This document shows, piece by piece, positions 1 to 64,000 of a stretch of 64,000 bases of DNA. The stretch covers positions 1 through 64,000 of the forward strand of contig WSYJ01000185.1 in NCBI GenBank assembly GCA_020186115.1, written 5' to 3'. Source of the DNA: Histomonas meleagridis (Eukaryota > Parabasalia > Tritrichomonadida > Dientamoebidae). Made by a program: the position numbers and the translations under genes. A model generated the notes under the pieces. It was not told the DNA's origin and searched no databases. It worked only from the letters and a program-made list of their open reading frames with translations. Position 1 is the stretch's first letter; each line of letters starts with the position of its first letter.

Positions 1-3000
1 GGAGAATTTGATATTCACATTGACACGGGTGTAGCTGATTTTGCTACCAACAATTTTGGTGGTCTTCGTGCATCAGATTTTACATTTATCGAAGGTGAAA
101 CCCAAGAACCCACCAATGAGAAAGACAAATCCGTCAACATCTATACAAGCAATGGTTTCAGCACAGAAAATCCGAAACAATGTCAATATAATCTATCATA
201 TTCATTTGATGATATGCTTGCTGCAGCTCTTCGTCATCTTGGACTTAACAAAGATGGTCGTTATGCCCTTCTTCTTCAATATGGTAATGATGATCGTCGA
301 TGGTTTGGGGAAACAAATTATCTTGAAGATTATAATCCATTTAATGGAATGACATTATATGTCTTCAAAAGAGAACGACAAATTCGAGTTCATTCTGCAA
401 TATCACATTCAATACCACTTAATTTAGATTTAACGAAAACTGTTTCTGAATTAGTTAAAGATGTTGCAGCAAGTTTTAAGATTGAGAATTATCATGGTTA
501 TACACTTTGTTCAATTAAAGATAAGAAAACACAACCATTAAATCGTGATTTATCAATTCCTCAACAAACAAAATCAATTAAAGATATTTATTTCTTACGT
601 AAATATTTCCTATTTTCAAGAGAAGATTTATCAACTCTTGAAACTACAAAAATTGCATATAAAGATGCATTTAATGAATTTGTTAAAAATAAAATTGAAC
701 TTACTGAAGATGAAGCAGCAGAAATTGTTTTATATCAATTATATGCAGAATCTGATAATGGTAAACCTAATTTCAGTCAATTAGATGATGATCAATCTAA
801 ACGTTTACCAAAAGGTTATAAAGATTCTAAAAACATTGGTTCAAAAGTTAAATCACTTTCTGAAACTATTGGACAACTTGATCAATTTAATGGCTGTCGT
901 AAGTTTATCCAAAAAGTACGTACATTACAAGGATTTGCTACAAAGAAATTCGAAGGAGTTAAAGTTGAACTTAAATTCCAAGATAAGAAGACAGTTGTAG
1001 AAATGATTGTTAATATTTCACCATTATCTATTACATTAGTTAATCCAAAGAGTGGTTTATTAGAAGAAAGAATTTCAATTTCAAAGATTGTTTCATTAAA
1101 TATGTTATCCCATCAATTAGAAATACAATTTTCGATTATGAAATCATTAGGTAAAATAGGAAAATATGTATTTCATTCATCAAAAGTTTTAAAGATGAAA
1201 GCATTAATTGAAGAATATTCGGATGTTTCAAAACAAATTCTTATTGAAAGAGCTAAAGCTAGAGCGGCAGAATTTGGTGAAGATGTAGCACCAATTGATC
1301 CAAGAAGTAAGATAACATTATTCACTACAACATATTTGACTAATGAAGATCCTAAATCATTTGATTATGATTCTAAATTCACTGGTAAAACACTTTTACA
1401 ATATGCAGAACAATATTTAAGTATTCCACATGATGAACAAAATGTTGTTTTGATTAAATTAATGAAGAAGTCATATCGTTGGATTACTAATGATATGATA
1501 TTAAGTTTAGCAAATATTCAAGATGGGATGACAGTATATATTCTTAAGAACAAACGACCAATGAGAATCTTATTCACAGATGGTAGTACTAAAACATTAT
1601 TATTAGATATTACTAAGAAAATTGAAGAAATTACACCAATACTTTTCGAAAAATTAGCATTACCTAATATTGCAGGTTATACACTTTATTCATTAGAAGA
1701 TGAAAAAAAGAATCCTCGACCATTAGATACAAGATTCTCTATCCCTGAACAATGTACTTCTTATGTTCAAGTAGTATTCAGTCGTCGATTTTATATTTTA
1801 TCTGGTGAAGTACTTCAAACTGCTAGAGCTATTTTTACTGCACTTAATGATTGTCGAGAAAATTAATAGATCCAAATGGACTTGTTAGAATTAGTGAAGA
1901 ACAAGCAATTGAATTAGCAATTCTCTTTTTATATGGTACAGCTAAAGATCCAAATGAAATTAAACAAAGAAAAGTATTTGAATTTGATCAATTAATACCT
2001 CCATATATTAAAGTTGATAAGAAATTTGAAGCTAAATTTAAGAAATCATTTTAGATCAATATCCTCCAACAGAAAGAATTATTGCTGCTAAACTTTATTT
2101 AGGTATGGTACGTAAATTACCAGGTTTTGGTGAAGAAAGATTCCAAGGTTTAATGACAGAAGTTACACAAGGAGTAAATTCTCGAACTTATGGTGCAACA
2201 TTAGCTATAGGTCCAATGACAATTTATATTATATTAGCAAATCAAAAAGAACCACTTTATGCTATTACTTATAGATTTATTGTAGGTTTTCAATCAATGG
2301 GTCATAAACTTGTATTAAAATTTGTTAATTCTAAGACATCAAAGATTATATCAATTGAATTCAAATTAAGAGAAATTGATACAGTATTAATGTTATTAAA
2401 TTATAACATTAAAATTATTCGTGATTTAATGCTTGCTAAACAAAGAGAACAAAGAAAAGAACAAGAAGATACAATTAAAAGATTACGTGGTGGATTTGTT
2501 GATGAAAACGGTATTGTTCGTCAAGCAATGCTTGATTTTTATGTTTCTTCTGATTTAGAAAAGAGAGTTAATTTACCAAAGGTTTGGTTAGAAACTATTC
2601 GAACAGGTAAAGAAGTAGCAGATACACTTGTACCAATTATGAAACTTGATCCTAAGATTGAATATGCAATATTATTATGGATATTAAAGGAATCTTATAA
2701 ATGGGTATTAAATGATCAAACTTTAGCATCTGCTAATCCTTATCGTGGTACAATATTATTTGTAATTGAAGCATTTCCAAAAATTAGAATACATTTCTCA
2801 ATGGGTAAAACTAAAATGATGATATTACCAATTGTTAAGAAAGTTGAAGAATTATTACCAATAGTAGCTAAAGGTAATGGATTAAAACATTCATTAGGTT
2901 TTACATTATATTTACCTGTAGAAGGTCAACCATCAAAACCTTTAGATACAAGTATATCAATTCCTGAACAAGCTACACGTTATTCAGAATTAGAATTTAG

Positions 3001-6000
3001 AAGAAGATTCTTCATTATTACAAAACATGATCTTGAAGATCCTACGTCAATTTATCAAGCATTTTGTGATGTACGTGAATTAATATTATCAGGAAAAGTT
3101 GCAATAAGTCAAGATGATGCATTAGAATTAATGTATTATGCTTTAATAGCTGATGGACCTGCAGTTTTAACACCTACAACTATACCAAATGAAAATAGTT
3201 TTCCAGCATATTTACCTGTTAATATGAAAGTTAATTATAAGACAGGTAAAAATAAGATCAATGAATTCTTAAATACTATACCAGTTGAAGGTAAAATTAA
3301 TGCAATGATTAAATATATACAAAAGGCTCGTTCATTACCACAATTTGGTTGTGAAGAATTTCAAGTTATTCTTGTTGAAGAAAAGAATGGACATACTACA
3401 AGAACTAATGTTATCCTATTTTGTGGACCTTATAAAGTATTTGTTATGGATGAAAATAGAAAGAATGTATTAGTTAATGTGCCATATCAAAAATTCATTA
3501 AACTTGAAACATTTGGTATTGAATTATCAATTAAATATTGTACAGAAGAATTTACAGCAGGTTATTGTAACATTGAATCTGAACGAGCAGAAGAAATTGC
3601 TTCATTAATTTTAAGTTATTTGAATCTTCATCGTCAAATATTAATGCAAAAGATTCAAGATATCGATGAAAATCCAGGTGCACATGGAGTAGAAATGATT
3701 ACAGTCTTTTGTCAAGACTTTGATAATGCACAAAGACATCTTTATGATAAAAGAGATACAGGTAAAGAAGTTATACGTAAAGCTTGTCAATTCTTAGGAT
3801 TAGATCCAACAGGTCAATATTCAGCATTACTTAGAATTTCGGATGATGATTTCCGTTGGGTTACAGATGATGTAGTATTAGGTGCATTAAATCCATTTGA
3901 TGGAGTTACAATTCATTTATATTATACTTATATGCCAGTTCAAATTCATACAGATACATTTGATCGACAAATGTTAATTAATATTGAAAAGACAGTTGAA
4001 CAATTAATTGATGAAATTGCTTTTAAGATGTATGTAGACTTCCCATTAGGTTATACTTTATATGCTAGAGATGAAGAAGGTGAATTTGCATTAGATTTAG
4101 CTAGGACTGTTCCTGAACAAGTATTAGATTTCGATAAGATGACATTTAGAAGAAGAGTTTTCTTATTTACAAAAGAAGATATTACTTCACCTTATACATC
4201 ATTACAAATATTCCCTGATGTAGTCCGAAATATATTAAGTGGTATACCAGAAATTAATGATAATACTGCTATTGAATTAGCTGTTTATCATGCATTAACA
4301 CTTTATCCTTCACCAGAAGAAGCTGCTAATATACAAATTGATAATATTGCTGAACTTTTTACCATCAAATTATAAACTTAAACATAAAATATTTAATAAG
4401 ATTAAAGAACTTATTACAAGTTATTCAGGTCAATTCTTACAACATCAAGCAATTATGAAATATATCTTTACTGCTCGAATGTTAAATCATTTTGGTTGTG
4501 AAATTTATTCTGGTAAACTTGAAGAAAAATCTGAGGTTGATTCAAAATCTGCTAAAAAACAAAAGAAATTATTACGTGTAAATATTGCAATAGGACCTTT
4601 AGGTGTACATATTTATGATCCAAGTACTCAAACTGATTATGCTAAAATAGATTATAAGAATGTAGTTAGTGCAACACTAATTAAAAATAAATTATTCCTT
4701 CATGTTACTGAAGAAGGTGGTTCAACTCAAACATTAATAATTGAATCTCAAAGTTCAATTAAAATTATTAAATTATTAGATTCTTATAAGAAATTCTGGC
4801 TTCCAGGTTTAGAAGAACATGATATGATACAAAAATCTAGAAGTAGTGCAGAAATGTATAGTGTATTAGAAAAGAATCAAAATAATGCAATGCCAATTTA
4901 TGTTGAAAGACAATTAGATCATCCATCTCCAAATATATATCAAATTTCTAAAGATTTAACTCCAGTTGAACTTGCTAAAGTAGGTTTATATGATTTAACA
5001 ATTCAACATAAGAAAGCTTATATATTAATGGTAGCAAATCAAAGAAAGAAATTTGAAAAAGATAATGATTATAAATTTATTGAAAGTGATCAAACATTAG
5101 CATCAGTTTCACCTGTAAATGAAGCACATTTATTTGTAGTAGAATATACACCAGTTGTTCAAGTAATTACTACAATTCATAGAGTAGCAGAACTTGAATT
5201 AGAAATTAAAGTTGATATCTTTACACAATGTCAAAGGTTAGCAAATTATTTCAATTTAGGTTCACATTTAGGTTATACATTATATGAAGTATTAAGAGGT
5301 GAAAGAAGACCATTAGATTTCAAATATAATATACTTTTAACTACACCAAATTATGTAGAAGTATTACTTAAACGTAGATTCTTATTATTCTCAATGAATT
5401 TATTACGTAATTATCAAACATTATTAAATGGTTATAAAGATGTTAAACAAATGGCTTTATCAGGTATAATGACAATGACTGAAGAACAAGCATTTGAATT
5501 AGCTATATTAAGTTTATATGCAGAATCTTCTCAACAATCAGAAGTATCAATTCAAGCAAATAAAATGACAATTGAAGAATTAACACAATTATTACCAAAG
5601 AATATTACTGTTCATGATGATACATTACGTAGATTTAAAGCAGAAGCTAATTTAATAGTACCAATGTTACCAATTAATTCAATGATTCGTTATATTATTT
5701 TAGCAAATAATTTAACAGGTTATGGATCAGAAACTTATAAATGTTATTATACTGATGTAATTAATGTTGATAAGAAAGCTCGAAAAGAATGTTTAATATC
5801 ACTTTCACCTTATTCAATTACAATTCAAAATGCTAATAAACAAAAGCAATATTCATTAATTATGTGGAGAAAGATTAATTCATTTAATAGACATGAAGAT
5901 ACAGTTGAAATTACATATAATGATGAAAATGGTATTTATTGTCATATCGAAGTAGAATCAGAAGAACATTCACGTGAAATCTTTTCATTTATTAATGACT

Positions 6001-6040
6001 TAATTGAATTATTTAATATTGAAGAATTTAAAGATTTCCC
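1..6040 (+). repeat. Five tandem FERM-like modules of about 1.2 kb each
   Basis: Approximate module limits are 1-1275 (left part cut), 1280-2470, 2500-3690, 3695-4850 and 4860-6040. Each has a ubiquitin-like F0/F1 part with a YRW/FRW-like motif and a conserved GYTLY core, a Phe/Arg-rich segment ending F-RR-F, an acyl-CoA-binding-like helical F2 with an EEQA-ELA motif, a K-I-KAR-L--FG motif, and a PH-like F3. The modules are strongly diverged, so the duplications are old. Confidence 0.7.
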
Positions 6041-9000
6041 GAACTTCCTTGATATTCAACTTGATGATATTAATGGAGGATTTGATGAAGTATTAGACTT
6101 ACTTGATAGAGATGCATTTAATTTAAGAGATGATGATGAAATTGATAGTCGAGTTGATGATATGTTACTTAGATCAGGTGATTTAGCAGATGATGACTTA
6201 TATAATTATGGTAATGGTAATGATCAAGATAAAGATGGATTAAATTGGAGATTATTTGGTGATGGATTACAATTACAACGTGTTGATAATTTATTAGATG
6301 GATTTTTAGAAAACTTAAATATATTAGATGGAGGATTAAATGATAAAGATCCTAATGATTTATATAGACAATTGGATTTCATGTATAATCAACTTAAGAA
6401 TTTATTAGATGAATGTGATGATGAAACTAAACAATATTTCCTTCCTTTATTAGATTCATTAAATTCATTACGTAAGAAAGTTCAAGAAATTGCACTTGCT
6501 GATATGGATATTACTCCTTATATATCAGAAATTAAGAGTCAAATGGATGAACTTAAAAAGAAAGTTAATGATGCTAAAGCACATATCACTAAGAAAGTTA
6601 ATGAACTTAAACTTAATTTGGCTGATTCATTTGTTAATGATAGATTACTTAAACTTGCTACTTCTAGAGAAGATCAATGTTTAGCTAATGCTTTATTAAA
6701 TATTTCTGATTTACAAGAAAAATTAATTTCTTCATTACAACAAAATTATCCAATGTATGCTAAATATATTGAAGATGCTAATTCTATTATTCGTTCATTA
6801 GGTTTATCATCTTCTACTTTAACACAAATTGCTTCTAATTTATTAAAGTCTAATGGTAATCCAGAAATGATTAGGAAACATTTAATTCCACAATTAAATG
6901 ATATATTAAAACAATCTACAACTATAGGTTCAATGTTAGCTAAAGCTAAAGAAAAAGGTGTTAATTTACCAGAATTAGAAAAATTATATAATGATTTAGT
7001 TAATTCATTAGAAAAACTTTTGAAGTCAGATGTATTAAATAATTATAAACAAGATAGAAGAACACAATTCTATCAATATTATCCAGGTGATCATAGACCA
7101 ATACAAACAATTTTACCAACACTTATAGATAATTCTAAATTCTTAACACAATTTGTTGATTCATCTACATTAAGTTCTAATAAAGTATTACAAAACTTAT
7201 TCCGTACTAAAGCTAAACAATTAGAAAAAGATACAGAAGCAATTCAAATTACTTATGAAAACTTAAATATTGATGCATTAAATGATGAAAGTCGTACTAA
7301 AGCACTTGAAGCATTACAAAATACTATGCAAACTTATGAATTAGTAATAGCACAAATGAATAAAGTTAAATGTAATCCAATCGATTTACAAAGATTTACT
7401 CAAACAATACCTTATTTAACAAGAGTAGCTTATTCATTATCTTCAATTAATGTTACACCTGAAAATGTACAACGTATATCAGATGATTTAACTACAATTT
7501 GGAATCGTTATGCTTCATTACCACCAGAAATAGTATTAAAATTAACAGATTCACAACGTACTTCATTTGGTGCTACACTTAATAAAATTAAAGATCTTAA
7601 TAATATGATCGATAAAATAATGCCTAAATTCAAAGAAAATCCTACAAGTGGTCAATGTATATATCGTGCACAACAAGTTGTCTTAAGAATTCATGATATA
7701 TTACCTGAAATTAATGGTTTATTAAATGATTTACATAAGTTAACATTAGATCCTACTTATCCAGTTTTATATGAACGTTTGATTACTAATGTTAAATCTA
7801 CTTTATGTGAATCACCAATATCCGAAGAATTTTCACATTTAGATCACTTAAAGAAATTCCAACGATTACAAGTTGATACTGCACGTGTATTAAACTTACT
7901 TGCTATTAATTCAGAAAATCCTTATATTAAAGCTAATAATGAATTACATGAAAAACTTGAATTCCAAGGTGTACAATTAAGAAATAATTATTTGACACAA
8001 GTTGAAACTAGAGGTGAATTACATGAAAGACCTTTTGCTAATGATATTATTGCTAATGCTACTTCGGTTATATCAAAACTTAAACAAATTGTTGAACGTA
8101 TTCAACCTGCTTCACGTAAAGTTTCTGATTTAACTTCTAATTTACAACTTGAACAAATGACTAATCATCTATTAACTTCTGCTATTGATGCATTACAATC
8201 AATACAAAAAGCTAAATGTCAACCATTTAGAAAATTACCTACAAAGAATATGGTTGATTCATTATTAAAGTCATTATTAGATTTCCAAAGTTCATTAAAT
8301 GAATTAAACAAATCACCAGCAGTTCAAAATAATGAAGGAATTAAGAATATCTTTAATAAGTCTATTCAAGATAATGAAAATATTATTAAACATTTACGTG
8401 CTTTATCAAATAAACCAGATATGAGTCTTTATAAATTTGCTACTAAACTTCAAAAAGAATTAGGTATAATGATACCAACATTACCCCAAATTAATGACTT
8501 TAGAAATAATAAAGTTCATCAAGATCATTTAAGTGCATTATCAGATTCATTAACAAAGATATTAGAAGAAGTTAAACCAACATTAGAAGATTGCAAAGAT
8601 TTAATTAAGAATTATTTACCAATATTAAATGAATGTTTAACATCATTTAAGAATCATTCTAATAATCCTAAAGTTAAACAAAATCAAATTGCTTATAATG
8701 CATTACAAGATTGGATCGAATTTGGTACAACTTCATATCAAGAATTACAAGATCATTCTAAAGATCCTAAATATAATATTCATGTAGCTAATGATGATAA
8801 AAATATTATACTTAAATTATTAGAGAAATATTCTCAAATACCAATGGATTTAAGAAAGAGTTTAATACCTAAAGAAATTGAAGATTTAGCTAAATTATTA
8901 GGTAAACATGCAGAAGCTGCACTTGCTACAATTAATTGTATTAGACAATTACCAGGTTTAGAAAGACCTAAGAGTGATCCAACTAAATTTACTAAAGTTG

Positions 9001-12000
9001 AACTTAGTGAAGAATTATCTTCTTCAGTACCTAAACTTGGAGCACAAATTGAATCATTACGTCAATTCTATAAAGAATTAATTGAAGCTAATACATTATT
9101 AGATAGACCTAATGCATTAAAACTTGCTAAAGATATTGAACAACAACTTGGCGCAATTAAATCTTCATCATTTAAACCAGATTTTAATGAAGATGAATTA
9201 AAGAAAATACTTTCAGAATTGAAAGAAAAGATGCAATCAATTATATCATCATCAGAATTAATATCACCAATAGTTCATGATCCTTATATTGGTAGAAATA
9301 CTAGAATAGTTAATGATAATATTAATACTATCTTACATATATTAGAAAATCCACATCTTGATAAAGTTAAAGCTAAAGAATTTATTAATGCTGTATTACC
9401 ATTACTTAAGAAGATTCAACCTCAATCACGTCAATTCTTACAACGTGATGATGTTGTATCTAATAATACATTATATGAATATTCTAAATCATTTGATACT
9501 ACAGTTGATAGAGCTATAGCCATAATCCCTGAAGCTCAACTTAGAAAACTTCAAATGACACTTGATGAATTATATCAAGCAACTTCATTATTATTACCTT
9601 ATTTACAAGAAAATCCAAGTCATGAAGCTTATTTAGTTGATCTTAATAAATTATTTGATTTATTAAGTGAATATACATCATTACAAAAGGTACAAATTAA
9701 ATATTCTGATGCTATAGTCCTTAAGAATCCAATATTATCTGATAAAGCTATTAAAGAATTAGCAGATCAAACATTTGCTGCTTTAGAATCAAAGAATAAT
9801 GAAGTTGAACCCGATTTATTTGAAAATCTTTCTGATAACTTAGGATTTATTCTTGATCATCAAGATCAAGTTCCAATTTATATTTCTACTGCAGCAGGTT
9901 TAATAATGCCTATAATGCCACGTCATGAATTAATTCGATTATCTGATTCATTAAGAACAGTAATTTCATGTAGTTCAACAGTTTTAGCTAATGATCTTTA
10001 TGAGAAATTAGTTGTTAAAACTTCTGTTAGAACAGCATTACAATTAATTCAATTAGAGAAATCATTAGAATTTTTAGAACAAAGAATTGAACAATATTCG
10101 AATATGTTTGATGATGAAACTAAATTCTATTTAACTAAATTACAAAATGCTATTAAACATTCAGATACTACATTAATATTACAATGTCAATCATTACCTA
10201 CAGCAGTATTTAATTTCCAACCAATGCATAATATTGATGATTCATTACAATTATTATTAAGTAAAGTTACATTAATTCCTACACTTAAACCTATTGTACA
10301 ACCTTTACAAGATTGTGGTAAAGAATTTAGTGATTGGGTATTCCAATCTGATTTATCTATGATGGCTTATTTCCAATCACATTTAGATCAAATCACAGTA
10401 ATTTCTGAAGATTTATTAACTAATGATAAAACACATAAATTACCTCCACAATTATCAATATTTATACGTAAAGCAGTATCAAATCTTAAGTTTAAAGAAA
10501 GAGGTTTTAGATATGATATGCCTACAATTTCAGATTTAGCTAAACTTACAATTAATTATTTGACTGATATATATCCACAAATAACTAAAGTTGTACCTGA
10601 TTCAGATAATAAGAAATTATTAAATGAACATGTTAAAGCACTTGAAAGAATTCGACCAATTATAAAGAATTGGCAAAATCCAGTACTTAATTTAACTAAT
10701 CAAGGATTACGTTCTAATGTAATTTCTTCATTATGTACATCTATTAAATCTACTAATCATATTAATACAATTATTAATACTAATCCTAATGATATACAAG
10801 TTGAATTTGCTTTAGGTAGTGCAAAGATTTCTTCATTATTACTTAATTTAATTAATGCTATCGAAAAGAAAGTACCTGTTAAAGAAGTTTATGATAAATC
10901 TTCTAAAGCAAATGATATGGTTAAAGAGATTTATGAAACTAATGACATCACTAAAATCCAAATTAATATTAATGAATTAAATAAGATGTTAAGTGAATCA
11001 CAATTATTAATGGAGAAATCAATTCCAATTGATTATAATAGTATTGAAGATGATATAATTTTAGATTTAGATTCATTCCTTAATATGATATCTGATCCAG
11101 AAGCTTTAAGTTTAGTTAAAGAAGCAGCTAAGATATTAGAGAAATTATTAGCTTCTATACCTAAATTAAGTAATGAACAACGTTCTTCTGATAATAATAA
11201 ATTTAATCCTAAATTAGAAATTAAACTTTCTAATGGTAAACCATATCAATTTTCATTACATTCTATTGCATTAAATTCAATAAGTCAAAAGTCATCTGAT
11301 CCAATGATGTCAATCGATCCAAATCAATTAAATGATTTATTATCTAAATTAGGACAATTAATATCAAATGTTGAAGAAGTAACTTCAGATAAACAAAATG
11401 TTACATTATCACAAGTAGAACGTACAATGTTATCACAACGTATTTCACAATTACAACAACAACAAATCTCAGAATTCCCAGATGTAATTAAATCAATATC
11501 ATCATTAAATTCTAAAATATTACCAATTACTAATATTACATCTGATCAAGCTAATTCATCAATTCATTCTATTCAACAACAATTTGAAGCATTATCTTCT
11601 TCATCAGAATTACATAAATTACAATCACGTTTAACACCAGATCAAATATTACCACAACAATTATTATTAACACATAATTTATCACAAGCAATTGAACGTA
11701 ATGTTGATTTATCAATCCAATCACATGTAGAACAAACTAATGAAATTCATAATCAATTATTTAAGACAATATTAGAAAAGCTTCAAACTAATGGAATGCC
11801 TAAAGTATCAATTAAAACAGATGACTTAAACGCTTCACTTCAACGTGGTTATTCACAATTATCATTAATTAATCAATTAATTACTATTCAACAACAATTA
11901 TCAGTTAATATTCCAGATTTATTCAAATTTGTACAATCACCAGAAGGTTTACAATTACTTAGTTCACCAATTACACCACATCAATTATTAGAACAACAAC

Positions 12001-15000
12001 AAAATATTCTTAAACAAATTAATTTAGTATCTTCACCAGAATTATTAAATGCATTCCAAAAGAATTTATTACCAGAACAAATTATTATTCAACAAAGGAT
12101 TTTACAACATTCATTAAAATTATTAATTGGTGATTATGGTAAATATATAATGACATCTGAAGCTGGTATTGATGATGTATCACAAACAGCTATTTTTGCA
12201 TCATTAAACTTATTACAACAAGAAATTATTAAAGAAAATCCAGAAATATCGAAATTAAATTATTATGTTAATCCATCAGATATATTAGAAGCTCAACAAT
12301 TTGCTTATGATTTACTTAGTAGATTAACTTTAATGCAAAAGATTTCTGATATTCAACAAAAACAATTAATTTCTAATAATAATTCTTCACAAGTTACAAC
12401 TAAATTAAATCAACCTATGAATGCTGAATCATTAAAAGCTTCACAAGTTTCTACACATATGAATTCATTAATTACACAATTTATGGATCCATCAAAGGTT
12501 TCTAAATCACTTTCTTCAAATGATTTACTTGAACAACAACAAATTCTTTCTGTAATTAAAGGAATCTTATCAAATCCAGAATTATTATACAAATATTGTG
12601 GTGGATTACAACGAACAGTTGAATTAAATAACTCAATGAATGAATTATTCACTGAATTACAAACACAACAAAATTCATTACTTAGGAATTCAACTAAATC
12701 TTTAGATGGTATTAAACCACTTACTGATTCACAAGTCATAAATAGTTATGAGAAGAGTAATTCTAAATTATTAAATCTTAATAGAATTGAACAAATTAAG
12801 AATTTAATTAATACATTTGATACTATTAATCCAACATTATGTCAACAAGTTTTAAGTGCTAAACCTTCATTTACTTCTGATCAATTAGAAATTACTCGTT
12901 CATTATTAGAACGTTTAATTGATTTATCTTCTACAAATATTTCATCTACAACAGAATTAATTTCTAATTTAACTAAAGAAGAACAACAAAGAATTTATTC
13001 ATTACTTATTACAGAAACTTCTAAATTAACTAAATTCGATCCATATATGAATGAATTATTACAAAAAGAATCACGTGTATTTGATATGGCTGCTTTAATT
13101 CAACGTCAACCAGGTATAGGTATAGTATCTGTATCTACAAAAGATTTACCACAAATTGAAAAATTAGATCAAATTGAAAAGAAGATTAAAGAACTTCAAG
13201 AAAGTATTGTTATTAAAGGAGTACAATCAAATCTAATTAAATTAATGGAAGCACGTAATGATTTAAGTCCAATACTTTCATCGATTAATGATTCAGATGT
13301 TGAAAATGCACTTAAAGAAATTAAACCTAATGATATACCTAAGTTATCTTCTTCATTAATTGAACAAGTTAAAGTTATTAATGATAATTCTAAATTAAAT
13401 AATATTTTAGAACATACTAAGAAAGATCAATTAATTGTTGAACAATTAATGTTACAACAAATGACTACAAATAATTCTAAAGAATCTAAAGATGCACAAC
13501 TTAAAGGAATTACATTATCAAATGTTACAAGTAATTTACAAACTACAATTGTTAAATCTACTGAACAATTGATTGAAGATCAAAAACCACAATTAACTTC
13601 ATCATTACAATTATTAACACCACTTAAACCACTTTCACAAACTAAAGTTAAAGCAGCTTCTAAATTAGTTGATGAACAATTTACAAGGATTTGTGTAAGT
13701 GAGAAATTAGAAGAAGTTAAACTTAAACAATTAAAGGGAATTAAAGGTATTGATGAATTTGTACATAATACTTCTTCTTATGAATCAGCAATTTCAGATC
13801 CATTTACACAAGTTGAAGTTATAGATTATCAAGATATGTTAAAGTCATTAATTACAATTAATACTTCAGTTGAAGATGTAATTCATACATATTCTAAACA
13901 AACTAAAGAAACTAATGCAAGAGGACTTACAATATTAACTAATTTAATTGATACAATTACACCAACAAATGTTAATATTGTTGAATCATTAGAGAAAGAT
14001 GATATTACTGAATTATCTTCATTCTTTGATAAGTCAATTAATTATGATGATATTTTAATTGGACCAATTATGGATGTTAAAATCCCAAGTGAACGACAAA
14101 ATGCATCAAGAATTGCTTCAGCTTATCAAGGATTTATTACAATAGTACCAACTATGTATAGTATTCCACCAGAAGAAGTTAAATCTATTTTAGTTACAGA
14201 AAATACAGAAGCATTAAATATTATTACATCTATTTATGATTCTAAATCTACTTCATATTCAAATGATTTACGTAAATTAGTTGAAATTGCTCCACAACTT
14301 GTAGCTTCTTATGCAAGATATTCATCAACACTTAAACCTCAAGTTAAATCACAACTTAAATTAAATCCATTAAACATATTATCATCAATTGAAACACTTC
14401 AAAATACTTCTTGTATGAAGACTACACCAGAAACTTCATCTAACTTTAGAAAGACATTAGCTAATTTATTATCAATGTTCCAAAACATTGATTCAGCAAT
14501 TGTAGAAAGAAAAGATGAAGATCCAGTTGCACATTGTATTAATTGTTTAGCTTCAATGGCTAAAGCAATACAAAATCAAGACATTGATTTACTTAACAAA
14601 GAAATTATACATTATAAAGGACTTGATATTTATTCATTATCATTTGGTACAAATAATTCATATCTTAAATCTATTGAACCAAAGATTCAAAAGATTATAC
14701 CATTAGTAGAAAAATCATATGCAATTCATGGTAAACTTAGTACTGAATTACAAACAGCTATGACTGACTTACGTAAAGATTTAATAACAATCATTAATAA
14801 AGAAACTAAGAATCCATATGAATTAATCGAAAAGATTAAGACAGCACCAGAAGTACAAAAAGTTATATCTACTTCTATTCAAGGCATTAGTCATTCAACT
14901 AAGAAATTAATTGATTCAGTACAAAATAGGAATAAAGTTGAGAAGACTAATTCTATTGCAAGTATTATAGAGTTAATCTCTAATTCTATTGCAGCAATAT

Positions 15001-16766
15001 TCCAAGGATTAAATATTACATCATGTCAAAATCAATCAATTTATAATGATTGTGTTCGAATATTTGATTCATCAATGATATCTATTCGTTCAATGCTTGA
15101 TTATCTTAAGACTTCTGCTGTATCTTCTACATCAATACGTCGTTCTACACGCTCATTTAATAGAATGTTTGATTCTATGATGGATATTATGGAAGATACT
15201 AAAACACCATCATATACAACTAAACCTACAACACCAATTAATACATCTAAATTAGAATTTATTCATATTCAATCTGATTTCATTAAATTACTTTCATCTA
15301 CTATTACAGCTAGAGCAGTATCTAAAATACCTGAAACATTTGATATATTCTTTACATCACAAATACAAAAACTTGATAAATTCATGAAAGATTTAGAAAA
15401 TAAATCACAAACATTATTAAAACTTAACACAGATAAGAATGCTGCAAATGATTTTAATGAACTATTTAATAATATTAAGTCACAATATGGACAATTTAAG
15501 TCTAAAGCTAAGAACCCAACAATTAATATGAAAGATTCTGCTTTATTTGATTTAACATTTGATTTCATTAACTTAAGTGATTCATTCTATAACTTAACAT
15601 TAATCATTAATAAACTTACTGATGTAGTCCCAATTGTACCAGATTTAGAAAGTGCACAGAAGTTAAGGAAACGTTATGAAATTCCATCAGTACCTAATGA
15701 TACAATTGGACTTAAGATACCAGAAGCAATTAAGAAATTAAAGGATTATATTAATGTATATCAACAAAAGATTAAATCATTCTTTGCATTATTCCCTAAT
15801 TCTAAGAATGGACAATATGCTGATTCAATGAATCAAGTATATGATGCAATAGATAATGTAATCCTTCAAACACTTAGAGTTTCAGCAATATCAATGAACC
15901 TTGAATTCCAAAGTGGTTTAGCTACAACAAGTAATACAATTGCAGTGAACTTTGATTTGTTACTTAAGGAATTACGTAGTAAATTCATGTTAAGTGGCGA
16001 TTGGGAAGGTCAATCACCTAAATATCGTGACAACATACAAAACGCACTTAATGAAACAGAGAAAATAGTACAAAACGTTTTAACTATTGCAGAACAAGAA
16101 GCGAAAGTACAAAATGCTAAAATCGCTAAGTTCACTAAAGTATTAAATCCACTTATCGAAGTTAAATCATCAATGGAATCATTACTTAACACAAAGATCA
16201 AGAAATTAAAGTCAAGTATATGTCGTGAATATGCTACAAATATGTTAGGAATCGGTATGACATTATGTGACTCTGTTAATCATGTTGTGTTATACACAAA
16301 GGATCATAACAGTAATCAACAAAGCATTGATAGTTATTTATCAATGACCGAAAACGTAACAAATCAAATGAAATTATTAATCGACGTATCAAATCAAATA
16401 ACTGATGAGAAAAAGATCGAAGAACCTGAAACTTTAATCATCGAAAGAATGAAAGCAGTAACGAAAATCGGTGAACAATTCGCAAAACCACATCAAAATG
16501 AATCGCAAGAAGCTAAAGCACTCAGAGAAAATGTGGTGATGATTTGCAAGAATGCAAACGCTTTGGAGAAATCAGCTGAAAACGCACTTAATAATAAACG
16601 TGAACAAAAGAGAAGAAGAGAAGAAGCAAGAGAAAAGGGAGTAATCACATTCAGAGCTGGATCGTCAAAGGACAGCTTGCTAAAGAGACTCGAATTGGAA
16701 TCAAGAGTAATTAGGGCCCGTATTATATTAGAGAAATCTGAAAAGAGATTAGCAGAACTCGGTTGA
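1..16766 (+). CDS. Giant talin-like protein with five tandem FERM modules, 5' end outside window, three frame breaks
   Basis: A cytoskeletal linker expected to join membranes or receptors to actin. The frame is open from base 1, so the true start lies upstream; about 5,590 codons are visible. Five FERM-like modules come first (to about 6040), then an Asp-rich linker (about 6040-6330), then over 3,300 residues of predicted helical-bundle rod. The end is a Lys/Arg-rich stretch followed by LKRLELESRVIRARIILE, resembling the last box of talin/HIP1R I/LWEQ (THATCH) actin-binding domains. The frame runs 1-1866, then about 1851-2054, 2042-4375 and 4338-16766. Each switch falls in a 4-5 base A or T run and protein similarity continues across it, so I treat it as one gene. 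Animal talin has one FERM and about 2,500 residues, so this is far larger. A recently broken gene or sequence errors are both possible. The family call is strong; a single intact product is less sure. Confidence 0.8.
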
Positions 16767-17179
16767 AAATAACATTTAGTAAAAAATTTAATTAAAAAAA
16801 AATTTGTTTTTCCAATTCATTACAAAAATTTTTGCTCATCTTAAGTTACTTTACTGTTAGAATCAAAAATCCGTGTACAAACGATAGGAATTTCAGAATG
16901 ACGATGGTTTTTTCTGTGAAAAACAGTTTCTTGATCAATAAACAGGTGACCGTTTTAATGGACTACCCCAAATTTGTCATATTTGAAGGACGTTTATGTG
17001 CATTTGTTTCTTGTTAGGTTCAAAGTGATGTCATTGACTGGAATTCTTTAATCCTATGTGATTACATCTCACAAAAGCGACCAAAAATACTGCTTATAGA
17101 GTATTATGATGTTGTTGTTAGTGAACATATTAAAAATCAAAAAATTATTTAATTCAAACAAGAACATTTATTACTAAAC
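16767..17179. other. Intergenic region, no supported gene
   Basis: AT-rich spacer between the talin-like gene and a small convergent gene. Only a short ORF (16832-17017) without recognisable features is present. No RNA gene or repeat was seen. Confidence 0.5.
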
Positions 17180-17395
17180 TTATGGAACTTTGAGGTTTTC
17201 TACAAGGTCGTTTTGAAGAAGAGGATCTTCTATTCCTTGCGTATAAAAGATTGGTGGGATTATTTTCTGGTATGAATCTTGTTTTGATTTTCTGTTGTCT
17301 GACATGAAACAAAATATGAAAATAAATGATATAATTAGGATCACAAGTCCGATTCCTAACCCTATAAGAAGAAAATTGAAATTTGTTGAACTCAT
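17180..17395 (-). CDS. Small single-pass membrane protein, unknown function
   Basis: Seventy-one residues starting MSSTNFNFLL. A long hydrophobic helix covers about residues 8-31 and is followed by a basic stretch (DNRKSKQ) and a polar tail ending LVENLKVP, as in a short type III or tail-oriented membrane protein. No family is recognised and no clear initiator motif lies upstream. It might be a chance ORF, but the helix plus positive flank is typical of real small membrane proteins. A longer overlapping frame (17154-17447) has no features. Confidence 0.4.
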   Translation of the reverse strand: MSSTNFNFLLIGLGIGLVILIISFIFIFCFMSDNRKSKQDSYQKIIPPIFYTQGIEDPLLQNDLVENLKVP

Positions 17396-17692
17396 TTTGG
17401 AACGGGTAGAATTTTGAGATGTTTATTTTGTTTTCTGTTAAATTCATTCAAAAGTAAAAACCGTTAACAGAAGCACGTTTATGATTATTTATCAGAACAT
17501 TTTATAAGATTTCGTAGGATTTCATTAATTGAGTGATAAAATTGAATACCTTTATTCACTTAAGTGTTTCAACGAGTTTTGTTAATTCTTTTGTTTGTAA
17601 TATATTGATTTATTTCTAAACGAATAGCTATATATAATTTGAAAAAATATGGTGAAAAGAAAATTAATTTTATTTATATGAACTTTTGATCA
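17396..17692. other. AT-rich intergenic region
   Basis: About 300 bases between two minus-strand genes. It should hold the promoter of the small membrane gene and the 3' region of the metallophosphoesterase gene. No motif can be assigned. Confidence 0.4.
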
Positions 17693-19523
17693 TTAAGATA
17701 TTTTCATATTGCTCACTGTATTAATTGATTGACCCGAATTTTTATTTTCTTTTTTTCCAAATGATTTTATGATATGAACAAGTAAAATTATGCACATAAT
17801 AATTGGAACAAAGATAAACGATGGCGACAAACACCCAAGTTTAATAGTCACAGAGTTACACAATAGTTTCAAAACATTAAATAACATTCCTAAACATATC
17901 AAATAAATTATTAAATCTATTAAAACTATTAAAGATTTTAACCTTGTGAATGAAATAGAAGAAACGACAAGAATAAATGGAATTATTACTTCGTACAAAT
18001 AATAAAGAGCATATCTACCGCCATAAAAATTAAATGTATAAATTCCATTAGATACAATTCCCCAACTCATTAACGCTGAAGTTGTTTCTTCGATTTTGAA
18101 GAAAGAAATTGGAAAGATAAATATTAAAAGAACAAAGAAAAACAAAGAAAATCGAATATATTTCGGTAAGCTAGAAATCCGATTTTGTATTATACAAAAA
18201 CATCCCAAAATCAATGGACGCCAATGTGATTTTTCTTCAAATGAATTGTGAATCCATCCATCAATTTGATCAGTAAATTTGAAAATTTTGATTGGAAAAG
18301 TGACAAACAAAATAATGATAACAGAAATAATAAATCCTGTAAGATATGATATCGAAGGTTCATCAATATAAGGTTCTTCTTTAAAGCTTTCGATCGAGTC
18401 GCCAACCGTAAAAGTGAATCTATCGTTCCAATCGCCAATCAATTTCATATCATATGTCCCTTTTGATAGGTTTACAGTATCGGTGCAAAGGAAAACGCCA
18501 TCTTCAAGCTTCTTGTTGCATTTAAGTGTTTTCTCTTCACCATCTTGAATTTGATATTTTAAGTTTTGTGGTTGTTGACAAAATGATATGGCTCTTATTT
18601 CTTTTATGTCCTTGAAATAATTATAACTATTTGCTTGATAATCAGGAATTGGATTTGTCATTACAGAATAACATGTTTTATCCAAAGTCAACTGGTGATA
18701 CGAAATCGCATTATTATCAACTGTTATCAAACCTATTTGATTATCCCTAAACAAAGGAGTTCCAATGATTTCAAGTGCATTTCCGTGATGTCTAAATTTT
18801 GGCGTTTTTGGATGTAAATGACCGGCTAAATAAAGTCGTACATTATTTGAATTTTTAAGAATCGTTGAAAATGATGGATACCACATCAGTGCTGGAAAAT
18901 GACAAATAACAATCTTCAAAGAATCATCGGAAAGTTCTTTTTTGATTATATCCAAAGTATTAGATCTTGGATAAACCCACCAAGTAAAACGGATTTCAGG
19001 AGCTGGAAATGTATGTGGATTAAGTTCTACAAATGTAATATTGTAACCCTCGTTATTATATGGAATTTTGTGAACTGGAACTGTTGATTTATTGTAAAGA
19101 ATTCCATTTGCATAATGTTTTTTAGAATCAAATGAAATGATTTCAAAGACATCATGATTACCGCCAACGTGTATTGGATCTGTTATATTTAAATCAGATA
19201 ATAATTTGAGATAACAATTCCAGTCAGAAATATTTTGAGCTATGTATGGTCGAAATTCATCATTTACATAATTGTCTGCAATGTCTCCGGAGTTAATAAT
19301 TTTTTTAGGCTTAAAAGTATGAATTGATTTATTCACAGAGTCAAATACAAAATTATAAAGCGTTGGTTTGAGCTCTGCGAGATGAATGTCCGTTATATGA
19401 AGAAACCAAATAGGTGGTTTTGATGAATTAAATCCGTTTGAATTTGAATGAAAGATTATTGTTGATGTAGCCTTAGCCTTAACAATAATTGGTATAAGTG
19501 GTATCAATGTGATAATTACCCAT
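17693..19523 (-). CDS. TMEM62-type calcineurin-like metallophosphoesterase with C-terminal membrane helices
   Basis: An N-terminal metallophosphoesterase domain carries the full metal-ligand series: TDIHLAE, NSGDIAD, GGNHDVF, CHFPAL and AGHLHP. A beta-rich region follows, then about six to seven hydrophobic helices, the architecture of the TMEM62 family of endomembrane phosphoesterases. The substrate is unknown. The N-terminus (VIITLIPLIPIIV) looks like a signal anchor. No in-frame ATG precedes the domain; the nearest ATG (19521-19523) is followed by GGG and is one base out of frame. Losing one G would give a start reading M-V-I-I-T-L. The gene therefore either has a one-base error or lesion at its start or uses a non-ATG start. 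It sits tail-to-tail with nothing and is followed on the same strand by the BEACH gene upstream. Confidence 0.75.
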
Positions 19524-19706
19524 AAATATTGGGAAATTAAATAAGGAAGAATCCTAAATTGCAGCTTAATTTGAAGAAAATAATATAAAAAGCAAAAATT
19601 GAAAACTTTTTTGAAATTTCAAACTCTTTTGTCTCACCCTGAAAATAAAATTTATGTCTATTTTCATAAAAATATTTATCTTCGTTTTGCTTTATTAAAC
19701 ACTTTT

Positions 19707-22700
19707 TTATACTTGAATATCATGTGTTATAAGTATCACCTTTCCATGTTTCGTCAAAACAGTGAACAATGATTTTTTAGGATCGAACACAACCAATGAC
19801 ACATGTTCTTCAGGGTCCAAAAGCCTCCAAATTTTCTCAGGATTAGCAGCCTCAAAGAATTTTATTACGTGCGATTCACTTTCGAACGCCACGAAATCGA
19901 ACGCTTCTTTGGAGTAAAACGGGAAACAATTTTTAATTTTTTCTTTCATTTGAACCTTTTTTATTAAGTTTCCATTAACGTTTAATACGAATGCGTCATT
20001 ACTCATTGTGAAAGCCACAATTAAACCCCATTTTAATGTGATTAAAATTTTTCTAACTTCATAACCTAAATTAATTTCCTTAATCAAATCGCCATTTAAA
20101 ACGTTATGGATATATAAATACCCATCAATTGTTGCGAACACAAATATTTTGAAAATAGAACTTGCTTCAATAGCTATAATTCTACTATTCGAATTACATA
20201 AAACTTTTAATGGCTCATTCTCATTAACTATAGCTATAGTCGAAGCGTCAGGACAAAACAAAATTTTATCATCACATAAAGCAATTAACTCAAGCTCAGA
20301 AAACATAGTAATATTCGAAATGATTGAAGTGTTTTCAAATATTAATGACTTATGTTGATCCTTCGAAAACAAAGCAATTTTCTTATTCTCATTATAAAAT
20401 ATACTTTGAGGAATATCAACATCTTTAAAATGACCAACTTTTGTTGATTTTACTCCTTCATTAATATCATATTGTATACGTAATATTGATCCATCATTAA
20501 TAATTGTTTGTAAATTGTTTTCATTAATTCTTGAAGATGTTACTATAACTTTTCCGTCAAGTTTTAATTCATATTTTTTGAGATATTTCTCGAAATTTGT
20601 TCTATAAAACTTTTGTTGAATTGGTTTATCAAATATTGGAATATGATTCATTAATGAACCATGTGAAAATATTAATTGTAACCATAAATGAAGATTCTCA
20701 GTAATATATTTCGACTCCAAATTTTTACGTAATTTATATATAAAATCAAATGAATTCGTTGCCCATTCTGGTACTTCATTAATAAGTTCAGGAGTAGTAT
20801 AAAAGTCAACAGGTAAAATTGAATGATTATTAATTGCATCTTTAACATCGATTTCAGGTAATATGTTTAATTCGGGTTTTTCCATAATTCCAATATTATT
20901 ACGTAATGAATTAATATCATCGAAATTTGTTAATATGTTTGGAAATATTGGATACATTGTTGAGTCATGATAACTTCGTCCTGATAATAAATTTAAAAAC
21001 ATTATAGTTTCGAAATTAGAGAATTGATTACTTAACCAATTCTGTATTATAAATTGCCTCATTTCATTTATTGGTTTCGGATGTAATATTAATCGATTAA
21101 TTGGTTCTGTAGATTCAAAATCAATTAAATATGATTTCCCTGTGTTTAATAATATTTCTATTGCAGTCATTTTCCTTTTATAAAATAAGTTTTGTATTTG
21201 CGTAAATTTGATTACTTTAGTATGATTATATATTAATAAATATCGATCAGATGTTACTTGGAATTTAATTTCAATTATTTTTGAATATTTTATAAGTTTA
21301 GCATTTGCTTTATATGTTATATTAATTTTTCCTAAATTTAATTCGGAATTATTTTCATTTTTATAATATTTCTTTATTTTGAATTTAGGTGAACAATAAC
21401 AATTACCACATGATAAGAAATCACGTTTTAATATTATTTCATGATTTATATTTTTAGGGATTTTATTTATACAATTTTCATATTCATTTGTTAAGTTTTC
21501 TGTTGCTTTTGTATCAAAATTAGTTGATTTTTCATGAATGATTTTATATATTTGTTCATATTCAGTTTTAATATTAGAAAATATTTTATTTAACATGTTT
21601 TTCATTAAGTTTTCACTTTCGTTTTTATTAAATTCAAAGAATTGCTCAGAATTTTGGAATAATTTATTACGTATATCACTTTGAACTTGTTCTTTATCAA
21701 TATAATTCATGAAAATATTATAATAATTTGAAAATTCATTTGTTTTATTAGTTGCCATCATTAAAGAAACAGTAATTTTTGCTACATCCAAATTTTTCCA
21801 ATTATTATTTTCATCTAAATCTAAAGAAAACATTTGATGTAATGAATTAACTTTAATTTTTTCGGGTAAATTTATTATAAAATTATCATCTTCAATATTT
21901 AAGTCAAGTTGTTGTTGTTGATCAATTTTAGGTTCAAATTCAACAAAATCATTATCATAAAATATTGACTCATTATATAATTTAATTAAATCATTATGAT
22001 GAATTTTATTAATAAAGAATGAATAAAAAGTAAAATGAAATGCATTTTCTATAATTGCTTTAAATGTTTTAATAGAATCACTTCGAATTACATAAGGTTG
22101 AATTTCTTCTAAAAATAAGAAATAATGATTAATTTCAAAGTTATAATAATTTCGTATCAAGAAAATAAATGAACAAATTTGATTAATTTCATTAATTATT
22201 TTATCTTCATCATTTTCTAAGAATAAAATATAGGAAATAAATTTATAAATATCTTGTGTATATTCTAAATTAGTTTTAAATGATAATAAAACTGGATATA
22301 TAAACCATAATGAATTAGTTTTAACATTTAATTCTTTTTCTTGTATTTCTTTAAATGTATTACAAATTATTTCATGTGTTTTATCACCTAAATGTAATGA
22401 TAAAATACATAATAAAGGAAATATTTCTGGCTTTTCAATATGTTCTTTCATTCTATTTAAAATCGAAAATTGATTCGAATAATTATTAAATTGAAATCCA
22501 GCACTAACTAAATGTGGTATACATGAATTCCCTGTTAATTCTATGATTGATAATAAACAACCTTCAATAATATCAATATCTTCATTACCTAATAAACTAT
22601 GAAGATTTAATAAATATTTATCTAATGTCTTAATTTCATTTATTATTGGTTTAGATATATTACAAAGTAATTTTAATAGTCGTACTAAGTTTTCTTTATT

Positions 22701-25700
22701 TTTCCAATTATTAATTTGTAAAAATAGATTTTCAATATCATTTTTAGTTAATCGAATAAATGCAACTCTTGAAAGTAACATAATAAATAAATCATCACAT
22801 TTAATAATCATTTCATTTGTATAAGTTTCATTTAATAATTTTTGATTATTATCATTAAAATCAAATTCAGATGAATTATCTTCTTTCAAACAAAACAATA
22901 TCATATATTGATGTAACAAATTTGAAAAATATGATTCATTAGTTGAAGAAAATTCGATGAAAATATCTTTATAAGTTTCAATTAAATTTGAATTCCAATG
23001 TTTTAATATAATATAAAAATTATTTGAAGAACATTTCGACCATAATAAAGGATTTAAGATAAATGTTTCAAACCATTGTTTCTTTAAGTCTATAAAAGTA
23101 ATATTATCAAATACATTAATAAAAGATAAATATAAATCTGATGAAAGCATTTTAGAATGATTATTTAAGTTATAAATAATTATATCAATTGAATGAAACA
23201 TTTTTTGCGTTGTTAAACTTCTCTTAAATAATTGTCCAATCATTCCTAATATCATTGAAGTATAACCAAATGTCGAATTTTCAAAATGATTAAAGAATTT
23301 TGCTAAGAAATTACATTCATTACAATTTACCATTACATCTAAAATAGATAAAGGTGAAGGATAAGTATCATAAACATTAACTTTTAATTTCGTATTAGCA
23401 GAAGTAAATATATTTTTTTGAATTGCTTTATTTCGATTAATAATATATGTACCATTATGTGAAGGATTAACTATTACATTTGAAGGGAATAAACATTTGT
23501 CCATAATTTTCCATGGAGATTTAATTAATTTTTTGACTTCTTTATGATTTAAACCAAATGGAAATATTTGAAAATCACCAATTCGACCAAACTGATGATC
23601 TTGCCATTCAGGACTAATTGGATTTTGATAATCAATTCCTCCAAATATAACTTGGACAGGACCTTCATTAAACTTAAAATTACATAATTCACTATCATTT
23701 AATTTTGTTAAATTTCGATAATTATGTAATAAGATACTTTTTTCTTGGAAATAAAATACGATTGTTATATGTGTCCAAACATTTGAATCTTGAATTTTTA
23801 CTAATACAACAGTTGTTCTAGTTGTATTAGATTCATATTTCGCATATAATGTCATTTGATTAATAAAAAGAATTAATTCATTATCATGTGTATCAATTAA
23901 AGTTAAAACTTTTATATGAACATTACTTTCCATTAATAAACGAATATCTAAATTTATCATAAAATGAATTGTAAAATTATTATTTAAATCAGTTGAATCA
24001 ACTCCATTAACATCAAATAATGAATCAGAATAACATAATGAAAATACTGGTGATGGAATATTTTGACATTTCGATATAACTTTACCTAATAAATCACAAA
24101 TTTGATAATTTTGTTCATTAACAATACGTTCAACTAAATAATGTGAATTAATATTACTAGATTTAGAGATAATTATAGATGACATTAAAGGTATTACAAT
24201 ATTTTTAATAGTTTCTTTATCAAATTGTAATTCAAATTTACAACCACGATAATTTATGATTTTTTCATTTGGTTTCATACATATAAATTTAGATAATATT
24301 AAATCTAAATCTCCATCATGACATAAACGTCGATTATAATCAGAATAATCACAAAGACTTTGAATATATTTAATTATCGAGACAATACGTTTCGATTTAC
24401 CAAATGATGCTATAATTAATGGTAAAGCAGAAGGTAATGAAATCAAAAACATTGAATTCGATGGTGATGAAATAGTTCTCCGTAATAAACCAAATAATTT
24501 TGATTCAATTAAAGTTGTTGGTTCATCATTATATACAGATTTAATACAATTAAATAATGCATTTAATAAACTTTCATTTATTTCAAAATTCTTTTTTAAT
24601 GAAGATATAAAAGAATAAAATGTTAATATATCTAAAAGCATTTTTTCATTTGGTTGTTTTAATATATAATTAGAAAATGGTTCAATTAATGGCTCAAATA
24701 TTAATGAAATTTTTGGATTTTGTTTAAATGAATATAATAAATTATTTAATATATTTGAACATAAACTTTCATACATATTATCATCAAAGTTTACTACACA
24801 TGATATAATCGAATTTTTAAGATTTAATAATAATGTTTTTAATTCAATTTTTCCTGATTCATAATGTATTTGTGATAATGCATTACGTACAGTAATTAAT
24901 ACAGATAATGATAATGGTTGTTCAAATATGTAACGAATATAACCATATCCAAATTTACTATTAGAAATTGCGGAATATGAAGTTAATGGATTTAATGCTA
25001 ATTCAGACATAAATATGAAAATTGAATTTCGAGTTTTTTGTACTAATTCGGATTTGTCTTCTATATTTAAATGTTGTAATTTTAATGCATTTATAGAAAT
25101 AGCATTAAAAAATTGTTTAGTATTTAATATAGTTAAATTAATTTTTTTCGATTTCATCAATATTCTAATTAATAATTCAGTAAAAATAAAAGCGTTTTCT
25201 TCTAATGATAAAATTAATTCATGTATTAATTCTGGATAAACATCAATTAAAATCTCAATAAAAACATCTCTAATCGTATTTATACATATATTAAATTCAC
25301 CATCTTGAAATACATTCATTGTATTATATGTAAAAATTATTTTTTGTAAATCAATTAAATTCTTTTCAAAGAATTTCTTATTTTTATAATTTTGTAATAT
25401 ATATAAAAAACATGAACATGATTGTAAATAATATTCAGTTGAAGAAGCTCTAACATTTACCAACAAAGTTTCAAAAAATGAAAGATGTACATTTTTACCT
25501 ATTTCTTCATCAGCTAAAATAGCAAAAGAAGAAGAAATTTCTTGTATATTCACAAGAATTTGTTCAGACATCATTGCGTCCAAATCAATTTTTTTCTCAA
25601 GTATTTCAAATGGTGGCGGATAATTATCTTTTATATTACCATTAAGTTCTGTGATAAATTGATATGTTAAACTCTTTAAAGAACAATCTTTTGGTAATGT

Positions 25701-26582
25701 CGGATCAGTTAATATATTTTCTGGATATTTATATGGTTGTTTAGATGATTGGATACATTCAATTAATGATGTGGCCATTAATAAAAATAAGTTATTAATT
25801 AAATATATTTTGTTTTCTGGACATCTTAAAACAAAACTTTCAAGTACACTCATCCCAATATAATTAAGTCGTTCTATATACGGTGAAATGATTTCAGTAA
25901 GTGTTTGGATGTCATCGGTTTGTAATACTGGTGACTTATGATTATCAAGATCATATATGATTTTTATTAACGAATTATTAAGTTCATTGTTGTCACTATT
26001 TGAAATGAGCTTAAGAAAGGGTGTAACATTAGGAAAGTCACCGGGTTGGAAATATTGATTTGTAGCAAGAAATCCTAAAAAACTATGAAGAAATGAATCT
26101 GAACAAAATTCTGGTGGAAGTGTTGAAATGGTTTGAAGAAAACTATTGGTGATAGTGTTAACAAAGGTTCGAATAGGAGTTTCTTTAATAAGTGAAATAC
26201 AATCAATTAATATTGATAAATCTTTGGGATTTTTTTCAGATTCATTGTAAACCCATTGAAGTACTTGGAAACAAACAATTATAACATAACCTTCAGATAC
26301 TTTTGGTTGAGTTGAATAAAATAACAAAAAGATTTTCAAAAAGTCGGCACAAAATTTAAATGTAGGGCAGAACTTATTTAAAGCTTCTGGGATCTTTTCG
26401 ATTTTACATATATTTTGAGCAGCTTGTTTATCTAAGGAAGTAATATTATATTTAAGAATTTGAATTTCATTTGGATAACTATTTTGTTCATCAATACCTT
26501 TTGTGCATACTTCATAATAATAATTTATTAAGACTGCTATTGGTGATTTTATTTGGGATTTTGATCTTCCAAATAATCCCAT
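19707..26582 (-). CDS. Large BEACH-domain protein with shortened BEACH core
   Basis: A protein of 2291 residues. Residues 1 to about 850 are helical and ARM-like. A concanavalin/LamG-like segment lies around 865-1020, followed by more helical repeats and a PH-like segment around 1740-1835. The BEACH start (NFETIMFLNLLSGRSY) is near 1855, and WD-like beta repeats run from about 2090 to the end. BEACH proteins (LYST/neurobeachin/WDFY families) act in vesicle fusion and fission, lysosome size and membrane trafficking. The BEACH core seems about 100 residues short: the block containing HYSS and RLEPFT motifs is missing, while the D-I-P-E-F-Y and W-N-FI---R--LES parts remain. The start ATG (MGLFGRSK) is clear. 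The upstream region is shared with the divergent Sac1 gene. Confidence 0.85.
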   Translation of the reverse strand: MGLFGRSKSQIKSPIAVLINYYYEVCTKGIDEQNSYPNEIQILKYNITSLDKQAAQNICKIEKIPEALNKFCPTFKFCADFLKIFLLFYSTQPKVSEGYVIIVCFQVLQWVYNESEKNPKDLSILIDCISLIKETPIRTFVNTITNSFLQTISTLPPEFCSDSFLHSFLGFLATNQYFQPGDFPNVTPFLKLISNSDNNELNNSLIKIIYDLDNHKSPVLQTDDIQTLTEIISPYIERLNYIGMSVLESFVLRCPENKIYLINNLFLLMATSLIECIQSSKQPYKYPENILTDPTLPKDCSLKSLTYQFITELNGNIKDNYPPPFEILEKKIDLDAMMSEQILVNIQEISSSFAILADEEIGKNVHLSFFETLLVNVRASSTEYYLQSCSCFLYILQNYKNKKFFEKNLIDLQKIIFTYNTMNVFQDGEFNICINTIRDVFIEILIDVYPELIHELILSLEENAFIFTELLIRILMKSKKINLTILNTKQFFNAISINALKLQHLNIEDKSELVQKTRNSIFIFMSELALNPLTSYSAISNSKFGYGYIRYIFEQPLSLSVLITVRNALSQIHYESGKIELKTLLLNLKNSIISCVVNFDDNMYESLCSNILNNLLYSFKQNPKISLIFEPLIEPFSNYILKQPNEKMLLDILTFYSFISSLKKNFEINESLLNALFNCIKSVYNDEPTTLIESKLFGLLRRTISSPSNSMFLISLPSALPLIIASFGKSKRIVSIIKYIQSLCDYSDYNRRLCHDGDLDLILSKFICMKPNEKIINYRGCKFELQFDKETIKNIVIPLMSSIIISKSSNINSHYLVERIVNEQNYQICDLLGKVISKCQNIPSPVFSLCYSDSLFDVNGVDSTDLNNNFTIHFMINLDIRLLMESNVHIKVLTLIDTHDNELILFINQMTLYAKYESNTTRTTVVLVKIQDSNVWTHITIVFYFQEKSILLHNYRNLTKLNDSELCNFKFNEGPVQVIFGGIDYQNPISPEWQDHQFGRIGDFQIFPFGLNHKEVKKLIKSPWKIMDKCLFPSNVIVNPSHNGTYIINRNKAIQKNIFTSANTKLKVNVYDTYPSPLSILDVMVNCNECNFLAKFFNHFENSTFGYTSMILGMIGQLFKRSLTTQKMFHSIDIIIYNLNNHSKMLSSDLYLSFINVFDNITFIDLKKQWFETFILNPLLWSKCSSNNFYIILKHWNSNLIETYKDIFIEFSSTNESYFSNLLHQYMILFCLKEDNSSEFDFNDNNQKLLNETYTNEMIIKCDDLFIMLLSRVAFIRLTKNDIENLFLQINNWKNKENLVRLLKLLCNISKPIINEIKTLDKYLLNLHSLLGNEDIDIIEGCLLSIIELTGNSCIPHLVSAGFQFNNYSNQFSILNRMKEHIEKPEIFPLLCILSLHLGDKTHEIICNTFKEIQEKELNVKTNSLWFIYPVLLSFKTNLEYTQDIYKFISYILFLENDEDKIINEINQICSFIFLIRNYYNFEINHYFLFLEEIQPYVIRSDSIKTFKAIIENAFHFTFYSFFINKIHHNDLIKLYNESIFYDNDFVEFEPKIDQQQQLDLNIEDDNFIINLPEKIKVNSLHQMFSLDLDENNNWKNLDVAKITVSLMMATNKTNEFSNYYNIFMNYIDKEQVQSDIRNKLFQNSEQFFEFNKNESENLMKNMLNKIFSNIKTEYEQIYKIIHEKSTNFDTKATENLTNEYENCINKIPKNINHEIILKRDFLSCGNCYCSPKFKIKKYYKNENNSELNLGKINITYKANAKLIKYSKIIEIKFQVTSDRYLLIYNHTKVIKFTQIQNLFYKRKMTAIEILLNTGKSYLIDFESTEPINRLILHPKPINEMRQFIIQNWLSNQFSNFETIMFLNLLSGRSYHDSTMYPIFPNILTNFDDINSLRNNIGIMEKPELNILPEIDVKDAINNHSILPVDFYTTPELINEVPEWATNSFDFIYKLRKNLESKYITENLHLWLQLIFSHGSLMNHIPIFDKPIQQKFYRTNFEKYLKKYELKLDGKVIVTSSRINENNLQTIINDGSILRIQYDINEGVKSTKVGHFKDVDIPQSIFYNENKKIALFSKDQHKSLIFENTSIISNITMFSELELIALCDDKILFCPDASTIAIVNENEPLKVLCNSNSRIIAIEASSIFKIFVFATIDGYLYIHNVLNGDLIKEINLGYEVRKILITLKWGLIVAFTMSNDAFVLNVNGNLIKKVQMKEKIKNCFPFYSKEAFDFVAFESESHVIKFFEAANPEKIWRLLDPEEHVSLVVFDPKKSLFTVLTKHGKVILITHDIQV

Positions 26583-26707
26583 TTATTTTGTTATTTTGTC
26601 GTTTGGCAGGTAAACGTTTAATTTACACGATAACAACACTCTAACGGTCTCAAGAAAATGTCAAATTTGAATGGGTAAAGCATTGAAAAAAGTGATCACT
26701 TTTAAAA
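26583..26707. promoter_or_regulatory. Bidirectional promoter with palindromic initiator AGTGATCACT
   Basis: The palindrome at 26691-26700 gives TCACTTTT on both strands. On the plus strand the predicted +1 A is 26698, ten bases before the Sac1 ATG. On the minus strand the same motif is about 110 bases upstream of the BEACH ATG and is followed by a 21-codon upstream ORF (26683 down to about 26618). The motif fits the known trichomonad initiator (TCA+1 Py T/A); use in both directions is inference. Confidence 0.55.
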
Positions 26708-28285
26708 ATGGAGTATTCCCTTTCCTATGATTCCAACACAGTTTTGATCAGTGCAAATGGAAAACCAATCGCTGGTATTGATAGGAAAACATTAAAACAA
26801 ATACAAAATCCCAAAGCTTTAGAAAATTGTGAACATTTCGATTTTCTATTTCTTCTTGGTGCTTATGAAATTGAAGATAAAACTTTCATTGCTGCAGCAA
26901 CACAGTTACAATCTGTTTCTGAAGTATGGAACATCAATAAGATAACTCAATTTAAGATTTTACAACTTAATGAAGGAAACACAGATGAAAGACTTAAATC
27001 ACTTCTTAATGAAGGTCTTTTACTTTGTCCATTATATTATAGTGATACAAATGATTTATCTTTATCTCTTCAATTACAAATAAATGGATCACCATCAAGG
27101 AAAAGGTTCACATGGAATCATAAGCCACTTCAAATCCTTCAAAAACTTATCGATAATGTTTATCCTTTCTCAAAACCAATAATTTCTGGTTTTGTATCAA
27201 CTTTCAAGACAAAGGATTTCACTCTTCTTCTTGTTTCCCGTCGTTCACCCATCCGAGCCGGTACACGTTTCTGGATGCGAGGATGTGACGAAGAAGGAAA
27301 TACATCAAATTATGTTGAAACCGAACAAGTTATATCTCTTGGTAGCAAACTTTTCAGCTATGTTCAAATCCGTGGATCTATACCTGTTTTATGGTCACAA
27401 AATCCAGATCTTAAATCACGTTTACCAAGTATTTATCTTGATACTCCAAACGCATGTGAAATTGCACTCAAGAAACACTTCCAAACTCTCCACGAAGAGT
27501 ATGGAACAGTTCTTGCAGCTTCACTCACAAATGACAAAGGATATGAGAAACCGTTAACCGACATGTATAATACACTTGGACCGAAATGTACAAATGTCTC
27601 ATATTATTACTTTGACTTTCATCGTGAGTGTTCCAAGATGCGATTCCATAACATTAATAAGCTTATTGAACAGATGAGCACTGAATTAGATTCATTAGGA
27701 TTTACATATGTTGAAGAAGGAATTCTAAAACAATCACAAACAGGTATCGTACGTACTAACTGTGTTGATTGTCTTGATCGTACTGGTGTTCTTCAAAATG
27801 AAGTTGCGCTTCGATCATTAATTAAGCAACTCGATAGTGTCGGACTTAAGTTTGAATGTGATTTCGAATTTCGTGGTATTTGGGCTGATAATGCTGATGA
27901 AATTAGTCTTCAGTACAGTGGTACGAAAGCTCTTAAAACTGATTTCACACGAACAGGTAAAAGAACTATCAAAGGCGCATTAAGTGATGGAGTTAACTCT
28001 GTACAACGATTTTACATTAATAATTGTTGTGATGGAACACGACAAGATGAATATGACGTTGTGACACAGGACGTAAAATGTAATAAGTACGTGAAAGGAA
28101 ATGGCTTCTTAATGATATTGGCTATGTTGTTCTACATGCTGATGATGTACGTGATAACTTGGATAAAAGAGGGCAGGAAACAGGCAAAGGAAAAGACAAG
28201 GAGAATTGGAACTGAAGCTGTAAATCACCCAAGCTTCAGAAAGATAAAGGACTATTACGAAGTGAAAAGAGAAGAAGAGAAATAA
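26708..28285 (+). CDS. Sac1-family phosphoinositide phosphatase
   Basis: A protein of 525 residues with a Sac domain and the catalytic CX5R motif as NCVDCLDRTG at about residue 350. A hydrophobic helix near the C-terminus (about 464-487) matches the membrane anchor of ER/Golgi Sac1, whose main substrate is PI4P. Human and yeast Sac1 are about 590-620 residues with two helices; here only one clear helix is followed by a short, strongly basic tail (KEGRKQAKEKTRR). The start is supported by an initiator motif ten bases upstream. It probably controls phosphoinositide pools on secretory membranes. Confidence 0.92.
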   Translation: MEYSLSYDSNTVLISANGKPIAGIDRKTLKQIQNPKALENCEHFDFLFLLGAYEIEDKTFIAAATQLQSVSEVWNINKITQFKILQLNEGNTDERLKSLLNEGLLLCPLYYSDTNDLSLSLQLQINGSPSRKRFTWNHKPLQILQKLIDNVYPFSKPIISGFVSTFKTKDFTLLLVSRRSPIRAGTRFWMRGCDEEGNTSNYVETEQVISLGSKLFSYVQIRGSIPVLWSQNPDLKSRLPSIYLDTPNACEIALKKHFQTLHEEYGTVLAASLTNDKGYEKPLTDMYNTLGPKCTNVSYYYFDFHRECSKMRFHNINKLIEQMSTELDSLGFTYVEEGILKQSQTGIVRTNCVDCLDRTGVLQNEVALRSLIKQLDSVGLKFECDFEFRGIWADNADEISLQYSGTKALKTDFTRTGKRTIKGALSDGVNSVQRFYINNCCDGTRQDEYDVVTQDVKCNKYVKGNGFLMILAMLFYMLMMYVITWIKEGRKQAKEKTRRIGTEAVNHPSFRKIKDYYEVKREEEK

Positions 28286-28749
28286 ATAAATAATTTGACA
28301 CAAATTTTCTGATATGGATTAAATGAAATTAAACATTGTTAGTGCGCGAGTATGGAGTGGATAAGTAAAATAATGTTTTGACTTTTAGAAATTAAATTTT
28401 TTTGTTTCATTAACTTCGGTCACACATATGTATTGAACCTAAAAAAAATGAGAGATATTTAAAACAATCAACAAGGCTAAAATATCCCGTTCTGACACAA
28501 TAAAGTACAAATAATCACCAAATTCTCAGAGAAAAATAAAAACACCAACAAAAATTGCATTACTATTTGAATTTAATTATTTTTATTTATTTGGAGCTCG
28601 AATTATTCAGCTCACCTTCCCACAAATTTGTAAAAAGATTACTAAGCCTAATCTCACTGTGTTAATTTATATCAATCTCTTCTTATAAAGTTGTTTACTT
28701 CATAAAATTAATGCTAAGTATAAAAGTTTTTTAACTACTAAAATATAAT
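28286..28749. other. Intergenic region between converging genes
   Basis: About 460 bases between the Sac1 stop and the stop of a minus-strand membrane gene, so it holds 3' ends only. It is AT-rich with poly-A and poly-T tracts. No gene is seen. Confidence 0.5.
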
Positions 28750-29413
28750 TTAAGATGAGTCAGATCCATCCACTGCAATTTTTGCAACGCATACAGTAAA
28801 AATAATTGCTGCGATAATTCCAACAACAAGTGAAACAATATAAACGCCAAGAACAATTGTTCGATAATTCCGACGTACTTCCCAGTCATCAGTAATCCAT
28901 TGTTCAAAATTATCGTCAAATGTTGAAATGTTCAATCCAGTTAAAGCATAAAATGAATTAAAATTGGCTTCATTTTGTTCGTATTCTTGAAGAAACTTTT
29001 GGCTAATGCTAAAAAGCCATTGTTGCTTATGTTCCTCTGATGTTCTGTCATAAGCAAGACATATCATGATGAGAAGGATAAGCCCGCAAATAGGACGGAG
29101 ATATTTGCTATTTCCCTTTTGGCAACATGCTAAAATTTCAGGAAGAGTGTCTTCGCCCATCCAAATTACCGCAACTGTTGTAAAGTTAAAAATCAAATCG
29201 AAAGCATACAATATAAGGCATATAATAGTGAAAGCAAAAGCAACCTGTCCATACTTACGTTCTTCTGACCCAGTGAGATTTATGTATCCGTCATAACTAT
29301 CTTTCATTATCATTGTGTCTGCCATAATTTCATAAGCGACATAGACAATTGAAAATGTAAGACCTATAAGTATAAGGATTAATAGATCGCATGCAATTTT
29401 CTTGGCTGCCCAT
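28750..29413 (-). CDS. Four-helix membrane protein, paralog of the gene at 33510
   Basis: About 220 residues with four hydrophobic helices, a short first outer loop (TMIMKDSYDGYINLTGSEER) and a large loop between helices 3 and 4, the topology of tetraspanins. The tetraspanin CCG signature is absent, so membership is not claimed. It shares long blocks with the 33510 gene: YDGYI, GSEERK, YDRTSE, YEQWITDDWE-like and VLGVYIV. The expected start (29411-29413) is an ATG followed by GG that is one base out of frame with the protein. Removing one G gives M-A-A-K-K-I, matching the M-A-S-L-L start of the paralog. Function is unknown. Confidence 0.75.
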
Positions 29414-29493
29414 GATGATAATTTAAAATTAATTGTTTCGACTTTTTCAATTGATGTAAAATCAATTTTTTGGGTGGTAGTGAATAATTGCAA

Positions 29494-29920
29494 CGTTCTT
29501 TCAAATATTTGTTTGAACGTTCAAGATTTTTGAATACAAACATTTATGAAAAATTTGATCATAAAAAAAGCCTTTTGAATCGATTCACAGCTGTTGAGAA
29601 CGATAAAAACCATCGTTGTACAGAATTTTGAGATGAATTTATTGTTTGTTGACACTTTATATCGTTTTACTCTGGCCAAAGAAGGTCGATGTATTTTTTC
29701 TGTACGGCCATGCAACCATTCAAACCATTCAAATACAGAGATTTGCTGATCTTTTTTCACAAAGGCATCGACAAAAACAATTAAATTTTTTTGATGATTT
29801 CAACTTAATGAATACCTTAAAAATAAGGTTTCTCGTAATTTAAAACATCTTATTGGTTTACCTAAACAGTTTAGAAAGTTTAAAGATCTAATATAAAAAT
29901 ATTTTCATTTCTAATATTAC
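29494..29920. other. Intergenic region, weak ORFs only
   Basis: It contains a 79-codon minus frame (29521-29760) with no ATG start and no features. The upstream sequence of the four-helix gene should lie at its left end. Nothing else is recognised. Confidence 0.4.
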
Positions 29921-30388
29921 TTAGTATTTAATACGTTTGTGATTATTGATGTTTCTTCCTTTCTTTGGGTTTTTTGTTCGATCTGTAAATTGCATAATCG
30001 ATTCTTCAAGTGTTTGATGATTATCTGACCAAGGTTGTAATAAATATTGTGGTGTCATTAAAAATTGGTCTATAGTTACATGCGCTTCTTGTTCTGGTTT
30101 GCGATCATATTTTACAGAATTAAAAAGATTATTTTCAAAATAAATTTCTAAACAACTCAAACGTGGAGAATTAATCTTTTTGTTTGTAGCTGCACTTTGC
30201 GTTGTCAAGTTCTTTTCAAAATCTTTCATTTGATTTTTTGACGATTTTGTTTTTTTTTCATTTGTTTTTAAAACACCCATTGAGCGAGCAATAAGATTAT
30301 ACCACTGACTAACGTTTACCACTTTTGATTCCTCCCATAAGTTAGGAACTGATTTTGCACTCCAAGGTCCGAATGTTTCTTCGCTCAT
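29921..30388 (-). CDS. Hypothetical protein, polar and basic
   Basis: A protein of 155 residues with an ATG start (MSEETFGPWSAKSVPNLW). It is Lys/Asn/Gln-rich with a conserved-looking aromatic start and a central segment SCLEIYFENNLFNSV. No membrane helix or known motif is seen. The C-terminus is strongly basic (KNPKKGRNINNHKRIKY). The gene lies between the four-helix gene and the HEAT gene, all on the minus strand. Codon composition is similar to neighbouring genes, which supports a real gene, but no function can be proposed. Confidence 0.6.
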   Translation of the reverse strand: MSEETFGPWSAKSVPNLWEESKVVNVSQWYNLIARSMGVLKTNEKKTKSSKNQMKDFEKNLTTQSAATNKKINSPRLSCLEIYFENNLFNSVKYDRKPEQEAHVTIDQFLMTPQYLLQPWSDNHQTLEESIMQFTDRTKNPKKGRNINNHKRIKY

Positions 30389-30527
30389 TATTCATATGGA
30401 ACGAAATTAACCGCTCAATTTCACAGCGTTTGTTTCGAATGCAGCGGTTTCTTCTCCACTTTTTGAATGCAATTCTATTAAGGCCGATCAAAAAAGTGTT
30501 ATTCCATTTATAATAAAAAACAAATTA

Positions 30528-32783
30528 TTAAATTGATTGTGTTTTAGCAAATGTTTCACTTGCATGTGTAGTTGAAAATGGTGTTGGCTCTGGGATCTTA
30601 AGTTTGCCCTTGAACTTCGGGTTCAATCTTAATTCATTTAGAGCGAACAAAAGAGGTCTTTTAGACTCGAAGTCGATTTGTTCATCTGCGTATACATCCA
30701 CTAACACCTGCATAACCTTTTCGAACTCTTCATCTGTTAATTCAGTTGCTTTTGTTAATATGAATGCTAACTTGTTGACGATCTCTTCTTTTTGTCCACT
30801 TAATATATATTTAATTATTTCTTCATTACTTTCATCGTTTTCATTTAATGTTGACATTACTTCTTCAATAGATTCGACGCCTAAGTCTTCGCAAAAACGT
30901 TCAATTAATACTTTGAGCATTGAAGCTGGCGCATTTGCATTACCATTACATGTGTCAATGATTTCATCAAGTTCATCAGGTCCAATACAATCAATGTCGA
31001 GTTGTTTGAAGTTTTCAATAAGTTCTTCATCAAATTCTTTAGTATCTGATGCTAAAAGAATTAAAAGTTGTTGTGCTGTAGTAGAAACATTTGGTGACAT
31101 AGAAGTAATTGCATGAAATGCTAATATTGGTGAGAGTAAATATATCTTATTAATGATTAAATCTCGGAATAGTTCAACAGATGACTTAACAAGACGAATC
31201 GCTGCTGACAATGATTCATCACCATCACTTGTTAAAATTGAACGAACTATCTCAGGAATCTTTGAAACGGTTTCTGGAGTGACCGTTAAACGATACAGAT
31301 CAAGAGCCGCTGCGATAACGTTCTCGTTCTCATCTTTGATCATCTCTTCAATAAGTTCCATAACGTTCTCGTTGAACTTAACGTTCGCGTTGTTCTTTTT
31401 GACGGTTTGAAGTGCTTTGCAAACTGATTCACGAACTTCAGAATCAACAGACTTAGCATATTTAGCTAAAATTTCAATCAACTCATCAACTCTGTTCTGG
31501 ATGAGGTCATCAGCTGGGATTGTTCTCCTAGATAAATCTCGAATTGGGAATGATGCATGGAAAATATCCTTAAATGCAGAAAGATAAAGGTCTTCGATGT
31601 CAAACTTATTCATTCCTTTGAGCTCAGCTAAGCAGATAACACCTGCATCAATCAATGCGGCAACAGGACTATCAAGTAAATATTGAACACTTGGATGAAC
31701 ATAACGCTCATAAAGAGCCGGATCATGTTTGTACAATAGCTTTACAAGCGTTCTTCCGGCCCATCCGTTTGCGTTTCCTTTTTGAGTGATTGGTGCAGAA
31801 TCACATGAAATAGGATCTTTCAATAACAAAACAAGTTTCTTGGCAAGCTCTTCTACGTATTCAGCGTCAAGGGGCTTTGTTAGAGATGCAATACAACCGG
31901 AAACAGCTGATAAATGACCTTCGACAGATATCCATTTTTGATCAGATTTCGGTAAAAGTGAATCAATAAATTGTTCTCTGTTTTCTTCTATTGAAACAAA
32001 GATACTGGAAATAACGTTGGCAGCTGATCTACGGACATTTGAATAATGATGTGAAAGACGTGAAATGGCACATTTCAAAATATCATCTTTGAAGTTGGCA
32101 ATGATGTATTTATAGGACTCATCAAATTGTTTCTTATATTTGATGCGTACGTAATCAATTTGAGATGTGCAGAACAACAAAAGAGCGCGTGTAGAATACC
32201 AATAAACATAACCATTTTCGCTTTGGTTAGTAATAGCATTAAAGTTACTGTCATCAATGATGCTTTGAAGGATTAATTTAAGGGATTCATTTGAAACAAA
32301 ACGAAAAGCTGTTGCAAGACGACCAAGAGCCATCTGTTGTCCTTCGAGTGGGAATTGGCTAATGCTTGGGTGGAAGATAGCCTTATTTAGCTTGAATTCA
32401 TCATCAAGAATTGACGGACCAATTTCGATAGCAAGATTACCTATGCACTGAGCTGCCATTTCTCTAACCTCTCTTTTTGGATCACTTAAAAGAACTCCTA
32501 AATGTTCTGTGAAATCAGTATGTTTCAAAAGTGCTTGTTTTTTCTCTTCCAAATTTAATGTGGAATTTTCGAAGATGTATTTAGCACATGACAATGTATC
32601 TTGTTGAATATGCCATTGAGAAAAATTGATTAATTTTGTGAATAATGAGAATAATTCGTCGATTATTTCAGTCGTTGGATAACCAGCACGAAGAGGGTCT
32701 GTTAGTACATCAAGTTCTTCAATAATTACATCTCTATTTGGAGTTTGTTTCTCTAGTTCAGTAAGGATTGGCTTAAAATCCAT
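30528..32783 (-). CDS. HEAT/ARM-repeat protein, unknown specific role
   Basis: A protein of 751 residues built of repeated helix pairs, for example DPKREVREMAAQCIGNLA and YSNVRRSAANVISSIF, typical of HEAT/ARM solenoids that scaffold protein complexes. A short acidic region (LIERFCEDLGVESIEEVM) and a Thr/Ser-rich tail complete it. The ATG start is clear (MDFKPILTELEKQ). I cannot assign it to importins, adaptins or cofactor families from motifs alone. Confidence 0.75.
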   Translation of the reverse strand: MDFKPILTELEKQTPNRDVIIEELDVLTDPLRAGYPTTEIIDELFSLFTKLINFSQWHIQQDTLSCAKYIFENSTLNLEEKKQALLKHTDFTEHLGVLLSDPKREVREMAAQCIGNLAIEIGPSILDDEFKLNKAIFHPSISQFPLEGQQMALGRLATAFRFVSNESLKLILQSIIDDSNFNAITNQSENGYVYWYSTRALLLFCTSQIDYVRIKYKKQFDESYKYIIANFKDDILKCAISRLSHHYSNVRRSAANVISSIFVSIEENREQFIDSLLPKSDQKWISVEGHLSAVSGCIASLTKPLDAEYVEELAKKLVLLLKDPISCDSAPITQKGNANGWAGRTLVKLLYKHDPALYERYVHPSVQYLLDSPVAALIDAGVICLAELKGMNKFDIEDLYLSAFKDIFHASFPIRDLSRRTIPADDLIQNRVDELIEILAKYAKSVDSEVRESVCKALQTVKKNNANVKFNENVMELIEEMIKDENENVIAAALDLYRLTVTPETVSKIPEIVRSILTSDGDESLSAAIRLVKSSVELFRDLIINKIYLLSPILAFHAITSMSPNVSTTAQQLLILLASDTKEFDEELIENFKQLDIDCIGPDELDEIIDTCNGNANAPASMLKVLIERFCEDLGVESIEEVMSTLNENDESNEEIIKYILSGQKEEIVNKLAFILTKATELTDEEFEKVMQVLVDVYADEQIDFESKRPLLFALNELRLNPKFKGKLKIPEPTPFSTTHASETFAKTQSI

Positions 32784-33160
32784 AATGGTCCTGAAATGTG
32801 ATGTGAATTGGCACCAAAAATTGTAATTCCAATTTGCAAAAAGTCGACTTTGCTCGAATCACATTGCTTTATGATAGCTAAATAAAAAGCACGGGCTGTT
32901 GTAAATATAACTAATATATATCATTAATGAATAAATGTTTTCTTTTATATTAATTAACTCATTCTCAGCATACAATATTCATGAAAAAGTTTTTTTGGAA
33001 CAAAAGTTACGCAAACAATTTCAGGTATAAATAAGATATAAGTAAATTTGTTTTTGAGCATATTGTGGAATTTCATGTCTAAGAGATCCCTTTGAGAATG
33101 AATGATTGAGAACGATTTTTATTTTATCTTTCTTGTATTAGACGTTATAAGAGTTTATTT
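32784..33160. other. Intergenic region upstream of the HEAT gene
   Basis: About 380 AT-rich bases containing the HEAT gene promoter region and the 3' end of a possible small minus-strand gene. No further feature is seen. Confidence 0.4.
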
Positions 33161-33481
33161 TTACCAACAGCGCACATATTTCATGGAATCAAAAAAACGC
33201 GAAACACAATTATGCTTTCGTTTTTGGCGCTCTCCAATATTGTGAGCATTCAATTTTTTATACAACGCAAAAGTTTGTGTCAAATTTGATTGGGATTTTT
33301 TATTAACCGCTTTTTTGTGATGTGCGAGGTCTGGTGGTTTGGTTCGATAATGGTAGTCTACAACCATCAAACAAGAACCTGAATTCAAAAGTAACCCACC
33401 AAACCACCATACAAATTTCAGAGCCATTAATGGGTTAGTTCTCAATCTATCGAAAAAGTTGAGCCGTTGGGCTTCATTCAT
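33161..33481 (-). CDS. Possible small basic protein with one hydrophobic segment
   Basis: A protein of 106 residues with an ATG start. A hydrophobic stretch (LMALKFVWWFGGLLL) is followed by a Lys/His-rich region. The composition is less AT-rich than intergenic DNA, which favours coding. It is divergent from the four-helix gene at 33510 with only 28 bases between the start codons, so it would share its promoter. No family is recognised. It may be a chance ORF. Confidence 0.35.
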   Translation of the reverse strand: MNEAQRLNFFDRLRTNPLMALKFVWWFGGLLLNSGSCLMVVDYHYRTKPPDLAHHKKAVNKKSQSNLTQTFALYKKLNAHNIGERQKRKHNCVSRFFDSMKYVRCW

Positions 33482-33509
33482 TGAAACTCTTCATTTCATT
33501 TTTTAAAAC

Positions 33510-34199
33510 ATGGCATCGCTTCTTAAAAGAATATGTTGTTTCGTAATTGGCCTTATGATTATTGGTATTGTTTTATCAATTGTCTATGTCGTATTTGAAC
33601 TAATGGCAGATGCTCAGATTATGGGAAGTAGTTACGATGGATACATTGAAATCACTGGATCAGAAGAGCGTAAGTTCGGTACTGTTGCATTTGCTTTCGT
33701 AATTATTTGCCTTGTCTTATACATTGTTGATTTGATTTATAACTTTTATGGTATTAAAATTTTAATGGATGGAGGAGGTGACCTCCCTGGATGCCTTAAA
33801 GCTTTTGCATGCTGTCAAAAAATGAATACAAAGTTCCTTCGTCCAGCTTGTTGTCTTGTTCTTTTGATCATGATTGGTATTACATATGACAGAACATCAG
33901 AAAACCACAAGAACCAATGGATAGAGAACACTGCTGCAAAGTGGGCAAATGCCACTGAATCAGATGAGGAAGCTTTCATATCGTTCATTCAATTAACTAA
34001 TTTGGGTATCGAAGAGTTTGGAAACGGATATGAACAATGGATTACAGATGATTGGGAAACCCGCAGAACTTATAGAACAGCTGTCCTTGGTGTTTATATC
34101 GTACAGATTGTTGTTGCAATAGTTGCTACATGTATTTTATCCTGTTGTGCAGTTAAATATGCCCTTGATGCAGCTAAAGCTGATTCATCATCATCATAA
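33510..34199 (+). CDS. Four-helix membrane protein, paralog of the gene at 28750
   Basis: A protein of 229 residues with four hydrophobic helices (about 9-31, 60-84, 110-128 and 188-213). The first loop contains YDGYIEITGSEERK, an intracellular Cys-rich loop reads LKAFACCQKM, and a long loop between helices 3 and 4 ends YEQWITDDWETRRTYR. The topology is tetraspanin-like but without the CCG motif. The initiator TCATTTT at 33496-33502 places the start site about 12 bases before the ATG. It is a close paralog of the minus-strand gene about 4 kb to the left. The tail is short and Ser-rich. Confidence 0.8.
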   Translation: MASLLKRICCFVIGLMIIGIVLSIVYVVFELMADAQIMGSSYDGYIEITGSEERKFGTVAFAFVIICLVLYIVDLIYNFYGIKILMDGGGDLPGCLKAFACCQKMNTKFLRPACCLVLLIMIGITYDRTSENHKNQWIENTAAKWANATESDEEAFISFIQLTNLGIEEFGNGYEQWITDDWETRRTYRTAVLGVYIVQIVVAIVATCILSCCAVKYALDAAKADSSSS

Positions 34200-34334
34200 A
34201 ATACTTTATGATTTTAATTTTTTTTTCAATTAAAAATTTTTCTTGTAATTTTTTAATATCAGCAATATTAAAAAAAAAACATTGTTATACGCTAAAGCAG
34301 AAAATTTTGTAGATGAACAAAAGAAGGATAATTA

Positions 34335-34823
34335 TTATCCCCAGTAAAAAACTCTATTTTTGGTTTTAACAAAAAATCCTTTGTCTCTTGGAAGTTTATG
34401 TCTAGTTTTCAAATTCAAAGTATGGGTTTGTTGAGCGGAATCTGATGATTGAAAATTTATTTGTTTTCTTTCTTCAATTATTGATTCTATTATATGATTA
34501 TCTTTGACTTTTGATGGTTCTGCACATTTTTGTTGATATGTTTTGGGAACATATCTTTGTGGATGCTCAATTTTTTCTAATTTTTTTGTATATCTACTAT
34601 ATGCATCTGATCTTCTTCTCAGCCCTATTTCTAATGCTCTTTTTGATGTGGTGTATGAATCTCTTTCTTGCATTAACTTACTTTTAGATGAATTCTCATT
34701 TGTTGAATTTATTATGTTTGCAATGTCACTATACCTACCAGGGGTTTTAAGAAAAGAAGATACGTTTGGGCTCCAACCTCTTTGAACGGATAGATTTCTC
34801 CGTGAATTGAGTGATTTGGACAT
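34335..34823 (-). CDS. Basic, low-complexity hypothetical protein
   Basis: A protein of about 162 residues starting MSKSLNSRRNLSVQRGW. I chose this ATG over the longer upstream frame because an initiator motif TCACTTTT (minus strand, +1 near 34846) lies 23 bases before it. The protein is rich in Lys, Arg and Ser, with a predicted helical centre (TSKRALEIGLRRRSDAYSRY) and a C-terminus TKNRVFYWG. No domain is recognised. It could be a cytoskeletal or basal-body component, but that is only a guess from its composition. Confidence 0.6.
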   Translation of the reverse strand: MSKSLNSRRNLSVQRGWSPNVSSFLKTPGRYSDIANIINSTNENSSKSKLMQERDSYTTSKRALEIGLRRRSDAYSRYTKKLEKIEHPQRYVPKTYQQKCAEPSKVKDNHIIESIIEERKQINFQSSDSAQQTHTLNLKTRHKLPRDKGFFVKTKNRVFYWG

Positions 34824-35173
34824 TTGAAACCTTAATTTTAAAAAGTGACAACAGAATAGAAATAAACGGTCGCAATGACAAGCCTCAATTAGAAACACTT
34901 CTTTGTTTCTAATAAAAAAAATCGATTATACGGGTTTTCTATACTGCACACGTAGTTGTTTATTAAAAGCCAAATTTCAAAATTAGTAAAAATGAACATG
35001 TAAATTTTGCATTAGTGTAAATTAAATATCGTTTTCAGACTATTACAAAGTTGACATGAGTAAACACCTGTACTTTTTCTAATTTAATATTATCATAGAT
35101 TTAAAGAAAATAAAATCTGAATTTCAGGGTGAAACCTCTTTTATATATACGTTTAAAATTTCACCAATCACAA
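34824..35173. promoter_or_regulatory. Divergent promoter region
   Basis: About 350 bases between two divergent genes. The minus-strand side carries TCACTTTT at about 34842-34848. The plus-strand side has TCACCAATCACA just before the 35174 ATG, a weaker match to the initiator. Confidence 0.4.
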
Positions 35174-36184
35174 ATGACGAAAAGAATTGCTAAAGAAATA
35201 AGCGAAATCAAAATTTTATTGAAGCAGTTCAAAGATCTCATTAATTCATCTGCAATTGAACTACCACAATCGCAATATCAAAAGAAAATTATGGATTTTC
35301 AACCAACCAAAATATGCAAACAAATTCACACTAAATTGCATAGCGGTTCTCCTTTGTTTTTTTCCAAAAAGCCATGTTTCAAATTGAATAAAAATTGTCA
35401 CAAACCAAAACATAAGAACATTTTACGTCAAAAAGAACAACAAAAATTCAAGCCATATGTTTTCCTTCCAACATTTGACTCTTTTTCGCCAACCTTAAAT
35501 CAGTGCTATAATAAGCATTATGAATCTACATCGTCTGATTCCGAACTATATTATAACAAACATTATATCTCTTCCAGTGACACTAATTCCAGTGATTCCG
35601 TTGATGCATATATTCATAAAATCCAACATAAAGCAAAACAACGAAATTTAATTTCCACTTCATCAGTTTCAAGTGACAATTCTGATTTTAATTCTGAACC
35701 GCATACAATTACTATCAATCTCAAAGAAGATTCACCACGTTATACATCATCTTCATCTTCATCATTTGATGAACTTATAACTAATTTTGTTCCACCAATT
35801 GCAGACAATATTTCAGAAAATGAATTCTTTGTTTCTGAAAACGATGTTCAAACGAATGAATTAGACAACACAGAAGTTCATATTATTTCACCTGTTTCGT
35901 TCCAACGCAAAAATCAAGAGCTCTTTTCTCAAATGGAAGAAGAAGAAAGTAATGTAAGTGATTTAAGTGACAAAGAAGATACCGAAAATGCTGAAGAAAT
36001 CGTCGTTGAGTATGATTCTTCATATGACGAAGAAGAGGAAAAAATGTTTGAGTTTCATTATTCGAATAATGATGCTGATCTGAAAAAGAATGTTATTGAC
36101 TTTACAAGTTTAATAATGGACGACAATGAGCCGAATTTGGACAATGAGGAAAGTGGTTCGTCCGATTCAATTAGTTTTTTTTAA
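35174..36184 (+). CDS. Ser/Asp/Glu-rich hypothetical protein
   Basis: A protein of about 336 residues. I start at MTKRIAKEIS because the longer frame (from 35129) opens with GTG. A short N-terminal helix (ISEIKILLKQFKDLI) is followed by a basic region and then repeated Ser/Asp clusters such as SSSDTNSSDSVD and SSVSSDNSD, likely casein-kinase targets. The C-terminal third is strongly acidic (YDSSYDEEEEKMFEFHY) and ends SSDSISFF. It is mostly disordered and no domain is recognised. Confidence 0.6.
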   Translation: MTKRIAKEISEIKILLKQFKDLINSSAIELPQSQYQKKIMDFQPTKICKQIHTKLHSGSPLFFSKKPCFKLNKNCHKPKHKNILRQKEQQKFKPYVFLPTFDSFSPTLNQCYNKHYESTSSDSELYYNKHYISSSDTNSSDSVDAYIHKIQHKAKQRNLISTSSVSSDNSDFNSEPHTITINLKEDSPRYTSSSSSSFDELITNFVPPIADNISENEFFVSENDVQTNELDNTEVHIISPVSFQRKNQELFSQMEEEESNVSDLSDKEDTENAEEIVVEYDSSYDEEEEKMFEFHYSNNDADLKKNVIDFTSLIMDDNEPNLDNEESGSSDSISFF

Positions 36185-36568
36185 GAGAATGATAAAGAAA
36201 TTATAGAAAAATGTAAATAAAAATTAATTGAAAGCGATTTATTTGGTAATATTTGTTTGATGAAATCTTCTGATCAATTGATAATATTAAAGTGTTTCGA
36301 GTCATGTTATACAAAAAAATATAAATTACTGTTGAATGAATTGATAAAATCTGATTTAAAATTTCATTTTGTAACTTAAATTAAAAAATTATAATAATGA
36401 TTACTCTCATTTATTGATTTTATATAAATATAAACGGAGAGATAACCAATATATTTCAAAAGACCAAAAGAACAATATTTTAATAAAAAAAAATTATAAA
36501 TGAAAATAACAAAAAGACAAATTAAGAAAAAACAGAAACAAACAGAATGAAACACCATACAAACAAGT
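36185..36568. other. Intergenic region between converging genes
   Basis: About 380 very AT-rich bases holding the 3' ends of the Ser-rich gene and the kinase gene. No gene is seen. Confidence 0.45.
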
Positions 36569-37663
36569 TTATACAATTGAACAATTGCATTTGACACCTG
36601 TCAAGCTTGATTCACTGCTTTCTAGAGAACATGATACATCGCTCGCTGTACTTTTATTCGAATTGTTACTTTTTACCTCTTTCTCAGCAGTTTTATTATG
36701 GCAATTCACTGTTTGCTTAACATTGCCCATATTAAGCGGTATATTGGAAATTGTGCTTACTAAAGTTGGATCTAGCAGCTCCCAATCTAAACACTGATCA
36801 TCGCCACCAAGTTCATCAATAGCACGATTGATTACCCTATAGTAGAACTGATAATCAGGTCTGTCATAGAATCCAAGGCTTAACGTCTTAAGGTATATCT
36901 GCTGGAATTGTTTTGGAAGAGATTTGAATAAACAAGGAACCTGAATAGTACGCTTAATTTTGATGGTCTCCTCCTTATCTTTACTACCTGGCCATGGTAG
37001 TCGATGGTCAACAAGTTCAACAACTGTGTAAAGCCATGAAAATATATCATCGCGCCGACTAAGATCATGGCCCTCGTGAGCATAAATGGATGCAAAAGAG
37101 CAAGTGCCCACAAATCCTGGATGCTCTCTTTCAGGTAAATGCTCATTTGTTTCGCGATCTATGTATCTGCGAGATAAACCAAAATCTATCAAACAAATTG
37201 GATGGCTGCGATCAGGACGTATGAGAAAATTACCAGGTTTTATATCTCTATGTATATATCCCTTATCATGGAAGCATTCAATACATTTAAGCATTTCGCG
37301 TGCAACAAATGTAGCTGTATATTTTGTGTATTTCTGGTTCGGGAGGATTCGTCGGAGAGCAGACGTTGATGGGCCGAGTAATTCCATTACAAAAAATCTA
37401 ATATCATCTGTTTCACCTGAGCAATAATACTTAGGGAAATATGGAGTGCCTTGTATTTTCTTTAGAAAGTGTATTTCTTCGGCCATTCCCTTCTTTTTTG
37501 CATTTTTTGCTTCGACTTTCATTGCAAATAATCCATTTGAATTATGTGTATAAACAGAATATATTTCTCCATAACCTCCATATCCGATGTGCTTGGCAAT
37601 GATGAACTGTTTTATTCTGGTATTTGGGGAATAAACTGTTTTTCCTTGGCTGTTTGGTTTCAT
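36569..37663 (-). CDS. CK1/TTBK-group protein kinase with CaaX-like C-terminus
   Basis: About 364 residues starting MKPNSQGKTVYS (the codons before it lack an ATG). Kinase motifs are complete: a glycine loop GYGGYGEIYSV, the VAIK-type lysine in FAMKVEAK, HRDIKPGNF at about 143, and DFGLSRRY. The GTCSFAS and RRDDIFSWLY segments belong to the CK1 superfamily and lean toward tau-tubulin kinase types. A Ser-rich tail ends in CNCSIV: CSIV is a plausible CaaX prenylation box with an extra Cys for palmitoylation, suggesting membrane attachment as in yeast Yck1/2 or CK1-gamma by a different lipid. Catalysis is well supported; lipidation is inference. Confidence 0.88.
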   Translation of the reverse strand: MKPNSQGKTVYSPNTRIKQFIIAKHIGYGGYGEIYSVYTHNSNGLFAMKVEAKNAKKKGMAEEIHFLKKIQGTPYFPKYYCSGETDDIRFFVMELLGPSTSALRRILPNQKYTKYTATFVAREMLKCIECFHDKGYIHRDIKPGNFLIRPDRSHPICLIDFGLSRRYIDRETNEHLPEREHPGFVGTCSFASIYAHEGHDLSRRDDIFSWLYTVVELVDHRLPWPGSKDKEETIKIKRTIQVPCLFKSLPKQFQQIYLKTLSLGFYDRPDYQFYYRVINRAIDELGGDDQCLDWELLDPTLVSTISNIPLNMGNVKQTVNCHNKTAEKEVKSNNSNKSTASDVSCSLESSESSLTGVKCNCSIV

Positions 37664-37911
37664 GCCAAATTCCCCCACAAAAAAATTGACCGTAAGAGGT
37701 TTATTTTTTGAATATAGATTGGCGGTTAAATTACTTTACGACATAAAAAAAGTTAAATGCGGCAGGTTTACACAAAATTACGGTTTCTGATCAAAAACAA
37801 CACAATGTTTCTACAAATTTAATGGAATTCCAAACTAGTTTGTGTAATTTAAATAAAAATAAACTTTTCAAATATTCCTGATTCGAAAAGCACTCGGTAA
37901 AGGAGGGATGA

Positions 37912-38764
37912 GAAAAATTATCTATAAATTATGAACTTAATTTAAAAAGTTTAAGAAACAACTATTCAAAATTAATTGTTCAATTTCTGCATGAAATCGG
38001 TATTAAGTTTGAGCAAGAAATTTTTCCACAACCATCTATGAATATGATCAATTTAGCTGTCAACAGAGCCACAAAAGGTATAATTCCCAAAGCAGTTGAG
38101 AACTTAAGTAGATCAACATCTATGGTTTTAATCAATGCATATGCTTTAATTCTAAATGGAAGACAAAATTTGATATGAAAACTGGAAGTCCTGATGACGT
38201 ATGGAAACTTGCAAATCCCAAGTTTGTATTTGATTCAATAGCAATGAATTACATGGTCATCAAGTCTATAAACTTACCAGTAGCCATTCTTCCTACTTTC
38301 AAAATGGTTCTAATTCCTTACCAAGATGACTACTCTATGGTTATTTGTCTTCCACATGAAATAAAACCAATAGAAATCACTGAAAAAGAATTTATGGAAG
38401 GAATTAATTCACCAATATCAGATTAATAATGCCAAAGTTCGAATTCTCATCGGACATAGACCTTATTCCTTTTATGAAATCACTTGGAATGAATTCGATT
38501 TTCTCAGAAAATGCAGAATGCCCTAATGAAGAATTTCAGTATCATGTTTCAGGATTTTATCAGAAGGTGAAAATCGATGTTTCTGAGACATCAACAGTCG
38601 CAGCTGCTGTGTTGACCATGGAATACAGACCGAAGAGCCATATTTCTAGTAACCAACCAACAATATTTTGGGTAAACCACCCTTTCTTTTTAGTGATAAT
38701 GTACAATTCAACAAATGCAATCTTGTTCGCTGGTAATGTCTATTTTCTAAAGTTTGAATATTAA
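37912..38764 (+). pseudogene. Serpin remnant with single-base frame breaks and missing N-terminus
   Basis: Three frames together read as a serpin. About 37912-38155 gives a helix and ATKGIIPKAV then STSMVLINAYA. About 38160-38426 gives KTKFDMKTGSPDDVW and IPYQDDYSMVICLP. About 38420-38764 gives MPKFEFSSDIDL, the SLGMNSIFS motif, the hinge ETSTVAAAV and the terminal HPFFLVIMYNSTNAILF. The first break is at AATGG (38155-38159), where the family expects an N/F-x-W-K-T-KF reading; the second is near 38424. The first 100 or so residues of a serpin are absent. The hinge still looks inhibitory. Most likely a decaying gene, but both breaks are one base, so sequence error cannot be excluded. Confidence 0.7.
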
Positions 38765-39166
38765 ATATTTGATATGCTTTATATAATTATTTCATTAAAT
38801 CCAAATAATACCACTTTTTTTGAGGAACTTTTGAAACATTATAAACCTTGTTCAACAAGTGATTAAGCGGAATTTATAAAAAAAAAATCAATGATCTGTT
38901 ACAACAACGAATTTTTAAAAATAAGAACACGTTTTAGATATGCGAAATAAAACAATTTCATAAGTCAATCATGAATAACTGTGAATAATCAATTCTATTT
39001 CACCCAAATTTTCTCATTTAATGTTATATTTTATAATTTAAATAAAGGATAAAAAAAAAAGAGCGATTCAAAAGATTGGTACAAATTGAACACAAATTGA
39101 AAAATTAAGGTTCATTTTTTTTTAGTTAGATTTATAGTAAACAAAATTTTATAGTTGACAATGAAA
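38765..39166. other. Intergenic region 3' of the ankyrin array
   Basis: About 400 AT-rich bases with several poly-A runs. The last ankyrin unit of the minus-strand array stops at 39167-39169. No gene is seen. Confidence 0.45.
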
Positions 39167-42100
39167 TTATGATATAGTCAATTGACCACCTTCACGAAAC
39201 AATGCAACTACATTCTTATGCCCTTTTTTAAGTGCTAGCATAAAAGCTGTTTTAAATAATTCTAATAATTTTCAAATGTTATTTGAAAATTTTGAATTGG
39301 TAAAATAAATTTTAAATAAAACTAATGAATATCTTTAGCATTAATATCAATTCTTTCTTGTTCAAGAAGTAATTTAACTATTTCTGTATTACCTTTTGAA
39401 GATGCATTCATAAGTGCTGTTCTAAATAATTTGAATAATTTCCAAATATTATTTTAAAATAAGAAATAACACAAATAAATTCTAAATAAAACAAATAAAT
39501 ATCTTTAGCATTAATATCAATTCCTTTTTGTTTAAGAAGTAATTTAACTATTTCTGTATGACCATGAAAAGATGATAATGTAAGTGCTGTTTGAAATATT
39601 TAAAATAATTTCCAAATATTATTTTGGAATATAAAATTATTAAATCAAATATTCAATAAAACTAATGAATATTTTTGGCATTAATATCAATTCCTTCTTG
39701 TTCAAGAAGTAATTCAACAATTTCTGTGTAACCTTTTGAAGATGCTAACATAAGCGTTGTATTAAATAATTTAAATAATTTCCAAATATTATTTTGAAAT
39801 TTTGAATTATTAAAACAAATTTTAAATAAAACTAATGAATATCTTTAACATTCATATCAATTCCTTTTTGTTCAAGAAGTAATTTAATGATTTCTGTGTG
39901 CCCTTTCTCAAATGCTAACATAAAAGCTGTTTTAAATGTTTTGAATAATTTCCAAATATTTTTACGAAATAGAAAATTATTAAAATAAAGATTAATTAAA
40001 AAAAATAAATCCCATGAACATTAACATCTATTCGTTTTTGTTTAAGAAGCAATTTAACTATTTCGGTATGACCTTTTGAAGATGCGTTTATAAGTACTGT
40101 CCAAAATAATTTAAATAATTTCCAAATGTTATTTGAAAATTTTGAATTGTTAAAATAAACATTAAATAAAACTAATGAACATCTTTTGCATTGGCATCAA
40201 TTCCTTCATGCTCAAGAAGTAATTTAACTATTTCCATATGAACTTTTGAAGATGCAAACATAAGTGCTGTATTAAATAATTCAAATAATTTCCAAATATT
40301 ATTTTATAATAGAAAATTATTAAAAGAAATTTTAAATAAAACTAACGAACATCTTTAGCGTTAACATCAATTCCTTGTTGTTCAAGAAGTAATTTAACGA
40401 TTTCTGTGGAACATTTTTCAGATGCATACATAAGTGATGTTTTAATAATTTTTAGTAATTTCCAAATATTATTTTGAATTTTTAAATTATTAATATAAAT
40501 TTTAAATAAAACTTATAAATATCTTTTGCATTAATATCAATTTCTTCTTGATCAAGAAGTAATTTAACTACTTCTATTTTATTATTTTGAACTGCACTAA
40601 TAAGTGCTGTATAAAATAATATAAATAATTTCCAAATATTATTTTGAAATATCAAATAATTAAAATAAATCCAAAATAAAACAAACAAATATCTTCAGCA
40701 TTAATATCAATTCCTTTTTGTTCAAGAAGTAATTTAACTATTTCTATATGACCCCTCCATGATGCTTCAATAAGTGCTGTATCAAATAATTTAAATAATT
40801 TCCAAATATTATTTTGAAACACAAAATTATCAAAACGAATATTAAATAAAACAAATAAATACTTTTAGCATTAATGTCAATTCCTTTTTGTTCAAGAAGT
40901 AATTTAACTATTTCTGTACTACCTTCTTCAGATGCATACATAAGTGCTGTATGAAGTAATTTGAATAATTTCCAAATATTATTTTGAAATATAAAATTAT
41001 TAAAATAAATTATAAATAAAACAAATAAACACCTTTAGCATTAATGTCAATTCCTTTTTGTTCAAGAAGTAACCTAACGATTTCTGTATGACCATATTTA
41101 GATGCATAAATAAGTGCTGTTCTAAATATTTTGAATAATTTCCAAATATTATTTTGAAATACTATATTATTAAAATAAATTTTAAATAAAACAAATAAAT
41201 ATCTTTAGCATTAATATCAATTCCTTTTTGTTCAAGAAGTAATTGAACTATTTCTATATGACCTTTCCATGATGCTTCAATAAGTGCTGTATCAAATAAT
41301 TTAAATAATTTCCAAATATTATTTTGAAACACAAAATTATCAAAACGAATATTAAATAAAACAAATAAATACTTTTAGCATTAATGTCAATTCCTTTTTG
41401 TTCAAGAAGTAATTTAACTATTTCTGTACTACCTTCTTCAGATGGATACATAAGTGCTGTATGAAGTAATTTAAATAATTTCCAAATATTATTTTGAAAT
41501 ATAAAATTATTAAAATAAATTATAAATAAAACAAATAAACACCTTTAGCATTAATGTCAATTCCTTTTTGTTCAAGAAGTAATTTAACTATTTCTGTATG
41601 ACCATATAAAGATGCCCAAACAAGTGCTGTTTTAAATAATTTAAATAATTTCCAAATATTATTTTGAAATATAAAATTATTAAAATAAATCCAAAATAAA
41701 ACAAATAAATATCTTTAGCATTAATATCAATTCCTTCTTGTTCAAGAAGTAATTTTACTATTTTTATATGACCAAATTGGGATGCTAAAATAAGTGCTGT
41801 TTCAAATATTTAAAATAATTTCCAAATATTATTATGAAATATTAATTTATTAATATAAATATTAAATAAAACAAATAAATATCTTTAGCATTAATGTCAA
41901 TTCCTTCTTGCGCAAGAAGTAACTTAACCATTTCAAAATATCTATTTGAAACTGCTATAATAAGTGGTGTTTTAAATAATTTAAATAATTTCCAAATATT
42001 ATTTTTAAATTGTAAATTATCTTTTTTAAGAAGTAATTTAACTATTTTTGTGAAGCCATTTGTAGATGCTAAAATAAGTGCTGTCCAAAACAATTCAAAT

Positions 42101-42424
42101 AACTCCCAACTATTATTTTGAAATTTTAAAATGTTGAAATAAATATTAAATAAAATTTACAAATACCATGAATATTAACATCAATTTCTTTTTGTTCAAT
42201 AAGCAATTTAGCTACTTTCGTGTTCCCGAATATACATGCATATATAAGTGTTGTATTAAATATTTTAATTAAACTCTAAACATTATGTTGAAATACCAAA
42301 TTATTAAAATAAATCCAAAATAAAACAAGAAAATATCTTTAGCATTAATATCAATTCCTTTTTGTTCAAGAAGTAATTTAACAATTTCAGTGTTCGCATT
42401 CTCAGATGCCCACATAAGTGCTGT
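39167..42424 (-). repeat. Array of 20 ankyrin units, 18 steps of exactly 170 nt and one of 114 nt
   Basis: Each unit has an 87-nt ankyrin segment (T-A-L...IVKLLLEQ-GIDINAK) followed by an 83-nt AT-rich spacer. Segments in transcription order: 42338-42424, 42168-42254, one truncated unit ending at 42084, then 41884-41970 and every 170 nt down to 39334-39420, and a terminal unit 39167-39250 that ends GGQLTIS and a stop. None of the segments I translated has a stop or an indel; substitutions fall mainly at the surface positions ankyrins normally vary. Since 170 is not a multiple of three, each spacer shifts the frame. The spacers begin near GATATTTATTTG and end AAATTATTT-NNN-ACAGC. The spacers lack the known trichomonad intron ends. 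The array may be exons with unrecognised introns, a cassette reservoir, or a degenerate satellite. Confidence 0.75.
40694..41460 (-). repeat. Near-identical three-unit (510-nt) duplication inside the ankyrin array
   Basis: Units at 40864-40950 and 40694-40780 are nearly identical to units at 41374-41460 and 41204-41290, including their spacers, at a distance of 510 nt (three periods). This marks a recent multi-unit expansion inside an otherwise diverged array. Confidence 0.7.
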
Positions 42425-42499
42425 TTTAATAATTTTTAGTAATTTCCAAATATTATTTTGAAATAAAATAATGTTAAAATAAATATCAAATAAAATAAA

Positions 42500-43699
42500 T
42501 CAATCAATATCTTTAGCATTAACATCAAAACCATGTTGTATCATATATTTAACAAGTTCACTGTTTCCTGATTTAAACATAAATCTTGAAATATATATTG
42601 GAATTTGATTATCTTGGAGAAAATCTTTAATAAGATATAAATTTCCTATTTTAGCAGTTTCATTGATTATGAAATCTTTGATTTCCATTCCTTTTTCAAG
42701 TAAAAATGAAAGAATTTCATAATTTCCACTTGTTATACATATGAAACCCAAATTATTAATGATCTGTTTTTTGTTCTCATTTAATGAAAGATGTGTATCT
42801 CTTTGAATATCTTCTTCCAAATTTTCGATTTTTTTTTCATAAACATAATGAAAGATATCATTTCGATGGAATTCAACTGCTGTTTTATGTACATCTTCAA
42901 ATGATGAATTATTTTGTTCACATAAATGAATAATTTCAAGATTTCCACCTGCAACTGCATATTTACCTGTATTGATTACATTTGCACCATTCATAAGTAA
43001 ATATTTAAAACATTTAACCGAAGAAAAAAATGCTGCATAATCAATTAATGAAACATTTTCTTTATTAATAAACGAGCATCTTTCATAAAGTGATGGCTCA
43101 ATTGTTTGATTAAAATCAAAATTACTTTGTGATGATATTTCTTGAAGTTTTTCTATTTCATCATTTCGAATTATTTTCGTAATTTCATTTGGATTAACTC
43201 CTTCTTTAATATATTTCTTAAATTGTAGTTCATCAGAATGTTGAATTAGTTTATTGTTTCCAACATTTGTTTTATAAAATTTAAAATAATCTGATTTAAT
43301 GTTGTTTGTGATTTTTTTATCAATTAAATTTCGTTCAATCATTTCCTCAATTAAAAAATATGATTCTTGTGAATTAATGTTTATTATATAATTACGAAAA
43401 ACTTTAATAATTTTTGCGATATTTTGATTTATTCCTTCTTCTTTTATTTGGATTTTTTCTAAATAATTTAAGTATGAAATGTTAATTTTTATATGAGAAG
43501 AAAATGCAGAATAAATTAAATTACTAATAATTAAATTAAATGTATATGGAAAATGTATATCAAATAATTCCATTGTTTGTTCAATTGCAGTTTCAAGATT
43601 GTCTTGCGTTAAAGTAAAAATGATTTGTTCAAGTTTAGTTAACAATCCCATAGAATTATATTTATAATTATTGTCTTTATTTATAGTACACTGATTCAT
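42500..43699 (-). CDS. DUF3447/ankyrin-type protein leading into the ankyrin array
   Basis: A protein of 399 residues: an N-terminal helical region with MIERNLIDKK, then ankyrin-like repeats with KYLLMNGANVI, YEILSFLLEKGM and LVKYMIQHGFDVNAKD. The N-terminal type (DUF3447-like) is best known from Trichomonas vaginalis ankyrin proteins. The frame stops just after NAKDID, exactly where every array unit meets its spacer. The first spacer here is 87 nt instead of 83 because of a 4-nt insertion. If the spacer is removed, the protein continues into 20 more repeats (about 1,000 residues in all); if not, this is the whole product. Ankyrin proteins act as binding scaffolds; the partner is unknown. Confidence 0.75.
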   Translation of the reverse strand: MNQCTINKDNNYKYNSMGLLTKLEQIIFTLTQDNLETAIEQTMELFDIHFPYTFNLIISNLIYSAFSSHIKINISYLNYLEKIQIKEEGINQNIAKIIKVFRNYIININSQESYFLIEEMIERNLIDKKITNNIKSDYFKFYKTNVGNNKLIQHSDELQFKKYIKEGVNPNEITKIIRNDEIEKLQEISSQSNFDFNQTIEPSLYERCSFINKENVSLIDYAAFFSSVKCFKYLLMNGANVINTGKYAVAGGNLEIIHLCEQNNSSFEDVHKTAVEFHRNDIFHYVYEKKIENLEEDIQRDTHLSLNENKKQIINNLGFICITSGNYEILSFLLEKGMEIKDFIINETAKIGNLYLIKDFLQDNQIPIYISRFMFKSGNSELVKYMIQHGFDVNAKDID

Positions 43700-44231
43700 T
43701 AAATATAATTAGAATTACCTGTTTTTCGTTGATGAAATAATACAGAACTGCGTCACTTTTTACACATCGATAAACGTTCACCAACAAGAACCATAAGGCC
43801 TCTATGAAAAAGTGAATTTCACTCAATCATCCGACTAATTATCTTCTCAATTTTATTAAAGGTCAAATTGCATTTATTAACAAATATATTTCAAATTTTT
43901 TGTGCAAATAGATAACAGATAAATCGTACTGCTTTAATATATGTATTCATATTACTTAATTTGATATTTTCGTTTTATCTACAAAGTAAATTTTGTGTAA
44001 CTTAAGGAATCAATCAAAATGTGATATATCCAATCAATTCCACAAATTCATTACAATGAATTCTCTTTTCAAACATGAGCAAATCGAAAAAGAAAAACAG
44101 AGTTATTAATTAGTTCAATTGCATCATTTGTCTCACACTCATTGCACATAATTTCACAATTGCAATTTAAACATTTTCCACTTAAAAACATACAAAATAA
44201 AAATAGTGAAACGAAGAATTATTTATTTTCT
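43700..44231. other. Intergenic region
   Basis: About 530 AT-rich bases holding the promoter of the DUF3447/ankyrin gene at the left and the 3' end of the TBC gene at the right. No gene is seen. Confidence 0.45.
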
Positions 44232-46682
44232 TTAATCAAAATCACTAATTTTTCCACCGACCTTTATAATCAAGTCTTGGTATTCTTTCTTGGACAGCAT
44301 CGTTTTATCCAATTGTGCCAATATTGAATGCCAATTTTGCATCCTATCGGACAAGTCGGGGTGCTGCAAAACCTCCAAAACTTTATCGATTTCGAACCCG
44401 ACAATTCTATCTGCATGAATTACGATAATTAACAATGAGAACGACAACAAGAATCTTGTTCCGAAGAACAAAAATCGTTCGAATATTCTAAGTTGGAATT
44501 CAGGCTGCCAATTAAATGTTTGGAATGCAGTCAAAAGCCAATTTGTGGTAAACATTGATAAATCGACATAACATTTATCAAGTGTTTGTAATACTTTTGG
44601 ACATTTCTTTGTCATTAATACCTTTAACATTTCATTTGACCTTAAAAGTCTTGGAAATTTCTTCAGGAAATAACCTCTTTGATTTATCTTCTTCCCTTTC
44701 ATCGTAGCTACAAAACAATAAAAAGCGGATTCTTCATCCATATAAGCTAAAAACATTCCCGCAATAAAACTCATGCCTTGCGTATACCCTAACTCTGGAT
44801 CTACTTGACAATATGCATATAATATATGACGTAATGACTCAATGAAATTGGGCTGTGAGAAAAATCCAATTTGTGGAAATGTCCGATTAAGATCTTTGTC
44901 AATTGTTACATATGCTTCATGTCGTGGATTATTTTCGATAAGTTGTAGCATTGGAACTTGGATGATCTTCTTATATGAGTCCGCATCTGTGATTAAACGC
45001 CACGCTTTAGAACGTATTGCATCGGGTATACCCTTCTTAACTCTTTGTGAAACTTTTGATGGCTTCTTGGTTATCCATCGGAACCAATCTTCAGTCATTT
45101 GATTCCACTTTAAGGACCGCTCGATTTCTTTCTGTGATTCAATTTGCGTAAGCTTCTTTTCTTGTTTCGATATGTTACGTTCCTGTATAAACCACCCATA
45201 ACGATCAAATTTCTCAGTGGCTGTTGTTGATGTGCTAACTTCTTCAGTATCATAGTTATGTGTAGTCGTCTTATTAGATCCTGAAGATGAAGAAGAAGAT
45301 GATGACGATGAGCCTTCTTCGCCGGATGTGGATTCCTTTGGTTGCTTTTTCTGGGGCTTTGCAGGCTCTTTGCCTTTTGGCTTCGGTTGTTCTTTAGGTG
45401 CTTCTTTCTCTTTAGGCTTCGGCTTTTCTTTTCCTTTTGGTTTTTCTTTAGCTTTGGCTGGCTCCTTTCCTTTTGGCTTTGGCTGCTCCTTAGGTTTGGC
45501 GGGCTCTTTCTCTTTCTTTGGCGCTTCTTTTTCTTTAGGTTTAACTGGTTCCTTTTCCTTAGGCTTTGGATGTTCTTTTCCTTTTGGCTTGGCGGGCTCT
45601 TTCTCCTTCGGTTTGGGTGCTTCCTTTTCCTTAGGTTTGGGATGCTCTTTTTCTTTTGGCTTTGGCGCTTCCTTCTCCTTTGGTTTTACTGGTTCCTTTT
45701 CTTTGGGTTTAGGAGCTTCTTTCTCTTTAGGCTTTGGATGCTCTTTTTCCTTTGGTTTAGGTGATTCTTTCTCCTTTGGCTTAGCAGGTTCCTTTTCTTT
45801 ATGCTTTGGAGCTTCCTTCTCCTTAGGTTTAGCAGGCTCTTTTTCTTTAGGTTTAGGCGATTCTTTCTCTTTTGGTTTGACTGGTTCCTTTTCCTTATGC
45901 TTTGGTTGTTCTTTTTCCTTTGGTTTAGCAGGTTCTTTACCCTTTGGTTTAGGATGCTCTTTTTCTTTAGGCTTTGGTGCTTCCTTCTCCTTTGGCTTAG
46001 TAGGCTCCTTTTCTTTAGGCTTTGGGTGTTCTTTTTCTTTAGGCTTTGGATGTTCCTTTTCCTTTGGTTTAGGCGATTCTTTCTCCTTTGGTTTAACTGG
46101 TTCCTTTTCCTTAGGCTTTGGTGCTTCTTTCTCTTTTGGCTTTGGGTGTTCCTTTTCTTTTGGTTTTGCAGGTTTACTGGATTCAGAAGACTCATCTGAA
46201 GAAGTGAAAGTTAAATCAGTTGTCACGGTTGAAGATTCTGTCCACTCATCATCTGAAGAAGAGCTTCCTTTTTTCTTTGGTTTTGTTAGTTCTTTTCCTT
46301 TTGGTTTTGGAGGTTCCTTTCCTTTCGATTTTGGCGGTTCTTTTTCCTTTGGTTTGGTATCCTTCTTTGGTTTCTGTTGCTGAGGTTCCAATGAATCACT
46401 GTCTGATGAAAACTTTTTGTTTGGTTTTTTGGCATTCTTGTTATCATTTTTGGTCGAATTTAACTTATTATCGCCTCCAGTTTTTCCCTTAGCCGGCTCT
46501 TTCTTTGCAGGCGGATTATTACTTGATTTAGTTGGGGTTTTCTGTTTTTCATCTTTTGATTTATCTTTCTTCAAACTGGAGCTGCTGCTGGAATCCTCAG
46601 AGCTTTGGTAAGATGATGTTGTGGTTGTGTCTTCGCTATCGCTTGATGATAATAAATCAATGCTATACGAAGTTTCACTCAT
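44232..46682 (-). CDS. TBC-domain Rab GTPase-activating protein with long KPKEKE repeat region
   Basis: A protein of 816 residues. Residues 1 to about 170 are Ser/Lys-rich. About 172-490 is a low-complexity block of 8-residue repeats of the type PKPKEKE-x. From about 545 comes a TBC domain with GIPDAIRSKAWRLI, the arginine-finger motif IDKDLNRTFP, and the glutamine-finger motif GYTQGMSF, so both catalytic residues are present. TBC proteins stimulate GTP hydrolysis by Rab proteins in membrane traffic. The highly charged repeat region may be a flexible tether or microtubule/anionic surface binder; that is inference. The DNA of the repeat (45330-46170) opens long antisense frames that are not genes. 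Confidence 0.88.
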   Translation of the reverse strand: MSETSYSIDLLSSSDSEDTTTTSSYQSSEDSSSSSSLKKDKSKDEKQKTPTKSSNNPPAKKEPAKGKTGGDNKLNSTKNDNKNAKKPNKKFSSDSDSLEPQQQKPKKDTKPKEKEPPKSKGKEPPKPKGKELTKPKKKGSSSSDDEWTESSTVTTDLTFTSSDESSESSKPAKPKEKEHPKPKEKEAPKPKEKEPVKPKEKESPKPKEKEHPKPKEKEHPKPKEKEPTKPKEKEAPKPKEKEHPKPKGKEPAKPKEKEQPKHKEKEPVKPKEKESPKPKEKEPAKPKEKEAPKHKEKEPAKPKEKESPKPKEKEHPKPKEKEAPKPKEKEPVKPKEKEAPKPKEKEHPKPKEKEAPKPKEKEPAKPKGKEHPKPKEKEPVKPKEKEAPKKEKEPAKPKEQPKPKGKEPAKAKEKPKGKEKPKPKEKEAPKEQPKPKGKEPAKPQKKQPKESTSGEEGSSSSSSSSSSGSNKTTTHNYDTEEVSTSTTATEKFDRYGWFIQERNISKQEKKLTQIESQKEIERSLKWNQMTEDWFRWITKKPSKVSQRVKKGIPDAIRSKAWRLITDADSYKKIIQVPMLQLIENNPRHEAYVTIDKDLNRTFPQIGFFSQPNFIESLRHILYAYCQVDPELGYTQGMSFIAGMFLAYMDEESAFYCFVATMKGKKINQRGYFLKKFPRLLRSNEMLKVLMTKKCPKVLQTLDKCYVDLSMFTTNWLLTAFQTFNWQPEFQLRIFERFLFFGTRFLLSFSLLIIVIHADRIVGFEIDKVLEVLQHPDLSDRMQNWHSILAQLDKTMLSKKEYQDLIIKVGGKISDFD
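45330..46170 (-). repeat. Imperfect 24-nt tandem repeat coding for Lys/Pro/Glu octapeptides
   Basis: About thirty copies encode PKPKEKE followed by one variable residue (H, A, P, S or Q). Synonymous differences between copies are frequent, so the protein pattern is kept despite DNA divergence. Confidence 0.8.
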
Positions 46683-46972
46683 TTTCTTTTTTGCTTAACC
46701 CTATCAAAAAGCTCTTTCAAATTTTCAACTTGGTCGTTTGGGGATGTTCAATCAAACATTGTGGGAGTTTTGTTCTGAAAAACTCACTAATTAACGTACT
46801 GTGTATTGAAAAAAATATATTTTTTCCCGGTAAAAAACGAACAAAAAATCACAAAAATATAAAAAGTAATAAACATTATAAAAAATTGTCGTTAATTGCA
46901 TTAAATGTCGAATGAAGTATAAGTAGTTGTTAATTTTCTAAATTTCTTATTTTTTTTTGCATTTAATCAAAA

Positions 46973-48097
46973 TTAACTCTTGATGATGAAAATTGGTTCG
47001 TCTTGAGAATTTTGTATTAAATCTATTTTACCTTGGTTTTTTAATGAAAGTAATTCATAAAAAGATGCCGCAATATTTCTTCGATTTCTTTCTAAAACTA
47101 AATCAAGAATATTAATTTGATCACAATAAGAAAACTTCTCTTCAATTACTGGTAATATATTATTTTTAATTTCTTCTTCTTCTCTTTCAAATTCATTTTG
47201 ATCATTTGGTATTTCATGAATTCTGGGATCTGGAAGTTCTGGTAACTCTTTAACAGGAAGATCAGGTAAGTCAAATGTTTTTTGTTTTTCCATTTCAAAT
47301 TTCATTCCTATTTTTTTAGCTTCATTAAACAATTCTTCGAAATCATTCCGATAATTTTCTATTCTTATTTTTTGATTTCTTTTAATAATAGGTCGATTAC
47401 ATAATGTAAGATTTGGATTATCCATATAATAACTTAGTTCTGTCATTGGTATAATTGGCGATTGATCAATTATTAACTTTGAAAATTCTTTTGGAGCATT
47501 ATGAAATTCAATATTTAGGTTTGGAGGCTGTGAATGTTCATCTTCATTTTGATAATGATAATTTGTATCTGAATTATCATCACCGAATGTTAACTCAAAT
47601 GGAACTTCTCCAAAATCATTTTCAATTGTTGGAGGTGATTGAACATTTTCTTTTTGGAATCTTTCTGGAATAACAAATTCAGTGATTAAACTCATTCCTT
47701 CTTCTTTTTCTTCATCAATAATTTTTTCTAAATTCACTTCTCTTTTCCATAATTCGAGTGTTTCTTTATCAATTTCAGGAATATTTTCTTTCTCTTTATT
47801 ATTTCCTTGAATATTATCTTCGTTTGGTTTCGTTTTTAATGATATTTTTGCAATTATATCTGAACAATCATTTAAAACAAAAATTGTTTTCTTTGAATAA
47901 ATCCTAACAACTCCTTTAAGTAATACACCTGATAAATGAAACATTATTCCATTTTCTTGCATAATGATCGTTTCTGCAATTCTTGATATATTTGTAGCCA
48001 TAATTTCTTCTCTTGTCATTGAATCTTCTTTCATACCTATTGTCCATGCTAAATGAATTCCATCTGTTCTTTGAAGTATATCTCTCGTCGTAAGCAT
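46973..48097 (-). CDS. Rad21/Rec8-type cohesin kleisin
   Basis: About 374 residues. The N-terminal 85 match the Rad21/Rec8 N-domain that binds SMC3: ILQRTDGIHLAW, then LSGVLLKGVVRIYSKKT-FVLNDC. The middle is acidic and disordered. The last 70 residues form a winged-helix-like end (RRNIAASFYELLSLKNQGKIDL) that in kleisins binds the SMC1 head. I start at MLTTRDIL rather than further upstream because the initiator TCATTTTT lies 11 bases before this ATG and the alignment to other kleisins begins here. At under 400 residues it is shorter than animal Rad21. Whether it is mitotic or meiotic (Rec8) cannot be told. Confidence 0.85.
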   Translation of the reverse strand: MLTTRDILQRTDGIHLAWTIGMKEDSMTREEIMATNISRIAETIIMQENGIMFHLSGVLLKGVVRIYSKKTIFVLNDCSDIIAKISLKTKPNEDNIQGNNKEKENIPEIDKETLELWKREVNLEKIIDEEKEEGMSLITEFVIPERFQKENVQSPPTIENDFGEVPFELTFGDDNSDTNYHYQNEDEHSQPPNLNIEFHNAPKEFSKLIIDQSPIIPMTELSYYMDNPNLTLCNRPIIKRNQKIRIENYRNDFEELFNEAKKIGMKFEMEKQKTFDLPDLPVKELPELPDPRIHEIPNDQNEFEREEEEIKNNILPVIEEKFSYCDQINILDLVLERNRRNIAASFYELLSLKNQGKIDLIQNSQDEPIFIIKS

Positions 48098-48260
48098 TAA
48101 AAAAAAATGAGTTAGAACATCAAACACACATCAAACATATAACGGTCGTCTTTTTACAATTTTGAATACATTATCAATTTTTGAATACTTAATTTATTTT
48201 TCTGGGAACCGGTGGAAAAAATAATCCGTTCAGAACTTGCTGAAATAAGTCATTTTCGAA
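48098..48260. promoter_or_regulatory. Divergent promoter with initiators for kleisin and Munc13-like genes
   Basis: On the minus strand TCATTTTT has its +1 A at 48108, 11 bases before the kleisin ATG. On the plus strand TCATTTT has its +1 A at 48252, 9 bases before the Munc13-like ATG. Both fit the trichomonad initiator. Confidence 0.6.
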
Positions 48261-51200
48261 ATGAACAAGTTTACCGATCTAATCGAGATTGCAAACAATG
48301 CATGTAATTTCGAAGATTTAACGACGGCAATAACAGAAAGTGATGCTTTAAATGAAGGGAGACAAATTTTATCTTTAGATGATATATATTTTAAAGTTGG
48401 GCAAAATCAAGCTATTGCACGTGACTATGCTAGTCTTATTCTTCCTTTAATGTCAAATCATAAAAATGGCTGTTTAAATAAATCGGGAATTAATTTTATC
48501 AAAAATTCCGGTATTGATTTATTTTTATTATTCCAATATTTCCCAAGGGTTGAAGAATATCCTAAAAATTTCAGTGAAATAATATCTGAACCAATTTCTC
48601 CATTACTTTATTTTCAATTTGCAAATTCATTATTTGATTCAATTGCATCAATTCAAGTTGATATGGTTGAAGAACAACGTTTTTTTTCTAATGTTATTCA
48701 AAAGGTGGTTATATCTACAAAATCACTTTTATTAGAAGAAAACATATCAAGTTTAAACATATCAATTGTTAAAATTGCAAAGACACTTCCAAATCCTTCT
48801 TTACCTATTTTAAAGCCAATACTTCAAAGTTGTTTTCTAGAATCTTTTCCTCATCAAAAGTTAAAATCAGATATTTTTGAATCACTTCAAAAAGACATTT
48901 TCACCAAAACGCAAGTTGAAGCTTCTTTTATTCATGAATTACAAAAGAATTCTAATTTGTTTACATTAAATACTGACAATATTTATCGGTTAAATTCTCT
49001 TAATGAATATTGGTGTTACCCTAATGAACAAAAGATGTTAGGGTCAGCAAAACAAAGATTAACTTTAATTTCAGAATTAATTGGTGAGAAAATGTTTGGA
49101 AGTTATTCAACGGGTAACGTTCTCCTATCGTTTAACGTTCGCTTTCACAAAAAGTTCAGAGGAACCCGTTTAGAAAAATCAAGTTTTATTTCTTTACAAT
49201 ACAAAAATATCAAACATATTATACCAATAAATGAAGCATCAACAGAATTATGTATTCCAATAAATTTTGAAATCCAAGATGTCCCATTGTTAAATGTTAG
49301 TTTAATATATGTTTTAAAAAAATACAATCAAAAACCATTTGATCAAATACCAAATGAAGGTTTTGGATGTTTATTAACAACTACAGTAAATTTAACGCAA
49401 CAAGAAGAATCTAAAACGATAGAATTTACTCGAAGGGAATCTTCGTTTTCACTTAAATGTGGGAAATTCACTGTAAATGTTAAATATTATGATAATTCGC
49501 AACATATATCACTGAAATCAAACTTACCAAAGAAGCCAAAAATTTACAGATATTTCCATTACTTAGTAAATAACCTTGTAAATGAGTGGGTAAATTCTGG
49601 TACAACAATGTCGATATATCCTCCGATAATTCAATATTGTGAACTTCTCGAATTTTCAATCAAATATTCATTCCCTACTCCTACTGTGTTTTTGCTTATT
49701 GCTTCTAAACTCCTTTCTGCTTGGTGTCATTCCGAATCATATCTAAAAGCATTTACAACAATATTTTTAACCGCTTATGTTTCAATGAAAAGGTGTGTCA
49801 TAACCTCTAAAGAAACAGAAATTTTTCAAAGCATAGTGAACTTTTTGAAAGAATCCGTTCCCAAATTTTTATTGCATCATTTATCAAAACCAGGATTATA
49901 TGAATATCATGGGTTATTTCCATTATATTTATTATTTTCCTTTGTAATACCAGAGAAGTCACACATACCAAATCTCACTAAACTATTACGTACATCTGAA
50001 GAAAACATTATTCAATCAGTTACAGGGACATTAACCCCAATTCAGTCCACAGAACTTAAGCCAGAAGCTGAAGCATTACTTAAATATTTATCTTACAAAC
50101 AACGTGAGTCAATTCATTTTAATTCCGAACCATCACTCAATGGAATTATTGACTTAACTCAGCCACAGCACATAACGTTTGACATCAAAACCATTTCAAA
50201 TGTCTGTGAGAACCTAAACAAACGTTCTAATCAAATCAAGAAATATTATGAAGATTCCTCATTACCATTATTTTTTAACCAGCAGAAAGCCGTCTTTGCC
50301 ATCTTCCAAGAGCTATCGATAAACTTATGTAAAATGTTCAATGTCATTAATGATAAATTAATTGATGAGCAATCGATGTTTAAATTCATCTTTAATTACC
50401 AACAACTTTACACATTACTTGAAATCAATGATACGTATTCACCATATAAATTATTTTATGAAGTAGTATTAGAATGGATATCGAAGATCGGCGAGAAAAT
50501 GATCGAGTGGACGACGAACATCATCAAACTCGACAACTTCGAGATACAAAACCAATCGACGAAGACGTCATCATCGTTATATGACTTGATCACAATGTTT
50601 AATCAGTCATTACAATTCTTAATTAGTATGCAATGGAAGGACCAACAAGTGAAAGAGTTTGTCGAAACATTTCTTTCGTTATGTAAATCGTGTTTGAACA
50701 ATTACACTGAGATATTAACCTTAAAGATGTTATCATATTTTCCGATCAAGTTAATAGAAGAATTTAACACTTCGAATAATTTAATTATATCGACATTCAT
50801 TAAGAAGTTAAACAAAGAAAACATTAATTACTTGTCGACGCCGAAGATGATATATATTATCATTAACAATTTCATTAACTTACGAACGAAGTGGTCAAAT
50901 TTTTTGGACTATATCAAATCCAATTTTAAAGTCATCGAAATCAATGAATGTTTTAATAACCCGGTGCCTTATATTAATGTCGTATCCAAATCAATCCCTT
51001 ACTTCTTCGCTGGTTACACAAGTAATGAGATCACAAACATTGTTTTGCCGCATTTATATGTCAAAAACAAAAAAATTAAAATTGTTTTGAACAACAAACC
51101 GTCGAAGTATGTATTGAATCCACTTTTTCTGAAGCGGGACAGCGAACTTTTTCAGAACGTTTATAATGAAATTATTGACAACATTAAAATGAAAATAGAT

Positions 51201-51653
51201 GATTTAAATGGTTCAATTTGTAATTCTTATTATAATAAAATGATTAAAGGTTTCTTAAATGGTATCGATTCAGGTTTAATGAACTTGTTGTTGTTCACTG
51301 AAAATGATCCAATTAAATACAAAAGATTAATTCCAATTTATCAATTCATCGATGATATCTTAAATGATATTTTCGAATATTTGACAAATAATTTCGAAGG
51401 TGTCGATGAAAATGATGAATTCGATGAAAAGAAATTCGCAGAATTGACGCCGTACTGCAACTTCTTCATCGCGAACATCAAAAAAGATCCGTTCGAACTG
51501 ATCAATGAAGAAGAGAACGAAGGAGGAAAGTTCTTTCAGTCGTTGTCGCGATTTATTATAATTTCTTCGTATACACATGACGCGAAGTTAAAGAATTGGG
51601 CGCACGTGAATAGAATCAGATTTAACGGATGCAAATACTTGCCGCCAATGTAA
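48261..51653 (+). CDS. Munc13/UNC13-like protein with C2-like and MHD1-like regions
   Basis: A protein of 1130 residues. A C2-like beta region lies around 280-420. The segment around 725-795 has the MHD1 pattern: LFYEVVLEWISKIGEK, then W-T-NIIKLDNFE, then SLYDLITMFNQSLQFL, as in Munc13/BAP3 and plant MUN-domain proteins. These prime vesicles for SNARE-driven fusion. The remainder is helical. An initiator nine bases upstream supports the start. Codon choice is patchy: around 50470-50590 and 51420-51650 G/C-ending codons dominate, unlike the AT-rich remainder. The family call rests on motif pattern only. Confidence 0.6.
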   Translation: MNKFTDLIEIANNACNFEDLTTAITESDALNEGRQILSLDDIYFKVGQNQAIARDYASLILPLMSNHKNGCLNKSGINFIKNSGIDLFLLFQYFPRVEEYPKNFSEIISEPISPLLYFQFANSLFDSIASIQVDMVEEQRFFSNVIQKVVISTKSLLLEENISSLNISIVKIAKTLPNPSLPILKPILQSCFLESFPHQKLKSDIFESLQKDIFTKTQVEASFIHELQKNSNLFTLNTDNIYRLNSLNEYWCYPNEQKMLGSAKQRLTLISELIGEKMFGSYSTGNVLLSFNVRFHKKFRGTRLEKSSFISLQYKNIKHIIPINEASTELCIPINFEIQDVPLLNVSLIYVLKKYNQKPFDQIPNEGFGCLLTTTVNLTQQEESKTIEFTRRESSFSLKCGKFTVNVKYYDNSQHISLKSNLPKKPKIYRYFHYLVNNLVNEWVNSGTTMSIYPPIIQYCELLEFSIKYSFPTPTVFLLIASKLLSAWCHSESYLKAFTTIFLTAYVSMKRCVITSKETEIFQSIVNFLKESVPKFLLHHLSKPGLYEYHGLFPLYLLFSFVIPEKSHIPNLTKLLRTSEENIIQSVTGTLTPIQSTELKPEAEALLKYLSYKQRESIHFNSEPSLNGIIDLTQPQHITFDIKTISNVCENLNKRSNQIKKYYEDSSLPLFFNQQKAVFAIFQELSINLCKMFNVINDKLIDEQSMFKFIFNYQQLYTLLEINDTYSPYKLFYEVVLEWISKIGEKMIEWTTNIIKLDNFEIQNQSTKTSSSLYDLITMFNQSLQFLISMQWKDQQVKEFVETFLSLCKSCLNNYTEILTLKMLSYFPIKLIEEFNTSNNLIISTFIKKLNKENINYLSTPKMIYIIINNFINLRTKWSNFLDYIKSNFKVIEINECFNNPVPYINVVSKSIPYFFAGYTSNEITNIVLPHLYVKNKKIKIVLNNKPSKYVLNPLFLKRDSELFQNVYNEIIDNIKMKIDDLNGSICNSYYNKMIKGFLNGIDSGLMNLLLFTENDPIKYKRLIPIYQFIDDILNDIFEYLTNNFEGVDENDEFDEKKFAELTPYCNFFIANIKKDPFELINEEENEGGKFFQSLSRFIIISSYTHDAKLKNWAHVNRIRFNGCKYLPPM

Positions 51654-52104
51654 GTTAGTAAAAGTTTATATAATGTGATACAAATTGTAGTTTCATATGA
51701 ATGTGGCTATGGTTATGTAATGAGAATGTAACTGAAACTTTGTTCGATTCCATTTTATTTCAAAGAATTTTACAATAAAAAATTAATTTTTGACTGATAT
51801 AATGAATATGTGAAAATATATTTCATTAATCTGATTAACAAGTTAAATATTGATGTGACATTTTGAATACGTTTAATTTTTGTATGATGTTTTTAGATCA
51901 TACTCCTGAAAATTATGCAAAGTTAATTAGACATACATTTGAAAATACTTTTAAACCCATATTATATATTAAATATATTTAATTCAGGTTTAGGAGGAGT
52001 TTAATAAAAATATCTCCTCATAATCTAATTAATACTTACAAGCTGTTTATTTTAATTGTTGAGATATCAAATTTATTGAGCATTTTGTGCGATAACATTG
52101 GTGC
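51654..52104. other. Intergenic region with left arm of an inverted repeat
   Basis: No gene. From about 51895 the sequence matches, in inverted orientation, the region 56480-56710 upstream of the second BspA-like gene, including TCATACTCCTGAAAATTATG at the outer edge. Confidence 0.65.
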
Positions 52105-52130
52105 ATGCACCACAAAGCATATTTCTTTCA
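51895..52130 (+). repeat. Left arm of a ~240-bp inverted repeat (BspA upstream region)
   Basis: It starts TCATACTCCTGAAAATTATG and ends in GCATGCACCACAAAGCATAT, the first codons (MHHKAYFF) of the BspA-like gene. The right arm at 56460-56712 carries the same blocks on the opposite strand with scattered substitutions and a poly-A expansion absent here. Confidence 0.75.
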
Positions 52131-53291
52131 TATGGAAATTAAACATTTTTGATTATCTTTTTTGAATTTTTATAAAGATTAAGTTATCAATTACTTGATA
52201 AGCTGTAATGATTTCGTATATCGAATCATTGATAAAGATATAAAAACTGCAACAATATTAAAAGCGCCAGATAAAATTTTAAACTTATTACCTGATAAAT
52301 TTTGTAAAATTAATGGAATTAATTATACTATCATTGGTATTGAAGATGAAGCTTTTAAAAATAGCAAAAATCTTAGAACAGTCAGAATTTCAGATACTAT
52401 TAAAACAATAGGGAAAAAAGCTTTTTATAATTGTACTTCTTTAATAGATGTTGATTTAGGCGATGTTAAGTTTATTGATGAAAATGCTTTTGAAGGTTTT
52501 ACTTCAATTTTTAATGTATTATTTAGTGGTTTATATGATATTCAAGGAAGTCATAATATATTTGATAAAAATATCACAATATTTGTTGATAGGAATTAAC
52601 AAGATAAAACATTCTGTGGTTATAATGTTGATAAATCTTTAGAATTATTCATTTATGCAGGTCCAACTGAAATTTATAAATGGTTTAACAAAGATAAGAA
52701 ATATGTTTCTTTATATAGAACACTTGCTAAAGGAATTTATACTTTTTTACTACTGTTTCAACACATCCTGATTATTCTGTCGTCAAAATTTATGATAATG
52801 CATTCGAAGATCGTAAAAATTTAACTGAAGTTATCATTCCTGCTGGTAGTAAAAATATTGGTGAAGAAGCTTTCATTAATTGTCCTTCATTAGTCACAAT
52901 TAAAATAGCATCAATTTATAGGAGAAAATGCATTTAAAGATTGTTATTCTCTCGAAGATATTTATACAAATGTTTCAAACGAAATAAGTTATTCATCACC
53001 AGTTTTTCCTGAAAAATCATTAAATATTAATGTTCAACAATTTTGTGGTAGAAGTGTTACGAAAGTTGGAAAATTAGAAGAATAATTAAAGGAAAATGTT
53101 GAATTAAATAATCATTCAGCAAAAGGAGAAGCAAAACTAAAAAGATAATTCTGATAGTTGTTGGTTGTTGTGTAGTTGGTATTATTGCTATTGTAGTTGG
53201 TATTTTCATTAAAATCAAATTAAATCAAAGAAAAGAAAATGATGAAGAACCAATGCTTGCAAAAAGAAACCAACACACCGAAATTTTATAA
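52105..53291 (+). pseudogene. BspA-like leucine-rich repeat surface protein, broken at several places
   Basis: Starts MHHKAYFF like its partner at 56475, then runs into a stop within 15 codons. Open pieces follow: about 52195-52599 with BspA-type LRRs (TIGKKAFYNCTSLIDVDL), an in-frame stop, a frame switch in a T6 run near 52744, more LRRs (NIGEEAFINCPSLVTI), another switch near 52918, and then after further stops a membrane helix (VVGIIAIVVGIFI) and a short tail ending in NQHTEIL. Overall order (signal-like start, LRRs, one helix, cytoplasmic tail) is that of trichomonad BspA/TpLRR surface proteins. At least four lesions make it a likely pseudogene. Confidence 0.8.
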
Positions 53292-53545
53292 GATGAAATT
53301 TAAATAAAATCAACAAATTCTTTTTTTTTTTTTTTAATATGGATAAGACATATCAAGAATTTATGTGTAAATGTTATGACCCTATTAAAAGAAAGTTCAA
53401 ATTTGTATCTAATATGATTGAAACCAAAAGCAAATTTTAATGTACACTTCGCAAATAAGAATGCATATCGTTCAAATAAGTTCACAAATGAGTGATGAAC
53501 CGAAAACTTAATATTTTAATAACGTATAAAACACAATTCTATTTT
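53292..53545. other. Intergenic spacer with poly-T run
   Basis: About 250 bases with an uninterrupted T run near 53320-53336. No gene is seen. Confidence 0.4.
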
Positions 53546-54523
53546 TTATAAAACAACATAATTTTTCGGCACAATGTAGTCACTGTTTCTGCCAAGTATC
53601 CAAATTTTCGGTGCAATGACAATTTTATTTTTAAACAAATTCAAAAACGCCGCCCACCACGAGAAAGTGCTATTTGCGATGATATTATGTTTACATCGTT
53701 TCATTATCTCAAAATCGAATATCGGCTGTGCTAAACTTGTATCTTCGATATATGTATGACTTCCATTTATTTTTAAATTATGCATAACATATCCTAAATC
53801 ATCCGAAAACACAAAATAATGCGGATTTTCGACATGCTCATTCATATATTTTATTGCATTCTCATAAAATTCAAAGGGAACATAACCATGATAATCATGA
53901 TCAGTTCTCCTGATATGAATAGAAACAGAATTTGTGGATTCTATCTTTTTAAGATACTTCCGATGTATGGGTGGAATGCTTAATTCTTTTTTAATTGTAA
54001 ATTCTTTAATTAATTCGTCGCGATACTTTTCATAATTATATGATAAATTCTCATAAAATCCATCAAAATATTGTGGTGATTGAGATGAAAATTCTTTTAG
54101 AGATCGGCCTAATATATCCTCTTCTAAAACAATTTTTTGCTTGCTCTCTGAAATTTGATATTGATTGGCAATTTGAAGAGAGATATCAAAATAACATAAT
54201 GAATATTTCCTGCCTGTAATGCCTCTGAATTCTAGGTCAGCTGTTAGATTATCACAGGGAGGATTAGGACAAAATCCATAGAAATCGATATCAAGAAAAA
54301 CAGGCTTACTAGTTTCTTGCATAAGAATGTAAGCAAAAGCGTATTGAAAAAATTGATTCCCAAGACCTCCTCGAACACTAACAACATTGTATTTCTGTTC
54401 CAACGTAATTGCAATATTATTATTTTCTATATATGTTTCCAAAAACTTGAAAAAAGATTTCCAAGTAAGTGTTGATATTAAAATAAAGCTGAAGTAAAAC
54501 CCAACATCCATTTTGCATCGCAT
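53546..54523 (-). CDS. GT11-family alpha-1,2-fucosyltransferase-like glycosyltransferase
   Basis: About 325 residues. An N-terminal hydrophobic anchor (VGFYFSFILISTL) suggests a type II membrane protein of the secretory path. GT11 motifs follow: RGGLGNQFFQYAFAY for donor binding, HIRRTDHDYHG (the HxRRxD-type motif) and HNIIANSTFSWWAAFL. Members of this family transfer fucose from GDP-fucose in alpha-1,2 or related linkages; acceptor and exact linkage cannot be told. I chose the ATG at 54521-54523 because the longer frame opens with GTG; a second ATG is four codons further. The family is common in bacteria, so lateral transfer is possible. The gene sits between two inverted BspA-like genes. 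Confidence 0.85.
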   Translation of the reverse strand: MRCKMDVGFYFSFILISTLTWKSFFKFLETYIENNNIAITLEQKYNVVSVRGGLGNQFFQYAFAYILMQETSKPVFLDIDFYGFCPNPPCDNLTADLEFRGITGRKYSLCYFDISLQIANQYQISESKQKIVLEEDILGRSLKEFSSQSPQYFDGFYENLSYNYEKYRDELIKEFTIKKELSIPPIHRKYLKKIESTNSVSIHIRRTDHDYHGYVPFEFYENAIKYMNEHVENPHYFVFSDDLGYVMHNLKINGSHTYIEDTSLAQPIFDFEIMKRCKHNIIANSTFSWWAAFLNLFKNKIVIAPKIWILGRNSDYIVPKNYVVL

Positions 54524-55413
54524 TGAGCAACGTTGGATTAACACTCAAAACACCATTGATTTTTTCTAATGTTTACATAAATATTGGCAAAGATGAGTAT
54601 TCAAAGATTTTGTAAAAGAAAGACACCTTTTTTTCTCTGAGTGTTTAAGACCTCATTAAATCGGCATCCTCCATTCTGATAGGCATTGCTTTCAAGAATG
54701 CCATAGCATTTGAATATCTGTTAAACATAATTTTATATGAATATTAAATGCTTTTAAATATATAACATTATTCATATTATTCATTAATAGATTGCAAAAT
54801 TAAAATGAATGATGTTGAGATATATATCATGAAAATAATTATCAATGAATATTACTTTGAATATAACATCATTAATGAAAAAAATTTTTTGCCAAGAGCC
54901 CAAAGGAAAATTGAAATACTACAAAAACAGAGCAAATGTACAATAGCGACCATGGCTTCTCTGCAAAGACTAAGCGAATCATCATGGACAGATATCCGAA
55001 GTGTTGGGGCAAGGGCCCCGTCGCGCAGAAGAAGAAGATGATGATAAAGGCAGGATTGCTCAATGAGAAGGGTAAAACAAGAAAACACCATCATATTGTG
55101 TAAGGAATTGCCTCGAAGGGAAATTGAATCAATGATTTTAGTAATGAAATTATTCAAAGTGAAAATTTGTTTTGGTAAATTCTAAATTTTGTTGTAATTC
55201 TGATTTTGAATTGTTAATTTGACATTATGATTTGATAAATTAATAGAATACAAAATAAAAATTTTATCCATACTAACATGTTATCAGTGCTATGCAATTG
55301 CATTCATTGAAATGTTAAACACAACAAATCTCATGATAAAAATGCTACTCAACTAGTAAATTTAAGTTTTACCGATTTTTTTTTTACTTAATTACTAAGC
55401 AAATGTTTATATG
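54524..55413. other. Region of about 890 bases with one short GC-richer ORF
   Basis: Mostly AT-rich. The only coding-like stretch is 54936-55103, described separately. Nothing is recognised in 55110-55413. Confidence 0.4.
54936..55103 (+). other. Short basic ORF, possible gene remnant
   Basis: Fifty-five codons from an ATG, reading [16 protein letters not shown], then [16 protein letters not shown] and a His-rich end KTRKHHHIV. Its base composition is clearly richer in G and C than the flanks, which suggests coding origin. No family is recognised. It may be the end of a lost gene or of a mobile element. Two overlapping antisense frames are considered shadows. Confidence 0.25.
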
Positions 55414-56475
55414 TTATAAATGATTAATGAATTTTTCTTCTTTGAAATCATCAGCAAATGGATCTTCATCAATCTTATTCGTTGATGTTCCCATTGCAAA
55501 TGTATTTTCTTTTTCATTTTGATTTTCTTCGAAACTTTTTGCTTCTTGTTCATTACTTATTTGTTTTTTATTATGAATTCGCAACAAAACTATGATAAGT
55601 ATTGCAATTATTACAATTACGACAACTGAAACGCAAACACTTATAATTATAATTGTGTTTTTATTATCATCTTTAATATTTTCATTTTGATATATAATTG
55701 TAAAGAAATTACTATAGTATATGTAATAAGTCGAATATACAACAACAGTATATTAGTAATAAATAAATTCACTCAAAACATAAGTTAATGCCGAATTAAA
55801 AATAGAAACAGAAAAAGAATTCGAATACGTCGAGTTATAAATACTTATTGTTTGCGTAATAGATAATGATTGAGTTAATGTTATTGTATTCGTTAATGTT
55901 GTACCATTCGAATATGAAAAAGTAAATGAATTCGAAACAACAAATGAAATTTCATATGAATTCGTAAATGCATTAGACTTAGTATATGCATTTGATTTCA
56001 TTAATGTATTCGATTTAGTATATGTATTTGACTTAGGAAATGTATTCGTTAACAAGGCGCATTCATTTATTATTGTTCCTTTAGCCACATTTAATCCGCC
56101 AAATGTTGATCCATTATATGAATTTGTTGTCATGACAATTTCTGCTGCTACATTTATAAATATATTTGATGAATTTGTTGGATCTGTTTCGCCAAAGTAA
56201 TAAATGCATTTGAGTTTATCCCATGATGAAAATGCATTTACTTCAATTGAAGTAACATTTTCGCCAATATAAATAGTTTCTAAATTAATACATGAAACAA
56301 AAGAACAACTTCCAATTTCTTTTACTGAAAATGGAACTTCAAATTTAACATTTAAATTTCCTGATGGATAAATATTGATTCTATTGATTTCTTTATCATA
56401 TAAAATTCCATCATTTTGATAATTAGCAAAAAGCATTTTTAACATTATTGCAAAGAAATATGCTTTGTGGTGCAT
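55414..56475 (-). pseudogene. BspA-like surface protein, full architecture but one internal stop
   Basis: A single frame of 354 codons with one TAA at 55753-55755. It starts MHHKAYFF with a hydrophobic signal-like stretch (AIMLKMLFA). LRR_5-type repeats follow (VKEIGSCSFVSCINLETIY), then a Ser/Thr/Asn-rich stalk with repeated K-S-N-(A/T)-(Y/L/F)-T/M units, then after the stop a membrane helix (VVVIVIIAILIIVLL) and an acidic cytoplasmic tail with EDPFADDFKEEK. It lies opposite to the copy at 52105. With only one lesion this could be a recent null allele, a sequence error, or a truncated secreted form of 240 residues. Confidence 0.75.
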
Positions 56476-56712
56476 GCACTAATGTTATCTCATCAAAAAA
56501 AAAAAAAAAAAAAAATATTCAACAACAACTGATTTGATATCTCAACAATTAAAATAAAAAGCTTTAAATTTAAATTTATAGAAATATGAAGAGATATTTT
56601 TATTAAACTCGTCCTAAACTGAATTAAATTTATTTAATATATGATATGAGTTTAAAAGTATTTTCAAATATATGTTTAAAGTTAACTTTGCATAATTTTC
56701 AGGAGTATGATT
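56460..56712 (-). repeat. Right arm of the inverted repeat (BspA upstream region)
   Basis: Inverted copy of 51895-52130, containing the first codons and upstream region of the BspA-like gene. It also carries a run of about 21 A residues near 56494-56516 that is missing on the left. The outer edge coincides with the last codons and stop of the adjacent membrane protein gene. Confidence 0.75.
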
Positions 56713-57307
56713 TAGATTCTTCTTCATGCGTATCATTTATTGATAAAAATATATACATTATGTATAAAGATAAAAAACTCATAAAAAATATAAAATCAAT
56801 AATTATTAATGCTAACATAAATGACCGCCTTTGAGTGCATTCTTTTCTGATGTAATTTTTTTGATCATTAGCATAATAATCTTTTAGGAAATTAATATAT
56901 TCAGTGTTATTATTTAAAGAAACTTGGCTCATTTTCATTTTAGCACACTTTAAATATGTTGAGTTTAATAATACTAAAATACCTGAAATTAACATAATAA
57001 TAGAACATAATATAAATAATATAAATGCTAAGAGAGACAACATTCTCTTTTTGTTAAAAAATTTTAGAATGATGACTGAAAGTGAATAGAAAAGAATAGA
57101 TAAAACTGAAAAAATCCAAAGCAACATTATTGCTAAATGTAATAACTTGGATGAATATTTTAAAGATTGAAACCATGGATGAATCTTATTCCACCAAAAA
57201 AGAGAATAAATAAGAATTAAGATTGAATTTATAAGAAACAGAATCAAAAGTAATAGGATTGCATAATAAAGAAATCTCCTATAAAATCCTGTTTGTGGTT
57301 GATTCAT
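56699..57307 (-). CDS. Four-helix membrane protein, unknown function
   Basis: About 202 residues, starting MNQPQTGFYRR at the ATG (57305-57307); a GTG two codons upstream is not used. Four long hydrophobic helices (about 11-33, 52-75, 82-110 and 167-190) are separated by short loops, with one larger hydrophilic loop (KMKMSQVSLNNN...KECTQRR) before the last helix. The tail is acidic and short, ending EEESKSYS. The topology resembles the two paralogs at 28750 and 33510, but no sequence motif is shared. The initiator-like TCATTATT lies about 20 bases upstream. Its final codons lie within the inverted repeat arm. Confidence 0.65.
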   Translation of the reverse strand: MNQPQTGFYRRFLYYAILLLLILFLINSILILIYSLFWWNKIHPWFQSLKYSSKLLHLAIMLLWIFSVLSILFYSLSVIILKFFNKKRMLSLLAFILFILCSIIMLISGILVLLNSTYLKCAKMKMSQVSLNNNTEYINFLKDYYANDQKNYIRKECTQRRSFMLALIIIDFIFFMSFLSLYIMYIFLSINDTHEEESKSYS

Positions 57308-57791
57308 ATCCACTTCTTAATAATGAAATATCATAAGTTTTCATTGCTTTATCGTTTTTTTAAATGATTAATCAAAATTGAGAAAATAATGGTGGAAAAA
57401 TTCAATCGTTTGAAATATTATCTGCCTTTATAATCCTCCTCATGTGGAGGGACATTATGTCATATATCATGATCTATTTTTTTTAATTTCTTTATATGGA
57501 AAATAAAAAAATATTATCAAAATAAGTTTACATAATTAAATTATTAAATTTTTGATTGATTCTTTTAATGAAGAAAAGAAAACATTATGATATTTTTTAA
57601 ATAATTTTAAAACATGAATTACCAAAAATATATGAAGAAAATCCCAATTATTTTTTGATTTTTTAGATAATGTAAATTTATTTAATTGTATAATTCATAA
57701 TAAATACTGAAAAATTTAGGAAACACTTGAACTTGAACTTCATTAAATAAAGTTTGGAGAACTCTTTTCACATAACATTTCCTATAAAAAA
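57308..57791. other. Intergenic region with a small GC hairpin
   Basis: About 480 AT-rich bases between divergent genes. CCTCCTCATGTGGAGG near 57431-57446 can form a 5-bp stem in an otherwise AT background. TCACAT at 57768-57773 is a plausible initiator for the gene at 57792. Confidence 0.4.
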
Positions 57792-58049
57792 ATGGAGACC
57801 AAGAATTCCAAAAATGAAGAGGAAGAAGAAGAAATAGATAGCCAAAAGAAATTCGAAGAATTATGTGATGAATACTATTCTATTGTGAATGAGACATCAC
57901 CTGAATTTTTAAAAGAATGTGAAACAATCAGAGAGTCTTTCTCACAGAAAATGCAAGCTCTCGACAACTACACCAAAAGCAAGCGCCAGCTTGTTTTTAA
58001 GGAATCACTTTTTTATCAACAGATCCAAAATGACTCAAATATAGAATAA
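57792..58049 (+). CDS. Small acidic coiled-coil-like protein
   Basis: Eighty-five residues starting METKNSKNEEEEEEID. The remainder is a predicted helix (FLKECETIRESFSQKMQALDNY) with Lys/Arg spacing typical of short coiled coils. An initiator-like TCACAT is 22 bases upstream. It converges on the NOT2 gene with a 51-base gap. No family is recognised. Confidence 0.5.
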   Translation: METKNSKNEEEEEEIDSQKKFEELCDEYYSIVNETSPEFLKECETIRESFSQKMQALDNYTKSKRQLVFKESLFYQQIQNDSNIE

Positions 58050-58100
58050 ATCATATACATATTTCAATTAAACCTTTTAATGACTATAAAAAGAATAAAA

Positions 58101-58895
58101 CTAACTTTCATTGTTCGTTTGAGTTTCTTCTACTTCTTTCCATTGTTCCAAATTCCATTGATATCCATCTGGTGTTGTCCATTCTTCATTTTCTGGACTG
58201 TATTTGTAACCTTTTTTGATGAGTTTATTTGCCGCTTTCTCTTGCAACTCACTGTTTGGATGTGTATAGAAGATAAATAATAATGTTTGATCTGAAAAAA
58301 GCGAAATTTTCTCTTCTGGTTTGCCTGCTGGTGATACCTTTGCGTAGCATTCTGGAATAGGATAACAAGAGTGGTCTAAAAGAGGTGCATCTGAAAGAAC
58401 TGAATGGAGCATTGGCAATAATGGCTCTTGGCACTTCAAATCAAGCCCAAGTGTTGATAAATCTGTTTCGTTGAATGTTTTACCATAATCAAACGACATA
58501 ACAAACGAATTCAAAGATACTTGATGATATACTGGAGATTGTGGTGGTTGGCGAATCTGTTGTGGTTTTGGTTGAACTTGAGGAGGAGTCACTTGAAGGA
58601 ACTTTTCTGGTGATGGTGCAATGTTTTGTGGCGTGACAGCGCGAGGTGGAGGTAGAGTTATTGTAGGAGCGGTTCTAATAACTTCTGGACCATTTGGAGT
58701 GTTCAACTGTAGGTTCAGAGTTTTCTTTTCGCTTCGAGCTGGTTGAACTGTAATTGAGTTTGTTTTAACATTTTTTTGAATAGTTAATTGGTGTGGAACT
58801 CGGTTAGTACTTACTGTAAGACCAATTGGTCTTGAACTATTAGGCGTGAAAACTTGGCGTTGGAATTGGCTTGCAGCTTGAGGATTGATTGCCAT
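58101..58895 (-). CDS. CCR4-NOT complex subunit NOT2 (NOT2/3/5 C-terminal domain)
   Basis: A protein of 264 residues. Residues 1 to about 140 are Pro/Gln-rich and disordered. The GLDLKCQEPLLPML motif and the following region (SDQTLLFIFYTHPNSELQ, then the YKYSPENEEWTTPDG-like segment) match the NOT2/NOT3/NOT5 C-terminal domain. The LGLDL lead-in favours NOT2. This subunit helps assemble the CCR4-NOT deadenylase and acts in mRNA turnover and translational control. It is shorter than animal CNOT2 (about 540 residues), mainly because the N-terminal region is reduced. The ATG start is clear. Confidence 0.85.
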   Translation of the reverse strand: MAINPQAASQFQRQVFTPNSSRPIGLTVSTNRVPHQLTIQKNVKTNSITVQPARSEKKTLNLQLNTPNGPEVIRTAPTITLPPPRAVTPQNIAPSPEKFLQVTPPQVQPKPQQIRQPPQSPVYHQVSLNSFVMSFDYGKTFNETDLSTLGLDLKCQEPLLPMLHSVLSDAPLLDHSCYPIPECYAKVSPAGKPEEKISLFSDQTLLFIFYTHPNSELQEKAANKLIKKGYKYSPENEEWTTPDGYQWNLEQWKEVEETQTNNES

Positions 58896-59007
58896 GACTT
58901 GAATAATTTTAATTACCCTTTTAAAGGGGAATTTCTAACCAAATATAAAAGTGACACATGAGAAATCATTCATTAATGTGAACAAAACCATTCATCATCA
59001 TTTAAAG

Positions 59008-59405
59008 GTGCATATGAAGTGGCAATCCAATTCCATAAAAATGAAATTATTAAATATATTTATGATAATAAATTAGACAAATTGTATGAAAATAAATCAA
59101 ATGGAAATTATGAAATTCTTTTATTTTTACTTGAAGATAATATGAAAGTTAATGAATTTGTTATTAATGAAGCAGCAATAAATGATAACATATTCCTTGT
59201 TAAACATTTTTATAGATATAATAAAAATGGATCTGATATTTTTATTTCTGCAGTAAAATCAAAAAATATAGAATTTATTAAATATATGCTAAAACGAAAA
59301 GGAATTGATATTGATGCTAAGGATATTTATTTGTTTTATTTAACATTTATTATAATAATTTTGGAAATTTTGAAATCGATTTTTTCAAAATATATATTTT
59401 TTTAA
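59008..59405 (+). pseudogene. C-terminal fragment of a second DUF3447/ankyrin gene
   Basis: Similar to residues from about 275 on of the 42500-43699 protein: IQFHKNEIIKYIYDNKLD, NYEILLFLLEDNMKV, then ANDNIFLVKHF-like and YMLKRKGIDIDAKD, with an internal deletion. It ends in DIYLFYL, the same spacer-derived extension seen after each ankyrin unit of the array, and no further ankyrin unit follows. There is no ATG at the start of the similarity. Most likely a remnant. Confidence 0.65.
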
Positions 59406-60742
59406 GTCCAATCTTAATTATTTTTGATGTATATGATTTTTTATTAATGGTAGTTCTTGAAATCTTAAGAATGATTTTTTTCATTCAATTTTCTTCATTT
59501 TATTATCACTTTATTTTAAATCGTATCTAAAAAGTTCTGTGAAGTGGCAGTGGTCTATTTTTTTACTATTTTATTAAAATAAATTAAATATTATATTTTT
59601 TAATTTTAATGATTTACCAAGATATTTATATTTCGATGGTCAAAAAGTGCTCAAAAATGGTTTTTTATATATTTTTTGTTATGTGATCATTTTCAATCAA
59701 AATTTTTGTTGTACGTTTTAATTAAAATAATTTTATTTGGTTTTACAAATATATTGGTTGCAGAAAATGAGACTTTAATTTTTCGATTTAATTATTTGAT
59801 AAAAATTTAAGAGATGAATAAAACCTAACGCTTAAATGTGTCAAATAATCTATAATCGATTAGTAATATTTTCATATATATGGTTTTGCAAAATATGCAT
59901 TTTTGGTTGGAAAATATGAGATTTTTATTTTTTTGATGAAAAAAAAGAACATTCTGAACACAATATTGTGTAATAGTTTTTTAATGGGACCCATTCAATT
60001 ATAAAGTTTAATATTCATTTAAATATGCCAGCCTGACTATATATTTGGACTGCTGTATTTTTTTTTTTATGCTTCATTCTTTCAGTAATGTTTCCCAAAA
60101 AAATAAATTGAATAATCTACAATTCATTTGAATCAAAGAATTCGTAATTTGAATATGCAATTTGGGTTTCTTGATTGATAGAAAATGATGTTGTTCACCT
60201 CACAAATTGGAGTTTTTGATCGAAAAATATAAGAATGACTCTATAAGAATGATATAAAATTAAAAAAATCACCATTGACAGATGCCTCAGAATGTATGTC
60301 AGGTATTCTCGAATTCAAATATGATAAATCGATCATTTTAATGTATAAGGTAATGGAGATAAAGATATCAACTCGAAACCTATAAATTTATAAATACTAT
60401 CCAATAGATATCTGATTCAATAATGGCTCAGAAAATTAAGCAAGAAAATACATCATATATTATTTTTTAATTTATTTATGATTGATATTTATCAAAATAA
60501 AATATGTAAAATATGATATAATTATGATGGATTTAACAAATAATCTTGTAAAATATTATAAATTACTTCAAATTTTCTACATTCATGATGAAAAAACAAA
60601 AATATATTTAAATTAAATAAAAAAACATTCGATTATGATATAAATACAAAAACAAAAAATCACAAGCTATTCATAGAAATATTAAATACAAAGGAAAAAC
60701 GAGAAAAAAATATAACAGAGAACAATAACCTGATTAAAAATG
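59406..60742. other. About 1.3 kb AT-rich region without gene
   Basis: No supported ORF. Loosely similar phrases recur (TTGGTTG..GAAAATGAGA and variants near 59757, 59910 and 60180), which could be a degraded repeat. It separates two DUF3447/ankyrin fragments of opposite orientation. Confidence 0.4.
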
Positions 60743-61132
60743 ATCTTTTATCTATTAGGTTTCGTTCAATCATTTTTTCTATTAGAAAAGATGCCTCTGA
60801 TGTTGCCATTTTTGATATGTAATCATAAAAAATTTCAATAGTTTTTGGATAATCTTTGTTCATTTCTTCTGTTTTTATTTGAATTGCTTCTAAATATTTT
60901 ATGTAAATATCATCGACATATTTTAGTGATAAAAATGCATAATAAACTAAATTGGAAAAAATTTTGAGAAATGAATTTGGAAAGATTAAATCAAATTTAA
61001 TTCCATAGTTCGCTCGACAGATATATCAAGATTTTTTTTAGTTAAATTAAAAACTACTTGTTCCAGTGATAAAAGAAATTTCAAATAATTGATAACTTTG
61101 TAACACTCTTCTGTTTTCTTTTCGTTCATCAT
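60743..61132 (-). pseudogene. N-terminal fragment of a DUF3447/ankyrin gene
   Basis: Starts MMNEKKTEECYKVINYLKF and continues LEQVVFNLTKKNLDISVE, then after a one-base frame change near 61005 reads FPNSFLKIFSNLVYYAFLS, YVDDIYIKYLEAIQIK and SFLIEKMIERNLIDKR. It matches the first 130 residues of the 42500-43699 protein. Similarity ends abruptly at IDKR. The rest of the gene is not adjacent; a matching C-terminal piece lies on the other strand at 59008. Confidence 0.7.
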
Positions 61133-61618
61133 TATAATTATTCACTTTTTGATCGGCGACTTTACAAATCTAAAGCGTAAATCAAAAGTGACATTCATTT
61201 TCCTTCAAAGCAATTTGATCAAATCAAAAATAACAAGTAAAATTATGTTCATGCTTCTCTTTTAAATAAAATAATTTTTATTAAATCCAGAAGTTCTCAC
61301 TAAAGGAAAAATATTTCTAATTTTCGAAAAAAAAAAACGATTTTCTATAAATTTATTTGTACAATATCTGTATATTGATTCCAATCAATTTATTAGAAGT
61401 ATATACCTCCCGTTGCATGCAATAGCTTAGAAAATAAATTTATTATTCTTTTTTATTTTAAAAGATTTTGGATAAAACTTGAATTTTTTTTGTAATAATA
61501 TGTTTCCACTTGATATAATTAGCACAAGCACATGCTGGTAGGAAGCATAATTCATCACAAGAGTTGAGCAATTGATTTAAATTTCGTGTTTTGGATTAAA
61601 CGGGCTCCATCTAATGAA
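61133..61618. other. Intergenic region upstream of the FANCL gene
   Basis: About 490 AT-rich bases. It contains a short palindrome TTGCATGCAA near 61413. No gene is seen. An in-frame open stretch without ATG leads into the FANCL start (from 61568). Confidence 0.4.
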
Positions 61619-62695
61619 ATGAATTCAACACATTGCTATGTCTTACCATGCAAAACAAAAAATTTATATATTTGTTTGATGTCTGTTGGCAATACTGATT
61701 TTATGTGTAAGCTTTCCAAAGATCCTCTTTTTTTCCAAGCAGAATCAAAATTGGCAAACATCCTTAAAGGCAAAGAAAATTATCTCAAAAGCGAATTAGA
61801 AAATGCGCCTAGCATTGATCACTTTTGTCAACAAATATTTTACCTTGTTTCAAAAATGATGATAAATCAACCATCATCCAATATTTTTCCAAATTCCACC
61901 TTTTTCCAAAGAGTTTTAGATGAAATTCGTGAGATTGGTTGGGATTTGGTTTCAAACATTGATCCAACGCTATCATTTTTTGAAGTAATAATAACAGATA
62001 AAAAAGGCAGGAAAATCGAAGTTCGCTTTGATTTCCAACCAACGTTTCCAAAGACACCACCTAAGGTCACAACAAATCTTCCGATTACGCCCAAATATGA
62101 ATGGGATTCCACTAAATCACATCTCGTTTCAATCATCGAGATTATTAAAGATCAAATTCCACTTTTCGAACCTCTTTGGAGTCAACTCGAAGAGCTTGAT
62201 CGCGAAGCCTTTGTTATAGAACCTCGTGAGCCATCATTAAATTGTTGTATTCGAAGGATTGTCCTCACGAATCAAGTTCAACTTCAACTTGAGTTATCAC
62301 CGAAACGACCTATGCATCCACCCAAAGTAGTATTTATTGGTGCGGAAGAACAGAGCCAACAAATGCGCGAAAAATATCAGAAAGGAAAATGGAGAATCGA
62401 TATTTCACTCATGAAAAACATCGAAAACATTTTGGAAATGAAATTGCCAAAACGCGATTCAGAAGAAATGCAGGAAACGGACTTCGATTGCGGGATTTGT
62501 TATCTTGAAAGACTTGGCGGAGAATTACCGGAAATTATTTGCGGGAACCCGAAGTGCGCGAAAAGGTTCCACAGATCTTGTCTGTCCGATTGGCTAAGAA
62601 CAAAGCGTGACTCGGAACAAAGTTATCAATACATTTTCGGTAACTGTCCATTTTGTTCGCATCCAATCCAATGCAGTTTAATGGATAACCAATGA
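61619..62695 (+). CDS. FANCL-type E3 ubiquitin ligase
   Basis: About 358 residues. N-terminal ELF-like and central double-RWD-like regions (VRFDFQPTFPKTPPKV; LELSPKRPMHPPKVVF) are followed by a C-terminal RING of FANCL type from about 289: DCGICYLERLGGELP, CGNPKCAKRFHRSCL, SDWLR and the closing YIFGNCPFCSHPI. The C4HC3 ligands are complete. FANCL is the E3 of the Fanconi pathway that mono-ubiquitinates FANCD2/FANCI for crosslink repair. I start at MNSTHCYVL; the frame is open 17 codons further upstream without an ATG, so a few residues of the ELF domain could be missing through an upstream lesion. Confidence 0.85.
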   Translation: MNSTHCYVLPCKTKNLYICLMSVGNTDFMCKLSKDPLFFQAESKLANILKGKENYLKSELENAPSIDHFCQQIFYLVSKMMINQPSSNIFPNSTFFQRVLDEIREIGWDLVSNIDPTLSFFEVIITDKKGRKIEVRFDFQPTFPKTPPKVTTNLPITPKYEWDSTKSHLVSIIEIIKDQIPLFEPLWSQLEELDREAFVIEPREPSLNCCIRRIVLTNQVQLQLELSPKRPMHPPKVVFIGAEEQSQQMREKYQKGKWRIDISLMKNIENILEMKLPKRDSEEMQETDFDCGICYLERLGGELPEIICGNPKCAKRFHRSCLSDWLRTKRDSEQSYQYIFGNCPFCSHPIQCSLMDNQ

Positions 62696-62830
62696 AAATA
62701 GATTTTTTTGTAAAAATTGTATCACGTAAAGAATTGTAAGTTAAGGAAAATTAATTAAATGTATCTTTGAGTCAATCATATTATTAATGAAAATTTGGAA
62801 ATAATAAAATGAAGTTATAAAAAAGTTGTT

Positions 62831-63148
62831 TTAGTCGAAAAGATCATCAAAGCCTCCCATCATTTCAACAACCTCTTCTTCTTCTTTCTTCTTTTCTTCT
62901 TCCTTCTTTTCTTCTGTTGCTGCAGTTGAACCACCTGCTGCTGGTGCTGCTCCACCAAGAGCTGTTCCCTTTACAAGTTCTGTGATATCGTGATTTTTGA
63001 AATATTCTGCAAAGAGATCAACCCAATATGATTCAATTTTAATACCAGCAGCTTGAATGAGCTTATTAATCTTATCTGCTGTTATTTCAATTCCGTCATC
63101 ATTTAATATGAGTGCTGCATAAACAACTGCAAGTTCTTGTGATGCCAT
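62831..63148 (-). CDS. 60S acidic ribosomal protein P1
   Basis: A protein of 105 residues with the P1 helical N-terminus (MASQELAVVYAALILNDDGI), the KLIQAAGIKIESYWVDLFA dimerisation region, an Ala/Gly hinge and a Lys/Glu-rich tail. The tail ends MMGGFDDLFD instead of the usual (E/D)DMGFGLFD; the final LFD is kept. P1/P2 form the stalk that recruits translation factors to the ribosome. The ATG start is clear and the gene is divergent from the transporter on its right. Confidence 0.95.
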   Translation of the reverse strand: MASQELAVVYAALILNDDGIEITADKINKLIQAAGIKIESYWVDLFAEYFKNHDITELVKGTALGGAAPAAGGSTAATEEKKEEEKKKEEEEVVEMMGGFDDLFD

Positions 63149-63293
63149 TTGCTCTTAAAAGGACCAAACCGTTAATAACCGCAAAATCGGGGTGCCCCTT
63201 TGGCACGTTTTGGTGTTGAACATTGAATGGTTTATCTATTGTGAGTAGTTGCTTTGAATACTTAACCTCTTTGTTGTATTTGAACAACCTCAC
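63149..63293. promoter_or_regulatory. Divergent promoter of P1 and transporter genes
   Basis: One hundred forty-five bases, less AT-rich than other spacers, with TCACATG overlapping the transporter start and CCTTTT 12 bases upstream of the P1 start. Exact start sites are not certain. Confidence 0.35.
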
Positions 63294-64000
63294 ATGAGCT
63301 CACAGCCTCTCCTCGAAAGCGATGGACAAATTAGTTATGTTCATTCTGAACAAGGCGAAATAATCAATAGCGATAATGTTTTTGATCATCCCATTGAAGA
63401 AAAATTATCAATGGGAGGATGCTTTTTAATTCTTGTTAATACCGCAATTGGTTCTGGTACTTTATTAATTCCATACTGTTATACTTCAGGAGTTTTTACA
63501 TCACTTCTTATTTCACTTCTTTTTGGCATAGTCTCTTATATTGCTATGACTTGTTTAATTGAATCCGGCAAAAACTTCCGTAAATATGATTATCACGAAT
63601 TATTTGCACATTGTTTTGGTGAACGTTGGATGTGGATTCCAGATCTTATGATATTTTTAGTTCAGTTTGGATCAGCTATGATATATGCACATTGGAATGG
63701 ACGCCTTCTTAATCGCCTTATTGGTTCCAGTAATATTATTCTCGGCTCCAATGTTTTTTGGGTTTTTGCAACATCCGCTATCATTGCATTTCCATTAACA
63801 ATATTCAAAGATATTCAAGCTCTAGAAAAGCTCACAGCTCTTTCCTTTGTGTTTATTATCATTCTTATAGTTCATGCCACGTTTTGGCTGATTAAAGATG
63901 TTTCAGAATTAGGATTTGATCCTCGCAACGAACTTCGTTTCTTCAATTTCAAACGTTATGATGTCATTATCACTGCCTTTGGTGTTAATTCCATGGCATA
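63294..64000 (+). CDS. AAAP-family amino acid transporter, 3' end outside window
   Basis: The first 235 codons of a membrane transporter starting MSSQPLLESDGQ. After an acidic cytoplasmic N-terminus comes GGCFLILVNTAIGSGTLLIP, the conserved first helix of AAAP/SLC38-type amino-acid permeases, then further helices (SLLISLLFGIVSYIAM; MIFLVQFGSAMIYAHW; LSFVFIIILIVHATFW). Five or so helices are visible out of the usual ten or eleven. Trichomonads carry many such permeases for uptake of amino acids. Substrate cannot be predicted. The frame is open to the end of the window. Confidence 0.88.
   Translation, partial: MSSQPLLESDGQISYVHSEQGEIINSDNVFDHPIEEKLSMGGCFLILVNTAIGSGTLLIPYCYTSGVFTSLLISLLFGIVSYIAMTCLIESGKNFRKYDYHELFAHCFGERWMWIPDLMIFLVQFGSAMIYAHWNGRLLNRLIGSSNIILGSNVFWVFATSAIIAFPLTIFKDIQALEKLTALSFVFIIILIVHATFWLIKDVSELGFDPRNELRFFNFKRYDVIITAFGVNSMA

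Follow-up and report, generated by a model that had tools for sequence, protein, structure and literature searches.

Single beta-turn codons separated by 17-nt elements in ankyrin-repeat genes of Histomonas meleagridis: candidate non-spliceosomal introns

The internal eliminated sequences of ciliates are short, AT-rich and of narrow length range, lie in coding DNA, and are TA-bounded DNA segments removed from the somatic nucleus. The 17-nt elements described here from the ankyrin-repeat genes of Histomonas meleagridis are like them in size, composition, length range and location, and we know of no such DNA elimination in parabasalids. The nonconventional introns of euglenids and diplonemids (PMC4770533, PMC12621601) share with the elements the lack of GT-AG ends, a purine at +1, a pyrimidine at the last position, a following exon that mostly begins with a purine, and an apparent independence of the spliceosome. 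They extend, however, from tens of bases to more than 1 kb (with medians of 37 and 91 nt in diplonemids), whereas the elements are of near-constant 17 nt, and they have an RNA structure that joins their ends, whereas the elements are without structure; unlike these introns, the elements are found between consecutive codons, and in a parabasalid. The type B spliceosomal introns of Trichomonas (23–25 nt), another parabasalid, are also very short and T-rich, but carry GT/AG ends and a fused CTAA branch site (PMC12316389), while the 17-nt elements have neither and, at 17 or 18 nt, fall below the shortest intron reported there for T. vaginalis, 23 nt. The byps of Magnusiomyces mitochondria and the gap of T4 gene 60 are likewise inserts that break the frame of a coding sequence while its protein stays functional, and some byps also lack a perfect match between take-off and landing sites (PMC5009743). 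For H. meleagridis itself, few introns, at most one per gene, have been described from AUGUSTUS predictions trained on a transcriptome (PMC8529796), and neither "ankyrin" nor "splic-" occurs in the main text of that report. Within the literature searched on Histomonas and ankyrins, there was nothing on such elements.

The window, i.e., the whole stretch of 64,000 nt that was analysed (contig WSYJ01000185.1, positions 1–64,000), contains an array of 20 ankyrin units on its minus strand, with T codons from 42424 down to 39250. As the initial annotation had stated, 18 of the 19 steps between units measure 170 nt, the other being 114 nt, and TRF independently reports a 170-nt array at this locus. 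Each repeat comprises an 87-nt open ankyrin part and an 83-nt spacer. Upstream lies the first long exon (42509–43699, minus strand), which extends from the start ATG through an open reading frame with DUF3447 and ankyrin sequence up to the D codon GAT before element 1. The mechanical ORF of this exon (42500–43699; 399 codons) terminates within the first element of the first spacer; it scores above the Pfam cut-offs for Ank_4, Ank, Ank_3, Ank_2 and DUF3447. Elsewhere in the window, ORFs at about 58976–59400 (plus strand) and 60740–61025 (minus strand) resemble the first exon of the array gene, with 39% and 50% identity, respectively; because of these, the window may contain remains of other members of the family. 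The region 45405–46174 (minus strand) has tandem repeats of 48, 72 and 96 nt within an 816-codon ORF and has the appearance of a repetitive coding region.

The 83-nt spacer, a length that had been given correctly, is made up of five codons and four 17-nt AT-rich elements, each element separating, to the nucleotide, two consecutive codons of the ankyrin beta-turn. A spacer thus reads K-GAT[17]AAT[17]TAT[17]GGA[17]AAA-ACA-GCA, corresponding to NAKD-N-Y-G-K-TAL, and the ankyrin consensus D-x-x-G-x-T is recovered when codons 20 nt apart are joined. The earlier proposal of one 71–77 nt intron per spacer is wrong, because the spacer hides five codons and four elements, with the single codons D, x, x and G between them; the accompanying proposal, that the variable codon preceding T-A-L is where coding is taken up again, holds. 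In junction 2, which follows ankyrin unit 1 (42338–42424; TALMWASENANTEIVKLLLEQKGIDINAK, the first of the 20 segments), the slot codon D1 is GAT (42335–42337), followed by element 1 (42318–42334; attttcttgttttattt), x2 as TGG (42315–42317), element 2 (42298–42314), x3 as GGT (42295–42297), element 3 (42278–42294), G4, here AGA (42275–42277), element 4 (42258–42274), and x5 as AAT (42255–42257), with the next T codon at 42254, all on the minus strand. The slots accordingly read D-W-G-R-N before unit 2, and G-N-K-G-W before unit 3. Units 4–19 (39251–41970, minus strand; T codons at 41970, 41800 ... 39420, every 170 nt) are each followed by a junction of four elements, with slots from DNNGE before unit 5 through DKKEK before unit 20; GGA fills the G slot everywhere but in the last of these junctions, which has GAA. 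Unit 20 (39167–39250, minus strand; TAFMLALKKGHKNVVALFREGGQLTIS) is closed by the in-frame stop at 39167. Two of the 20 junctions are irregular. The first (42425–42511, minus strand) has a 21-nt first element, in which the 4 nt ATTG are duplicated, followed by GAT[17]TTT[17]GGA[17]AAA, and the junction from unit 3 to unit 4 (unit and junction, 41971–42084, minus strand; step 114) has lost 56 nt, leaving one clean GGA[17]AAA. Because of the 21-nt element and the junction-breaking deletion, the window copy itself may not be fully functional.

The position of the elements relative to the reading frame was examined over many junctions. In 278 interrupted junctions (from 353 ankyrin starts, with loci L004 and L008 counted twice via L029 and L030), a GGN codon precedes the x codon by 17 nt in 49%, compared with at most 9% at each other offset from 1 to 40 and 7% at offset 0. 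Among 65 de-duplicated contiguous junctions, GGN is at offset 0 in 60%; the de-duplicated interrupted set (98, including the first units of uninterrupted genes) has GGN in 29% at 17 and in 19% at 0. All four glycine codons are used in the Gly slot (GGA 90, GGT 5, GGG 2, GGC 1). A scan in steps of 20 nt revealed no stops at phase 0 among 325, 136, 128 and 50 codons in the four step groups, while phase −1 gave stops in 33–53%; some further phases (e.g., −3 and +3) likewise have no or almost no stops, but are without Gly codons. None of 663 slot codons (145 junctions, seven step classes) is a stop, whereas shuffling of columns predicts a mean of 36.2 with a minimum of 24 in 2000 shuffles, and the count is also zero for the 626 codons of distinct slot series (138 series, ten step classes). 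When 62 distinct 170-step spacers were scored against a profile of contiguous junctions from the same genome, using models with element lengths of 10–24 and offsets of 0–3, the 17-nt model attained 8.86 bits per junction and the next best 1.38; length 17 was thus ahead by 7.5 bits per junction, and was also best in each of the four slots taken separately. The units of an array are kin by duplication and their counts are not independent, a difficulty partly answered by the count of distinct series, by separate genes, and by the genome-wide list considered below. Among the separate genes, L004 is non-repetitive and alternates contiguous with interrupted repeats, two of its interruptions being exactly 17 nt, e.g., NSKDENG[17]NTPLH. 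These sequence comparisons establish that the 17-nt elements sit exactly between successive beta-turn codons and that the isolated codons evolve as parts of the encoded ankyrin protein.

The genome of the virulent strain of H. meleagridis (43,276,120 bases in 121 contigs) yielded 220 matches to the Ank_2 family (150 scored of 9115 candidates). From these, 20 loci were picked for long or stop-bearing Ank_2 matches, and 20 more at other ankyrin matches, including two that overlap L004 and L008. Arrays were found with steps of 130, 147, 150, 153, 167, 170, 173, 187 and 190 nt, many of which differ from each other by 17 or 20 nt; of 173 measured steps of 115–260 nt, 65 are 170 nt and 34 are 153 nt. 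The number of elements per junction is 1 to 5 where measured, while a single locus has as many as 22 in succession. Outside the arrays, 25 junctions were hand-picked in 11 genes (L008 and L039 being close relatives), and 22 of these could be parsed, with scores of at least 4.8, into 1 to 4 elements each (51 elements in 10 genes), e.g., NLRNK-DGE-TPI and NKQ-DWDNR-TPL; three parsed poorly. The upstream frame is lacking for four of the 25, two of which have a close runner-up parse. Fifteen of the 22 parsed junctions contain only 17-nt elements and seven include one of 18 nt, as read by a parser that penalises 16 and 18 and thus favours 17 by design, and several are without Gly, e.g., VVE, VVT and VVVR. 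A genome-wide pattern consisting of an element end, a codon, an element, a codon and an element start has 2698 matches (1345 + 1353), versus 187 (101 + 86) for the same pattern read backwards as a control, and the 200 slot codons of the 100 listed matches include no stop (18.3 expected). The longest runs are at L055 (C1:1206700–1209200, minus strand), where 22, 14, 12, 10, 7 and 6 elements adjoin ankyrin units and spell hydrophilic stretches, e.g., YESKYKWRYYYEERYRKYQYDKG, with no stops among 77 codons (9.5 expected); these six are the longest or best-scoring in-phase runs of 21 listed. Most of the remaining 15 re-read the counted stretches off by one or otherwise shifted, and two lie outside them; several of the 15 spell stops. 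Kinase-domain matches (133) are mostly continuous in one frame. Three end early (positions 192–202), all with ordinary introns, and one further partial match spans 51–263; internal stops occur in seven of the 133, of which one belongs to the three ending early and one covers a match to the ordinary-intron pattern. As kinases, three of them examined closely, are the sole sample of other gene families, 17-nt elements may also occur in genes without ankyrin repeats.

Selection on the units was assessed in the window and in L001–L028. The 87-nt ankyrin part is open in 172 of 173 units, one having a stop, which is not an unbiased count because the units were found with an ankyrin pattern allowing 3 mismatches, and 125 of the 173 spacers run into a stop if read on in frame; both results are in line with what the initial annotation had noted for the array. 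The dN/dS test that it recommended is by itself unsupportive, as pN/pS, pooled over the ankyrin part, comes to 0.77 in the window and ranges from 0.70 to 1.25 elsewhere, with lower ratios (0.47–0.68) in the +1-shifted frame, and general purifying selection is not supported on this measure. Its view that the ankyrin parts look selected as protein does hold, on the distribution of the changes. In 181 close pairs of four-element units, 85–97% identical, amino acid differences at framework positions amount to 0% for T1, 1% for L3, and 0% for V15, L18, I24, D25 and N27, while the contact positions 5, 8 and 9 of the open segment differ in 75, 89 and 72% of pairs; pooled pN/pS is near 1 because the framework is nearly fixed while the contact positions are hypervariable. 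In the slots, the amino acid differs in 84% of pairs at x2, 85% at x3, 82% at x5, 20% at G4 and 55% at D1, so that x2, x3 and x5 resemble the contact positions of the open segment and G4 its framework. The variable turn and helix positions are those that contact the target in designed ankyrin binders. Slots and open segments thus behave as parts of one selected protein. Per site in close pairs, the slot triplets change at 0.383 and the 17-mers at 0.067, the latter being approximately the rate of fourfold sites (0.070); the idea that the elements are more conserved than silent sites was dropped once fourfold sites served as the reference. Since the whole element changes like fourfold sites, constraint is visible in the element ends only, which are less variable than the middles (0.056 vs 0.076). 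First exons contain stops or frameshifts in at least four loci (L011, L012, L015 and L027), and these broken exons, together with the 21-nt element and the 56-nt deletion in the window, indicate that some copies are pseudogenes. A single open frame that matches 360 or more alignment columns of the first exon is present at 12 other loci.

The elements conform to the consensus R-TTT-ATTT-N5-ATTY, of 17 and sometimes 18 nt. In 203 distinct elements from 170- and 153-step units, a purine is at +1 in 89% and a pyrimidine at the last position in 95%, while 14% start with GT, 0% end in AG, and 0% contain the branch site CTAAC, in keeping with the earlier remark that the spacers lack trichomonad intron signals. 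The mean MFE of 167 elements is −0.03 versus −0.02 in shuffles, and the 40 of 65 junctions that were folded gave no evidence of a whole-junction hairpin (mean −13.2 vs −12.4 shuffled). The ordinary introns of H. meleagridis have the form GTATGTTTTTT...[AT]CTAACACA[CT]AG and were found in three kinase genes, and this pattern has three further matches versus none in the control. These kinase introns lie near a common place in the kinase domain (L052, C103; L053, C27; L054, C55). Among other signals considered, the T. vaginalis-type GTATGT-N5-35-ACTAACACACAG has 0 matches in the genome, and CTAACACACAG has 11 versus 4 in the reversed control; U12/AT-AC introns were set aside, the elements mostly beginning with A and ending in TTT or TTC rather than AC, as was a single intron of 68–83 nt per junction, the organism's own introns looking different from the elements. 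A U2 snRNA is above the cut-off, with the usual pairing motif GTAGTA, and a U6 snRNA is slightly below it (43.7 of 44 bits; E value 2e-8), also with its usual pairing motifs; there was no genome-wide match for U1, which is perhaps too diverged for the model. Because the organism's own introns differ, while U2 and U6 with pairing motifs are present, the elements do not look like substrates of its spliceosome.

An in-frame stretch of L027 with three elements, used as a protein query, matched 563 proteins; of the 120 listed, the top 31 are ENA entries from short contigs, 53–70% identical. Translated element text, e.g., VYFNNLLFQNNIWNFFKLF, stands beside ankyrin units in all six examined of these 31 (P0001, P0002, P0005, P0009, P0020 and P0031), whose contigs may be DNA or cDNA. 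Judging from these entries, a second organism or a distant strain probably also carries the elements. A relative from Tritrichomonas foetus (P0149) has contiguous ankyrin repeats. Three proteins of the family are named from H. meleagridis in a protein search, and since one of them, the annotated P0130, breaks off at the first junction, at least some of the array sequence is unannotated.

Because the lone codons spell the correct protein, the cell probably has a way to remove or skip the elements, whose anatomy demands, or once demanded, that 17-nt pieces between single codons be discarded. We consider it likely that a process acting at the level of RNA or of the ribosome joins codons 20 nt apart and discards the 17-nt elements, up to 22 times in succession. 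It is also probable that this process would be of a previously unknown kind, serving a large ankyrin family with hypervariable binding residues in a parabasalid nucleus. As to its nature, we lean slightly towards removal of the elements from RNA as non-spliceosomal introns that would leave 3-nt exons, excision being the step that we infer. Each 17-nt element would be excised in turn, stepwise, at boundaries of the type Y|R...Y|R, by an RNA-cutting and joining activity that would gauge about 17 nt between an RTTT start and an ATTY end. Starting at the G|x boundary, the elements may have spread in the upstream direction, and also through duplication of 20-nt units, each of a codon and an element. 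No machinery known to us would leave tandem exons of 3 nt.

The main rival to excision from RNA is that the elements are kept in the mRNA and that the ribosome decodes a codon, passes over 17 nt and decodes the next, in repeated bypassing. The U-rich, unstructured nature of the elements and their missing splice signals would suit such skipping, but take-off and landing codons do not match: the commonest slot codons are GGA, AAT, GAT and GAA, whereas the last three bases of the elements are mostly TTT, a triplet that accounts for only 10 of the 663 slot codons. In addition, up to 22 consecutive skips would each need a trigger, and triplets with which elements begin, e.g., ATT and GTT, also serve as ordinary codons within the ankyrin units. 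On balance, we regard repeated bypassing as unlikely.

It is also rather improbable, in our estimation, that the elements are relics of a removal that took place only in the past, and that the genes have since become pseudogenes or a silent reservoir whose ankyrin units act as donors for recombination. The stops and frameshifts in some first exons, the two irregular junctions of the window array, and the published protein P0130 (one of the three), which stops at the first junction with the residues DINAQNI, are in line with decay of this kind. Against it stand the absence of stops from the 663 and 200 slot codons, the nearly fixed framework residues in close copies whose contact residues diversify, and the 12 loci with an open frame over at least 360 columns of the first-exon alignment; moreover, even relics would require a removal process in the past.

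It is very improbable that each junction holds one ordinary spliceosomal intron, about 68 nt long and with degenerate signals, a reading near that of the initial annotation. An intron near the beta-turn suits the duplication of ankyrin repeats exon by exon, and a spliceosome is present, as judged from U2 over the cut-off, U6 just under it, and their pairing motifs. Ordinary introns also occur in the ankyrin genes of T. vaginalis (PMC12316389). The organism's own introns, however, carry the terminal signals described above, against 14% GT, 0% AG and 0% CTAAC in the elements, and one intron per junction would drop the D-x-x-G codons that the tests indicate to be coding. Hardly any probability attaches to a non-coding 20-nt minisatellite, its variable triplet a mutational hotspot, that lies within or next to fragments of ankyrin genes, for, although the 20-nt periodicity, the runs of up to 22 and the far greater variability of the triplets than of the 17-mers (0.383 vs 0.067 per site) fit it, none of 663, 200 and 77 triplets is a stop, Gly is favoured at one slot with all four codons in use, and the slots match the ankyrin profile of contiguous genes.

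Should the elements indeed be removed or skipped, these genes would represent the most finely interrupted coding sequence known to us, with single-codon exons and 17-nt inserts, and each junction predicts the exact joined sequence. If true, a eukaryote would possess a new activity for RNA processing or decoding, one that operates without spliceosomal signals, and the origin of non-spliceosomal introns would become testable in a cultivable parasite. Likewise, a large family of diversified ankyrin proteins, at least in part unannotated, would come to light in H. meleagridis.
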